This document shows positions 1-50,754 of a stretch of 50,754 nt of DNA, one piece after another. Position 1 is the stretch's first letter, and each line of letters starts with the position of its first letter. The notes beneath the pieces were generated by a model. That model was not told where the DNA came from. It worked only from the letters and a program-made list of their open reading frames with translations, and ran no database searches. A program made the translations under genes and the position numbers. The DNA is taken from the NCBI GenBank assembly GCA_945865815.1, contig CAMBFR010000018.1:1-50754 (forward strand), written 5' to 3'. The stretch is from Candidatus Sulfopaludibacter sp. SbA3. Its GTDB lineage: Bacteria > Acidobacteriota > Terriglobia > 20CM-2-55-15.

Positions 1-21
1 AACAGGAATTTTCTGGAACTT

Positions 22-48
22 GGCACGGGGCTGAAGCCCCGCGCCCAC
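22..48. repeat. GC-rich short palindromic repeat (REP-like), copy 1
   Basis: The core CGGGGCT-GA-AGCCCCG (26-41) is a perfect 7-bp inverted repeat, flanked by GCGCCCAC. Close relatives lie at 25599-25626, 27937-27960, 28258-28284 and 41151-41178, always between or at the edges of genes. This copy is 26 bp upstream of the hyfC-like start codon. Confidence 0.75.
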
Positions 49-73
49 AGGTAGACTGCAGTCTTTCACGAAA

Positions 74-1018
74 ATGCTTTTTGAAGTCTTAATCACAATC
101 CTCCAGTGGCTGATCGCCGTACTCGGCGCGCCCCTACTCGTCGGCGTCATACGCAGGACGAAGGCCGTGCTCCAGGGCCGGCGGGGACCATCGGTATTTC
201 AGCCGTACTGGAACCTTCGCAAGCTCCTGCAGAAGCAAATGGTGATCTCGGAAACCACTTCATGGATCTTCCGCTTCACGCCCTACGTCGTCATTACAAC
301 GATGCTGCTGGCCGCACTGATAGTTCCGATTCTAAGTACAACCCGGTCCATGCAGTTCCCCGGAAACATCGTCCTGCTGATGTATTTGTTTCTCCTCGGA
401 GCTTTCTTTCTCGCGCTCGCAGGTCTCGATGCGGGCAGCGCGTTCGGCGGCATGGGTTCCAGCCGGGTGATGGCGCTCGCTGCGCTCGCTGAACCGACCG
501 TCATGATCGCCATTTTCGCCATTGCCCTGCGAGCCGGCAGTACGGGCTTGAACGAAATAATCCGCGCTTCGATCACCGATCCGCTCCTGATGCTCAACCC
601 GGGCCACCTGCTCGCATTTTTCTCGTTCTTCATCGTAGCCCTTGCCGAGACCGGCCGGCTGCCGGTGGACAATCCGGGCACTCATCTGGAACTGACCATG
701 ATTCACGAGGCCATGATCCTGGAATACTCCGGACGCTATCTCGCTCTCATCGAGTGGGCAGCGGCCATCAAGTTGTTCGTGTTTCTCACATTGCTGGGAA
801 ATCTTTTTTTCCCGTGGGGTGTCGCGGCCACCATTACGCCCGCCACGGTAGTGCTTGCCTTGCTGGCTCTGACAATCAAGCTTGGCGTACTGGCCGTATG
901 CCTGGCCGCGCTCGAAACCGGCCTGGCAAAACTGCGGTTGTTCCGGGTGCCCGAGCTGCTGGGCGGTTCGTTCATGCTCGCTTTGCTGGCCGTTGTTTCA
1001 TTTTTATTTTTGAGGTAA
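74..1018 (+). CDS. hyfC: Hydrogenase-4 / complex I subunit H-like membrane protein (HyfC/NuoH family)
   Basis: This 314-residue, highly hydrophobic protein with about eight predicted membrane spans belongs to the NuoH/HycD/HyfC family. That subunit links the soluble redox arm of complex-I-like enzymes to their ion-pumping antiporter subunits. An early cytoplasmic loop carrying R-K-L-L-Q-K-Q and a later acidic loop (ETGRLPVDNPGTHLELTMIHE, abbreviated here by its ends ETGRLP and MIHE) match the conserved quinone-module interface loops of the family. It is followed 3 bp later by the HyfE-like gene and is evidently co-transcribed with it. The ATG at 74 has only a weak Shine-Dalgarno and lies just downstream of a REP-like palindrome. 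An antiporter-like hyfB gene would be expected upstream, outside the window. Confidence 0.9.
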   Translation: MLFEVLITILQWLIAVLGAPLLVGVIRRTKAVLQGRRGPSVFQPYWNLRKLLQKQMVISETTSWIFRFTPYVVITTMLLAALIVPILSTTRSMQFPGNIVLLMYLFLLGAFFLALAGLDAGSAFGGMGSSRVMALAALAEPTVMIAIFAIALRAGSTGLNEIIRASITDPLLMLNPGHLLAFFSFFIVALAETGRLPVDNPGTHLELTMIHEAMILEYSGRYLALIEWAAAIKLFVFLTLLGNLFFPWGVAATITPATVVLALLALTIKLGVLAVCLAALETGLAKLRLFRVPELLGGSFMLALLAVVSFLFLR

Positions 1019-1021
1019 GAC

Positions 1022-1672
1022 GTGGCATTCGCCAGGATCGCAAATTTTCTGTCGTTCATCTTCCTGCTGATGACGTTCCTCCTGATCATCCGCAACAGCC
1101 TGGCCGCGCAAGTCCGCATGTTTGCCATGCAATCGGCGGTGCTGACGGCGCTGGCGGGAGTGGTTGCTTACTTCGGCGGAAGGGGCGAACTCGCCGGCGT
1201 CGCAGTCGTTTTTGCCATTGTGAAGGTAATTGTCATTCCCAGCGTGTTGAACCGGGCGGTATCGAAAATTGGAATGCAGCGCGCGGTTGCTCCGTATCTG
1301 GGCACATCGATGTCGATGTTCATTTGCGCGCTCCTGGTCGTGTTGGCGTTCTACGTCATGGCTCCCGTCACCTCATCCAATCCACTGCCGACGGCTGATG
1401 GCATTCCGCTGGCATTCGCCGGCGTCCTGATCGGACTGTTCACCACTGTGAACCGGCGGCGCGCTCTGACTCAGATTCTCGGATTCCTGATCCTGGAGAA
1501 CAGCGTCTTCATGGTGGCGCTCCTGGCGACGTACGGCGTTCCTCTCATTGTGGAACTGGGAGTGTTTCTCGATGTGCTCGTGGCGGTGCTGATCCTCGAA
1601 GTGTTCGTCTACCGTATCAAGGACAACTTCGATTCAATTGACGTCAAGAAGATGGGGGCGCTGCGCGGCTAA
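1022..1672 (+). CDS. hyfE: Hydrogenase-4 component E-like membrane protein
   Basis: This 216-residue protein is almost entirely hydrophobic, with about seven predicted membrane helices. It resembles HyfE, whose C-terminal part is related to the small complex I subunit NuoK. HyfE-type subunits are thought to help form the proton path in the membrane arm. The GTG start at 1022 is 3 bp after the preceding stop. The stop codon TAA overlaps the next ATG by one base (TAATG), so translational coupling is likely. It is the second of four contiguous genes of the membrane complex. Confidence 0.88.
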   Translation: MAFARIANFLSFIFLLMTFLLIIRNSLAAQVRMFAMQSAVLTALAGVVAYFGGRGELAGVAVVFAIVKVIVIPSVLNRAVSKIGMQRAVAPYLGTSMSMFICALLVVLAFYVMAPVTSSNPLPTADGIPLAFAGVLIGLFTTVNRRRALTQILGFLILENSVFMVALLATYGVPLIVELGVFLDVLVAVLILEVFVYRIKDNFDSIDVKKMGALRG

Positions 1673-3126
1673 TGGGGATGATGCTTATTCTGCTGCTGAC
1701 AATTCCCGCCGCGGCATCCGCGCTGATCGGCTTCAGCAGGAAACGTGAAACGATCGAATGGATTCACGCGATTGCCAGCGTTCTCTCGTTCATCGCCGCC
1801 GCCGTCATAGCTGTGACGATATGGATGGGACAGGAAGTCATCCAGTGGCAATTGCTGCGCGCAGACGCGCTCTCGGTTTTCTTTGCCGCCATCATCACCT
1901 TTGTAGGCGCCGTCACCGGCGTCTACGCCGTCGGATACATGCGGCTGGATGAGAGCGATCCGGCTCGAATACGAATCTTCTTCGCGCTGTTTCAGTTGTT
2001 CGTATTCACCATGCTGCTGGCCGTAACAACGGACAATCTCGGCCTGATGTGGGTGGCGATTGAGGGCACGACTCTCGCCACCGTCTTCCTGGTCACCTTT
2101 CACGATAGCGAGACCGCGCTGCAGGCAGCGTACAAATATCTGATGATATCGTCGGTCGGAATCGCCATGGCTTTCATGGGAACAGTGCTGATGTACTACG
2201 CGGCGGCGGCCCGCGTGGGAGAGATCGGCCTGAGCTGGACGTCGCTTATCGGCGTCGCTGCGCAACTCGATCCGAGCGTCGTGAAACTTGCGTTCGTGTT
2301 CATCCTGATTGGATACGGCACCAAGGCGGGCCTCGCTCCAATGCACACGTGGCTGCCGGACACCTATAGCGAAGCGCCGGCGCCAGTCAGCGCCCTGATG
2401 TCGGGCGCCCTCTCCACGGTTGGCATGTACGCGCTGATCCGCTTCAAGTCCGTTATCGACATCACGCTGGGAACGGCATACACGTCCACGTGGCTGATGC
2501 GTTTCGGATTGCTCTCGCTTGGAATAGCCGCGGCATTCCTGGTTTCACAGCGCAATTACAAACGAATGCTCGCGTACTCGAGCGTCGAGCACACCGGCAT
2601 CGTAGCTCTTGGACTCGGTTTCGGCGGGTACTGGGGAACGGTCGGCGCCCTGTTGCACATACTCAACCATTCGTTATCCAAGTCGATGCTGTTTATTCTT
2701 TCCGGCAGCATTCGGCTGAAGTACCGCACAACGGAAATCCGCGGTGTTCGCGGCCTGCTCGGAACATCGCCATGGACCGGAGCCGCTTTTCTCTGTGGAG
2801 TTGTCGCCCTGCTCGGCCTTCCGCCATTCGGCCTTTTCATCAGCGAGTTCATGGTCTTTCGCGCGGGTTTCGAGGCCGGAGCGCCGGGATATGCCGTGGC
2901 CGGCATTGCATTCCTTGCTCTTGCGTTCGCCGGTATGCTCGCCGGCATCAATGCCATGCTGTACGGAAAGCCGGCCGGCGATCTCGACAGGAGCGATCCG
3001 CTGATGTGGCATATCGCTCCTGTGGCGCTCAACGTAGTTCTCCTGGCGGGGCTGGGATTAACCTTTCCAAATGGAGTCCGGGCGTTTTTCGACCAGGTGC
3101 TCCTGATTGTCGGGGTATCGCATTGA
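1672..3126 (+). CDS. hyfF: Hydrogenase-4 component F-like proton-translocating antiporter subunit
   Basis: This 484-residue protein belongs to the NuoL/M/N-MrpA/D antiporter family, with roughly 14 membrane helices. Residues typical of proton-pumping antiporter subunits are present: a helix glutamate (E131 in WVAIEGTTLA), a helix lysine (K218 in GYGTKAGLAPMHTWLPD) and a further lysine in the HSLSKSML helix. The pumping machinery therefore looks intact even though the redox subunit is altered. The start ATG overlaps the hyfE-like stop and its own TGA stop overlaps the TTG start of the next gene. I chose HyfF over HyfB or HyfD from the length and the gene order. Confidence 0.9.
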   Translation: MGMMLILLLTIPAAASALIGFSRKRETIEWIHAIASVLSFIAAAVIAVTIWMGQEVIQWQLLRADALSVFFAAIITFVGAVTGVYAVGYMRLDESDPARIRIFFALFQLFVFTMLLAVTTDNLGLMWVAIEGTTLATVFLVTFHDSETALQAAYKYLMISSVGIAMAFMGTVLMYYAAAARVGEIGLSWTSLIGVAAQLDPSVVKLAFVFILIGYGTKAGLAPMHTWLPDTYSEAPAPVSALMSGALSTVGMYALIRFKSVIDITLGTAYTSTWLMRFGLLSLGIAAAFLVSQRNYKRMLAYSSVEHTGIVALGLGFGGYWGTVGALLHILNHSLSKSMLFILSGSIRLKYRTTEIRGVRGLLGTSPWTGAAFLCGVVALLGLPPFGLFISEFMVFRAGFEAGAPGYAVAGIAFLALAFAGMLAGINAMLYGKPAGDLDRSDPLMWHIAPVALNVVLLAGLGLTFPNGVRAFFDQVLLIVGVSH

Positions 3127-4727
3127 GCACGGAAAACACCGAGACTCGAAGCGAAGTCATAGCCGCGATTACGGAATTCAGCTGGGCTGTGGAATTAAGG
3201 ACAGACTTCGTCCGCGAGCACGAACTGAGAGTTACCATCGCTCCCGGAGCATTCATCGCCTTCGCGGATTTTGTAAGACAGCGCTTCGATGCCCGTCCCG
3301 AGTTGATCGTCGCCGAAGATACCCGAGAGGATTCCGGCGGATTCACGCTGCGTTATGTTTTCGAGCTGCCGGCACGGGACTTGTTTGTCATCGTCACGAC
3401 GCCGCTCGAGACGGGACAGACTTCATTCCCCTCGGTTGGCACCCGCTGGTACCTGGCCAGTCTCTTCGAGCGGGAGATCCACGACCTGTTCGGATTGACT
3501 CCCCTGGATCACCCGGACCTTCGCCGCCTCGCCCTGCACCAGTTCTGGCCCGACGGCTACCGTCCGTTGCTGAAAGATGCGAAGACTTCGAAACCATTCG
3601 AGGATGCTGGCGAGCCATACCCGTTCCAGCAGGTGCAGGGTGAAGGTATCTGCCAGATCACGGTCGGCCCCGTTCACGCGGGAATCATTGAGCCCGGACA
3701 CTTCCGTTTCAGCGTGGATGGCGAAACGATCGTGAACCTCGAATCCCGGCTTTATTTCGTGCACAAGGGAATCGAGAAGCTGTTCGAGTCGATGACAGTC
3801 CCGCGCGGAGTGGAACTGGCGGAACGGATATCCGGCGATTCCGGTGTCGCCCATGCGCTGGCGTACTGCATGGCCATCGAGCGGTGCGCCGGAGTCGAGG
3901 CGCCAAAACGCGCTTCCTATTTGCGGGTTGTCTTTCAGGAACTCGAACGCCTGTATAACCACATCGCGGACGTGGGCGCCATTTGCGCCGACACCGGATT
4001 TTCAGTCGCAAACGTCCACGCCATGCGGCTGCGCGAAGACCTTTTGAGGCTGAACGAGCGGCTTACCGGCCACCGCCTTTTGCGCGGCGCGATAGTTCCA
4101 GGAGGAGTGGCGGGGGCGGACTTCTCGAACAAACAGATTGCCGACGCGCTGAACACCGTGCAGAAGGTTCGAGACGATTTCGAGGAGGTCCTTGCCATGG
4201 CGCTGGAGAGCGCACTGGTGCTGGACCGGCTGCATGGAACCGGTGTTCTCACCAACCGGACGGCGCGGGAACTGCAGGTATCGGGACTCGCCGCAAGGGC
4301 CAGCGGCATCGACGCCGATACCCGCCGCGACCATCCGTATGCCGCCTACAACGAGATGAAGTTCCGGGTTCCCGTATTCCACGAAGGCGACGTCTGGTGC
4401 CGCATGATGGTCCGCGTCGAAGAGGTGCGCGAGAGCACGAATCTGATCGTTCGAGCGCTGGATTCGCTCCCCATCGGCGACGCGATTCGCCCGGTAGGCA
4501 GTCCGTCACCCGGATCGAATGCTTTCGGCCTCGTGGAAGGCTGGCGCGGCCCCATCTGGCATTGGGTCGTCTTCGGCAGGAAGGGAGCGCTGAAGCGCGT
4601 GAAGGTCAAAGACCCTTCATTCTCCAACTGGACTGCCCTGAATTACGCAATCCTCAACAACATCGTTCCCGACTTCCCCCTGTGCAACAAGAGCTTCAAC
4701 CTGTCGTATGCGGGCAATGACCTATGA
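3123..4727 (+). CDS. hyfG: HyfG-like fused NuoC/NuoD-type subunit lacking the [NiFe] cysteine ligands
   Basis: The 534-residue protein fuses a NuoC-like domain (about residues 1-150, with EREIHDLFGL and HPDLRRL) to a NuoD/hydrogenase-large-subunit-like domain (about 170-534). Genuine group 4 [NiFe] hydrogenases carry RxCGxC near the start of the large domain and DPCxxC near the end. Here these read R235-I-S-G-D-S240 and D-P-S499-F-S-N502, so all four metal-binding cysteines are gone. That is the hallmark of energy-converting-hydrogenase-related (Ehr) complexes, which cannot bind NiFe and whose substrate is not established. The TTG start at 3123 overlaps the hyfF-like stop (TTGA), like the tight joins elsewhere in the operon. 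Any reading frame upstream of 3123 would lie inside hyfF. The NuoB-like small subunit is not found downstream. Confidence 0.9.
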   Translation: MSTENTETRSEVIAAITEFSWAVELRTDFVREHELRVTIAPGAFIAFADFVRQRFDARPELIVAEDTREDSGGFTLRYVFELPARDLFVIVTTPLETGQTSFPSVGTRWYLASLFEREIHDLFGLTPLDHPDLRRLALHQFWPDGYRPLLKDAKTSKPFEDAGEPYPFQQVQGEGICQITVGPVHAGIIEPGHFRFSVDGETIVNLESRLYFVHKGIEKLFESMTVPRGVELAERISGDSGVAHALAYCMAIERCAGVEAPKRASYLRVVFQELERLYNHIADVGAICADTGFSVANVHAMRLREDLLRLNERLTGHRLLRGAIVPGGVAGADFSNKQIADALNTVQKVRDDFEEVLAMALESALVLDRLHGTGVLTNRTARELQVSGLAARASGIDADTRRDHPYAAYNEMKFRVPVFHEGDVWCRMMVRVEEVRESTNLIVRALDSLPIGDAIRPVGSPSPGSNAFGLVEGWRGPIWHWVVFGRKGALKRVKVKDPSFSNWTALNYAILNNIVPDFPLCNKSFNLSYAGNDL

Positions 4728-4810
4728 TCGCCGGGCCGTCCCGCAATGCGCTCCATTACCCCAATTCGCTCGACTATAGTCCCAGATTGGGACTATCCTG
4801 TCGCAGATGA
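4724..4810 (+). pseudogene. Short coupled reading frame, possible truncated start of a lost hyf gene
   Basis: An ATG at 4724 overlaps the hyfG-like stop as ATGA, the arrangement expected of a coupled operon gene. It reads only 28 codons (MIAGPSRNALHYPNSLDYSP and eight more residues) before TGA. The end runs into the operator palindrome and the HigB start. I see no clear match to hydrogenase small subunits, so reading it as the stump of a deleted small-subunit gene is speculative. Confidence 0.25.
4776..4796. promoter_or_regulatory. Palindromic operator of the toxin-antitoxin pair
   Basis: A perfect inverted repeat, arms ATAGTCCCA and TGGGACTAT separated by GAT, lies 10 bp before the HigB start codon. 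TAGTCCCA/TGGGACTA palindromes at this position are typical autoregulatory sites bound by HigA-type antitoxins. The call rests on symmetry and position. Confidence 0.7.
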
Positions 4811-5109
4811 GGGTGATCGCGGTTTCAACGCTTAAGGCCTTTTGGAAAAGTAGCCACAAGTACCGCGATGCGGAAGGACCAACGCTCGCATGGTATCGCG
4901 ACGTGTTGAAGGCGGATTGGTCTAAACCGAGCGATATAAAACGGCAGTTCGGCAATGCCAGCATCCTGCAAGACGGTCGTGTCTTTTTTAATATCGCCGG
5001 GAACAAGTATCGGATCGTCGTATGGATAAACTATCCATACAGAGTCGTGTACATACGGTTCATCGGGTCGCATGAGCAGTACGACATGATCGACGCTGAA
5101 ACAATTTGA
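4807..5109 (+). CDS. higB: HigB-family type II toxin (mRNA interferase)
   Basis: This 100-residue basic protein starts MRVIAVSTLKAFW and carries the HigB_toxin pattern: AFWxxxxxYRDAEGPTLAWYRDV, then ADWSKPSDIKRQFGNAS, a V/NIAGNKYRIVVWINY core strand set and a final RFIGSHEQYDMID. This is the longer HigB branch of the RelE superfamily, whose members cleave mRNA on ribosomes. The toxin-first order and the overlap with the antitoxin gene (TTGA) are characteristic of HigBA. The pair sits directly behind the Ehr operon, where a small subunit gene would be expected, which suggests it was acquired. Confidence 0.88.
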   Translation: MRVIAVSTLKAFWKSSHKYRDAEGPTLAWYRDVLKADWSKPSDIKRQFGNASILQDGRVFFNIAGNKYRIVVWINYPYRVVYIRFIGSHEQYDMIDAETI

Positions 5110-5534
5110 GGTATTCAGTGCACATCAAGCCGATCAAAACAAAGAAGGACTACCAGGCGGCGCTCAAAGATATCGAATCACTGATGGCTGCGAAGATCGG
5201 CACACCGGAAGGTGATCGCCTCGATATTCTGGCCACCCTGGTTGAGGCCTACGAACGAACTCATTTTCCAATGGACCTTCCGGACGCCGTGGAAGCGATC
5301 AAATTCAGAATGGAGCAGGCGGGTTTGACTCTTAAGGACTTGGAACTCGTCATCGGGCGCAAGAATCGTGTCTATGAAGTCTTGGGCCGCAGACGGCCTC
5401 TCACACTACGGATGATTGAGGGCTTGCATACTCGCTACGGAATTCCAGCCGAAAGCCTCATCAGGCAACGAATTGAACGAGTTGACAGACGCGCGGGGCC
5501 CGCGGCAAAACGATCCTCGAGACGAACGGCTTAG
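5106..5534 (+). CDS. higA: HigA-type antitoxin with C-terminal helix-turn-helix
   Basis: The 142-residue protein begins HIKPIKTKKDYQAALKDIE, the usual start of antitoxins paired with HigB-family toxins. It has a short acidic and helical N-terminal half (LMAAKIGTPEGDRLDILATLVEAYE) and a helix-turn-helix at about residues 75-115 (LTLKDLELVIGRKNRVYEVL). It should neutralise the toxin and repress the operon through the palindrome at 4776-4796. The TTG at 5106 overlaps the toxin stop. A GTG at 5118 is an alternative start and would remove only four residues. Confidence 0.88.
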   Translation: MRYSVHIKPIKTKKDYQAALKDIESLMAAKIGTPEGDRLDILATLVEAYERTHFPMDLPDAVEAIKFRMEQAGLTLKDLELVIGRKNRVYEVLGRRRPLTLRMIEGLHTRYGIPAESLIRQRIERVDRRAGPAAKRSSRRTA

Positions 5535-5586
5535 CTGGAATCCCTATTAACCTCGAACTGGTAAAACCGCAAATGCCTTGCCGAGT

Positions 5587-7266
5587 CTATTCGTCGGTCA
5601 CACAGCCGAGGCTGGCGTTTTTCACAAGCCGAATGTATTTGGCCAGTGTGCCGCGGCTGGCTTTGAACGGTGGCATCCGCCACGCCTCCTGCCGTCTCTT
5701 CCACTCCTCGTCGGACAGGTCCGCGCTCAGCAGATTTTTTTCGGCATCAATCGTGATGCGGTCGCCCGTGCGAACCAGGGCGATGGGGCCGCCGTCCTGC
5801 GCTTCGGGCGTGATGTGACCCACGATGAAGCCGTGGGAGCCGCCCGAAAACCGGCCGTCCGTTATCAATGCGACGTCTTTTCCGAGACCTGCGCCCATGA
5901 CGGCCGACGTCGGCGTGAGCATCTCCGGCATGCCGGGGCCGCCCTTCGGGCCTTCGTATCGGATCACGACGACGTCGCCTTTTCCGATCTCCTTGCGCTC
6001 GAGAGCGTGCAGCATGTCTTCTTCGGAGTCGTAGACCTTCGCCGGACCCGAAAAACGCAGACCTTCCTTACCTGTGATCTTTGCGACCGCGCCATCCGGC
6101 GCCAGGTTGCCCCGCAGAATCTGGATGTGCCCCGACGGCTTTATCGGCTGAGCAACGGGTTTCACGATCTGCTGGCCCGGCTTCAGGCCCGGCAGATCCT
6201 TCACATTTTCGCGAAGCGTCTTCCCGGTGACCGTCATGCAATCGCCATTGAGCAGTCCCTCGTCGAGCAGCATCTTGACGACAGCCGGAATGCCGCCCAC
6301 CTGGTGCAGGTCTTCCATGACGTACTGGCCGCTCGGCTTGAAGTCCGCCAGCATCGGGATGCGATTGCTGACACGTTGAAAGTCGTCAATCGTCAAGGCC
6401 ACGCCGACGGATCGCGCCATCGCAATCAGGTGCAGTACGGCATTCGTGGATCCGCCGAGCGCCGTGACGATAACCATGGAGTTTTCAAACGCCTCGCGCG
6501 TCATGATGTCGCGTGGCTTGAGATCGAGCTCCAGCAGGTTTCGAATTGCCGCGCCGACGCGGATGCACTCGTCGAGCTTTAATGGATCGTCGGCCGGAGT
6601 GGACGCGCTGTACGGCAGCGACATGCCCAGAACTTCGATGGCCGAGGCCATCGTATTGGCCGTGTACATGCCGCCGCAGGCCCCGGCGCCGGGACACGAA
6701 TTCCGCACGATTTCCTTCCGGCGGTTTTCGTCGATCCGTCCGGAAAGGTACTCCCCGTAGCTCTGGAACGCGGAAATCACATCGAGCTTCTGTCCGGCGC
6801 TGGTGCCCGCATGGATCGTTCCGCCATAGAGCATCAGGGAGGGACGGTTGAGCCGGCCCATCGCGATGATGCAACCCGGCATGTTCTTGTCGCATCCGGG
6901 AATCGAAATATTGGCGTCGTACCACTGGCCGCTCATGACGGTCTCAATGGAATCCGCGATCAGGTCGCGCGACTGGAGCGAGAAGCTCATTCCATCGGTT
7001 CCCATCGAAATGCCGTCACTCACGCCGATGGTGTTAAAACGCATGCCAACCAGTCCGGCCGCCTTCACCCCTTCCTTCACCTTTTCCGCAAGCTGAAGCA
7101 GGTGCATGTTGCAGGGATTGCCCTCAAACCAGACGCTCGAGATACCGACCTGCGGCTTATCGAGATCATCTTCGGACAGTCCGGTCGCATAGAGCATGGC
7201 CTGGGAAGCGCCCTGCGACCGCGGTTGAGTAATCTGAGAACTGTATTTATTTCGTTTTGAATTCAT
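5587..7266 (-). CDS. ilvD: Dihydroxy-acid dehydratase
   Basis: This 559-residue enzyme dehydrates 2,3-dihydroxyisovalerate and 2,3-dihydroxy-3-methylvalerate, the third step of valine and isoleucine synthesis. It carries the IlvD/Edd signatures: three Fe-S cysteines at C52 (EGNPCNMH), C125 ([10 protein letters not shown]) and C197 ([12 protein letters not shown]), plus [12 protein letters not shown] and the C-terminal [11 protein letters not shown] chose the ATG at 7266 over an in-frame start 57 bp upstream because [10 protein letters not shown] begins a normal-length family member and the upstream codons have no family match. It stands alone; ilvE is 18 kb away at 25634. Confidence 0.95.
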
Positions 7267-7368
7267 AAGGTCTTTACGTCTAGCACAGCATGGACAAGCG
7301 GTGCAATTCAGATCATGAGGCACCGCTCTTGCCAGCGACCCCTGGTTGTGGGGAATCGCCTGTACTAG

Positions 7369-9474
7369 CTATTGGAGAACTTTCGTGCTGGCTTTCCGAT
7401 GGCCTATGAGAATGCATTGGAGATAACGGGGGAACCTGACGGCGGCGTACCGGCTGAACTCATTTACATATTGCGACAGGTCGATCCGGTTTCGGTCGAG
7501 CCAGATCCTTACCGACTCTATTCGGGCCTGCAGCCGTTCCCTGCGCCCGGCAAACCTGGCGCGCGTTCGCTCGAGGCTGGCGCGGATTTGCGCGCGATGC
7601 CGGGTTCTTTGGCGCCGGATTCTCTTTATCTTTTTCTGCGCCCCGAGCCGGACAAAAGCGGCGCAGCCCTTGAGAGACTCGGTTTCCAGCGTGCAACACC
7701 TGCGAATCTCCTCCAGATCGGGGGCAGAAAGCTGCATTGGAGGACCCGCCTGGAGGAGTTGCTGCAGCCGCGTTTGCCATTTCCGGAAGACCCTGGCGTC
7801 GCGCCAACCCATGTCCGGATAAACGGTCTTCGTGACCTCGCGCAGTTGTGCGACTTCCCTGTGATACCGGTTCTGCAACGCCGCCACCCGCGCCTGCGGT
7901 TCCTGGGCGGCAGCGAGTTCCAGCGCCTGTCTCCTGGATTCCAGGTCGTCGAGCCAGCTTGAAAGAGATCTTCGGACTTCGGCAACCCGCTCCTTTTCCC
8001 TTTCGACGCGCCGGCGTCTCCTGGCCTCGATTTCCTCGATGCTTCGCTGCTCGGCCACATCCAGCCAGGCATGCAAACCGGCAAGGCGTTCGAACACCTG
8101 TCGAGCAAAGATCCGTTCGTTCCGGTACCACTCCTTCAACAACCAGACTCGGAATCGGGCGCGAACCTCCGGGCAACTCACGTAGCAACAGGCAATGAAC
8201 AGGGTCAGGCATGCCAGCCCAGCCATGAGGACTGCGAAAACATCCTCGCCCGACACCGTGCCGCGGGCGCCCATGGTGATGAGGCCTGCCGACATCAGCG
8301 AATACGTCGCGACTCCGACCCTTTCTCCGGCAAATGTATCGCTGAATGAAACCGGATTCACGGCGGCGCGGTCGGGTTCCACAGCGGATTCGGAAGTCTT
8401 TCGGAGGGGCAGTTCAAATTGTTCGAGCTGTTCGAGCAGCGCAGCTTTTGAAGTTGCCGTCTCCGCCGCATCGGCCTGCGCACGCGGCCTGGGGACAGAC
8501 CGCGGAATCGTTCGAGTGTCGCGAGAGTCGCCGCCATCGCCGCCCCATGCCGGAAACAGAGCCGGTTTGGAGGGCCTGGGCCTGGCCGGAACGCCGACCG
8601 TTTCAGCGACAGACGGCAGGGACGTTACCGGCATCCGAAGCATCGACTTCAGCAGCGGCACGTATTTCTGGATTCGATCGTCGCGCAGCTGTTCAACGGC
8701 CCTGAAGGTTCTCGAATACCGGGGCTCCTCAAAATCTTCCTTCTTGAAAAGGAGGTGCTCCTCCCCCGCGCCGAATCGCGGCCACAAACCGGGATCCACG
8801 CTCAGCGCCACCAGCGTCAGATAAATTGCCCAGCCGGAAAAATTATCGAGGTACGGTCCGAAATCTTTTTCGGTACGCCCGGGATGCTGATAGTTCCGAT
8901 GTCCGACTTCATGGCTGTGCCGCCCGGCGAGGGCCGGCACGAACACCCCGTCGTAATCGATCAGGCGGAAATCCGCTCCGCTTACCAGGATGTTCCCGTG
9001 CTGCAGGTCGCCGTGCGCGATACCGCTTCTCTTCAGCGCGCGAAGCATGACCAGCCATCGATCGGCGAGATTCCGGATCCCCATGGGATTGCTGATACTG
9101 GCTTCGATCGCATCTTTAAGGCTGGCGCCATCGATCCACTCCATCTTGAGAACCGGATACCATTGGCCTCGAACGCGTATGCCCTCCTGAATGAAATCGA
9201 AACCCACCGTGTACGGCAGCTTCAATTCGGCGAGAGAACGGCCGATTGCGGCGTAACGCTCCTGATGATCCGGGAAATCGCGAAGGAAGCAGCGAACGGC
9301 CCAGTCGCGCGAATTGCAACGGATCCGAAAGACGCTGGCAAAACCGCCGGTGATCGGACACGGAAGTCCAAGCGATGTCAGTTCCGGCGTTCCGGCCTGC
9401 AGGTCGGAATCCGAGAAGCTGAGGCGGGGGCTCTGAATGGCTTCGTTGTAATCCTGTGGCGTGGGCCAGGACAC
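7369..9474 (-). CDS. YegI-like membrane-associated protein kinase of a VWA-PP2C-kinase triad
   Basis: The 701-residue protein starts with an unusual kinase domain (about 40-270): a glycine-rich loop GGFASVF, HGDLQHGN (154-161) as catalytic loop and DYD (173-175) in place of DFG. The ATP-anchoring lysine position holds R61 (DWAVRCFL). A proline- and acid-rich linker (about 290-375) follows, then one or two membrane spans (about 385-430) and a long basic coiled coil to the end. This layout resembles the uncharacterised kinases related to E. coli YegI that travel with a TerY-like VWA protein and a PP2C phosphatase. Degraded copies of both partners lie immediately upstream. The start is GTG at 9474, with AAGAGG about 8 bp before it. 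The substrate is unknown. Confidence 0.8.
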   Translation of the reverse strand: MSWPTPQDYNEAIQSPRLSFSDSDLQAGTPELTSLGLPCPITGGFASVFRIRCNSRDWAVRCFLRDFPDHQERYAAIGRSLAELKLPYTVGFDFIQEGIRVRGQWYPVLKMEWIDGASLKDAIEASISNPMGIRNLADRWLVMLRALKRSGIAHGDLQHGNILVSGADFRLIDYDGVFVPALAGRHSHEVGHRNYQHPGRTEKDFGPYLDNFSGWAIYLTLVALSVDPGLWPRFGAGEEHLLFKKEDFEEPRYSRTFRAVEQLRDDRIQKYVPLLKSMLRMPVTSLPSVAETVGVPARPRPSKPALFPAWGGDGGDSRDTRTIPRSVPRPRAQADAAETATSKAALLEQLEQFELPLRKTSESAVEPDRAAVNPVSFSDTFAGERVGVATYSLMSAGLITMGARGTVSGEDVFAVLMAGLACLTLFIACCYVSCPEVRARFRVWLLKEWYRNERIFARQVFERLAGLHAWLDVAEQRSIEEIEARRRRRVEREKERVAEVRRSLSSWLDDLESRRQALELAAAQEPQARVAALQNRYHREVAQLREVTKTVYPDMGWRDARVFRKWQTRLQQLLQAGPPMQLSAPDLEEIRRCCTLETESLKGCAAFVRLGAQKKIKRIRRQRTRHRAQIRASLERTRARFAGRRERLQARIESVRIWLDRNRIDLSQYVNEFSRYAAVRFPRYLQCILIGHRKASTKVLQ

Positions 9475-9512
9475 GGTAATCCTCTTTTAAGATAAACAGA
9501 CGCGCAACACGG

Positions 9513-9758
9513 TCACGTCGTAACGTGCTCCACTTCGCGGTCCCAGTTCTCGGAGTTGGTCGACATCAGGGCGGGACGGTTGTTGAACTCGCCGGCGCTC
9601 GCAAGCGGAAGGGAAGTAATCACCTCATCGCCGCGAATCTGGAAAAGGCAGCTATCCCCGATGGCCATCGCCTCCCAGGAATTGTCGGCCAGCGTCAGAC
9701 CCACGACGGTCGAATACGCGCCGATGCGAAGCTTCTCTTCCGCATACCAGGGCAGCGC
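9513..9758 (-). pseudogene. Remnant of a PP2C-type phosphatase gene
   Basis: One frame of about 80 codons reads ALPWYAEEKLRIGAYSTVVG, then MAIGDSCLFQIRGDE and FNNRPALMSTN, ending HVTT-stop. This looks like the C-terminal third of the PP2C-like phosphatases that accompany YegI-like kinases, where the GDSCLF-type strand is typical. No start codon, N-terminal catalytic domain or metal-binding aspartates are present. It is joined out of frame to the VWA remnant at about 9757-9762, so the middle of the locus has been deleted. Confidence 0.65.
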
Positions 9759-9759
9759 G

Positions 9760-10199
9760 GCTCATGGCCTGGCACATCGGGGTTCCACCATTCGCTATGG
9801 CGTCGAACCAGACCGGAAATTTGATCTGCTGGCCGAAGAGGCCGCCCGCCCCATCGTCCACCTTCTTGACCCTCTCTTCGATCCGCGCCGGCTGATTGGC
9901 GACTTCGCTGATCGGCACGAGTTCCTTCCCGGCCAGAGGCCCGCTCATTGCAGGCCCAACCACAGCGCCATTACCGATCACTCCAACGTCGTAGTAGTCA
10001 CGGACACCTTCAGACTTGGCGCACTTCAAAACGAGGTCCTGAAGAAGACGATTAATGATCGTGCTCAACCCCTCCGCCTTGTTCTTCCCGGAGTCCCAGC
10101 CCAGACTTCCTGCATCGAACCGGACTGGTCGATCAAAAACAAAAAACAGGACGGACGCACTCTACTTATCTCCGCCGCAAGGCATAGCTCGACCTCCAT
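9760..10199 (-). pseudogene. Broken TerY-like VWA-domain gene (frameshift plus 3' truncation)
   Basis: From the ATG at 10199 the frame reads MEVELCLAAEI, then FLFLIDQSGSMQEVW, containing the metal-ion-dependent adhesion site DxSxS of VWA domains, and stops after 43 codons at 10068. The homology continues one frame away as GKNKAEGLSTIINRLLQDLV, with VRDYYDVGVIGNG and GGTPMCQAMS further on. The switch falls in a short G run near 10087-10090 and is explained by loss of a single G. Homology ends at about 9760, where the phosphatase remnant begins. The usual VWA C-terminal half is missing. Whether the single-base shift is real or a sequence error, the 3' truncation stands. Confidence 0.75.
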
Positions 10200-10249
10200 C
10201 TTATAGTCTTAAACATCACCAGCGGACAGCTCAGGTCCCAGGGAGTGGT

Positions 10250-12058
10250 CTAATTCGGTGGAAGTCGGGGGACAGCGGCTGGACTCACTGTCAACCAGCG
10301 GATGAGGCAGGCGCGCAGTTCTTCTCGCCGCACCGGCTTGGCGAGAAAGTCGTCCATCCCGGCGGCGATGCATGCGGCGCGGTCGCCCTCCATCGCGTTG
10401 GCAGTAAGAGCAATGATCGGCAGGGAGCGCCCGGAGAGTCTTTGGCGTATGCGGCGTGTGGCCTCGAGACCGTCCATTCCGGGCATTCGGCAGTCCATGA
10501 GCACGGCGTCCCACCGGTCAAGAGTGGCGACTTCGACCGACGATGCGCCGTCGCCGACGATGGCGCACCGCAGTCCAAAGCTTTCGATCAGAAGCTTTAT
10601 CACGCTCTGATTGGCGCGTTCATCTTCCACCACCAGCACGCGGCCGGTGAGCTGCGGTCCCCGTTCCGCAGCCGGCAGGCCCGGCGCCGACGGGGCCGTG
10701 CCGACAGGCAAGGGCAGCACGAAACTGAATTCCGAACCTTCTCCCTTCTCGCTCCGCACGTGAATGTGTCCGCCCATCCGGTTTACCAGCCTCTGCGAGA
10801 TCGCAAGACCAAGGCCGGTGCCTCCGAAGCGGCGCGTGGTGGAACTGTCGCCCTGCGAAAAGATCTGGAACAATTGCGCCTGCGCTTCGCTGTCGATGCC
10901 GATTCCGGTGTCGCGCACCGTAAAAAGCAGTTTGACGGTCCGCTCGTCGCGTTCCTTCACGGCGACGGAAATTTCCACGCGGCCCCATTCGGTGAACTTG
11001 ATCGCGTTACCCGTCAGGTTCAGGAGCACCTGCTTGAGGCGAACGGCATCGCCGACAACATAGTCGGGAAGATCGGACGCCATCAAGAGCGTAAACTGCA
11101 GATCCTTCTCCGCGGCCCGCGAACCCAGGAGCGCGGCGACATCTTTAATCATCTGGGGAAGCGGGAATGTGACGGATTCGAAGTCGAGTTTGCCGCTTTC
11201 GATCTTGGAGAAATCGAGTATGTCGCTCAGCAGCCGAAACAGCATATCCGCGGAGCCGGAGGCGATTTCGATCTGAGCCTTTTGGTCCGGACTGAGCGGG
11301 GATTGCTGGAGCACCTGAAGCATTCCAATAACGCCGTTCAGCGGAGTCCGGATCTCGTGGCTCATTGTCGCCAGGAAATCACTCTTGGCCTGGCTGGCAG
11401 CTTCCGCGCGCTCCTTCTCCTGATTCAGGTTGGTGACAAGCTCTTCATTTTGGAGAATCAAATGCCAAAGCCGCCTCAGGTCCGTACGTTGAAGCGTTGC
11501 TGTGTTGAGCAGGAACATGGCATACGTGATCGTGATGAGCGCCAGAGCCCATCCCCCATCCGAAAAAGAGAGGAACCGCACGACCATGGGAACCAACGTG
11601 GTTAGTGCGTAGATCAGGTATGTTACCGGAACCGCCCCAAGAGAGCGCGCCGCGCCGGCGTTGAGCCCCATCAGCATCACCAGCAGCAAGAGGCGGGGCA
11701 TGAACAGGTCGGTCTCGAAGTACAGCCAGCCGGCAATGCCCCAGATTGAACCCGAGACGGCCACACCGGCTATAAACGCATTGCGCCAGGCGCCAAGCCG
11801 CTGAGGCGTCGGCTGCGCCCGTTCGAACGCAACGTTCATCAGGAGACGGCCGCCTGTCACCACCAGGATCGCGCTCAGCCATAACGCGTGCAGTGACGCG
11901 GGATATACCGAAGACGTCGCTACAACGAGGACAACGGCCAACACAAAGTTCGAAAACAGCCCGAATCCCGCGGAACGGTAAAGTAACCGGCTCATCTCCG
12001 CCTCGACCTTCTGGTCGATCGTCGAATCGCGCAGATTCGTTGGAGAAGTAGCTAACAT
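10250..12058 (-). CDS. Membrane-bound hybrid sensor histidine kinase with receiver domain
   Basis: The 602-residue protein has about six membrane helices (roughly 32-190) with little periplasmic sequence, and a short coiled-coil linker (200-225). Then come a HisKA domain with phospho-acceptor H234 in [16 protein letters not shown], a HATPase domain with N-box (347-351), DTGIGI (383-388) and FGGTGLGL (411-418), and a C-terminal receiver domain with acidic residues at 479-480, phospho-acceptor D522 in [10 protein letters not shown] and K574. All catalytic residues are present. There is no output domain and no response regulator next to it, so the downstream partner is unknown. The gene ends 50 bp before the VWA remnant on the same strand. 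Confidence 0.92.
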
Positions 12059-12175
12059 AAAGGCCGGAACATTCTAACCCGGCGCCGGGCCGGTGGTCAG
12101 TCTGGACAACCGCGATATCCGAATCGTCAAGCGATGACGCCTGCGGGAACAGCCGCTATTTCGAAGCTGCCTTGA

Positions 12176-12397
12176 TTAATGTGCCAGAAAAATCCTGTCG
12201 GCTTGTTCCTGTAACTCTTCGACGGTGATCTCTCCGCGGGTGTGGGATTGCATGTGCGTGTAGAGCCGGTTGAATTTCTTTACGCTGGCTTCGCGTGCGT
12301 CGGGCGTCTGGATAGCGGGACAGAACTTCTGGAAGTGCACGCCTATCCGATCGAGGGCGAGACTGGCCCGGCAGTGGGGACATTTAATTCCTGTCAT
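12176..12397 (-). CDS. Small zinc-finger-like hypothetical protein
   Basis: This 73-residue protein begins MTGIKCPHCRASLALDRIGV and continues HFQKFCPAIQ. The CxxC followed by H and C at about residues 21 and 25 could bind one zinc ion. The rest is basic and predicted helical, with TVEELQEQADRIFLAH at the end. I recognise no specific family. A purine-rich stretch (GAAGAGAATGAG) precedes the ATG. It lies between the histidine kinase and a tandem repeat and faces the same way as both neighbours. Confidence 0.5.
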   Translation of the reverse strand: MTGIKCPHCRASLALDRIGVHFQKFCPAIQTPDAREASVKKFNRLYTHMQSHTRGEITVEELQEQADRIFLAH

Positions 12398-12411
12398 GTC
12401 TCATTCTCTTC

Positions 12412-12503
12412 ATGGCTGCGCCCTATCGGGCTTGCATTCGCGGCCGCTCATCTCTTGATGGCTGCGCCCTATCGGGCTTGCATTCGCAGCCGCTCATCTC
12501 TTC
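12412..12503. repeat. Two-copy 46-bp tandem direct repeat
   Basis: Two head-to-tail copies (12412-12457 and 12458-12503) of a unit starting ATGGCTGCGCCCTATCGGGC are identical except for one base (CGCGGCCG versus CGCAGCCG). The first 10 bp of the second copy overlap the 3' end of the small gene at 12494-12694. It is a simple duplication with no spacer structure. Confidence 0.8.
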
Positions 12504-12694
12504 CACCCGGTGTTCCATTTACTGCCCTTCGGCTCTTCGGCCTTTTCCATATCTGCTTCCTTCCATTCCTGCTCGCCAAACCCCTGGATGCTGACCATGT
12601 AAATGCCCTCGCCCCTCCGCCGTTTCACGGATCCGGTCTGCTTGGTTTTAGTGTTTTTCACGCGGTCGCCCATCTGGAACGTTAAGTTCTTCAT
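12494..12694 (-). CDS. Small basic hypothetical protein
   Basis: The predicted 66-residue protein starts MKNLTFQMGDRVKNTKTKQT and contains GSVKRRRGEGIYMVSIQGFG, a pattern suggesting a small beta-barrel such as an SH3- or KOW-like fold (GDRV opening and alternating hydrophobic strands). The C-terminus is charged and lysine-rich. The function is unknown. It is divergent from the ABC-F gene, whose start lies 96 bp away. The stop lies within the tandem repeat. Confidence 0.5.
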   Translation of the reverse strand: MKNLTFQMGDRVKNTKTKQTGSVKRRRGEGIYMVSIQGFGEQEWKEADMEKAEEPKGSKWNTGWKR

Positions 12695-12790
12695 GCCTCA
12701 TTGTAGCTGTTCCTGCGGTACAATGGGTGGTTCGTCACGGCCACGCGAGGCATTCCTCAGCAGCCAGCTAATCCCGGAGTCATCTAAGAA

Positions 12791-14443
12791 ATGCAGTTAT
12801 CGATCAACAGTGTATCCATGCGCTTCGGCGCCCGCATCCTGTTCGAGGATGTGGCCACAACGTTTATCTCGGGACGCCGCTACGCGATCACAGGGCCGAA
12901 CGGCGCCGGCAAATCCACTCTGATGAAGATCCTGACCGGAGAAATAGAGCCCGAGAAAGGCTCCGTCACACGGCCGAAAAGAATGGGCGTCCTGGCGCAG
13001 GACCAGTTTGGGTTCGATTCGCACCGGGTGCTCGACACCGTGATCATGGGGAATACGTCGCTGTGGGATGCGCTGCAGGAGCGTGAACTCCTTTATGCCA
13101 AGGACCACAGCGACTTGACGGACGCGGATGGCATGCGGCTGGGGGAACTCGAGGGAATTGTCGGCGACGAAGGCGGCTATACGGCGGAATCCGACGCCGC
13201 CGTTTTGCTGGACGGCCTCGACGTTCCGGAATCCCTGCATAGCAGAAAGATGAGCGAACTGCAGGGCGGACAGAAGGTACGAGTGCTGCTCGCGCAGGCA
13301 TTATTCGGCAATCCCGACGTCCTGCTGCTTGATGAACCGACCAACAACCTCGACCTCGACTCGGTTCACTGGCTGCAGTCGTATCTCTGCGCGTACGAGG
13401 GCTGCCTCATTGTCATTTCGCACGATCGCCATTTTCTGAACGAGATCTGCACGCACACGGCAGACATCGACTACCAGACGGTTATTACCTATACCGGCAG
13501 CTATGACGATATGGTGCTCGCCAAGACGCAGGTCCGCTCGCGCATTGAATCCGGCAACGCCCAGCGAGAAAAGAAAATCGCGCAGTTGAATGAGTTCATC
13601 GCGCGTTTCTCGGCAGGGACGCGGTCTTCGCAGGTCATGTCGAGGAAGAAGGAAGTCGAGCGGCTGCAGACGTCGGAACTGGCGAAGTCGAATATCCAGC
13701 GGCCGTTCATCCGATTCGATATCGTGCGGCCATCGGGCCGGCATCCTCTCGAAGTAGAGAAGCTCACCAAGTCCTACGATGGCGCAAGCGGCCACTTCCG
13801 TGTGTTCCACGATTTCACGGCGTCAATCAGCCGCGGAGAAAAGATCGCCCTGATCGGCCGCAACGGAGCGGGAAAGACCACGCTTCTCAAATCGCTGATC
13901 CGCAATGCCACGGGCTTCATCGAACCCCCGGACCAGAAATTTCCGATCGATGCCGGCAAGGTGACGTGGGGTCACGAAGCCGCCGTCGGATACTTCGCGC
14001 AGGATCACAAGGACTCCATTCGGCCGGGCGTAAGCGTCATCGAGTGGCTGCACGACTGGGACAACAGCGCTTCGCAGGAAGAACTCCGCGGACTGCTTGG
14101 CCAGATGCTGTTCAGCGGCGATGATGCGCTCAAGCGGACCGAGGCTCTCTCGGGAGGCGAAGCCGCCCGGCTTATCTTCTGCAAGCTCATGCTGCAGAAA
14201 CCCAACTTCCTGGTGCTAGACGAGCCCACCAATCACCTGGACCTGGAGTCCATCAATGCGCTCAACATCGCGCTCCAGCGATATCCCGGCACCGTGTTGC
14301 TGGTCACGCACGATCACGATGTCATCGAAGAAGTAGCCACGCGCATCTGGCACGTGGAAAAGGGCGAGATCGAGGACTTCAAGGGACCCTACGAACAATA
14401 TCTGGTTCAGACGGAACAAGCCGCCCGGACTGTTGCCAAGTAG
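12791..14443 (+). CDS. ABC-F family ATPase, YbiT-like
   Basis: The 550-residue protein has two ATP-binding cassettes and no membrane domain, as in ABC-F proteins that act on ribosomes or confer drug protection. The first cassette has Walker A GPNGAGKST (about residue 37), signature LQGGQKVRV and DEPTNNLDLDS. The second has GRNGAGKTT, LSGGEAARL and DEPTNHLDLES. Between them lies the charged linker of the family (about 245-310). The N-terminus MQLSINSVSMRFGARILFED resembles E. coli YbiT more than EttA or Uup. It is a stand-alone gene, 26 bp before the MBL/rhodanese gene on the same strand. Confidence 0.92.
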   Translation: MQLSINSVSMRFGARILFEDVATTFISGRRYAITGPNGAGKSTLMKILTGEIEPEKGSVTRPKRMGVLAQDQFGFDSHRVLDTVIMGNTSLWDALQERELLYAKDHSDLTDADGMRLGELEGIVGDEGGYTAESDAAVLLDGLDVPESLHSRKMSELQGGQKVRVLLAQALFGNPDVLLLDEPTNNLDLDSVHWLQSYLCAYEGCLIVISHDRHFLNEICTHTADIDYQTVITYTGSYDDMVLAKTQVRSRIESGNAQREKKIAQLNEFIARFSAGTRSSQVMSRKKEVERLQTSELAKSNIQRPFIRFDIVRPSGRHPLEVEKLTKSYDGASGHFRVFHDFTASISRGEKIALIGRNGAGKTTLLKSLIRNATGFIEPPDQKFPIDAGKVTWGHEAAVGYFAQDHKDSIRPGVSVIEWLHDWDNSASQEELRGLLGQMLFSGDDALKRTEALSGGEAARLIFCKLMLQKPNFLVLDEPTNHLDLESINALNIALQRYPGTVLLVTHDHDVIEEVATRIWHVEKGEIEDFKGPYEQYLVQTEQAARTVAK

Positions 14444-14469
14444 GACTGGTCTTGGCGTAGACTCAGGGC

Positions 14470-15888
14470 ATGCAGGTTAAACAGTATTACCTCGGCTGCC
14501 TCTCCCACGCATCCTACATGATCACGGACGACAAGACCGGGACGGCCGCGGTCGTCGATCCGCAGCGAGACATCGAGCAATACCTGCTCGACGCTGAGAA
14601 AGGCGGCCACACAATCAGGCACGTCTTTCTGACCCACTTCCATGCCGACTTTCTTGCGGGACACATTGAGCTGCGGGACAAGACGAACGCGGCAATCTAT
14701 ATCGGCCGCCGCGGCGAGGTGGAGTATCCGGTAACGCATGTAAAAGACGGCGACCGCGTCGAGTTTGGCGATGTTCGCCTGGAGATCCTGGAGACGCCAG
14801 GGCATACCCCCGAAGGCATTTCCATCCTGGTGTACGACCTGACACAGAGCGGCCGTCAACCCTATGCAGTAATGACCGGCGATACGCTCTTTATCGGCGA
14901 CGTCGGCCGCCCCGATTTGCTCGCCTCGATCGGCGTTACCGCCGACGCGTTGGCCGACATGCTGTACGACTCGCTCCGGCAGAAGCTCACGACGCTGCCC
15001 GATGCCACGCTGGTCTATCCCGCTCACGGGGCGGGTTCCATGTGCGGCAAGAACCTGAGCACCGAAACGGTTTCCACAATCGGCGAACAGAAGAAGTTCA
15101 ACTACGCCCTGCAGCCAATGGACCGCGCGGAATTCAAGGCCATCGTCACCGCTGAACAGCCGGAGGCCCCCGGCTACTTCATCCACGACGCCATGCTGAA
15201 TCGACAGGAGCGGTCGAGCCTTGACGCCACTCTCGCGAAGTCTCTGCAGGCGATCAACCTTGAACAGGTTCTGCGGCTGGTCAACCAGGGAACGCAACTG
15301 CTCGATGTTCGAGACGCCATCGACTTTGAAGGGGCTCATCTGGCCGGCGCGCTGAATATTCCCATCCAGGGGAAATACGCCACATGGTGCGGCACCATGC
15401 TCAGCCAAAACGAGCCGATCGTCGTAATCGCCGAGCCGGGCCACGAAGAGGAAGCGATCCTGCGTCTGGGACGAATCGGATTCGACAATGTGATGGGTTA
15501 CCTGCGCGGCGGAATGAGCACGCTTGAGAACCGGCCGGACCTTCTTCAGCGGATTGACCGCATCACCGCCGTCGCTCTCGCCGGACAGCAGGCAACTGGC
15601 GCAATGCCCATGGTTGTGGATGTTCGTACTGCAAAGGAGTGGGCTGTGGGTCACATCCCGAATAGTGTGAACGTTCCATTGAATCACTTCCGCCAGTGGG
15701 TAGCCCAACTGCCGTCGGATCGCAATGTGGTAGTCCACTGCGAGGGCGGTTACCGCTCGGCGATCGCAGCCAGCCTGCTCACGCAAACAGGCCACTCCAA
15801 CGTGATGGATCTGGTCGGTGGATTCAAAGCGTGGCAAACTTCGAAATTGCCGGTCGAATCGGGCACTTCCGTCGTTCCGGAAACCTGA
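14470..15888 (+). CDS. Persulfide-dioxygenase-like metallo-beta-lactamase with two rhodanese domains
   Basis: The 472-residue protein starts with an ETHE1/Blh-type MBL domain (about 1-250) with the metal motif THFHADFLAGH (55-65), a GHTPEG histidine and the later MTGDTLFIGDVGRPDL and YPAHGAGS. Two rhodanese domains follow (about 260-360 and 375-465). The first has no active-site cysteine (AEPGHEEEAI at the loop) and is probably structural. The second has the cysteine in VVVHCEGGYRSAIA and should transfer sulfane sulfur. ETHE1-type enzymes oxidise glutathione persulfide to sulfite. The sulfite/sulfonate exporter-type gene directly behind fits sulfide detoxification. Confidence 0.88.
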   Translation: MQVKQYYLGCLSHASYMITDDKTGTAAVVDPQRDIEQYLLDAEKGGHTIRHVFLTHFHADFLAGHIELRDKTNAAIYIGRRGEVEYPVTHVKDGDRVEFGDVRLEILETPGHTPEGISILVYDLTQSGRQPYAVMTGDTLFIGDVGRPDLLASIGVTADALADMLYDSLRQKLTTLPDATLVYPAHGAGSMCGKNLSTETVSTIGEQKKFNYALQPMDRAEFKAIVTAEQPEAPGYFIHDAMLNRQERSSLDATLAKSLQAINLEQVLRLVNQGTQLLDVRDAIDFEGAHLAGALNIPIQGKYATWCGTMLSQNEPIVVIAEPGHEEEAILRLGRIGFDNVMGYLRGGMSTLENRPDLLQRIDRITAVALAGQQATGAMPMVVDVRTAKEWAVGHIPNSVNVPLNHFRQWVAQLPSDRNVVVHCEGGYRSAIAASLLTQTGHSNVMDLVGGFKAWQTSKLPVESGTSVVPET

Positions 15889-15892
15889 TTCG

Positions 15893-16705
15893 ATGTCACC
15901 GCTACCTCTGATCTTCGGAGCTTTGGTGGGATTTTCCCTTGGACTCACCGGAGGTGGCGGAGCTCTGCTTGCGGTGCCGCTCCTGATCTATGGACTTGGC
16001 GTGCCAGCGCGAGACGCCGTCGGAATCTCACTAATAACGGTCGGAGTAACGTCGCTCGCAGGGTTCCTGCAGCGTGTCGGGCGCAGACAGGTCGAGATTC
16101 CGGCAGGTCTGCTCTTCGCCGCGGCGGGAATGAGCGTTGCGCCGCTCGGATCATGGCTGGCGAGACGAATTCCCGACCCGGTTCTGCTCGGAATGTTTGC
16201 CCTGCTCATGCTCCTGATTGCGGTCCGTATGTGGACGAACGCGAGCGGGCACGCCAATGAGTTCTCACTCTCCATCGACGATGACACCGGCCCGGCCTGC
16301 CGGCGCGATCCGCTCGGCGAACTGCGGCTGACATCGCACTGTGCGCTCCTGCTGGCCGGCATCGGCATCGCCACAGGACTGCTGACCGGGCTGTTCGGCG
16401 TGGGCGGTGGATTCATCATCGTCCCGGCGCTCGTCACACTCAGCGGCATGGGAATGCAACGGGCCATCGGGACTTCACTCTTGATCGTTTCCCTGGTGAG
16501 TGTCTCGGGCGTGGCAAGTTATCTGGCGGCGGGTGAGGACCTGCCGATATCAATGACCGGCATCTTCATCGTAGGAAGCGTCGCGGGATTGTTCGTCGGC
16601 AGCAGACTCTCGCGGAGAGTTTCAGGCCCGCTACTCCACAGGATCTTTGCAGCAGTTATCGTCTTCGTCGCAGCGTACGTGCTGGTCCGCACACTGTGGC
16701 GATAG
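15893..16705 (+). CDS. TauE/SafE family sulfite or organosulfur exporter
   Basis: The 270-residue membrane protein consists of two similar halves of about four helices, each opening with a glycine-rich helix (GLTGGGGALLAVPLLIYGLG and GLFGVGGGFIIVPALV), the signature of the TauE/SafE family. Such carriers export sulfite, sulfoacetate or similar anions. The ATG at 15893 is 4 bp after the MBL/rhodanese stop, so the two genes are almost certainly co-transcribed. The in-frame extension upstream of this ATG lies inside the preceding gene and is rejected. Sulfite as substrate is inferred from the neighbour. Confidence 0.88.
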   Translation: MSPLPLIFGALVGFSLGLTGGGGALLAVPLLIYGLGVPARDAVGISLITVGVTSLAGFLQRVGRRQVEIPAGLLFAAAGMSVAPLGSWLARRIPDPVLLGMFALLMLLIAVRMWTNASGHANEFSLSIDDDTGPACRRDPLGELRLTSHCALLLAGIGIATGLLTGLFGVGGGFIIVPALVTLSGMGMQRAIGTSLLIVSLVSVSGVASYLAAGEDLPISMTGIFIVGSVAGLFVGSRLSRRVSGPLLHRIFAAVIVFVAAYVLVRTLWR

Positions 16706-16782
16706 AGCAGCCGGCTCCCCAACAGGCGACAAGGGCACCCGATTCCGAACAAGGTTCTGGTAAACTATTGCCCGCGCTTCTC

Positions 16783-16866
16783 GCCGGAGTGGCGAAATGG
16801 CATACGCAGCAGACTCAAAATCTGCCGGGACCTAGTCCCGTGGGGGTTCAAGTCCCCCCTCCGGCA
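16783..16866 (+). tRNA. tRNA-Leu (anticodon CAA)
   Basis: An 84-nt cloverleaf with acceptor arms GCCGGAG and CTCCGGC, discriminator A, anticodon stem GCAGA/TCTGC around the loop CTCAAAA (anticodon CAA, reading UUG), a long variable arm GGGACCTAGTCCC and T-arm GGGGGTTCAAGTCCCCC. The long variable arm and A73 are as expected for leucine. The CCA end is not encoded. Confidence 0.97.
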
Positions 16867-16889
16867 TTCCTGATTTTCCAGACGGCGAA

Positions 16890-17219
16890 CTAATACCTGC
16901 CGTAGCCACCGCGGTCGCGTCCGCCGCCACCGCCGCCACCACGCGATCCGCCGCCACCGAACTCACGCTTCTCCATCGGACGCGCTTCGTTGACGGTGAG
17001 ATTTCTCCCGCTGAGATCGCTGCCGTTGAATTTTGCAATTGCCTGCTCAGCCGCGCTGTCATCGCTCATTTCGACGAATGCGAATCCCTTCGACCGGCCG
17101 GTATCCCGATCCGTGATGATCTTCACGGAATCAACGCCGCCGACCTGCGCAAACAGCTCCGAAAGATCTGCTTCCGTAGTCTGAAAGGACAGGTTTCCCA
17201 CAAAAAGTCTCTTTGCCAT
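16890..17219 (-). CDS. RRM-type RNA-binding protein with glycine-rich tail
   Basis: This 109-residue protein is a single RNA recognition motif (1-82) with RNP2 RLFVGNLSF (4-12) and RNP1 KGFAFVEM (about 44-51), followed by a glycine- and arginine-rich tail (GGGGSRGGGGGGGRDRGGYG region). Cyanobacterial and other bacterial proteins of this build are RNA chaperones induced by cold. It ends 24 bp from the tRNA-Leu gene on the opposite strand. It is the last of three same-strand genes with a Zn-ribbon protein and an RhlE helicase. Confidence 0.93.
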   Translation of the reverse strand: MAKRLFVGNLSFQTTEADLSELFAQVGGVDSVKIITDRDTGRSKGFAFVEMSDDSAAEQAIAKFNGSDLSGRNLTVNEARPMEKREFGGGGSRGGGGGGGRDRGGYGRY

Positions 17220-17230
17220 ACTTGTTCTCC

Positions 17231-17443
17231 TTAATTTAGTTCCTTACCAAGTTTCTTCAGGGCGCGTTTTCCGGCCTTCTGAATTTTCCAATGCGTAAAC
17301 CGATACACATGCGTGCAGTTCGGACACGCCCATCCGCCTAACTTCAGGTCTGCGTCTTGTGCGTGAGTGAATTCGACGGTCAGCGCACACTTCACGCATT
17401 TGGTCGGTTTGCTGTAAACAATGAATTGCTGTGCAGTACTCAT
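17231..17443 (-). CDS. Small zinc-ribbon hypothetical protein
   Basis: The 70-residue protein has two CxxC pairs, PTKCVKCAL (about residues 13-20) and WACPNCTHV (about 38-46), which should form one zinc ribbon, followed by a basic helical tail (KIQKAGKRALKKLGKELN). It lies 11 bp upstream of the RRM gene and 21 bp downstream of the helicase gene. That suggests a co-transcribed RNA-binding or accessory factor. No closer family is recognised. Confidence 0.7.
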   Translation of the reverse strand: MSTAQQFIVYSKPTKCVKCALTVEFTHAQDADLKLGGWACPNCTHVYRFTHWKIQKAGKRALKKLGKELN

Positions 17444-17464
17444 GCTTTTTGTTTTCTCTTTCGA

Positions 17465-18709
17465 CTATCTGAATCGGGCATTGCGCCTCGGTCCAAAGCT
17501 GCGCCATTGTGGCGGCTTGGCTGCGGCACCTGCCCTCGGACTATGAAGCGATGCAATTGTTGCGGAGTGGAATCCATGGTCTTCATCGGCTACCAGCGGC
17601 GAGCATGTGAGTTTCTCGATTCCCTGCAGCATGACGATCTCGCTGGCATCGCAAAATGACAGCGCGGTTCCAACCGCCCCGGCACGAGCCGTTCGGCCGA
17701 TCCGATGGACGTAACTCTCCGGGTCATTCGGAAGTTCGTAATTGATGACGTGCGAGATACCCTCAACGTCGATTCCGCGTGCCATGAGATCGGTCGCAAC
17801 CAGAACCATAACCTTTCCGCAATCGAATGCCGCAAGCGCGCGCTGCCTTGCGCCCTGGCTCTTGTTCGAATGGATCGCATCAGCCGAGACGCCGCTGTCG
17901 GAAAGATGCCGTGACAGGCGGTCGGCTCGATGCTTCGTCCGAGTGAATACCAGGACTCTCCGTACGTCCTTCCCCTTTAATATTTCCGCGAGCAGTGACC
18001 TCTTGTTCGCGTGATCCACGAACAGGACCTTCTGGTCGATGCTCCGGGATACCGAAGCGGGACGAGTTGTCTCAATGCGCGCCGGATTATTTAGCATATC
18101 ACCCGCAAGCGCGACAATCTCCGTCGACATCGTTGCAGAAAAGAATAACGTCTGCCGTCTCGCGGGGACCTTCGACACAATCCTGCGGACGTCCTGGATG
18201 AAGCCCATGTCGAGCATGCGGTCCGCTTCGTCGAGAACCAGTATCTCAACCTTGTCGAGGCGCACGCGCCCCTGCTGCATGAGGTCGAGCAGGCGCCCGG
18301 GCGTCGCCACGAGAATGTCCGGGTTTCTTCGCAGCGCTTTCACCTGCGAATCCATGGACACACCGCCGAGAACTACCGCGCTCCGCAGTGAAAGATGTCG
18401 GCCGTAAACCCTCAGGCTTTCCTCAACCTGCAGCGCGAGTTCACGCGTGGGAGTGAGGACCAGTGCCCGAATGGGACCTGCGCCCTCCGAATTGCCGGGC
18501 GCCTTTACGTGCAGCCTTTCCAGCATCGGCAGCGCGAACGCTGCCGTCTTGCCGGTTCCGGTCTGTGCCGTCGCCATAATGTCGCGGCCCGCAAGCACCT
18601 CGGGAATCGCGGCGTGTTGAACAGGAGTCGGCTCATGGTAGCCCTCCGCTATTACCGCGCGGAGAATGGACTTACTGAGCTGAAATTTCTCAAACGGATG
18701 TGGATTCAA
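17465..18709 (-). CDS. rhlE: DEAD-box ATP-dependent RNA helicase, RhlE-like
   Basis: The 414-residue protein has all DEAD-box motifs: the F-Q pattern (FEKFQLSKS) with TPVQHAAIP, AQTGTGKT, PTRELALQ, a GG motif, TPGRLLD, DEAD, SAT, RGID and HRIGRTAR. The C-terminal extension is short and basic, as in RhlE and CsdA-like helicases of ribosome assembly and cold adaptation. The start is a TTG at 18709, preceded at short distance by ACAGG, giving the normal N-terminus NPHPFEKF. No in-frame ATG gives a complete Q motif. The downstream RRM and Zn-ribbon genes point to a cold-response or RNA-remodelling cluster. Confidence 0.92.
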   Translation of the reverse strand: MNPHPFEKFQLSKSILRAVIAEGYHEPTPVQHAAIPEVLAGRDIMATAQTGTGKTAAFALPMLERLHVKAPGNSEGAGPIRALVLTPTRELALQVEESLRVYGRHLSLRSAVVLGGVSMDSQVKALRRNPDILVATPGRLLDLMQQGRVRLDKVEILVLDEADRMLDMGFIQDVRRIVSKVPARRQTLFFSATMSTEIVALAGDMLNNPARIETTRPASVSRSIDQKVLFVDHANKRSLLAEILKGKDVRRVLVFTRTKHRADRLSRHLSDSGVSADAIHSNKSQGARQRALAAFDCGKVMVLVATDLMARGIDVEGISHVINYELPNDPESYVHRIGRTARAGAVGTALSFCDASEIVMLQGIEKLTCSPLVADEDHGFHSATIASLHSPRAGAAAKPPQWRSFGPRRNARFR

Positions 18710-18723
18710 TGTTACCTGTCTTG

Positions 18724-19064
18724 ATTTGTACCGAGATTGACGGCGGCTCGTTCTCGGTAGGCGCTCAAAACAGTGCCGAGGAGTGACGCAGGAGATCGTC
18801 GGGAAGTTTCTATTTTCGGAAGGTCCGTTTCAGCTTGCCCCAAAAACTGGCGGGAACGCTTAATCGAACGACACCGGGAAGGGTTAGTTCCCTCTTTTCA
18901 TGCCGGTTATGCAGTTGAGCGCATCGGCCTAATACCGAACTCCAGCAGAAAAGCGAACTCAGTGTAGCACAGATCCACGCCGGTCCCCCAATTATGCACG
19001 CGGGCATAAAGCCCGCGGCTACGCCATCCGTAGCCGCAGGCTTTACGCCTGCGTTCCGCGAACG
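18724..19064. other. Intergenic region without recognisable gene
   Basis: This 341-bp stretch separates the divergently placed ends of the rhlE region and the binding-protein gene. The short frames in it have no family resemblance and poor start contexts. Its first part is the probable leader and promoter region of rhlE, and its last part holds the palindrome at 18999-19053. Confidence 0.5.
18999..19053. repeat. Long imperfect palindrome of two nested hairpins
   Basis: The segment contains GGGC-ATAAA-GCCC, then CGGCTACG-CCAT-CCGTAGCCG (perfect 8-bp core arms), then CAGGC-TTTAC-GCCTG, so it reads as a hairpin flanked by two smaller ones with related sequence. It lies 12 bp beyond the 3' end of the binding-protein gene and may be a REP-type element or a processing or termination hairpin. 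Confidence 0.65.
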
Positions 19065-20150
19065 CTAAGCCGGGTCTTCCATGGTGGCCGGGTGAAACAC
19101 GTCTTTTAAGTCAACCACCCGGGGTGTCAGACCCTGCTCGTAAGACGCTTTGGTCAATCCTTCAAGAATGGCCCGGTTCGCTTTCATCCCGTACGGGAAG
19201 GGATCCGTCGCCACAGCCTGCTGCCGGTCTCGAGGAATGAGGTCCAGCTCAAAATAGACTCCCGCGAGTTCCTGCGTCTGCTGGTGTACCACGCTTTTTG
19301 CTTCCTGGAAGGCGTTAAACAAGTTCATCACCGCCCATGGATGCTTCTCCGCGATCTCCCTCTTGATGACGATGCAGTGGTTCATCGGAAAAAAGCCGGT
19401 CTTCTTGTAATAGCGGCCGGCTTCGGCTACGCGATCGCGGAAAAGTCCGCGGAGTCCCGGGCGATTACCTGCATTGAACGTCGGGAACGCGGCGTCGATT
19501 TTACCGGCCGCGAACATGGAAACGATGCTTTCGCCCGCGGGAACATATTGGAATTTCACACCCCGGGGCGGCTGAAAACCGGTAGCGCCGCCATGGCTGC
19601 TCTCGGGCGGACGTTCCATATACCAATCCATATCCTGGGCCGTTACGCCGTATTCGTGTTGCAGACCAAACCGGGCCCAGAGGGCGGCAGTCTGCTGGTA
19701 CTCGGGCACCGCGACACGCTTGCCTTTCAGATCCTCCGGCTTTTCAATGCCGCTGCCTTCGCGGACCGTAATCCGGGTATGGAAGAAATTCCGCGTCGGA
19801 AAAACGGGGATGCCGACGAATCGCGTATCGCCGCGGGAGACCGCGATAATGAACGAGGAACAAGACATTTCCGCAACATCGAACTCCGCAAAATGTAACT
19901 GCCGCCAGAACAACTCCGACACGCCGACAGTGGTGATGGTCAGATCAATGCCCTGGGGCTTCACGTGACCTTCAATAATGGGGCGCTCGCGAACACTGCC
20001 CGAAAGGCCGATGCTGAGTTGGATGTCTGCAAGCGATGAGCTTCGCGCTGCCTTTGAAAAGCCGCTCTTCGCTACGGCAGGAATCAGGGCTGACGCTCCC
20101 GCGGCCGTATAGAGCCACTCTCTCCGGGACAGGTTCAGTCTTTTTTTCAT
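19065..20150 (-). CDS. Tat-exported binding protein of the 4,5-dihydroxyphthalate-decarboxylase-like family
   Basis: The 361-residue protein starts with a twin-arginine type leader (LSRREWLYTAAGASALIPAV, residues 7-26). The mature part has the periplasmic-binding-protein-like fold seen in proteins annotated as 4,5-dihydroxyphthalate decarboxylase or NMT1-type substrate binding: ELFWRQLHFAEFDVAEMSCS, GIPVFPTRNFFH, PEDLKGKRVAVPEY and GKIDAAF. No permease or ATPase gene is adjacent, so it may be an orphan binding protein or a secreted enzyme. The ligand is unknown. The next upstream gene is 33 bp away on the same strand. Confidence 0.8.
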   Translation of the reverse strand: MKKRLNLSRREWLYTAAGASALIPAVAKSGFSKAARSSSLADIQLSIGLSGSVRERPIIEGHVKPQGIDLTITTVGVSELFWRQLHFAEFDVAEMSCSSFIIAVSRGDTRFVGIPVFPTRNFFHTRITVREGSGIEKPEDLKGKRVAVPEYQQTAALWARFGLQHEYGVTAQDMDWYMERPPESSHGGATGFQPPRGVKFQYVPAGESIVSMFAAGKIDAAFPTFNAGNRPGLRGLFRDRVAEAGRYYKKTGFFPMNHCIVIKREIAEKHPWAVMNLFNAFQEAKSVVHQQTQELAGVYFELDLIPRDRQQAVATDPFPYGMKANRAILEGLTKASYEQGLTPRVVDLKDVFHPATMEDPA

Positions 20151-20183
20151 ACTGTTCCTTTCGATGTTTCAGATTTGGTTGAA

Positions 20184-20945
20184 TCAGTGGCCAATGATGA
20201 GCCCTTCGAACAGTTCCTTATTATTCTCCATGCAGACATATTCCATCAGTTCCTGGCCGGGCTTCATGCGCGCCATCACTCGTGTGTTCTTGATCGGCTT
20301 CAGGTACATCCTGGGATCTTCGTATGTGACCTCCTGTAAGACGTGGTCGGCGTCGATATAGGTCAGCCGATCGGTCACGCGCAACTGGTCGCTGTGGGGA
20401 TGCTCGACGGTATCAAGGTAAGTCTTCTCGTTGAAACCGACGGTTTCGATGACCAGCGTGTCGCCCTCATAACGCCCGATCGAGTGTCCAAACCAGGTCG
20501 GCTCCAGATTCTTGGGATGATCGCGCCCATCCGTGAAGACAACTTGATACGTGCTGCCGATTTCGAAAAGGATCCCCATGCGGCCGGGCGTCTGCATGAT
20601 CTGGATCGGCGCACTGCTTCCCCACCCGCGCATGTATCCATACGGCATGCAGCGCGCCGTATAGTCGAACTTGGCCGGGTCTTTCCATTTCGCCAAACCT
20701 TCGGGGGTGAAGGGGAGTTCACCGGATCCTTCCTGTTTGCAACCCAGGGAGCCGTTACCGCATCCAGTTCCGCTCTTGGTTATATCGCCAACTCGAGGAT
20801 GGTCCCAAACTCCGTTGAAATCCGGTTTTCCATTGGACAGCCGGGGTATGTTCGATGACTGCCCAACGGCAGGCGTGGAAGCCAGGAACAGACAAGCCGC
20901 GACGGCAACCACGGTAATGATTGAACGCAGGGAACGGATGGTCAT
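20184..20945 (-). CDS. Exported hypothetical protein, paralogue of the gene at 47129
   Basis: The 253-residue protein has a signal peptide (MTIRSLRSIITVVAVAACLF, cleaved near AVG-QSS). Its mature part shares an ordered set of motifs with the protein at 47129-48025: GHSIGRYEGDTLVIETVGF, a following EK, PHSDQL, TDR, YEDPRMY and EYVCMENN. The family is unnamed to me and seems frequent in Acidobacteriota. The first mature segment (LSNGKPDFNGVWD) is a motif often found at the start of these proteins. The function is unknown and the location is probably periplasmic. Confidence 0.75.
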   Translation of the reverse strand: MTIRSLRSIITVVAVAACLFLASTPAVGQSSNIPRLSNGKPDFNGVWDHPRVGDITKSGTGCGNGSLGCKQEGSGELPFTPEGLAKWKDPAKFDYTARCMPYGYMRGWGSSAPIQIMQTPGRMGILFEIGSTYQVVFTDGRDHPKNLEPTWFGHSIGRYEGDTLVIETVGFNEKTYLDTVEHPHSDQLRVTDRLTYIDADHVLQEVTYEDPRMYLKPIKNTRVMARMKPGQELMEYVCMENNKELFEGLIIGH

Positions 20946-21073
20946 TTTGAAACCTCTCTGATTTGGCTATCGCTGTAACGGTGCGTTGGTTGGTCGGAAT
21001 CTTACGTACAGCACCCTCTGGTGTCAATGAGAGCAGAGTCCGTATACTTGTCCGGTTTACGGATTTCCAAAAC

Positions 21074-22012
21074 ATGCGCATTGCAATACTTGACGACATT
21101 CACAACGCGTACGGGAGCACGGCGGGCGTAAACCGCCTTCGCGAACGTGCCGAAGTGCATATATTCAACACGCCGTTTGACGATCCGTCTGCCGTGCGCG
21201 GGTTCGATACGCTGGTAACGAATCGGGAACGCACTCGCCTGACTCGCGATCTTCTGGAGCAGCTTTCCGACGTGCGCGTCATCGTTCAGACGGGCAACCA
21301 TGCCAACCACATTGACTTTGCGGCAATACGCGACCGCGGAATTGTTGTGCTGCGCGCATCAGGTGGGTATTCCGTCGGAGCGGCGGAGTTAACCATTGGA
21401 CTGGCGATCGCACTCACGCGCCAGATGCTGTACTGCGATAGCGCCGTGAAGCGCGGCGAATGGCCCACGCCTTCGACGCCGGTGCTCTACGGAAAGACAC
21501 TCGGTATCGTCGGTCTCGGCAACGTGGGCAAGCATGTGGCAAGGATCGCCGCCGCATTTGGAATGCGCGTGCTCGCCTGGGGCCCACGCCTGACGGAAAC
21601 GGTTGCGGCGGCTGCCGGCACGGAGTTCCGCGCGCTCGATGACGTTATGCGCGAAGCGGACATCGTATCCATTCATGCAGCGCTCAAACCGGAATCACGC
21701 GGACTCATCGACGCGCGCCGCATCGGTTTGATGAAACCCGAGGCGTATCTCGTCAACACGGCGCGCGGACCAATCGTGGACGAGGCCGCTCTGGTCGCCG
21801 CGCTGAGAGACCAGCGAATCGCGGGCGCGGGGCTTGATGTATTCGACAGGGAACCCCTGCCGCAAGGCCACCCGCTGACCGGCCTCCCGAACGTCATCCT
21901 CACACCACACATCGGCTGGCCGACCGATCTGGCGTACGAGCGGTTCGCCGAGTCCGTCTCCGAAGTGCTGCTCGGATATCTCGATGGACGCGATGTTCCC
22001 CGTTTCGCCTGA
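21074..22012 (+). CDS. D-2-hydroxyacid dehydrogenase (NAD-dependent)
   Basis: The 312-residue protein has the family's split catalytic domain around a Rossmann domain (about 95-280). The dinucleotide motif is GIVGLGNVGKHVARI, and the catalytic residues are R in NTARGP, E in FDREPLP and H in TPHIGWP. A tryptophan follows the catalytic His, as in several D-glycerate, phosphoglycerate and hydroxypyruvate reductase-like members, but the substrate cannot be read from the sequence. I start it at the ATG at 21074 (MRIAILDDIHNAYGS), because the in-frame upstream extension does not resemble a protein. Divergently transcribed from the exported protein gene. Confidence 0.9.
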   Translation: MRIAILDDIHNAYGSTAGVNRLRERAEVHIFNTPFDDPSAVRGFDTLVTNRERTRLTRDLLEQLSDVRVIVQTGNHANHIDFAAIRDRGIVVLRASGGYSVGAAELTIGLAIALTRQMLYCDSAVKRGEWPTPSTPVLYGKTLGIVGLGNVGKHVARIAAAFGMRVLAWGPRLTETVAAAAGTEFRALDDVMREADIVSIHAALKPESRGLIDARRIGLMKPEAYLVNTARGPIVDEAALVAALRDQRIAGAGLDVFDREPLPQGHPLTGLPNVILTPHIGWPTDLAYERFAESVSEVLLGYLDGRDVPRFA

Positions 22013-22029
22013 ACCTTATAAAAGCGGCC

Positions 22030-22452
22030 CTACTTCGCGCGTTTGTACCAGTTGGTGTCTTTACCCTGCAGGTTTGAAAGGATCAGCGTGTCGCCCTCGA
22101 TACGCCACAACTCCACATTCTCTCTTCCGATCAGGTTCGGGTTGTGATGGGCGGCGTCTTTCCGGATCAGCCGGTTCCCTTCAACCCGGTACGGACCGCG
22201 GCGGGCGACGAGTTGTTCATATCGGACAACGAGCTCTTCTTTGGTCAGATCCCGTAGGGGCCTGTTTATCTTCGGGCGGTCGTCGGGAAGGATCGTCTGG
22301 GTGAAGAAACCGTCCGTGCTCAGGATCAGGAACGCCATCTCATCCGGCGGATCCGCCTTGATACGTTCCCAGGAACCGACCAGCGGATTCTGCGCAAACG
22401 CAGACGTAATCCCAAACAACACGGCCAATGCGGCGCAGACAGCGTTTCTCAT
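22030..22452 (-). CDS. Small exported lipocalin-like hypothetical protein
   Basis: The 140-residue protein has a signal peptide (MRNAVCAALAVLFGITSAFA) followed by NPLVGSWERIK. A GxW at the start of the mature chain, with alternating strands (GPYRVEGNRLIRK, ELWRIEGDTLILSN), is typical of small lipocalin-like domains. The ATG shares a base with the stop of the preceding gene (TGATG), so it is coupled to the 91-residue gene and to cofGH upstream. Any role in cofactor metabolism would be guesswork. Confidence 0.7.
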   Translation of the reverse strand: MRNAVCAALAVLFGITSAFAQNPLVGSWERIKADPPDEMAFLILSTDGFFTQTILPDDRPKINRPLRDLTKEELVVRYEQLVARRGPYRVEGNRLIRKDAAHHNPNLIGRENVELWRIEGDTLILSNLQGKDTNWYKRAK

Positions 22453-22727
22453 CACGATTCTCCTTTGCCGAATTCTACGTCACTCCCATCCTCGAAAAAC
22501 AGCTGGAGGTGTTTTGCATTGAGGCGAAACTGATGGAGGGCAAGGCAGATCTTGTCTGCCATCGTGCCGGCTGTGGAAGCCCTGGCCCAGCGGCTGGTCC
22601 GGCTGGAATGCTCGAACTCGATATAGCTGCCATCCCTGAAATGAAGGAACGCGTGATTGAAACCCGCATTGGGCTGATAACTCGCAGCAGCCTGCCTGGC
22701 CCGTTCGGAAAAAGTGTCACCCAGCAT
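22452..22727 (-). CDS. Hypothetical protein coupled to cofH
   Basis: This 91-residue soluble protein (MLGDTFSERARQAAASYQPN) contains two similar strand pairs, AFLHFRDGSYIEFEHSS and HLQLFFEDGSDVEFGKG, around a central helix (TMADKICLALHQFRLNAKH), so it may be an internal duplication of a beta-hairpin. It starts 5 bp after the cofH stop and overlaps the next gene. I recognise no family. Confidence 0.6.
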   Translation of the reverse strand: MLGDTFSERARQAAASYQPNAGFNHAFLHFRDGSYIEFEHSSRTSRWARASTAGTMADKICLALHQFRLNAKHLQLFFEDGSDVEFGKGES

Positions 22728-22732
22728 GCTCT

Positions 22733-23956
22733 TCAGCGATTTCGCGTGAAACGAAATTCGCCGGATGCCGAGAGCTTCTGATACGACCCGAAACGCGAGG
22801 CGGCGTCGTCGATGAGATCGAGCGGGGTAGCGCTGTCGTCGCCGGCATCGTAAACCTTGAGCAGATCGTAATTCGTCTTTCGCTGAGCAGGAATTCGTCC
22901 GGCATCGCGGATCAACCGCCGCAACTCCCGTGGCGGAACAAGCTGGCCGTACTGCGATCCGGCCGAAGTGGAGATGCTTTCGTTCATCAGCGTACCGCCG
23001 AGATCATTCGCGCCGGCGGTCAGCAAATACTGCGCCAGCTTCGGGCCCTCCTTGACCCACGACGCCTGGATGTTCCGTATCGATGCGCCAAGCATAATGC
23101 GCGCGATGGCATGCATCTTGACGACTTCCACACCGCTGGGGCCAAGGCGAAGGTCTGAAACCAGGCCATGGGAATACATCGGAGCTTCCTGGTGGATCAT
23201 GGAAAGGGGCACAAACTCGGTGAAACCGTGCGTGTCGTGCTGAATGTCGCGGAGCAGGTTCATATGCTTCACCCAGTGAAGCGGTGTTTCCATATGACCA
23301 TACATGATCGTCGACGTTGTCGGAATCCCAAGGTGATGCGCGGTCGTGATGACCTCGGTCCACTGCCGCACCGTGATTCTGCCGGGCGAAATAACGTCGC
23401 GGACACTCTGGTCGAGAATCTCTGCTGACGTACCTGGAAGCGTATCGAGTCCCGCCTCTTTCAAAGCTGAAAGATAATCCGCGATCGAAACGCCGGACCG
23501 CGTTGCCCCATAAAGCACTTCTTCCGGGGAGAACGCATGGATGTGCATGTCCGGCACAGCGGCCTTCACGGCCCTCGTAAGCTGAATATAGAAGTCTCCC
23601 GGCATGTCGGGCGGCAGGCCGGCCTGCATGCAGACCTCGGTGGCGCCCATATCGAGGGCTTCGCGCACGCGCCGGACAATCTCATCGAACGGAAGAAAGT
23701 AGCCTTGCTCGCTGCGGTAATTGCGGCTAAAGGCGCAGAAACCGCAGTGCTTCACGCATACATTCGTGAAGTTGACGTTCCGGTTGATGACATAGGTCAC
23801 GACGTCGCCGGCCTGCCGGCTCCGAAGCTCGTCCGCAGCGGCGACCATGGCCTGAAAGTCGGCTCCCGAGGTTTCGCAGAGATGGAGAGCGTCCTGCCAG
23901 GAAATCTCCTCACCATTCAATGCTCGATCCAGGATCTGGCGCGTCATCGTACTCAT
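22733..23956 (-). CDS. cofH: FO synthase subunit 2 (radical SAM)
   Basis: The 407-residue radical SAM enzyme carries the cluster motif C67-V-K-H-C71-G-F-C74 and CofH-type sequence (VCMQAGLPPDM, SAEILD, MYGHMETPLHWVKHMNLLRD). CofH joins tyrosine to the ribityl uracil intermediate, after which CofG closes the deazaflavin ring to make FO (7,8-didemethyl-8-hydroxy-5-deazariboflavin), the chromophore of coenzyme F420. I chose the ATG at 23956 (MSTMTRQILD), 4 bp after the cofG stop, since a longer frame would overlap cofG. Confidence 0.93.
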   Translation of the reverse strand: MSTMTRQILDRALNGEEISWQDALHLCETSGADFQAMVAAADELRSRQAGDVVTYVINRNVNFTNVCVKHCGFCAFSRNYRSEQGYFLPFDEIVRRVREALDMGATEVCMQAGLPPDMPGDFYIQLTRAVKAAVPDMHIHAFSPEEVLYGATRSGVSIADYLSALKEAGLDTLPGTSAEILDQSVRDVISPGRITVRQWTEVITTAHHLGIPTTSTIMYGHMETPLHWVKHMNLLRDIQHDTHGFTEFVPLSMIHQEAPMYSHGLVSDLRLGPSGVEVVKMHAIARIMLGASIRNIQASWVKEGPKLAQYLLTAGANDLGGTLMNESISTSAGSQYGQLVPPRELRRLIRDAGRIPAQRKTNYDLLKVYDAGDDSATPLDLIDDAASRFGSYQKLSASGEFRFTRNR

Positions 23957-23960
23957 AGGC

Positions 23961-25055
23961 TCACAGGGCTCCCAATGCGAGCGCGAGGGGCCGCAGTCTT
24001 GCCGGAACAAAATCGGACCTCTCGATATATTCGTCGTAAATAGCCAGTCGCTCCGTCAACGTAAAACCTTCATCCTGACACGTCTTCGCAAGCGTCTCGA
24101 TGTGCGGCCATGCCGCCTCCGGGTTGATGTAGTCTCGAGTGACGGGCGAAATGCCGCCCCAATCATTGATTCCCGCACGCAACAGCAACCTGTGATCGTC
24201 GGGATTCAGGTTCGGCGGCGCCTGGATGTTCATTTCGCCGCCGAGAAGCAGGCGGGCGGCAGCAACGGTTCTCGCAATCTCGAGTCCGTCCGGCTCGGAG
24301 AAGTCCGCCATACGCGTATCGGGTTTGGCGCGAAAGTTCTGGATGATCACTTCCTGGATATGCCCGTAGGTCTCGTGGATCCGGCGAATCGCCATGAGAC
24401 TGTCTACCCTCTCCTCCCGCGTTTCGCCAATACCGATAAGGATACCGGTCGTGAATGCGATGGAGAGCTCGCCGGCCTCGCGCAGCATGCGCAGGCGAAC
24501 CTCGGGATCTTTGTCGGGCGCCGAAAAGTGCGGCATTCCCCGCTGCGAAAGCCGCGGGCTCACGTTTTCGAGCATCAGCCCCAGGCTGGCATTGACCGGT
24601 TTCAGCAGTTTCATTTCGTCGTACGTCAGAACGCCGGCGTTTGTGTGCGGAAGGTAGCCACGCTCGATCGCCATCTCGCAGGCGCGCGCAACATATTCGG
24701 CGGTTGTGCCGTGTCCGTACCGCGCGAGTGTCGCGCGATATTGCGGAAAGGCAAGCTCGGGCTTGTCGCCGAGACACATGAGCGCTTCTTTGCAACCCTG
24801 TTCGCGGCCACGATCGAGCACATCGGCAATGTCGAGAGGCGACATGGTCCAGGCGCCGGGATCATCCGGGTCTTTGCGGAAGGTGCAGTAGGAGCATCGG
24901 TCGCGGCAGAGATTCGTCACGGGCAGAAAGACTTTTCGCGAGTAGGTGACGGTGCGGCCCTTGTGGCGATCCCGGAGAGAAGCAGCCGCATCGAACACGC
25001 CCGGCAGATCGGAATCGTCGGAGTTGATCAGGCGATAGGCGTCAATCGAATCCAC
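23961..25055 (-). CDS. cofG: FO synthase subunit 1 (radical SAM)
   Basis: The 364-residue radical SAM protein has the cluster motif C50-R-D-R-C54-S-Y-C57-TFRKD and CofG features (ALMCLGDKPE, GLMLENVSPRL, IQEVIIQNFRAKPDT, GINDWGGISPVT). It completes FO synthesis together with the adjacent cofH. No genes for the later F420 steps (cofC, cofD, cofE) are in the window, so the product could be FO itself or F420. It heads a four-gene set with cofH and two small genes. Confidence 0.93.
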   Translation of the reverse strand: MDSIDAYRLINSDDSDLPGVFDAAASLRDRHKGRTVTYSRKVFLPVTNLCRDRCSYCTFRKDPDDPGAWTMSPLDIADVLDRGREQGCKEALMCLGDKPELAFPQYRATLARYGHGTTAEYVARACEMAIERGYLPHTNAGVLTYDEMKLLKPVNASLGLMLENVSPRLSQRGMPHFSAPDKDPEVRLRMLREAGELSIAFTTGILIGIGETREERVDSLMAIRRIHETYGHIQEVIIQNFRAKPDTRMADFSEPDGLEIARTVAAARLLLGGEMNIQAPPNLNPDDHRLLLRAGINDWGGISPVTRDYINPEAAWPHIETLAKTCQDEGFTLTERLAIYDEYIERSDFVPARLRPLALALGAL

Positions 25056-25093
25056 GACAGTGAGTATACCCGCGGAGGCGGATCAAAACCTTT

Positions 25094-25585
25094 TCAGGAT
25101 GTTTTTTTTCCAGCCAGCTTTTCGAGCGCCTCGCCGGTCACTCGAAATACGGTCCACTCGTCCATCGGAACGGCGCCGAAACTCTTGTAAAACCGGATGG
25201 CAGGCTCGTTCCAATCCAGAACAGACCACTCCAGCCGGCCGCATTGACGCGAGTGCGCAAGGTGCGCGATGTGTACCAGCATTTCGCGCCCGAATCCCCT
25301 GCCCCGCATTTCCGGAATCACGAACAGGTCTTCCAGATACATGCCTGGCCGGCCCAGGAAAGTCGAAAAATTGTGAAAAAACACGGCAAACGCGACAGGA
25401 GAATCCTCGTAGAAACCAAGGATTACCTCGGCGCCGCGATCCTTGCCGAAAAGGGACTCGCGAAGAGTCTCTTCGTCGGCGACAAAGGCATGGGAAAGCC
25501 GTTCGTATTCGGCAAGCTGGCGAATAAAGGACATGATGACCGGAGTGTCGTTCGCGGTGGCGGATTCGATTCGGAGTTGGGCCAT
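25094..25585 (-). CDS. GNAT N-acetyltransferase, diamine acetyltransferase-like
   Basis: The 163-residue protein has GNAT features: an N-terminal strand and helix (IRQLAEYERL), MYLEDLFVIPEMRGRGFGRE with the acetyl-CoA pyrophosphate loop RGRGFG, and the C-terminal EWSVLDWNEPAIRFYKSFGA. This spacing is that of the spermidine/spermine and thialysine acetyltransferase group. I start at the ATG at 25585 (MAQLRIES). The in-frame sequence before it encodes part of the REP-like palindrome at 25599-25626 and is not plausible protein. Confidence 0.85.
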   Translation of the reverse strand: MAQLRIESATANDTPVIMSFIRQLAEYERLSHAFVADEETLRESLFGKDRGAEVILGFYEDSPVAFAVFFHNFSTFLGRPGMYLEDLFVIPEMRGRGFGREMLVHIAHLAHSRQCGRLEWSVLDWNEPAIRFYKSFGAVPMDEWTVFRVTGEALEKLAGKKTS

Positions 25586-25598
25586 TGGAGGGGTTCCG

Positions 25599-25626
25599 GT
25601 GGGCGCGGGCTTCAGCCCCGCGCCCA
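25599..25626. repeat. GC-rich short palindromic repeat (REP-like), copy 2
   Basis: The palindrome GGGCGCGGGCTTCAGCCCCG followed by CGCCCAC is the reverse-oriented relative of copies at 22-48 and 41151-41178. It occupies nearly the whole spacer between the GNAT start and the ilvE stop. Confidence 0.75.
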
Positions 25627-25633
25627 CGGCTTT

Positions 25634-26614
25634 TCAGCTGACCTTCAGGGTCGTGCGCTCTTCCGTCTTCTTAACCTTCCCGGCAGCGCCCGACTCATAG
25701 ACCGGGTGGCACCAGTCACGATATTTCGGGTTCCGGCCGCGCACGACATCGAAAAAGATCTTCCGAAGCCGAGTCGTGGCATCGCCCATCACGCCGGTTC
25801 CGATCGCGCGATGATCGACGCGGGTAATCGCGCTGATCTGGACTCCGGTTCCGCAGAAGAATGCCTCGTCGGCGAGGTAGAGTTCGGTCCTGTCGATCTG
25901 GCGTTCCTGGACCTCCATCTTCAGTTCGTCGCGAACCAACTGTATGACCGTCCGCCGGGTGATCCCTTCAAGAACGTTCTCGGTGATGGGCGGCGTGGCG
26001 AATACGCCGTTTCGCAACAGGAAGACATTTGCGGCCGAGCCCTCCGAGATATGGCCGTTGTCGCTGAGCACGATGGCCTCATCGAAGCCGGCGCGCAACG
26101 CATCGGTCTTGGCAAATGCCGAATTCACATACGCGCCCGCGATCTTGCCGCGCGCGGGAATGACATTGTCGTCAATACGGCGCCACGCCGAAATGGTGAC
26201 GTGCATATTGTCTTCATTCTGGTTGTAGTGGCCAAATGGCAAGGCAACCATCGAAAGCTCGGGATTCAGATCGTGAAGACGAACACCGATGATTTCGTCG
26301 CCGTAAAACGCCAGCGGACGTACGTAGCAATCTTCCTTCAGGTTCTCCGTGCGGAGGAGATCGACGAGATTGCGGACCAGGTCTTCATGAGAGTAAGGAA
26401 GTTCCATGCATAGGAGCTTTCCCGACTGCAGAAACCGGCGGAAATGATCGTGCGGCCGGAATATGAAAAGCTGTTTCTCGTCGTCGTTCCAGTAGCCGCG
26501 AAGGCCACCGAAAACCGCAGTTCCATAATTCAGGGCGTGGGTCAAAACACCGACCTTGGCGTCTGAATACGGAATGATGCGACCTTTGAAGAACACAAAA
26601 TTCGGATTCGTCAC
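25634..26614 (-). CDS. ilvE: Branched-chain amino acid aminotransferase
   Basis: The 326-residue fold-type IV PLP enzyme carries out the last step of valine, leucine and isoleucine synthesis. Visible features are THALNYGTAVFGGLRGYW (about 25-42), the PLP lysine K169 in YVNSAFAKTDALRAGFDEA, the SEGSAANVFLL loop and GITRRTVIQL. The start is the GTG at 26614, with a strong GGAAGGAG Shine-Dalgarno 7 bp upstream. A much longer in-frame extension lies antisense to the MFS gene region and is rejected. ilvD is in the same window but not linked. Confidence 0.93.
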   Translation of the reverse strand: MTNPNFVFFKGRIIPYSDAKVGVLTHALNYGTAVFGGLRGYWNDDEKQLFIFRPHDHFRRFLQSGKLLCMELPYSHEDLVRNLVDLLRTENLKEDCYVRPLAFYGDEIIGVRLHDLNPELSMVALPFGHYNQNEDNMHVTISAWRRIDDNVIPARGKIAGAYVNSAFAKTDALRAGFDEAIVLSDNGHISEGSAANVFLLRNGVFATPPITENVLEGITRRTVIQLVRDELKMEVQERQIDRTELYLADEAFFCGTGVQISAITRVDHRAIGTGVMGDATTRLRKIFFDVVRGRNPKYRDWCHPVYESGAAGKVKKTEERTTLKVS

Positions 26615-26643
26615 AACGGCACTCCTTCCAATTTGATCAGGGC

Positions 26644-27900
26644 CTAGTCTACCACACGGTCTGCGGCAGGCCCGGCTGTGCTGGATGGAACGAGAGGCAC
26701 AGATTCCACAGGCGCCGGCAGGTCCACCTGGAATGCGAGGATGCTGACGAGACCGACAATGCCGGCGGCGAAGTAAAAAGGAGCCGCGTGTCCGAAGCCC
26801 TGAAACAGGGCGGTGGCGCAAAGCGGTGCGGCCACGCGAGCCAGCCCCGCGAATGTCTGGGCGATGCCCATCGTCGTGCCCAGTTCCGATTTCTCGGATG
26901 CGCGCGACATCAATGCCGTTGTAGCCGGAAAAAGCAGCGCCGTCCCGATCGGCACAAGAGGCACTGTCAGCGCGAGCATCCACAGGCTCGTGGCGGCAGG
27001 ATAGCTGAGCATACCGAGGATCAGACAGGCCGCGCCGGCGCGTATGGACCAGTGTTCGCCGATTCGATCGACCACCGGACCGATGAGTGCCGAACGCATG
27101 ATGACGGAGAAGACGCCGATATACAGGAAGACATAACCGATCGTCCTCTCCGTGACTCCGAACTCGGCGCCAAGATAGAGCGCGAGCACGGCGGAAAGCG
27201 ACGAGAACGCCAGCATGGATACGGAGTAGATCACTGTGAGCCGCTGAACGCGGCCCGCCGGATGCCGCACCACCGACCATACACCGTGCCACACCGGCTT
27301 CCGCTTTGCGGCAAGCGGGTCATGCTTCGGCATGGATTCCGGGAGCCATTTCCATGCAAAGAAGACGTTCACGATACATAACGAAGCAGCGATAATCCCC
27401 GGAGCTTCCTGTCCCCAATAGGACGCGAACGATCCGATAACCGGGCCAATCATGGTCCCGACATTCGTGCCGGCCGAGAGCCAGCCGAGCGAACGGGCGC
27501 GATCCTCGGGAGGCACGGTGTCCCCCACGTAGGCCTGCGTCACTCCGGTCGTGCCGCCCCCAAGGCCCTGCACGATTCGAGAAACAAAGAGGAGTCCGAT
27601 CGAGTCCGCGAAACCAAACATCAGGAAGCCGGCTGCGGATCCACTCAGTCCGATAAGAAGAGCGGGACGGCGGCCGTAGCGGTCGGAGACCCTGCCCCAG
27701 ATCGGCGCGGAAATAAGCTGGGCCACAAAAAACGACGCAAAGATCATTCCGATGGTTGTTGGAGACGCATTAAATTTGAGTGCGTAAAAAGGAATAAGGG
27801 GGAAAACCATCGCGGATCCCATCAAATCCATGCAGGCCACTGCAATGAGGATGGTCAGGCGCCGGAATTGATCGCGCTGGTCCGTGGATTGAGTCGTCAT
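26644..27900 (-). CDS. Major facilitator superfamily drug/metabolite antiporter, TetA-like
   Basis: The 418-residue protein has 12 predicted membrane helices and MFS motif A in the loop after helix 2 (GRVSDRYGRRP), with motif C-like GWLSAGTNVGTMIGPVIGSF in helix 5, which is characteristic of proton antiporters of the DHA1/TetA group. The substrate is unknown. The start is ATG at 27900. Upstream codons are part of a repeat-rich spacer. No Shine-Dalgarno is visible, and a TATAAT lies only 9 bp before the ATG (see the promoter entry). Confidence 0.88.
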   Translation of the reverse strand: MTTQSTDQRDQFRRLTILIAVACMDLMGSAMVFPLIPFYALKFNASPTTIGMIFASFFVAQLISAPIWGRVSDRYGRRPALLIGLSGSAAGFLMFGFADSIGLLFVSRIVQGLGGGTTGVTQAYVGDTVPPEDRARSLGWLSAGTNVGTMIGPVIGSFASYWGQEAPGIIAASLCIVNVFFAWKWLPESMPKHDPLAAKRKPVWHGVWSVVRHPAGRVQRLTVIYSVSMLAFSSLSAVLALYLGAEFGVTERTIGYVFLYIGVFSVIMRSALIGPVVDRIGEHWSIRAGAACLILGMLSYPAATSLWMLALTVPLVPIGTALLFPATTALMSRASEKSELGTTMGIAQTFAGLARVAAPLCATALFQGFGHAAPFYFAAGIVGLVSILAFQVDLPAPVESVPLVPSSTAGPAADRVVD

Positions 27901-27907
27901 AGAGCGT

Positions 27908-27915
27908 GGATTATA
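27908..27915 (-). promoter_or_regulatory. Candidate -10 element of the MFS gene
   Basis: On the minus strand a perfect TATAAT lies 9 bp before the ATG at 27900, in a region with no ribosome binding site. If used, transcription would begin at or next to the start codon and give a leaderless or nearly leaderless mRNA. The -35 region is poor. Confidence 0.35.
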
Positions 27916-27936
27916 CTCGACGGCCGGAATCGCTTT

Positions 27937-27960
27937 ACGCGGGGCTTCCGCCCCGTGCCC
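27937..27960. repeat. GC-rich short palindromic repeat (REP-like), copy 3
   Basis: ACGCGGGGCTTCCGCCCCGT followed by GCCC is a diverged member of the palindrome family found at 22, 25599, 28258 and 41151. It sits 36 bp upstream of the MFS start. Confidence 0.6.
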
Positions 27961-27994
27961 TGGAGTTTGGGCATTTGTGGGAGAGTAGCGCAAA

Positions 27995-28206
27995 AACTCC
28001 CCTCCGGGATGAGGAGGGGCGCCGTTCGCGCGTTTTTTAGCGAACGGCGGGGTGGTGTACATAATGCGAAGCCACCCTATAGATATTCGCGCAGCGCACC
28101 GATTTGAATGAGCGCTACGCGAGCATCCATAACGTGGCTTCGCGTCATTCCGTACCACCCCGTCTGCGCCTTCGGCGCAGCCACCCCTAAGACAGGAGGG
28201 GAGTTC
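27995..28206. repeat. REPIN-like element: two related repeat halves in inverted orientation
   Basis: The left half runs from AACTCCCCTCC through a GCCGTTCGC/GCGAACGGC hairpin (28021-28048) to GGGGTGGTGTAC and GCGAAGCCACC. The right half (28122-28206) reads back as TAACGTGGCTTCGCG, GTACCACCCCGTC, GGCGCAGCCACCCC and GGAGGGGAGTT. The two halves are therefore diverged inverted copies around a central spacer with no open frame of note. An almost identical copy of the right half, inverted, lies at 50643-50754. The layout suggests a nonautonomous element mobilised in trans. Confidence 0.7.
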
Positions 28207-28257
28207 GGACGCACGCTTCGCAAGCGTGAAGTTGAAGACGTCGATGCTAATGTCCAA

Positions 28258-28284
28258 ACGCGCGGGGCTTCAGCCCCGTGCAAC
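28258..28284. repeat. GC-rich short palindromic repeat (REP-like), copy 4
   Basis: GCGCGGGGCTTCAGCCCCGT has a perfect 7-bp CGGGGCT/AGCCCCG core. It lies 20 bp upstream of the DNA glycosylase start codon. Confidence 0.75.
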
Positions 28285-28303
28285 GTTCCATGGAATCCCA
28301 ACC

Positions 28304-28933
28304 ATGCTCAACCAGACTCAAATTCGCCAGGCGATGCGGCATCTTCGCGCCAGCGATCCCATCATGCGCGATCTCATCCGGCGGGCCGGTCCCTTCACGC
28401 TGAAGCTTCGACGCAATCGCTTCCAGTCTCTGGTTTACTCGATCCTGTCGCAGCAAATTTCGGGCAAGGCTGCTTTCGCCATCCGGACGCGGCTTGAACA
28501 GCACATCGCGCCGGAAAAGATCTCGCCGGAGCGCATCGCGCGGCTCACGGTTGAAGAGTTGCGATCCACAGGGATTTCAAATCAGAAGAGCACCTACCTG
28601 CTCGATCTCGCAAACCGGGTTATCGGCGGAGAGTTGCGGCTCGATCGCATGGCACGGATGCCGGACGACAAAGTGATTGAGGCACTGATTCCCGTGAAGG
28701 GGATCGGCGTGTGGACGGCGCAGATGTTTCTGATTTTTTCGCTGGGCCGGCTCGACGTATTCCCTCACGACGATCTCGGGGTTCGGATGGCGATCAGGAA
28801 ACTGTACGATCTCGACGACCTGCCCGACAAAGAAACCAGTCATCGAATCGCAACCGCGTGGCGACCTTATGCAAGCGTCGCCACGTGGTACTGCTGGCGC
28901 AGCCTGGACCTCGATAAGCCTAAGCCCAGGTGA
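28304..28933 (+). CDS. DNA-3-methyladenine glycosylase, AlkA-like
   Basis: The 209-residue protein belongs to the helix-hairpin-helix glycosylase superfamily that excises alkylated bases. It has the AlkA-type core ([15 protein letters not shown]), the hairpin [17 protein letters not shown] (about residues 126-142) and the catalytic aspartate in [10 protein letters not shown]. It lacks the extra N-terminal domain of E. coli AlkA, which is common in this subgroup. I chose the ATG at 28304 ([11 protein letters not shown]), since the in-frame upstream codons overlap a REP palindrome. Its 3' end overlaps the convergent molybdopterin-binding gene by 14 bp. Confidence 0.9.
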
Positions 28934-31133
28934 ATCCCATCTTCGCGAGCGGCAGCGCGCGGACTCGCCGGCCCGTTGCGGCGGCTATGGCATTGGTCAC
29001 TGCCGGAATGGCCGGCGGCAATGCCGGCTCACCGAGTCCGGTCGGCGGATTGTCCGTCGTCAGGAAGTGCACATCGAGCACCGGCGGCGACTGCGCCATG
29101 CGCACGGGTTGGTACTGGTTGAAGTTCCTCTGGACGACACGGCCTTTATCGATCGTGATTTCCCAGGCCATCATGTGGCTGAGCGCTTCGACGATGCCTC
29201 CCTGAGCCTGGTTGATCGACATGCTGGGGTTGACGATCTGTCTTCCAATGTCGCCCACAACCCAGACCTTGCTGACTTTCACCTTGTTGCCCGAATCGAC
29301 CGAGACCTCCGCCACGTGAGCGAAGTAGCCCCGATGAGAAAACTGGAAGGCAATGCCTCTGGCGGTTCCCCTGGGAAGCTTGTCACGATTCGCCCAGTCC
29401 GATCTCTGCGCCACCATTTCCAACACTCCGCGCATGCGCTTCGGATCGAAGTTATCGCCGCCCGCCGGAGCCGAGTTCAGCAACTCCAGGCGCAACTGCA
29501 GCGGATCCTTTTCGGCCACCAGGGCCAACTCATCCAGGAAAGACTGGAAGACGAAACTGAACGCGTTGCTGCGCGGCGCGCGCATTGCGCCGGTCGGTAT
29601 GCCGAACGGCGTGATATTGGTTTGACCGAAGGAGAAATTCGGAACGAACTTCGCCGGAAATTCGCCGGCCGAGATATTCCCCGAGTTTGTCGTCGTCTGT
29701 GGAGTCTGTCCCGTGCCGTAACTCACAAAGTGATTCTTCCACGCAACGACCTTGCCGGAAGCGTCGAGCCCGGCTTTAAGGAAATGGAATCCGCCGACGC
29801 GATAGAAATCGTGGGCCATGTCGTCTTCACGAGTCCACAACAGCTTCACCGGCACACCGATTTCCTTGGCTATCCACGCCGCTTCAACCACGAAGTCGTT
29901 GGTGAGACGCCGGCCGAAACCGCCACCCGTCTTCATGAGGTGAAGCGTGACGTCGCTCTGCTGTAATCCAAGCGTTCTCACCACAAGCTGGAGACCGGCA
30001 GCCGGAGTCTGGCTCGGGGCCCAGAGTTCGAGCTTTCCATCCTTGAAATGAGCGGTGCAATTCTGCGGCTCGAGCGGAGCATGCGACAGGAACGGATAGG
30101 TATAAGCCGCCTCCACGACCCTGGCTGCGCCGGCCAATGCCGCATCGGCATTCCCTTCGTCGGCGAGCATGAACCCCGGAGTTTTCGGCGCGATTTCCAT
30201 CGCCTGGCGTGCGAAAGCGTCACTGCTTTGCGTCGCCGTGGCGCCTTCATCCCATCGGACCTGCAGCTTCTGGCGGGCCGTGCGGGCCTGCCACCAGCTA
30301 TCGGCTACGATGGCGACGCCGGGCATCAAGCCGTTCAGCTCGGGTCCGCCCTGAACAATGAACGCATGACGAACGCCCGGCATTCTCTTGATCTCGTCGA
30401 GATTCGCGCTCACGACTTTGCCGGCGAACACCGGACACTTCTCAAACACGGCCCACAGCATGCCGGGCACCGTGAAGTCGATACTGAAAATGGGCTTGCC
30501 GGTTGCGATATTCAGGTTGTCGACTCCGGCGATCGGCTTGCCGATGATCTTGTAGTCCTTCGGATCCTTCAGCTTTACGGCATTTGGATCGGGCACGGGC
30601 AACGTTGCAGCCCGGGCAGCCAGCGCGCCGTACGTCATCGTTCGATTCGTGGGACGATGCGTGACGGTGCCGGAAGCGGTTGAGAGTTCGGATTCCGGAA
30701 CGCTCCAGGTCTGAGCTGCCGCGGTAAGCATGAGTTGCCGGCCGGCGGCGCCCACCTTTCTCAATGGATCCCAGTTTGTCGGAATGGCGGTGCTCCCGCC
30801 CGCAACCTGCGGACCGTACTTCGGATTGAAATCGGCCTGCTCGAGTTGCACGTCTTTCCAATCGACGTCCAGTTCGTCGGCAATGATCTGCGGCAACGCA
30901 TTGCGGATACCCTGACCGATTTCCGGGTTCTTGGCCATGATCGTGACCTTGCCATCGGCTGCGATGCGGATGAAGGCGGCCGGCAGCAACGGGGCCGGCG
31001 CCTGAGGGGGCGCCTGGGCCAGCAACGATTCGGGCTGGACGTAGAGGCTGATGAGCAGGCCGCCTCCACCAAGGGCAGTTACGCGCAGAAAAGAGCGCCG
31101 GTCTAAGAGCTGGTTCGTCTTTGTGTTTTTCAT
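28920..31133 (-). CDS. Tat-exported molybdopterin-binding subunit of a xanthine-dehydrogenase/IorB-type hydroxylase
   Basis: The 737-residue protein starts with a twin-arginine leader ([20 protein letters not shown], residues 11-30). The mature chain follows the isoquinoline 1-oxidoreductase beta subunit/aldehyde dehydrogenase large subunit family: [75 protein letters not shown] and the C-terminal [20 protein letters not shown] with its catalytic glutamate. It binds the molybdenum cofactor and would work in the periplasm with the 2Fe-2S subunit encoded 3 bp upstream. No FAD subunit is present, which fits the IorAB type. The substrate is unknown. Confidence 0.92.
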
Positions 31134-31136
31134 GGA

Positions 31137-31622
31137 TTACTCCCTTCCTGCCGCGGGCCGGGCAGCTGAGGCCATTTCGGCTGCTTTGTGAATCGCTTCG
31201 CGGATTCGCGTATACGTTCCGCAACGGCAGAGATTGCCGTTCATCGCCGTATCAATGTCGCGGTCGGTTGGCTTCGGAGTCCTTGCGAGCAGGGCGGCGG
31301 CGGCCAGGATCTGGCCTGCCTGACAGTAGCCGCACTGCGGCACGTCGATATCCTGCCAGGCGCGCTGGACGGGATGTGATCCGTCCACAGACAGGCCCTC
31401 AATTGTCAGGATCGGCGCGTTGGCTGCATTCGACACCGTCGTTGAGCACGAACGTATCGGTCGGCCGCCGAGTTGCACGGTGCAGGCGCCACACTGGCCG
31501 ACGCCGCATCCAAACTTCGTTCCTTTCATGTTCAAGACGTCGCGAAGGACCCACAGCAGGGGCATGTCCCCCGGTACGTCCACCGTTGTCGCTGTCCCAT
31601 TCACGGTCAATCTGTACGGCAT
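31137..31622 (-). CDS. (2Fe-2S)-binding small subunit, IorA-like
   Basis: The 161-residue protein contains two [2Fe-2S] clusters. The plant-type N-terminal one has C39, C44, C47 and C59 ([15 protein letters not shown] and IRSC). The all-helical C-terminal one has C97, C100, C132 and C134 ([11 protein letters not shown] and [12 protein letters not shown]). It passes electrons from the molybdenum centre of the partner subunit at 28920. It has no signal peptide, so it would be exported together with its Tat-bearing partner. It is the first gene of the pair. Confidence 0.93.
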
Positions 31623-31732
31623 AATTCAACCCCCGATTCGTTAAGCGGCTGCAAAGCCATTGAGCAATGTTGGGGTGACATGTTGCTACGGTTTCGGGAA
31701 ATGAAGAAACAAAAAATTGCTGGCGAAGGCCG

Positions 31733-32860
31733 ATGGTAGACTTCGAAAACATGCAAAAAATACTGGATCTTGCCACTCCTTGTCTGGTCCTCGATCTCGA
31801 CCGCTTCGAGTCCAATATCGAAAAGATGAGCCGATTCGCAAAAAGCCATTCGGTTTCAATGCGTCCCCACGCAAAGACTCACAAGTGCGTGGAGGTCGCG
31901 CGCCGGCAGATCGCGCGAGGCGCAATCGGTATCAGTGTCGCGACGATCGCTGAAGCCGAGGTTATGACGGCTGCGGGAATCCGGGGCTTGTTGCTGACGG
32001 GGGAGATGGTTGGCGAACCCAAGGTTTCACGCCTGATGCGCGTCATGTCGCAGGCTCCCGACACGATGGCCGTTGTCGATAATCCTGAAAACGTCCGTGA
32101 ACTGGAGCGCGCGGCAGCAGCGGCGGGTGTCCAAATGACCCTGCTCATCGATCTCGATATCGGGCAGAACCGGACCGGAATCCAGCCGGGCGAACCGGCG
32201 CTCGATCTGGCTGAAGAGATCTCGCGAGCGCGAAATCTCTCACTGAAGGGCATTTGCGCGTATGCGGGACATGCGGCGCATGTGGTCGGCTTCGAGGCCC
32301 GGAAGGCCGCTTCGATAAAGGCCATGGGCCGGGCGCTGGAAACGCGCGACCTGCTTCGCCACAATGGCCACAACGTCGAGATTCTCAGCGGGGGAAGCTC
32401 CGGCACGTACAACATCGACCCGGAAATCGATGGAGTGACCGAGCTCCAGTCGGGGTCTTACGTTTTCATGGATGTGGAATACCGGAGAATCGGCGGGCAG
32501 AGCGGATCCGTGTACCAGGACTTCGAGCCTGCGCTGACCGTCCTTTCGACCGTGATCCATCGATCGAAGGAAAAAACGATCGTCGATGCCGGACTGAAAG
32601 CGTTCGCAACCGATCGCGCGTTCGGACCGGAACTGCTGGACGCGACGGGCATCAGTTATACATTCGCCGGCGACGAGCACGGATCGCTGAAGCTGGAGAA
32701 TCCGAGCCGCGAAGTCCGTTTGGGAGACAAGCTTCGATTCATCCCCCCGCACTGCGACCCCAACGTCAACCTGTACGACCGGATTTACTGCGCGCGAGGA
32801 GAGAACGTCGAGGGTTTCTGGCCCATCATGCAGCGGGCGACCGGGGCTCCGTATTTCTGA
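31733..32860 (+). CDS. D-threonine aldolase / D-serine dehydratase-like PLP enzyme
   Basis: The 375-residue fold-type III PLP enzyme has the alanine-racemase-like N-terminal barrel with the PLP lysine K48 in SMRPHAKTHKCVEVA, a phosphate-binding GGSSGTYN loop and the C-terminal metal-site motif PPHCDPNVNLYD. The H-C-D arrangement lies between D-threonine aldolase (HxD) and eukaryotic-type D-serine dehydratase (HxC), so either activity is possible. The ATG at 31733 has GAAGG only 3 bp before it. A second ATG at 31751 (MQKILDLATPC) could be the true start. Transcribed away from the molybdenum hydroxylase pair. Confidence 0.87.
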   Translation: MVDFENMQKILDLATPCLVLDLDRFESNIEKMSRFAKSHSVSMRPHAKTHKCVEVARRQIARGAIGISVATIAEAEVMTAAGIRGLLLTGEMVGEPKVSRLMRVMSQAPDTMAVVDNPENVRELERAAAAAGVQMTLLIDLDIGQNRTGIQPGEPALDLAEEISRARNLSLKGICAYAGHAAHVVGFEARKAASIKAMGRALETRDLLRHNGHNVEILSGGSSGTYNIDPEIDGVTELQSGSYVFMDVEYRRIGGQSGSVYQDFEPALTVLSTVIHRSKEKTIVDAGLKAFATDRAFGPELLDATGISYTFAGDEHGSLKLENPSREVRLGDKLRFIPPHCDPNVNLYDRIYCARGENVEGFWPIMQRATGAPYF

Positions 32861-32898
32861 GACGTCGTCAAGGGACGGCCGTAGCCGCCCCCTCGACA

Positions 32899-33300
32899 CT
32901 AATTGGTTCTCTTCTCGAGCACGCTCAGACGGGGGTCGCAGACAGTTTCGAACCGGACGAAGTCCGCGGAAAGAGTCTCCTCGATACGACGCACTTCGGC
33001 GACGAATTCGCGCCGGCCGGCTTCCATCTGTATATCCATCGCGCCGAACCGCGCCATACATTTCGTGTCCAGCGAATCGACTTTGCCGGCAAGGACATCA
33101 ATCTTGGCTTCCAGTCCGGCTTCGATCGCTTTCATCTCGCCGCGAAAGCCCTCGATCTGACCGCGCAGTCCCTCAATTTGGCCATGGAGTCCCTCAATTT
33201 TGCCGTGGATTCCCTCAATCTGACCATGGATCCTCTCGATCTGCGGGGCGAGGATCGCCTGCAATGCTTCCTTTATTTCTTCAATCATCTTCTTGTCCAT
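32899..33300 (-). CDS. Coiled-coil protein with heptad-length tandem repeats
   Basis: The 133-residue protein is predicted almost entirely helical. Residues 21-55 are five successive seven-residue repeats (IERIHGQ, IEGIHGK, IEGLHGQ, IEGLRGQ, IEGFRGE) with isoleucine and leucine or phenylalanine at the core positions, a textbook coiled coil. At DNA level they are 21-bp repeats (33136-33240). The rest (EAKIDVLAGKVDSLDTK, EVRRIEETLSADFVRFE) continues the coil. The partner and function are unknown. Confidence 0.75.
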   Translation of the reverse strand: MDKKMIEEIKEALQAILAPQIERIHGQIEGIHGKIEGLHGQIEGLRGQIEGFRGEMKAIEAGLEAKIDVLAGKVDSLDTKCMARFGAMDIQMEAGRREFVAEVRRIEETLSADFVRFETVCDPRLSVLEKRTN

Positions 33301-33415
33301 TGTGGTTGCGCAGAGGGCGGGATTATCTTACTCCAACCATGAGCGTCGCGATACTCGACGTTCTCCCAGATGGAGAGGGCCTCCGGGTCGCCTCAAGTCC
33401 AGTGAGAAATGCCTG

Positions 33416-34342
33416 CTAATTGATCGCTTCCACAGGAAAACTCGCCGAGGTATCGCCTTCGATTCCCAGGCCGATCGCGCCAAACTGCGTCGAGGAGGAA
33501 GTGAACGTAATGTATTGATACCTGGTTGTAGAACCGGTGTCGGGCGCCAGGCACGGCGCGCAGCCCGTCCCGCTCAGGAATGTCGCCAAAAACTGCGCCG
33601 TTTGGTTATTCGCCGCCAGGCTGGCGGTACGCGCCGCAAGAGCGGTCCCATTGCTGTCCTTGAGCGTTACGGTGATATTTGCGGACGCCTCTCCGGTGTT
33701 GACGATCGCGAAGCCCGTGTCCGAACCGGTCACCGCATTCCGGAATCGCGGCGTCACAAAGTTCTTCAGGTTTGCCGGACTCGAGGCGAGTCCGACCCTG
33801 CCCAAAAGCCTGCCGCTGAATTCGCGAATCTCGTAGAAGGACGATATCGTCACGTTGCTGCTCGTGGTGAACTTCCCCCAGTTGACGGCCCCATCAAAGA
33901 CCGTGGGACTGTTGGCGCCACTGACGGAGATCACCAGGATGCTGTTTGCGGCCACGCTCGCGTTGGACAACGTCCCGGTAAAGGTCGGCGTGCCGGTAAG
34001 GTTTGTCGTGTATGCAGTCGTCGACGGAGTCCCGGCTTGCGTATAAAAGTTCCCCGTCACGGTAACGGCTGTCGAGTTGGTGTTGATCACCTGGATCACG
34101 GTCGTATATAGCGAGCCAAAATTCCCAAACGCAATGTGCGGAACAACTTTCGTAGTCGTCGTAACGGTTCCACCGGTCCCGCCGGTACCACCTGTGCCGC
34201 CGGTTCCGCCTGTCTGGCCATAGACCAGGAATTTCGAGTCAAACCCATTGGACCATTCGCCGATTCTTCCGGCAAACAGCACAAACACGGCTGTCATCGC
34301 CACCAACGCCAGCCCTTCGCGAATCCGCTTGCACTTGCGCAT
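33416..34342 (-). CDS. Secreted hypothetical protein with Gly-Gly-Thr linker
   Basis: The 308-residue protein has an N-terminal basic region and hydrophobic segment (LALVAMTAVFVLFAGRI) that act as signal peptide or anchor. A low-complexity GGTGGTGGTGGTGGT linker follows, then a beta-rich, threonine- and asparagine-rich domain (about 85-308). The latter resembles exported Ig-like or beta-sandwich proteins of soil bacteria, but I recognise no named family. The ATG at 34342 has AAGGAG 7 bp upstream. An in-frame ATG further upstream has no such site. The linker DNA is a 9-bp repeat prone to slippage. Confidence 0.75.
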   Translation of the reverse strand: MRKCKRIREGLALVAMTAVFVLFAGRIGEWSNGFDSKFLVYGQTGGTGGTGGTGGTGGTVTTTTKVVPHIAFGNFGSLYTTVIQVINTNSTAVTVTGNFYTQAGTPSTTAYTTNLTGTPTFTGTLSNASVAANSILVISVSGANSPTVFDGAVNWGKFTTSSNVTISSFYEIREFSGRLLGRVGLASSPANLKNFVTPRFRNAVTGSDTGFAIVNTGEASANITVTLKDSNGTALAARTASLAANNQTAQFLATFLSGTGCAPCLAPDTGSTTRYQYITFTSSSTQFGAIGLGIEGDTSASFPVEAIN

Positions 34343-34399
34343 GTGAATCTCCTTAGCGGGGCGTCTTCCCGCCCCGGATTGCATACCATCAAACCACTT

Positions 34400-35335
34400 C
34401 TATTTCGGCAGGTGGATACCAGCCATCATGCTGCGAACGCTGCCGCCTTCTATACCTTCCAGTAACGGGACCGGCGCCTCGACAATCGATGCGTATTGCT
34501 GGATCGCTTTGCGTTGTTCAGGACGAAATGCCAGAACGCCCTGGGTCGAAGTCGCGATGACGGCCTGGCCGGTCCGAGTCTGCAACTGCAGCATGTTACC
34601 TGCGAACTGCCTCATCTGTTTCCGGTCGATCAGGATGATTTCGCGCTCCGTGGCACGCAGAGAATCCACCACCAGCTTTCGCTCCACGGCATCCGAAACA
34701 GCATCGGCGCATACGACGGCAAAACGGTCGCCGATACTCATCAGCATGTCGGTGTGAGAAATTTCCTGATTATTCTCGTCTGTGGCGCGGAACAAGATCG
34801 GACGGTATTTGAGGTGCTCGCACAGCTCGCCGAGAACGTCGGGATTTGTACGCGGGGAGATGTTGGCGTAAGCCGTGCGGTGGATATGGTCGAACACGAC
34901 GCTGCCGGTGCCTTCCAGAAACCTTCCCTCGTTTTCGTTGCGTGTCAGGTCCAGCACCTTCGAAACCTTGAAGCCGGCGGACCGCACTTTCTCGATGACG
35001 TCGTTTCTCCGCTCGACTCTGCGAATCGGAGCCAGCATCGGATAAACCACCACGGTGCCGTCATGGTGAAACGAGATCCAGTTGTTGGGAAAAACCGCAT
35101 CGGGCTTGGCCGGATCTTCCGTGTCCTCCACAACGAGCGCTTCAATATGAGCGGCGCGAAGCCGCTGCAGCAGCCGATCGAATTCAGCGCAGGCGCGGCG
35201 CTGCATGTCTGCGCCGGGCTCGATCATTTGCTGTTGAAACGGATTCGTATCCGCCGTCTGAGGGTTAAATCCAAAGGCGACCGGCCTTACCATCAAAATG
35301 GCGGCCGGCGCCTGGGTTCGAAGAGCATCCGTCAT
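34400..35335 (-). CDS. CtlX-like amidinohydrolase with serine in place of the expected catalytic cysteine
   Basis: The 311-residue protein matches the arginine-deiminase/amidinotransferase superfamily, closest to citrulline-utilisation hydrolase CtlX: APAAILMVRPVAFGFNPQTA (start), PDAVFPNNWISFHHDG, FLEGTGSVVFDH and ISHTDMLMSIG with the active-site histidine. Family members normally end GGGS-x-RCM, where the cysteine is the nucleophile. Here the end is GGSVRSMMAGIHLPK, with AGC (34430-34432) coding for Ser302 where TGC would give cysteine. If that assignment holds, the enzyme is inactive or altered. I start at ATG 35335. A TTG six bases upstream is possible but less likely. Confidence 0.82.
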   Translation of the reverse strand: MTDALRTQAPAAILMVRPVAFGFNPQTADTNPFQQQMIEPGADMQRRACAEFDRLLQRLRAAHIEALVVEDTEDPAKPDAVFPNNWISFHHDGTVVVYPMLAPIRRVERRNDVIEKVRSAGFKVSKVLDLTRNENEGRFLEGTGSVVFDHIHRTAYANISPRTNPDVLGELCEHLKYRPILFRATDENNQEISHTDMLMSIGDRFAVVCADAVSDAVERKLVVDSLRATEREIILIDRKQMRQFAGNMLQLQTRTGQAVIATSTQGVLAFRPEQRKAIQQYASIVEAPVPLLEGIEGGSVRSMMAGIHLPK

Positions 35336-35409
35336 TAGCAAAGGATAGCACTACGCCGAAGATCTGTTTTCCTAGACGCAGGCGCCAGACTTTCTGTAAG
35401 GTAGCGCGC

Positions 35410-37605
35410 ATGCCATTACTACTCATTTTTGCACTCCTTCAAGCTCCAATGACGCTGCGGGTCGTGGACCCTTGGGGCCTGCCCGTGCCCGGCGCCAGAA
35501 TCACCGTCGCAGGAGCCGCCATCACCACCAGTGAAACGGGTGAAGCCGCTCTCGCTCAGAATCTCCCGGCGGAATTCGAGATTCAGGTCGAGAGTCCGGG
35601 GTTCCAGCGGTTGACGCGGACCTTCTTAAGGTGGACGGGCACCGAAGTTCTGCAGTTGCAGCTTGGATCTGTGATGGACCGGATTACCGTGACGGCTACG
35701 CGGGGCGAGCGCCTTTCGGGCGAAACCGCATCGAGCGTGACCGTTCTCGATTCCGAAGCGATTCGCACCTCGCCGGCCCGGTCGGTTGACGACGTCCTGC
35801 GCCAGGTGCCCGGCTTCAGCCTTCTGCGCCGAGCCGGAAGCGTCGCTTCGCATCCCACAACGCAGGGCGTGTCGTTGCGGGGAATCGGCCCGAGCGGCGC
35901 CAGCCGGACGCTGGTCCTGGCAGACGGGCTGCCGATGAACGATCCCTTCGGAAGCTGGGTTTACTGGAATCGCGTTCCCAAATTATCGATCGATTCCATT
36001 GAAGTCGTCCGCGGAGGCGCGTCGGACCTCTACGGCAGCCAGGCACTGGGCGGCGTTATCCATCTCCGTACTCGGAGACCTGCGCCGAAGACTTTCCTGG
36101 GCGAGATCTCATACGGAGAACGCGCCCAATTGCAGGGCTCGTTCTACACAAGCGACGTCCGTGGCAACTGGGGATACTCCCTTTCCGCGGAGGGCTTCCG
36201 GACCAACGGTTATATGGCCGTGGGCCCCGGGCAGCGTGGAAGGGCCGATCAGTCGGTGACTTCCGGCTATCGAACTGCGGTTGCGCATGTGGAGAGGCGG
36301 TTCGGGGCCTCCACGCGTGCTTACTCGAACTTCGTACTGTCAACGGAGGACCGGGAAAACGGCACCGTCCTCCAGCGGAACGATACGAATTTCCGGCAGG
36401 TCTCCGTGGGCGGCGAGTTCGAACATGCCCGCGGACAAACGGAAGTGCAGTTGTTTGGCGGGTCCGAAAGTTTCGACAGCAGTTTCACCACGTTGCTTGC
36501 CGCGCGCGCAACCGAACGCATGGATTCGATGCATCGGGTCCCGCTCGGTTATGGCGGAGCGCAGGGGCATACGCTGCTGACGTTCGGCCGCCACACGATC
36601 GTGACGGGAATGGAGTTCCGGAACGTCCGCGGCCTGACTCACGAAACGCTGTTCACGAACGGAGTCCGGTCGGGCGTTCGGAAAACAGGAGGAACGCAGC
36701 GCACCTTTGGGGCGTTTCTGGAAGATGTTGTCGCCATCACTCCGCGGGCCGATGTGACGTGGAGCGTCCGCTGGGACAGGTGGCGGAACGAAGACATTGG
36801 CGGCGCCACCGCGATCGAATCGAATTGGAGCCCGAAGCTTGGCACGTCCGTTCGGGTGCATCCCAACTGGACGGTGCACGCGGCAGCCTATGGCGCATTC
36901 CGTGCGCCCACTTTGAACGAACTGTACCGTCCATTCCAGGTTGGCACCGCGCTCACGCAGGCCAATTCCCTGCTCGGCGACGAGCGGCTCCGAGGAGTTG
37001 AAACCGGCGTGGAAACCCGCGCGCTCGGCGGCCGCGTTCACGTCCGCGCGGGCGGGTATTGGACAAGGCTTGCAGGGACCGTGGCGAACATTACGCTGAT
37101 TCAGACTCCACAACAAACGATCCGGCAACGCCGGAACCTGGGGACGACGCGATCGCGAGGACTCGAGACTGAAGTGGAACTCCGGCCGCATCGCCTGTGG
37201 ACAATTACGGCAGGCTATCTGCTGTCGCAGGGTGTGGTCCTGAAGTATCCCACGTCACCGAATCTGCAGGGACGGCGGATTCCACAGGTGCCCCGCCATC
37301 AGTATTCGCTGGCAACCCAGGGCACGTTCCTCGGCAATTACCGGGTGAATTTCCAGGCTCGGGGCGCCGGCCGCCAGTTTGAGGACGACTTGAACAGCCC
37401 CACCTTGCGCCTGGCGAAGCTCTTCGTGATGGATGCGTATCTGGCGCGTTCATTAGGAAGGGATGTCGAGGTTTTCATAGCCGGCGAAAATCTGACGGAC
37501 TCCGTAATTGAAGTGGGACGAAACCCCGTGGTCAATCCAATCATCACCCTGGGTATGCCGCGCATACTGAGAGCCGGCCTGACGGTGAGACTCGGATCGC
37601 GATGA
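35410..37605 (+). CDS. TonB-dependent outer-membrane receptor
   Basis: The 731-residue protein has a short signal peptide (MPLLLIFALLQAP). A carboxypeptidase-regulatory-like domain (about 14-85, LRVVDPWGLPVPGARITVAG) follows, then a plug domain (about 95-215, with VDDVLRQVPGFSLLRRAGS and IDSIEVVRGGASDLYGSQAL) and a beta-barrel. It closes with GENLTDSVIEVGRNP and PRILRAGLTVRLGSR. Receptors of this build import siderophores, cobalamin or oligosaccharides. The plug resembles BtuB/FecA-type receptors, but the ligand is not readable and no transport partner genes are adjacent. Confidence 0.92.
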   Translation: MPLLLIFALLQAPMTLRVVDPWGLPVPGARITVAGAAITTSETGEAALAQNLPAEFEIQVESPGFQRLTRTFLRWTGTEVLQLQLGSVMDRITVTATRGERLSGETASSVTVLDSEAIRTSPARSVDDVLRQVPGFSLLRRAGSVASHPTTQGVSLRGIGPSGASRTLVLADGLPMNDPFGSWVYWNRVPKLSIDSIEVVRGGASDLYGSQALGGVIHLRTRRPAPKTFLGEISYGERAQLQGSFYTSDVRGNWGYSLSAEGFRTNGYMAVGPGQRGRADQSVTSGYRTAVAHVERRFGASTRAYSNFVLSTEDRENGTVLQRNDTNFRQVSVGGEFEHARGQTEVQLFGGSESFDSSFTTLLAARATERMDSMHRVPLGYGGAQGHTLLTFGRHTIVTGMEFRNVRGLTHETLFTNGVRSGVRKTGGTQRTFGAFLEDVVAITPRADVTWSVRWDRWRNEDIGGATAIESNWSPKLGTSVRVHPNWTVHAAAYGAFRAPTLNELYRPFQVGTALTQANSLLGDERLRGVETGVETRALGGRVHVRAGGYWTRLAGTVANITLIQTPQQTIRQRRNLGTTRSRGLETEVELRPHRLWTITAGYLLSQGVVLKYPTSPNLQGRRIPQVPRHQYSLATQGTFLGNYRVNFQARGAGRQFEDDLNSPTLRLAKLFVMDAYLARSLGRDVEVFIAGENLTDSVIEVGRNPVVNPIITLGMPRILRAGLTVRLGSR

Positions 37606-37642
37606 TGGACCGGCGTGGAATTTCTAATGAAAGGGCAACCTG

Positions 37643-38101
37643 ATGAATGTTCATACGTCCAGAGTTCGCATCGTTCAGGAGAAGCGTCCGCTCCGGCTGG
37701 CTTATATCGAAAATTTTCCCGATCCGGTGCGGTTCGGCGTCCACGGCGGGATTAAGCACTTCTACAAAATGGAGCCCGAAGAGGATCTTCCAGCAACACT
37801 CGACTACCTTGTTGCCGCGGTCGCCGGCTGACTGACCGGCACCCTGGGCGGCGCCCTGGAATCGCGAGGAATCCCGGCTTATCCGGAAAAACTGACGTCC
37901 GACGTTGAAGGCGACATCGAAGAGGTGGACGGGAAGATGGTCGTCACGCGGATTCGCGTGAAATACAACGTCAAGGTCCCAAAAGGTAAACGCGCCGACG
38001 CGGAACGCGCCATCGAGGTCCACGAGCGCGGCTGCCCGGCCGCGATCAGCGTGAAGCGAGGGATTGCCATCGAGTACTCGGCGAATATCGAGGAGAACTA
38101 G
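37643..38101 (+). CDS. OsmC-family protein with in-frame TGA at the redox cysteine (candidate selenoprotein)
   Basis: The frame starts with ATG at 37643 and runs to TAG at 38101, interrupted once by TGA at 37829-37831 (codon 63). Before it the sequence reads LPATLDYLVAAVAG, after it LTGTLGGALESRGIPA, ending with SVKRGIAIEYSANIEEN. OsmC-like peroxidases of this subgroup have a cysteine exactly between AAVAG and LTGTL, and a second one in HExGCP, here HERGCPAAISV. The TGA therefore replaces the first redox cysteine, as expected for selenocysteine. Read through, the protein has 152 residues, normal for the family, and no other stop or frameshift. A small hairpin follows at 37843-37859. The alternative is a nonsense mutation of TGC or a sequence error. 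Confidence 0.75.
37843..37859 (+). promoter_or_regulatory. Candidate bacterial SECIS hairpin
   Basis: Just after the in-frame TGA the sequence CC-U-GGGC-GGC-GCCC-U-GG can fold into a stem of 4 plus 2 base pairs with one U-U mismatch and an apical loop GGC (37850-37852), 18 nt after the TGA. Bacterial SECIS models ask for a small apical loop with a G in its first two positions about 16-37 nt from the TGA. The hairpin fits but is short, and GC-rich DNA forms such hairpins by chance. Confidence 0.45.
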
Positions 38102-38109
38102 AATCCGGT

Positions 38110-38145
38110 TTCACAGCGATCTGGCGCGCGCCAGATCGCTGTGAA
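38110..38145. repeat. Perfect 36-bp palindrome between convergent genes
   Basis: Arms TTCACAGCGATCTGGCGC and its exact complement meet with no loop. It lies 8 bp after the OsmC stop and 17 bp before the end of the convergent lectin-like gene. It could act as a bidirectional transcription end or processing site, although there is no T tract. A dimeric DNA-binding site is another possibility. Confidence 0.7.
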
Positions 38146-38162
38146 GGATCTATCGATGTGGT

Positions 38163-38807
38163 CTACTGGGCGGCGAAGCAGTAAAACAGGCCGTCGCCAC
38201 CCGAATTCCTCAACTGCTGCTGGCTGCAGCCCTGGCTGTCATGGGCGGAATTCCAGGCTGCGCGGTCATGATGACCGACCTTGGCTTTACCAGTCGTGCT
38301 GCTCGTCCAGTTGTTGCAGGTCATGTCGTCGCCGGCAGGAAAGCCGCGGCCGTCCAGATTCGAACCGGTCAGGACATCGTGGCGGTTGGGCGCGTATCCT
38401 CCGCCGGGAATCATTCTGCCGGCCTGGTCGAGCACGGTCATGGGAGTAAACCGATGCAGCATTCCATGCATTTCATCGACGTTCTGGCCGATGAGTACGC
38501 CACGCGCGTTGTGCCATGGGCCCCTTCCGATGCGGTCGCGCGCATGGACGGCATTCGGCCCCTGCGTGCTGAGGTAGGCGCGCCAGGTCCGGTTGCCGGC
38601 GTTCGCCGTGGCAGCAAGCATCTGACAGTGCGCGTCGGCTCCAGCCAGGCCACCCAGATCCGCACCCTTGCCGGTGCCTTCACTCGTGAGGAAAAAAGTC
38701 ATCGGAGGAGTCGGGGCAGGGGTTTGAGCGGCATTCTGGGCCAGGGCCAGGTATGAGCCCAACAGGCCAATTCCGATCACGCCAAAAACAGACAGCATTC
38801 TGATCAT
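38163..38807 (-). CDS. Secreted lectin/endostatin-like hypothetical protein
   Basis: The 214-residue protein has a signal peptide (MIRMLSVFGVIGIGLLGSYL, cleaved near ALA-QNA), a proline-rich stretch and a domain starting MTFFLTSEGTGKGADLGGLA followed by GADAHCQMLA. Conserved cysteines (HCQML, MTCNNW, GCSQQQL, YCFAA), NRTWRAYLST and the GRGPWHNARGVLI motif place it with secreted C-type-lectin/endostatin-fold proteins. These are often annotated as lectins in soil and aquatic bacteria. The ligand is unknown. It is convergent with the OsmC gene. Confidence 0.75.
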   Translation of the reverse strand: MIRMLSVFGVIGIGLLGSYLALAQNAAQTPAPTPPMTFFLTSEGTGKGADLGGLAGADAHCQMLAATANAGNRTWRAYLSTQGPNAVHARDRIGRGPWHNARGVLIGQNVDEMHGMLHRFTPMTVLDQAGRMIPGGGYAPNRHDVLTGSNLDGRGFPAGDDMTCNNWTSSTTGKAKVGHHDRAAWNSAHDSQGCSQQQLRNSGGDGLFYCFAAQ

Positions 38808-38921
38808 GCGGTTCTCTCTCCTTTAATGCGGTGTTGATCCAATCCAGGCTAACAATAGTTCGATAGCAGAGCATGACCACACTCGGAGTGTCAATGCAGG
38901 GCGTGGCGGCTTGCGGCCGGT

Positions 38922-39119
38922 TCAGAACCCGTACATGTGCTCGTCTTTGTTGATGATGCTGTCCTGCCAATCGAGCATCGAGGCGGCGGTCTCGACGGAG
39001 CCGGCTTCGCCGTCGGCGACCATCTGCTCAAGGACTCGCAACTGATCGGGCGTCAAGGCCTTCTCTTCCAGCGCTCGATGCCAGCCTCGAAATGCGTCGT
39101 TCTTATCGCTGTCAGGCAT
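38922..39119 (-). CDS. Small acidic hypothetical protein coupled to malate synthase
   Basis: The 65-residue, helical and acidic protein (MPDSDKNDAFRGWHRALEEK, with LTPDQLRVLEQMVADGEAGS) starts 8 bp inside the end of the malate synthase gene, so the two are translationally linked. I do not recognise the family. Confidence 0.6.
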   Translation of the reverse strand: MPDSDKNDAFRGWHRALEEKALTPDQLRVLEQMVADGEAGSVETAASMLDWQDSIINKDEHMYGF

Positions 39120-41001
39120 GTTTCACCTCGAAGTCCAGGTTCTCGGTAATCCTTGTTCCATCCTTGCGGAACGCATCAGCAAGCATCCGTATTCGCCTCC
39201 TGGCTTCGGACAGATCGTGGTTGTCGAGATTGATGTTCAGCAGGTCGACGTACCATGGCAGCTTGAGGTCGTCCATTACATACGTCTCGACGATCTCACG
39301 CGCGATCGGCAGGGTGGTGTTCTTCGATACATCGTGGACATCGCGGTTGCTTGCCGTGCGGAGTTTCTCGTATTCCTCGGCCAAAAGCCTCGAGTACAAC
39401 TCCTTCGTGAAGCGATCACCGGCCTTCACTCCGATCTCATCGTCCGCGGTCAGCGAGGCATTCTTATGGATCCATTCCCAAAGGATGCTGAGGCGGATTT
39501 CACCCGTCGCCATGTCTTCCATCAAATAGAGAACGTCGTCATCTCCGAAATAGTCGGCCGGCTTGAGCGCGGCCGCCTGAAGGCCTTGTCCAAATGCATT
39601 GCCGTACTGCAGTGCAACGCTCAACAGGTCGCGAGCGCCACGAACCGTTCGCGGCGCGGGTTCGAGCAGGGTGAGGCCGTCCGCATCCGCGGGTAAATGG
39701 GTAAGCGGCGGAAACTTTCGTCCAGCCTGGTTGTCTTCTCCGATTCGTTCCCATACAGGCCGCACGATGTGAACCATTTTCCAGTGCGCGACCCACTTGC
39801 CGTTGGCGCCTTCGCGCTGTTCGCGTTCTGCGCCGGCGACTGCCCGCTTCATTGCGTTTGTAACTCCCGCCTCGGAACCGACGGGAATGTTGGGCTCCAT
39901 GCCGCCCTGCCACAGCGCGTATTGGCCAAGCTTATCGGGCGTATTGCATGCGCGGCGAACGCGGTCTTCATAGATCCGCATGTAGCCGTATGTCATCGTG
40001 ATCGCGTCAATGTTCGGATTAACAAAATCGCGGTCCCAGGCCATCGCGTCCGAAACGCTGTTGATGTAATCCCAGCGGCCGGTGTTGAAACCGATGAAAT
40101 GCTTCCCCAGCGCGGCGCGGATTTCCATCAACTGGAAACACTCTTCAATCTGTTCGACCAGCACATAAACCTTGATGCTGCCGATCGGAATATCGAGATG
40201 CTGTTCGACCGCGGCAAGTATGTCGTTCCAGAGCGCGGCTTCCTCGGCGGTCTGGATCTTAGGCAGGTACATCGCCAGCGACGAACCGGCCTGACGGAGC
40301 CGCCCATGATTATTCACCATGTAAAGAACGGTATCGACTATGGACGCGGAGAAACCGCCCCGGGCGCCACGCACGTGGCGATCGTCAAGGTGAAGTCCGC
40401 GCGCGCGAAAGATCTTGGTCGTGAAGTCGAGTTGCTTTACCCAGTCGGTAATGATCGGCTTCCCGAAGAAGCCCGTCCCCCACTGGTTCATTTCGGCGGC
40501 CACCTGTTCCGCAACTTTCATAAAAACGGGATCGCGATGGATCGCCAGTTTCAGGTTGCGTTGATTGTCCAAAGACATCGTTGAGATCTGGCCCAGCGCG
40601 TCTTCTCCGTCGAACATCCAGCCGTCGGCGCCTGAGAGCAGGGCGTACGCAGCGTTACGAATGCTCTTTTCGATGGAAGTGTTGGGTTTTGCAGCCGGGC
40701 CGGTGCCCTGGATCCACTGACGCCGGAGGTCCGCCGGAATCTCGCTGCCTGTGAAAGCCCCGTCACGCGCATCCTGAACCTTGATCGTGGTTCGCCCGAT
40801 GGTGGCCGCAGGATCGAGAAAACCGATCCGTTCCCTGTTTCGCGCGCGGGCGGCCCGCCGCGCGATCCGTGCGGCCATCACCGATTTGCGCTCGGCATCC
40901 AGTGGACTCAACGCTTCCAGAGCCGCGATGGCATCCGGCGTCAGGACGTCTTTGTACTCGTTTTCAAGATTGCCTCGGATCTGCAATATTCTGGTTCCCA
41001 T
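39112..41001 (-). CDS. aceB: Malate synthase
   Basis: The 629-residue protein matches the malate synthase family: a TIM-barrel core with GADGWMFDGEDALGQ, ASIVDTVLYMVNNHGRL, LPKIQTAEEAALWND, KVYVLVEQIEECFQL, NTGRWDYINS and TMTYGYMRIYEDR, and a helical C-terminal plug with LSILWEWIHKNA and DDEIGVKAGDRFTKELY. It condenses glyoxylate with acetyl-CoA. It is longer than the A form (about 530 residues) and shorter than the G form (about 720). Isocitrate lyase is not in the window. The start ATG at 41001 has GAGGGAG 3 bp upstream. Confidence 0.9.
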   Translation of the reverse strand: MGTRILQIRGNLENEYKDVLTPDAIAALEALSPLDAERKSVMAARIARRAARARNRERIGFLDPAATIGRTTIKVQDARDGAFTGSEIPADLRRQWIQGTGPAAKPNTSIEKSIRNAAYALLSGADGWMFDGEDALGQISTMSLDNQRNLKLAIHRDPVFMKVAEQVAAEMNQWGTGFFGKPIITDWVKQLDFTTKIFRARGLHLDDRHVRGARGGFSASIVDTVLYMVNNHGRLRQAGSSLAMYLPKIQTAEEAALWNDILAAVEQHLDIPIGSIKVYVLVEQIEECFQLMEIRAALGKHFIGFNTGRWDYINSVSDAMAWDRDFVNPNIDAITMTYGYMRIYEDRVRRACNTPDKLGQYALWQGGMEPNIPVGSEAGVTNAMKRAVAGAEREQREGANGKWVAHWKMVHIVRPVWERIGEDNQAGRKFPPLTHLPADADGLTLLEPAPRTVRGARDLLSVALQYGNAFGQGLQAAALKPADYFGDDDVLYLMEDMATGEIRLSILWEWIHKNASLTADDEIGVKAGDRFTKELYSRLLAEEYEKLRTASNRDVHDVSKNTTLPIAREIVETYVMDDLKLPWYVDLLNINLDNHDLSEARRRIRMLADAFRKDGTRITENLDFEVKHA

Positions 41002-41150
41002 ATACTCCCTCTACGCTGATGGATTCTGTGCGGTCATGACCGCGCATCATTCTACAAGTTCTACAGGTTGTTGTAATCGAGAAGGGCGGCGGCAACATCC
41101 AAGCGAAGAGTGTAGTACAAGGCTGGGAAAGGCGATCGTCAGTCTGCTGC

Positions 41151-41178
41151 GGGCGCGGGGCTGAAGCCCCGCGCCCAC
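41151..41178. repeat. GC-rich short palindromic repeat (REP-like), copy 5
   Basis: GGGCGCGGGGCTGAAGCCCC followed by GCGCCCAC is the longest copy, with perfectly complementary 13-bp arms around GA. It lies 18 bp beyond the 3' end of the SMP-30-like gene. Confidence 0.8.
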
Positions 41179-41195
41179 AGCGTGGCGTCCTGCTT

Positions 41196-42203
41196 CTACT
41201 TCACGCGGCCTTTGAATCCTTCGGCGAGCATTTGCACCTTGAAGGCTGCGCCGCTTCCAACCATGTAAAGCGTCTTCTTGTCGGCTCCGGCGAACGCCAG
41301 ATTCTGCACGCGCCTTGCGACCGGAATCGTGCCGAGATGCATGCCCTGGGGACTGAATACCTGAATGCCGTTCGGCATGGCGGCATAGACCCGGCCCTGG
41401 CTGTCAATGGCGAGCCCGTCGGCCTGGCTGTTAATGACTCCCTGGGCGTTTGGCGGCGCGACGCCCTCGTACTTCACAAAATTACGCCGGTTGGTCAGCC
41501 CGCCATTGGCCTGAACGTCAAAAGCCAACAGATACTCGCCTCCGGCCTGGTTGACGTAGAGCGTTCTCTCGTCGGGACTCAACTGGATGCCATTCGGGCG
41601 CTGGACTCCTTCTGCAACCCTCATCGCCCGGCCGCCGGGAGGAACGTAGTAAACGGCGGGAGTGAGCGATTCCGCGGTCGTGGGGTTCCCTTGCGGCATG
41701 TCGGTGAAATAGACGCCGCCTGCCCGGGTAACCACGAGATCGTTGGGGCGGGGATACGGCTTTCCGTCGAAGTTATCCGTTAATACCGCTTCGCTTCCCC
41801 TCGGATAGATGACCCCGACTTTGGTGTTGCCCGCCGTCGTTTGTACGGCGATCATGCGGCCCATGGCGTCGAAAGCCAGGGCATTGGCGCCGTTCGTGTT
41901 TTCCATGAACGTGGAGATATTGTTGTCCTTGTCGATCTTCGTGATACGGCTGGCATTGGTTTCCGTGAAGATCACGCTGCCGTCGGGCAGGGCAATTGGA
42001 CCTTCGGTGCCCTGAAAGCCGTCCCTGATCGGCATGATTTTCGTGCCCGCGGCAATCACGCCCGGAATGTTCGGAGCCGTGGTTTCTGTCAACGGGGCCG
42101 GGGCTTGCTGGCCGCTTCGTCCACCGCCGGCAGGCGCCTGACCGAACGCCAAAGCGCCGCAAAGGAGAAACACAACCGCAACAAATGTCTCTTTCGATTT
42201 CAC
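41196..42203 (-). CDS. Exported SMP-30/gluconolactonase-like beta-propeller protein
   Basis: The 335-residue protein has a signal peptide (ETFVAVVFLLCGALAFGQ) followed by a low-complexity linker and a six-bladed beta-propeller of the SMP-30/gluconolactonase/LRE type. Seen in it are FQGTEGPIALPDGSVIFTE, NGANALAFDAMGRMIAVQ, KPYPRPNDLVVTRAGGVYFT, RPNGIQLSPDERTLYV, ADGLAIDSQGRVYAAMPNG and NLAFAGADKKTLYM. The GTG start at 42203 has AAGGGG 7 bp upstream. Lactonase activity on a sugar or other lactone is the family's role. Confidence 0.87.
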   Translation of the reverse strand: MKSKETFVAVVFLLCGALAFGQAPAGGGRSGQQAPAPLTETTAPNIPGVIAAGTKIMPIRDGFQGTEGPIALPDGSVIFTETNASRITKIDKDNNISTFMENTNGANALAFDAMGRMIAVQTTAGNTKVGVIYPRGSEAVLTDNFDGKPYPRPNDLVVTRAGGVYFTDMPQGNPTTAESLTPAVYYVPPGGRAMRVAEGVQRPNGIQLSPDERTLYVNQAGGEYLLAFDVQANGGLTNRRNFVKYEGVAPPNAQGVINSQADGLAIDSQGRVYAAMPNGIQVFSPQGMHLGTIPVARRVQNLAFAGADKKTLYMVGSGAAFKVQMLAEGFKGRVK

Positions 42204-42299
42204 AGGTACCCCTTTTGAAAAATTTGAGACACAGACGATTTCCTAAAACAGACGGCTTGTCAAGGACCGTAAACCTCGCCCGTGAACCTCGCCCCGCGG

Positions 42300-44276
42300 C
42301 TACATCAATGAAACCGGATCGACGTCGACGATGACCCGCGTCGGGCCGACCTTGTTGTCTTCGAGATGCTGCTGAAGTTGTTTGAGCATTCGATGGAGAA
42401 CTGAGCGTGAAGACGATTTGATCAGCAGTTGATGGCGATGCACGCGCTTGATCCGCTCCACCGGAGCGGGAGCGGGACCGAGAATCCGGACCGCCGGCGT
42501 TCTCACCGAATCCAGAAACTTCCCGACATCGCGCGCGAGGGCTTCCGCACGAGCGGGATCGCGGTCGAGAACCGTGATTCCGGCAAGCGCCGCGAATGGC
42601 GGATAAAACATCGCCTTGCGGTAGCGCGACTCGTGCGCGTAAAAGTCCTCGAACCGGTGAGTGCAGGCGAGTTGAAACGTGTAGTGATCGGGAACGTAGG
42701 CCTGGATCACGACCTGGCCCGGATTGTCGCCCCGTCCGGACCGGCCGGCAACCTGGGTCAGCAATTGAAACGTCCGCTCGGCCGCTCGAAAATCGGGCAG
42801 GGATAGCGGCCCATCGGCCCCGATCACGCCGACCAGCGTCACCCGCGGAAAGTCGTGCCCCTTGGCGATCATCTGCGTGCCCACCAGAATGTCGATCTCG
42901 CCTTTGCGAAAGCCTGCCAGTACGCGTTCGTAGTCGCGAAGGTGCCGCATCGTGTCGCGATCGATCCGTCCGATTCGCGCATCCGTGAAGATCTGCTTCA
43001 GCTCGGCTTCGAGCCTTTCGGTCCCCTCGCCAACGTAATAGATGTATTCGCTGTCACAATCGGGGCAACGCGACGGAGGCCGCTTCGCCTGGCCGCAGTA
43101 ATGGCACACGAGCCTGTCGATCGACCGATGGAAGGTCATCGCCACGCTGCACGAGGTACATTGAAACGTAAACCCGCAATGACGGCACAGAAGAAACGCC
43201 GCATAACCCCGCCGGTTCAGCAGCAACATCGTCTGCTCGCCGCGCTCGAGGCGCTCGGCCACGGCCTCGATGAGCCGCCGGGAAAAGACAACCTGTTTCC
43301 CGGCAGCGGAATATTCTTCCCGCATATTGACGATTTCAACGCCGGGTAACGGGCGATCCTCAACGCGGTTCGATATCGCAACGTAGGAGTACTTCTTTGC
43401 TTCCGCGTTTCGAAAGGATTCCATCGACGGAGTCGCCGAGCCCAGTACAACGACGGCGCCCGCAAGCTTCGCCCGCATGACCGCGGTGTCGCGCGCGTGA
43501 TAACGCGGCATCTCTTCCTGCTTGTAGCTGGTCTCGTGTTCCTCATCCACCACGATAAGGCCGAGGTTCCGGAGCGGCGCAAACACCGCGGATCGCGTGC
43601 CGATAACGACCGGCGCTTCGCCGTGATAGATGCGCAGCCAGTCGTCGATGCGGCGCCGTTTTGTGAGCGAACTGTGGAGAACCGCCGTGCGTTCCGGAAA
43701 TCGTTCGGCAAAACGTTCGGTGAGCTGGGGAGTGAGTCCAATTTCAGGAACCAGTACCAGGGCTGTCTTGCCCTGGGCGAGTACGGACTCCACCGCGCGA
43801 AGGTAGACTTCGGTCTTGCCGCTGCCGGTTACGCCATGGAGCAGAATCGCACGGAAGCCATTCGACTGCTCGATGAGGTCCAGGACGCGCGCCTGGTCTG
43901 CCGTGAGGTTGGGCGCGTTTGACCGGTCACAGACCGCGCCAACAGTTTTGGAAACGTGCTTGTCGATGTGTTTTGCGGCAATGCCCGGCGGGAGCGCCGA
44001 TTTCAGCACTTCACCGGGTGGCGCCAGATAGTAGCCGGAAATCCACTGGCACAGCTCAAACACGTCAGGACGGATCAAAGACTCGGAGTCGAGGACCTTC
44101 TGAATGCCGTGAACCTCCACTCCATCCGGCGGATCTTTGCGGAGCGCGACAACAAAACCCTCAACCTCGCGCCTTCTGAAAGGTACCAGGACCCGGCACC
44201 CTACATGAACGGGATCATTCAGCCTGTAGACGAAGGTCCGTGAGAGCGGCAGGCAAACCGCGACGTCCGCATACAT
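42300..44276 (-). CDS. priA: Primosomal replication restart helicase PriA
   Basis: The 658-residue protein reloads the replicative helicase at stalled forks. It has the N-terminal 3'-end-binding domain (ADVAVCLPLSRTFVYRLN), Walker A GVTGSGKT (148-155), DEEH box, the zinc region with pairs of cysteines (CRHCGFTFQCTSC, VCHYCG and CPDC) and helicase motifs GTQMIAKGHDFPRVTLVG and QVAGRSGRGDNPG. It is somewhat shorter than E. coli PriA (732). It starts 2 bp after the uracil-DNA glycosylase stop and is the last gene of gmk-rpoZ-coaBC-udg-priA. Confidence 0.93.
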   Translation of the reverse strand: MYADVAVCLPLSRTFVYRLNDPVHVGCRVLVPFRRREVEGFVVALRKDPPDGVEVHGIQKVLDSESLIRPDVFELCQWISGYYLAPPGEVLKSALPPGIAAKHIDKHVSKTVGAVCDRSNAPNLTADQARVLDLIEQSNGFRAILLHGVTGSGKTEVYLRAVESVLAQGKTALVLVPEIGLTPQLTERFAERFPERTAVLHSSLTKRRRIDDWLRIYHGEAPVVIGTRSAVFAPLRNLGLIVVDEEHETSYKQEEMPRYHARDTAVMRAKLAGAVVVLGSATPSMESFRNAEAKKYSYVAISNRVEDRPLPGVEIVNMREEYSAAGKQVVFSRRLIEAVAERLERGEQTMLLLNRRGYAAFLLCRHCGFTFQCTSCSVAMTFHRSIDRLVCHYCGQAKRPPSRCPDCDSEYIYYVGEGTERLEAELKQIFTDARIGRIDRDTMRHLRDYERVLAGFRKGEIDILVGTQMIAKGHDFPRVTLVGVIGADGPLSLPDFRAAERTFQLLTQVAGRSGRGDNPGQVVIQAYVPDHYTFQLACTHRFEDFYAHESRYRKAMFYPPFAALAGITVLDRDPARAEALARDVGKFLDSVRTPAVRILGPAPAPVERIKRVHRHQLLIKSSSRSVLHRMLKQLQQHLEDNKVGPTRVIVDVDPVSLM

Positions 44277-44278
44277 GC

Positions 44279-45013
44279 TTAAGTGCGAAGTCGCTGGAGT
44301 TCGGCTCGAATCTGCTTCATGTCGTCCCAGACTTCACGTTTCTTTTCGGGCGAACGCAGCAGGTACGAAGGGTGGAACGTGGCGATAATCCGGATGCCAT
44401 CGATATCGAAGAACTTGCCGCGCAGCTTTGAAATGGGCACGGTACTTTGAAGGACGGTGTGCGCGGCAAAAGTGCCGAGGCAGCAGACAATCTTCGGCCT
44501 GATCATGGCGAGCTGCTTGTGAAGGAAGGGATTGCACGCCGCGACTTCATCCGGCTCCGGAGGCCGGTTATTGGGAGGCCGGCACTTGAGCACGTTGCAG
44601 ATGTAGACGTCCTCGCGTTTGATCTCGATGGACTCAATGATCTTGGTCAGAAGCTGTCCGGCTCGACCCACGAAAGGCACGCCCTGCTCGTCTTCGTCGG
44701 CTCCCGGCGCCTCGCCGACGAAAACAAGCTCGGCGTTGGGATTGCCCGAGCCGAAGACAATGTTTGTCCGGGTGGGAGCCAGCTTGCATCGCTGGCAGTC
44801 ACCGATTTCGTCGCGAATGATTTGTAGACTCGGAATGGAAGTAGATTTCATGACTTCAGGGGCGGGGACAATTCCGGGGACGCACCCCGAATTCCTGGAC
44901 TTCAGAATTCGGGGTGTGTCCCCGGAATTGTCATCCCGAATCTCCAGGCTGTCGACACCGATATCCCGCAGAAATTCTAGTTGGTCGGCAAGTTGCCCGC
45001 GAAGGGAACTCAT
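44279..45013 (-). CDS. Uracil-DNA glycosylase, type 4 (Fe-S)
   Basis: The 244-residue protein has the four cysteines of the [4Fe-4S] site (C73, C76, C144, C160), the catalytic loop GEAPGADEDE (100-109), GVPFVGRAGQLL and the C-terminal HPSYLLR. It removes uracil from DNA. The N-terminal residues 28-49 are encoded by a palindromic repeat element (44867-44932), which adds a linker with no homology between residues 1-27 and the domain that starts near KSTSIPSLQIIRDEIGDCQR. The start ATG overlaps the coaBC stop. A start at the internal ATG around 44850 would avoid the repeat but would uncouple the gene. Confidence 0.9.
   Translation of the reverse strand: MSSLRGQLADQLEFLRDIGVDSLEIRDDNSGDTPRILKSRNSGCVPGIVPAPEVMKSTSIPSLQIIRDEIGDCQRCKLAPTRTNIVFGSGNPNAELVFVGEAPGADEDEQGVPFVGRAGQLLTKIIESIEIKREDVYICNVLKCRPPNNRPPEPDEVAACNPFLHKQLAMIRPKIVCCLGTFAAHTVLQSTVPISKLRGKFFDIDGIRIIATFHPSYLLRSPEKKREVWDDMKQIRAELQRLRT
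44867..44932. repeat. Palindromic repeat element inside the udg coding region
   Basis: Two 28-bp arms (44867-44894 and 44905-44932) are complementary except for one base and enclose a 10-nt loop. The arms contain CGGGGAC(G/A)CACCCCGAATTC. A related palindrome with the same loop length and the same GGGGACA and CGAATTCC blocks is at 50575-50636. The length including loop (66 bp) keeps the reading frame. Confidence 0.85.
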
Positions 45014-46197
45014 TTTAGTAATCGCACCACGCGATCGAGAATCCTGTCGGCCATGACCTGTTTGCTCACCGGCGGAATTTCTTCGGTCTGACCGGAGGAA
45101 TCAATCATCGTGGCTCGATTCATATCGCTGTCGAAGGCCGAATCAGGACCACCTACCGGGTTCACGACAATCAAATCCAGATTCTTTGCCTTCAGTTTCT
45201 CCAATCCATTCTTGAGCCCGTCTTCCGTCTCCGCGGCAAATCCCACCAGCACCTTGCCATTCTTCCGGGCGCCGAGTTCTTTAAGGATGTCGATGGTGGG
45301 TTCAAGATCCAGGCTCAGGCCGCCATCCCGCTTCTTGATCTTCTGCGTGGAAACCGACTTCGGCCGAAAATCCAGCGGCGCGGCCGCTTTAATGACCACG
45401 TCTGCCTCCTTCGCATTCTCGATCACAGCCTGGCGCATTTCTTCCGTGGTGCGGACGCGGATTGTATTTGGAAAATCCAATTCTGTCGGACCCGATACCA
45501 GGACCACGCTGGCGCCGCGATCCCGCGCAGCGCGCGCCAGGGCGAATCCCATCTTTCCCGACGAGCGATTGCTGATGTAGCGGACAGGGTCGATGTCTTC
45601 CACTGTGGGACCGGCAGTAACGAGAATGCGGCGGCCTTCCAGATCGCGTGAACGCTTCAGCAACGACGCCACGAAATCGACAATTGTCTCGACCGGCGCC
45701 AATCTGCCCGGCCCGTAAGTACGGCAGGCCATCTGGCCCACTTCAGGATCGATGATTCGGGCGCCTCGAGCCGTCAGAGTCTTCAAATTCGCCTGTACCG
45801 ACGGATGCTCCCACATTCGTGTATTCATCGCCGGCGCGATAACAACGGGAGCGGTAACCGCGAGATGAAATGTGGTGAGGAAATCGTCGGCGATACCCGC
45901 GGCAAGCCGGGCTATGCAATCGGCGCTGGCCGGAGCGACCAAAAACAGGTCCACCGATTGCGCGGCAAGAATGTGATCGAAAGCTCCCTCGAAATCGCTG
46001 CCCGAGGTGTGCCCTTCGAACATGTCGACGTAGACCTTGTTTCCGGAGAGAGCGCGAAACGTCAGCGGAGTGACGAACTGCGTAGCGGCTTTGGTCATGA
46101 GCACAATAACGTCATGACCCTGATCCTGGAGCCTGCGCAGGATTTCCGCCGCCTTATAACATGCGATACCGCCGCTGACGCCGAGAGCTATCTTCAT
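45010..46197 (-). CDS. coaBC: Bifunctional phosphopantothenoylcysteine decarboxylase / phosphopantothenate-cysteine ligase
   Basis: The 395-residue enzyme performs two steps of coenzyme A synthesis. The N-terminal flavin-dependent CoaC domain (about 1-180) begins MKIALGVSGGIACYKAAEIL and has the PAMNTRMW motif and ACRTYGPGRL with the active-site cysteine. The C-terminal CoaB domain (about 190-395) has ILVTAGPTVEDIDPVR, ISNRSSGKMGFALA and KIKKRDGGLSLDLEPT. It follows rpoZ by 18 bp and overlaps the udg start. Confidence 0.95.
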   Translation of the reverse strand: MKIALGVSGGIACYKAAEILRRLQDQGHDVIVLMTKAATQFVTPLTFRALSGNKVYVDMFEGHTSGSDFEGAFDHILAAQSVDLFLVAPASADCIARLAAGIADDFLTTFHLAVTAPVVIAPAMNTRMWEHPSVQANLKTLTARGARIIDPEVGQMACRTYGPGRLAPVETIVDFVASLLKRSRDLEGRRILVTAGPTVEDIDPVRYISNRSSGKMGFALARAARDRGASVVLVSGPTELDFPNTIRVRTTEEMRQAVIENAKEADVVIKAAAPLDFRPKSVSTQKIKKRDGGLSLDLEPTIDILKELGARKNGKVLVGFAAETEDGLKNGLEKLKAKNLDLIVVNPVGGPDSAFDSDMNRATMIDSSGQTEEIPPVSKQVMADRILDRVVRLLK

Positions 46198-46215
46198 TGT
46201 CTGTCGTGGCTTCGT

Positions 46216-46437
46216 CTATTCGTCGTCCTCTTCCTTTGCCGCCTGCGGAATGACAACCAATTCCGGAATTCTGAACTTCACGAGGTTTTGCAGAATCTCT
46301 CTCTGGGCAATCTGCGTCGCCTTGTGACTGGGCTGCCGGATCAGCGGCGCACTCCCGCCCTGGATCTGCCGCGCGCGCAGCGCCGAAAGAATTACGAACC
46401 GATACTTGCTGTCAATATTGTCTGGGATGATGATCAA
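46216..46437 (-). CDS. rpoZ: RNA polymerase omega subunit
   Basis: The 73-residue protein has the omega pattern: SKYRFVILSALRARQIQGG, followed by a short segment with HKATQIAQREIL, and an acidic tail (AAKEEDDE). Omega helps assemble RNA polymerase. Its ATG overlaps the gmk stop by four bases, and coaBC follows, an arrangement conserved in many bacteria. Confidence 0.9.
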   Translation of the reverse strand: MIIIPDNIDSKYRFVILSALRARQIQGGSAPLIRQPSHKATQIAQREILQNLVKFRIPELVVIPQAAKEEDDE

Positions 46438-47051
46438 CCTGAGCCTCCAAATGAAGAAATGATGTCGTCGATACAGTCCTCCTGGCGCGGCGGCACAGCG
46501 CCCCCGCCTCGAACGATGCCTTCGAGGAGAAGGATGGACTTTTCAAGAACGTCATTAACGATGATGTAGTCGTAATCGCGATAGAAAACAATTTCGCCCC
46601 TGGCAATTTCAAGACGGCGCCGGATGGAATCATCGGACTCCAGCCTTCTGTCCCGGAGACGGCGCTCCAGTTCGGCAAACGAGGGCGGCAGAATGAAAAT
46701 CGAAACCGCATCCGGCATCTTTTTTTTGACCTGCCGCGCGCCCTGGACATCGATGTCCAGAATGACGTCTCTCCCAGCCTCCAGGCTGCCTTCGACAAAA
46801 GAGCGCGCCGTGCCGTAAAGCTGTCCCTGGTATTCCGCCCATTCGAGAAATTCCTCCCGGTCCACCATCGCAAGAAAAGCCTCGCGATCCGTAAAGAAGT
46901 AGTCGACACCGTTCCGTTCCCCCGCTCGCGGCTGCCGGGTGGTATGAGAAACCGAAAACTTCAAGTCGTTGAATTGGCGAAGCAGGTACTGGAGTAAAGT
47001 GGTTTTCCCCGATCCCGAAGGAGCCGAGACAATATAAAGGTTTCCGCGCAT
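46434..47051 (-). CDS. gmk: Guanylate kinase
   Basis: The 205-residue enzyme phosphorylates GMP to GDP. It has the P-loop IVSAPSGSGKTTLLQYLL (7-24), the GMP-binding SHTTRQPRAGERNGVDYFF, LDIDVQGARQVKKKMPDA and the lid segment RRLEIARGEI. I use the ATG at 47051 (MRGNLYIVSAPS), which gives the normal length. The open frame upstream has no family match. It is the first gene of the housekeeping operon here. Confidence 0.95.
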   Translation of the reverse strand: MRGNLYIVSAPSGSGKTTLLQYLLRQFNDLKFSVSHTTRQPRAGERNGVDYFFTDREAFLAMVDREEFLEWAEYQGQLYGTARSFVEGSLEAGRDVILDIDVQGARQVKKKMPDAVSIFILPPSFAELERRLRDRRLESDDSIRRRLEIARGEIVFYRDYDYIIVNDVLEKSILLLEGIVRGGGAVPPRQEDCIDDIISSFGGSG

Positions 47052-47128
47052 TCGGCGTTGATTCTGAAAACCACTTATTCTAACGCACTTAGCACGCGAA
47101 GCTCCATAACTTATTGTGGCAGGGGCGA

Positions 47129-48025
47129 CTACGGCACTGTTCTTGCCGGTCTGGAGCCGCTCTGGTCGGACCCGATCATCGCTTCCGGCGACCTGTTGTT
47201 GTCCTGGCAGACGTACTCGAAAAGTTCGGTTCCGGCGCCCCAGCGAAGAAGAAAACCGCCCGTCCATGGGGCCGTATACGCGCCCGGATCATCAACCGTA
47301 ATCTCATACTTCAGCGTACTGAAGTCCGTTCGCGTGAAGCGTTCAGTCAGGTGGAGCTGCTCGGTGTGGGGCGTTCCTTCCCTGTCGATCCAGAATTTTT
47401 CGGTGAAACCGACCGTGTCCACGACCAGCGTATCTCCATCCCAGCGGCCGATCGAATGGCCATAGGACGTCGGCGCGAGGTTCGCCGGGTGAAACCGGCC
47501 ATCCATATAAATGATGCGATAGGTGTGCGGACCTCCAATATCGACAATGAACATGCGCTTCAGTTCCGGCATGTCCAGGAACTCTACGCCGTAAGGCGTT
47601 ATGAACTGCCGCGCCCCTCCGGAAATCTTGCAGCGCGTGTGGGGGTCATCGGCCTCGATATTCGCCCCGCGGGCGGCGTGCAACGCTCTTGCCCACGGCT
47701 GAAACGGAACATCCTTGATATTGATGCTGTTCGGAAGATGCGTCGACGCGTTCGCGCGGTTCACGCTTCCCGGGTTAACCGCAAGCTGAACGATACCGGC
47801 CGGCGCCCACACACCGGCCTGTCCTTCCAATGGGCCAAGATTCACCCTTCCATCGGGCCCGCGCGGTGTCGGCAATACGGGGCGCTGGTTTTGAGGACTC
47901 TGTGGTTGAGCCTGCGCAGCGGCGGGCGAACCCAGAGTCTGTCCCTGGCCTTGTTGGCCCTGGGAAAATAACGGCATTGCGGGAACTGCCATCGTGATCA
48001 GAAGAGCAAGAAATCGATTTCTCAT
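47129..48025 (-). CDS. Exported hypothetical protein, paralogue of the gene at 20184
   Basis: The 298-residue protein has a signal peptide (MRNRFLALLITMAVPAMPLF, cleaved near SQG) and a glutamine/proline/alanine-rich linker. A domain then shares GHSIGRWDGDTLVVDTVGFT, EKFW, PHTEQL, TERF, YEITVDDPGAY and FEYVCQDNN with the protein at 20184-20945. The rest of the domain (YGVEFLDMPELKRMFIVDIG, HTYRIIYMDGRFHP) is also typical of this unnamed family. The ATG at 48025 gives a complete signal peptide. An in-frame start further upstream would overlap the esterase gene. Function unknown. Confidence 0.78.
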   Translation of the reverse strand: MRNRFLALLITMAVPAMPLFSQGQQGQGQTLGSPAAAQAQPQSPQNQRPVLPTPRGPDGRVNLGPLEGQAGVWAPAGIVQLAVNPGSVNRANASTHLPNSINIKDVPFQPWARALHAARGANIEADDPHTRCKISGGARQFITPYGVEFLDMPELKRMFIVDIGGPHTYRIIYMDGRFHPANLAPTSYGHSIGRWDGDTLVVDTVGFTEKFWIDREGTPHTEQLHLTERFTRTDFSTLKYEITVDDPGAYTAPWTGGFLLRWGAGTELFEYVCQDNNRSPEAMIGSDQSGSRPARTVP

Positions 48026-48027
48026 GT

Positions 48028-48969
48028 TCAGCGTCCCGTGTTGCGCGGCGGAAGTGATGGAGACGCCGGACAACATCCCTTCACAACGTTGCTGTCTTTT
48101 CGTCCGAGCACTGCGTTCAGGTAATTGTGGACTGCGATCGTCGTCTGGTCGCTGTATCTGCCGATATCGGAACTGGCCGTAAAGTGGTCCTTGCCAAAAA
48201 GCTCGACCACGTCGCCCTTGTGGCCGGCGGCACGGAGCGCTTCCACGGTGGTCCGCGCGGTACTCAATCCGTTTCCGAGGCCCGGAGCGTTCGAGCCCGG
48301 TCCCGTGTTCAGGAACAGAAACGCCGGGATGTACTTGTCATTCTTGAAATCCCTGCCGTTGATGCCGCCGCCGTCAATCACGACAACGCCCTTAAGAGCG
48401 CTGAGGTCCTTCCCCGCGTTCTTGAGAAACATTTCGTTCGCTCCCACCTGCACAACAACGCCTGCGCCGAACGAGTGTCCGCTGAGAAAGATCTGACTGG
48501 GATTGCCGCCGAAGCGCGCGATGTTGGTATGGACCCAGGCTACGGCATCGGCCACGTCCTGGGCAGCATTCGGAAGGCCGCCATCTCTGCCCAAACGATA
48601 ATTAACGCTGACAAAGATGAATCCCTCTTTCGCCACGAAGTACGCCGGCTTTTCGCCAATATCGAATGAAAGCGCCTTGTCTCCCCGGTCGCCGCCCCCG
48701 CCATGCACGTACATCATCACCGGTGCGTTCGTAAGGGGCAGGTCCAGCGTGTACACGTCGAGGCTTTGCGAGTTTGCATCGACGCCTGGAGCGTTGGCGT
48801 ATCGAATGTTCTGGTACCACATTCCGGCGAAAGGCTCATAGTTGGGCTGGATCGTCGACCCGAAATGGACGTGGCCGAACTCGGAGTCATGAGCAATGGC
48901 AACCCCGCTGCTGAAGGTCAAAGCCGCAGCCAATGCCGCGCATGACATTATCTGGTTCGTAGCAGTCAT
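48028..48969 (-). CDS. Exported alpha/beta hydrolase (esterase, BD-FAE-like)
   Basis: The 313-residue protein has a signal peptide (MSCAALAAALTFSSGVAIA). It is an alpha/beta hydrolase with an oxyanion-type MMYVHGGGGDRGDKA, the nucleophile serine in IFLSGHSFGAGVV and a catalytic histidine in LFGKDHFTASSDIG. The arrangement GGLPNAAQDVADAVAWVHTN is typical of the acetylesterase/kynurenine-formamidase-like carboxylesterase group. The ATG at 48969 follows AGG at about 7 bp (a GTG lies just before it). It is 2 bp from the downstream exported protein gene, so they probably form a pair. Confidence 0.87.
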   Translation of the reverse strand: MTATNQIMSCAALAAALTFSSGVAIAHDSEFGHVHFGSTIQPNYEPFAGMWYQNIRYANAPGVDANSQSLDVYTLDLPLTNAPVMMYVHGGGGDRGDKALSFDIGEKPAYFVAKEGFIFVSVNYRLGRDGGLPNAAQDVADAVAWVHTNIARFGGNPSQIFLSGHSFGAGVVVQVGANEMFLKNAGKDLSALKGVVVIDGGGINGRDFKNDKYIPAFLFLNTGPGSNAPGLGNGLSTARTTVEALRAAGHKGDVVELFGKDHFTASSDIGRYSDQTTIAVHNYLNAVLGRKDSNVVKGCCPASPSLPPRNTGR

Positions 48970-49043
48970 CACTTACCTCGCATTTCGGGAGTGACTATAG
49001 GATGGGTCCGGCCGCTAAAGCAATTTATTCCCCGGCTCTTTCC

Positions 49044-49052
49044 TATATAATG
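49044..49052 (+). promoter_or_regulatory. Candidate -10 element of the dienelactone-hydrolase gene
   Basis: A perfect TATAAT (49046-49051) lies 30 bp before the ATG at 49082, which also has AGGA at a normal distance. The -35 region is not clearly recognisable, so this is only a candidate. Confidence 0.4.
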
Positions 49053-49081
49053 GCGGCAAATTTTTCAAACCAGGATGAACC

Positions 49082-50575
49082 ATGAGAAAACGGGTATTTC
49101 TGAATGCCCTAGCGGGCTTTGCGCTTGCCGCGCTGGCTGTGCAGTACGCGGCCAGACCTTCCACAGCCGGCATCGCCGCGGAATCCCGAGCGATACGCTC
49201 CGCGTTGCCGACGGACGTCGGCGTCCGGACGGTCCTGAACACCACGACCCGGCACCGCGAATGGGTGCACGTGCCTGTGGGATCCGCCGATAGCGCGGCG
49301 TTCATCGTTTACCCGGAACGCACGGACAAAGGGCCAGTAGTGGTCATCACGTCGAACAATGGAGCGACCGATTGGATTCGAGCCGTCGGCGACCAGATTG
49401 CCGCCGAGGGATTCATCGCCGTCGTGCCCGATGTATCGTCAAGCTCAACGAACCAGATTGAAGCCGTGCGCCGCCATGCGCTCTCCCTTCCTTCGGCGAA
49501 TGGCGAGGGCGCGAGCCTCGTGTTCTCTTCCGGATTCACGGGCGATCGCGTTCGAGCCGAGATCGATTCACCGGTGGCCGGCAAACGCGCAGCCTCATTC
49601 CGCCCAACAGCGGCAGCGTGGCCGCAGATCATCGGGTTCCTGAACAGGGAAACAGCAAACACTCCTCAGCTCGGACAGAATCCCAATGCGCCGGAAGATC
49701 ACACGGCACACATGGCCGCGCTCGCAATGTTGCAGCCGGCGGCGGCGCCACAGGCAGGGCCGGCAGGGCCGGCAGGGCCGGCCGGACAAGCGAATCAGCC
49801 CGTGGGTTATCCCCAGGGCAAACTGCCCAATCTGCCGGCCGGCCGGTATACGGCGAAATCGACGCTGGCGAAGTCGCAGCTGCGCAAAGAATTCGTCGAC
49901 ATCATGGTTGGTGACGTGAAGCTCCACACCTGGGTCGTGTATCCCGAAGGCAATGGCCCTGCGCCGGTGATGCTCGTCATGCAGCACGGCCTCGGATTGG
50001 ATGAGTGGGTGCGCGCGCTCGCCGACCAAATGGCTGTACAGGGTTTTATCGCCATCGCGCCGGATCTCTTCTCGGGCCTCGGACCAAATGGCGGAAACTG
50101 GGAGTCTTTCGTCGGCACTGACGAAGTCATGAGGGCCGGCGGAAGAATCAACCAGGATGAGGGAATACGACGATACAAGGCGGCATATGACTGGGGCATG
50201 AAGCTTCCCCGCGCAAACGGCAAAAGCGCGACGATCGGTTTCTGCGCCGGCGGCGGCTACAGCTTCAGATTTGCCGCCGAAGTACCAACTGTCAATGCAG
50301 CGGTTTCGTTTTATGGCGGCACGCCGAACGAAGCGTTGATGACCAGGATCAAAGCGCCGGTGCTGGCTTTCTACGGCGAGGATGATGCCAGGGTCACCGC
50401 CGCGGCGGAGCCGGCGGCAGCCACAATGAAGCGCCTCGGCAAGTCCTTCGAGTTCCACGTGTATCCGCACGCGACGCACGCGTTCCTGGATTATCAGTCA
50501 CTCGGCGGAAATCCGGCGGCTACCGCAGACTCGTGGGCACGGACAACTGCGTTCCTGAACCAGCACGCTAAATGA
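49082..50575 (+). CDS. Exported dienelactone-hydrolase-family protein with two hydrolase domains
   Basis: The 497-residue protein has a hydrophobic leader (FLNALAGFALAALAVQYAA) and two alpha/beta hydrolase domains joined by a proline/alanine/glycine linker (GPAGPAGPAGPAGQ). The C-terminal domain (about 250-497) is complete: nucleophile cysteine in GFCAGGGYSFRFA, aspartate in FYGEDDARVTAA and histidine in HATHAFLDYQ. The N-terminal domain (about 45-205) has the opening strands (VVVITSNNGATDWIRAVGDQ, VVPDVSSSS) but a nucleophile region reading LVFSSGFTG and no obvious histidine, so it looks like a degenerate copy. The substrate is unknown. AGGA lies 7 bp before the ATG. Confidence 0.88.
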   Translation: MRKRVFLNALAGFALAALAVQYAARPSTAGIAAESRAIRSALPTDVGVRTVLNTTTRHREWVHVPVGSADSAAFIVYPERTDKGPVVVITSNNGATDWIRAVGDQIAAEGFIAVVPDVSSSSTNQIEAVRRHALSLPSANGEGASLVFSSGFTGDRVRAEIDSPVAGKRAASFRPTAAAWPQIIGFLNRETANTPQLGQNPNAPEDHTAHMAALAMLQPAAAPQAGPAGPAGPAGQANQPVGYPQGKLPNLPAGRYTAKSTLAKSQLRKEFVDIMVGDVKLHTWVVYPEGNGPAPVMLVMQHGLGLDEWVRALADQMAVQGFIAIAPDLFSGLGPNGGNWESFVGTDEVMRAGGRINQDEGIRRYKAAYDWGMKLPRANGKSATIGFCAGGGYSFRFAAEVPTVNAAVSFYGGTPNEALMTRIKAPVLAFYGEDDARVTAAAEPAAATMKRLGKSFEFHVYPHATHAFLDYQSLGGNPAATADSWARTTAFLNQHAK

Positions 50576-50636
50576 GATCTGGGGACAGACTCCGAATTCC
50601 TTGCAGTACAGGAATTCGGAGTCTGTCCCCAGATCT
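50575..50636. repeat. Palindromic repeat element following the hydrolase stop codon
   Basis: Perfect 26-bp arms (50575-50600 and 50611-50636) containing GGGGACAGACTCCGAATTCC surround a 10-nt loop. The first base is the last base of the hydrolase stop codon, so it may also act as a terminator or mRNA-stabilising hairpin. Same family as the element at 44867-44932. Confidence 0.85.
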
Positions 50637-50642
50637 CCGTCT

Positions 50643-50754
50643 GAACTCCCCTCCTGTCTTAGGAGGGGTGGCTGCGCCACCAGGGGAATGGTCCCGTTCC
50701 TTATTGGCGCAGACGGGGTGGTACGGAATGACGCGAAGCCACGTTATGGATGCT
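50643..50754. repeat. Inverted second copy of the REPIN-like half element
   Basis: From GAACTCCCCTCCTGTCTTAG to the window end the sequence is the reverse complement of 28122-28206, almost base for base, with about 25 bp replacing the 3-bp loop in the middle (ACCAGGGGAATGGTCCCGTT region) and three extra bases near GGAGGGG. It runs off the window, so the full element is not seen. Confidence 0.8.

Follow-up and report, generated by a model that had tools for sequence, protein, structure and literature searches.

A predicted OsmC-family selenoprotein gene in Candidatus Sulfopaludibacter and its mostly selenocysteine-encoding relatives

A gene with a TGA codon inside its reading frame is located at 37643–38101 on the forward strand of a 50,754-nucleotide contig of Candidatus Sulfopaludibacter sp. 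SbA3 (CAMBFR010000018.1). The locus raises the question of whether this codon ends the protein or is read as selenocysteine (Sec), and, in the latter case, how the protein is related to the selenoproteins already described and what reaction it might catalyze. The whole contig is referred to here as the window; it is contig 18 of a draft MAG of 4.34 Mb that is 98% complete. A first-pass annotation made from the sequence alone had proposed an OsmC-family selenoprotein. We compared this proposal with the homologues of the gene, the Sec-associated genes of the source genome, and the known OsmC families and structures.

Gene structure and family assignment

The frame starts with ATG, comprises 152 codons followed by TAG, and contains one in-frame TGA only, which is codon 63 (37829–37831, forward strand) and is followed by 89 sense codons. 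The start region and the frame are conserved in relatives, and a possible ribosome-binding site (AAAGGG, 37630–37635, forward strand) lies 7 nt before the ATG. In the alignment with E. coli OsmC, codon 63 corresponds to Cys59, the peroxidatic cysteine, and the TGC codon at 38033–38035 (forward strand; Cys131 in the motif HERGCP) corresponds to Cys125. The annotated position of a single TGA at a redox cysteine in an otherwise open frame and the retention of the second redox cysteine were both borne out. Cys131 is the predicted resolving cysteine and was present in all 101 homologues collected. When the TGA was translated as a residue, the protein matched Pfam PF02566 over residues 50–145 with 53.8 bits (gathering score of 27.5; E value of 2.8e-14), and the OsmC family identity, which had been proposed without a search, was confirmed.

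Conservation of the TGA and selection downstream of it

Homologues were pooled, with near-duplicates mostly removed, to give 101 sequences. At the equivalent of codon 63, TGA was found in 95 and a Cys codon in six, and none had another in-frame stop; a TGA shared to this extent is far beyond chance. Among the best 80 loci of the named genome collection, 75 had TGA and five had TGC at the same codon, again with no other in-frame stop. Twelve loci with the motif GN or AU were included, a wider motif rule assigning all. The named phyla with members of the family were Acidobacteriota, Rokuibacteriota, Methylomirabilota, Bacillota, Myxococcota, Tectimicrobiota, Nitrospinota, Hydrogenedentota, and Thermodesulfobacteriota, and further members were found in KSB1 and ANGP1. 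The Bacillota members are mostly cultured isolates (e.g., Peribacillus kribbensis DSM 17871 and Thalassobacillus devorans), which open the family to bench testing. In an even sample of the phylum (396 genomes), every match at E ≤ 1e-15 had one TGA. In a set of 200 relatives, the matches formed a clean group, in which almost every member had a single TGA and a few had no TGA. The ordinary OsmC proteins followed below a gap, at less than about 35 bits.

One congeneric genome was found, which is also named Candidatus Sulfopaludibacter (Acidobacteriota). Comparison of the window gene with its homologue in the congener (L074) gave 22 synonymous differences and one non-synonymous difference in the 62 codons before the TGA, and 15 synonymous and seven non-synonymous differences in the 89 codons after it (dN of 0.041 and dS of 0.29 after the TGA; dN/dS of about 0.14). 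For about 240 pairs of family members, which are non-independent, the median omega was about 0.14 downstream of the TGA and 0.12 upstream. As purifying selection acts downstream of the TGA, this part of the gene is evidently translated and maintained as protein sequence.

A single stop codon suffices to make a pseudogene, and the TGA could in principle be a chance nonsense mutation or a sequencing error. However, the same TGA recurs in assemblies made independently for at least nine phyla, some of them of cultured isolates, and the frame beyond it is under purifying selection and carries no frameshift or other stop. Decay in relatives, which had been named as a sign of a pseudogene, was not seen: the TGA stood at the same codon across the phyla. 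An explanation by pseudogenization or assembly error is barely credible.

Two near-identical copies of the gene were observed in the congener (G001), on contigs C117 and C102; they share 95% and 94% identity with the window gene, and both contain the TGA. They may represent a duplication or a mixture of strains.

Selenocysteine machinery

The presence of selA, selB, selC, and selD, which the first-pass annotation had left to be checked, was established for the source genome. A tRNA-SeC gene with the anticodon UCA was retrieved together with selB (387 bits; cut-off of 242), selA (564 bits; cut-off of 268), and selD (L070, G000:C15:15603-16520; 362 bits; cut-off of 125), and the Sec system is complete. 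The selD gene also contains one in-frame TGA, and thus, SelD of the source genome is probably a selenoprotein as well.

The distribution of tRNA-Sec was compared between genomes with the two forms of the gene, where a tRNA-Sec was regarded as clear above about 56 bits (other long-arm tRNAs reach about 51). Of the 35 genomes with the TGA form, 30 had a clear tRNA-Sec, compared with none of the five Cys-only genomes (hypergeometric p of about 4e-4, uncorrected for relatedness). One genome (G097) harbored both the TGA and Cys forms and a tRNA-Sec. In the remaining five TGA genomes (G201, G209, and G207, with the loci L123, L114, and L147, and G042 and G043), no tRNA-Sec was found above the background of long-arm tRNAs. 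All five are drafts, of which G042 is about 98% complete, and incomplete assembly or a divergent tRNA-Sec may account for them.

These few genomes would also fit a selenium-free reading of UGA as Trp, Cys, or Arg, in which the decoding tRNA is either near-cognate or altered. On the other hand, Cys is the sole alternative residue at the site, the source genome has the full Sec system, the Cys-only genomes have no tRNA-Sec, and SECIS-like hairpins are restricted to the TGA genes. Selenium-free read-through was accordingly judged very unlikely. The use of UGA as a general sense codon was also considered and rejected: ordinary genes of the window, such as that of a TonB-dependent receptor, end in TGA, and therefore, UGA is not simply reassigned.

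The annotated selenoprotein is strongly supported by the sel genes, the conservation of the TGA across phyla, and the purifying selection after it, and on this comparative evidence UGA63 is very probably decoded as Sec. The decoding would be carried out by SelB and tRNA-Sec(UCA), for which SelA and SelD encoded in this genome would be the suppliers, and an mRNA hairpin just 3' of the UGA would assist it.

SECIS-like hairpins

The first-pass annotation had described a small hairpin, looped by GGC, at a distance of 18 nt downstream of the TGA. It is present in the window gene at 37843–37859 on the forward strand (CC.GGGC-GGC-GCCC.GG; six base pairs and one mismatch; loop at 37850–37852), but when it was compared alone with synonymous-codon shuffles, it was no better than chance (p of about 0.28). 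The hairpin of this gene is thus weak evidence, and the case for a SECIS comes from the homologues, in most of which the distance from the UGA to the loop is about 26 nt. The hairpin is identical in L074, and the ten codons after the TGA show no synonymous difference between the two genes.

The members of the family were scored, relative to synonymous-codon shuffles, for their best hairpin that had a G at loop position 1 or 2 and its loop 16–37 nt after the UGA. The mean z was −1.79 for the 95 Sec genes, −0.25 for a control region within these genes, and +0.43 for the six Cys genes. In the nine Bacillota tested, the stem GCGCGCT-GGA-RGCGCGY retained six or seven of seven pairs (p of 0.0005–0.02); codon usage for this test was taken from flanking genes, and third positions in the Bacillota members are mostly A+T-rich, as opposed to the G+C-rich stem. 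The loop is most commonly 25–26 nt after the UGA in the family, and another set of genes, including the window gene, has it at 17–20 nt. The site of the commoner hairpin (37851–37867, forward strand) is degraded to four of seven pairs in the window gene. The hairpin at 37843–37859 is a plausible candidate for the window gene's own SECIS.

Relationship to known OsmC families

A predicted OsmC-like selenoprotein is already known as a kind. It was described by Zhang et al. in 2005 (PMC1088965) and in the GOS survey of 2008 (PMC2398784), and the reviews (PMC9312934, PMC13188914) list one predicted family; the redox motif tabulated for it is UxxT (PMC1088965, PMC2398784, PMC9312934, PMC13188914). 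The NCBIfam family NF041052 (OsmC_like_Se) appears, from its motif and name, to be this family of 2005. Its members (Nitrospinota, Tectomicrobia, and Rokubacteria) share with the window family the PF02566 superfamily and a TGA-encoded Sec at the peroxidatic position. They differ in the motif, which is GFULLTQ or AFULMTQ, corresponding to UxxT, in NF041052 and U-[LM]-x-G-[TN] in the window family; Gly at +3 from Sec or Cys is found in 101 of 101 members of the latter. Assignment of the window protein to NF041052 was rejected, as it scored 19.1 bits compared to the cut-off of 95, contains no UxxT, and falls in a separate clade.

A maximum-likelihood tree recovered the window family and NF041052 as distinct clades, with support of 97/97 and 100/99, respectively, and placed the Cys-type OsmC groups outside both; some branches are long, so that the deep order is unsure, while the separation of the two Sec families is clear. 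The OsmC-like selenoproteins from marine surveys, which the first-pass annotation had mentioned, are of the UxxT/NF041052 type, and the window gene represents another, new Sec subfamily of the known superfamily.

A third group of Sec-containing OsmC proteins was found in a COG1765-like group (L166, L188, and L189), in which an in-frame TGA occupies the same fold position as in the window gene. Its motif is LG[TSA]U[TM][SC][MI]T (LGTUTSMT, LGAUMCMT, and LGSUTSIT), and its Sec members are scattered among Cys relatives with LG[SA]CTSMT, possibly reflecting repeated exchange between Cys and Sec. From the separate Sec clades and this third group amid Cys proteins, the OsmC superfamily seems to have taken up or lost Sec more than once. 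Within the window family, the Cys clade is nested among Sec members in the tree as drawn, but a tree that unites all Sec members fits just as well (AU p of 0.51), and the direction from Sec to Cys is thus unsupported.

Sec forms far outnumber Cys forms in the window family, which is unusual. Neither this subfamily nor its wide spread or Sec-dominated make-up was found in the open-access papers searched, a scope that leaves priority uncertain. The deep-Sep study of 2025 makes no mention of OsmC, and the reviews tabulate the UxxT family only. Searches for Cys/TGA pairs and the homology filter of deep-Sep may overlook families in which Cys homologues are scarce (PMC12013277), and an OsmC subfamily dominated by Sec provides a test of such blind spots. 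As no NCBIfam model reaches its cut-off for the window family, current annotation probably truncates or overlooks its genes.

Taken jointly, the following description is, in our judgment, slightly favored. The window gene would belong to an uncatalogued selenoprotein family, an OsmC subfamily defined by U-[LM]-x-G-[TN]. Most members of the subfamily would contain Sec, which was possibly present from its origin, and it would span at least nine phyla, with culturable Bacillaceae among its hosts. Its active site would be devoid of the canonical Glu, and in some lineages its SECIS would lie about 18 nt after the UGA rather than at the distance of about 26 nt seen in others. The Cys versions would form a single clade, most of them in genomes that lack tRNA-Sec, and perhaps reflect replacement of Sec by Cys.

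Two further observations concern other OsmC proteins. Several TGA-bearing copies of NF041052-type Sec OsmC per genome were seen in Nitrospinota and related MAGs (G200 and G202, the genomes of L117 and L122; also L175 and L176). The source genome of the window harbors Cys-type OsmC domains (L157, G000:C91:2846-3856; also L154 and L158), in tandem in one long frame of 476 aa.

Fold, active site, and predicted function

An AlphaFold2 model, built with an alignment of 22 members, had a pLDDT of 95.7. Its best matches among solved structures were OsmC, Ohr, and YhfA over nearly the whole length (Z of 11–15, with a top value of 15.1). The second-best match (Z of 14.3) was structure 1ml8, which we take to be E. 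coli YhfA; this protein has Cys and is placed elsewhere in the tree. The E. coli OsmC/Ohr hydroperoxide reductases have the same fold (Z of about 11–13), with the two redox residues aligned as described above. The window family differs from them in having Sec for Cys and Leu, Ile, or Val at the position of the catalytic Glu, and the window protein scored 28.3 bits with TIGR03562, below the curated cut-off of 85.8.

Ohr and OsmC enzymes reduce organic hydroperoxides by a peroxidatic Cys that is aided by Arg and Glu (PMC5962072). In XfOhr, the catalytic Glu51 is located ten residues before the redox Cys61 (PMC5962072). The alignment of the window family retained both redox positions (U/C63 and C131) in 101 of 101 members. 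The canonical Glu at −10 from the redox residue was absent from all 101, which have Leu, Ile, or Val at this position, and peroxidase activity is therefore uncertain. Two nearby residues, Asp54 (−9) and Thr52 (−11), are invariant. R75 and R122, which are candidates for the catalytic Arg near the redox residue, were nearly invariant in the same alignment.

For the function, we lean slightly towards a thiol-dependent hydroperoxidase that uses Sec63 and Cys131 and works without the canonical Glu of Ohr/OsmC, with the catalytic cycle and the substrate deduced from the fold together with the pair of conserved redox residues. Sec63 would take the place of the peroxidatic Cys, and the invariant Cys131 that of the resolving Cys. 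The selenolate of Sec63 would reduce an organic or lipid hydroperoxide and become a selenenic acid, which Cys131 would resolve to a selenenylsulfide, and the latter may then be recycled by a cellular dithiol.

The protein could instead contain Sec and be another kind of redox protein with no hydroperoxidase activity. The replacement of Glu by Leu, Ile, or Val, with an invariant Asp at −9 and Thr at −11 instead, would suit this possibility, as would the closeness of the fold to YhfA, since YhfA-type members of the superfamily are of unknown activity (PMC5962072, PMC4069020). The gene neighborhood gave no hint of function either, as ten neighboring proteins from distant lineages were mutually unrelated. 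This possibility is at odds with the retention of both OsmC/Ohr redox positions in all 101 members and with Sec at the peroxidatic position, which fits peroxide chemistry. We give it a serious but less than even chance, and the Sec63/Cys131 hydroperoxidase remains the preferred prediction.

Flanking sequence

The gene of the TonB-dependent receptor, identified by Pfam, is located at 35410–37605 on the same strand, 37 bp upstream of the OsmC gene. Co-transcription of the two genes is possible; the link between them is weak, as the neighbors are not conserved in distant relatives. A comparison with the plasmid collection gave no match. Just past the stop codon, at 38110–38145, there is a perfect 36-nt palindrome (TTCACAGCGATCTGGCGC/GCGCCAGATCGCTGTGAA) without a T run, which is possibly a terminator or a regulatory hairpin.
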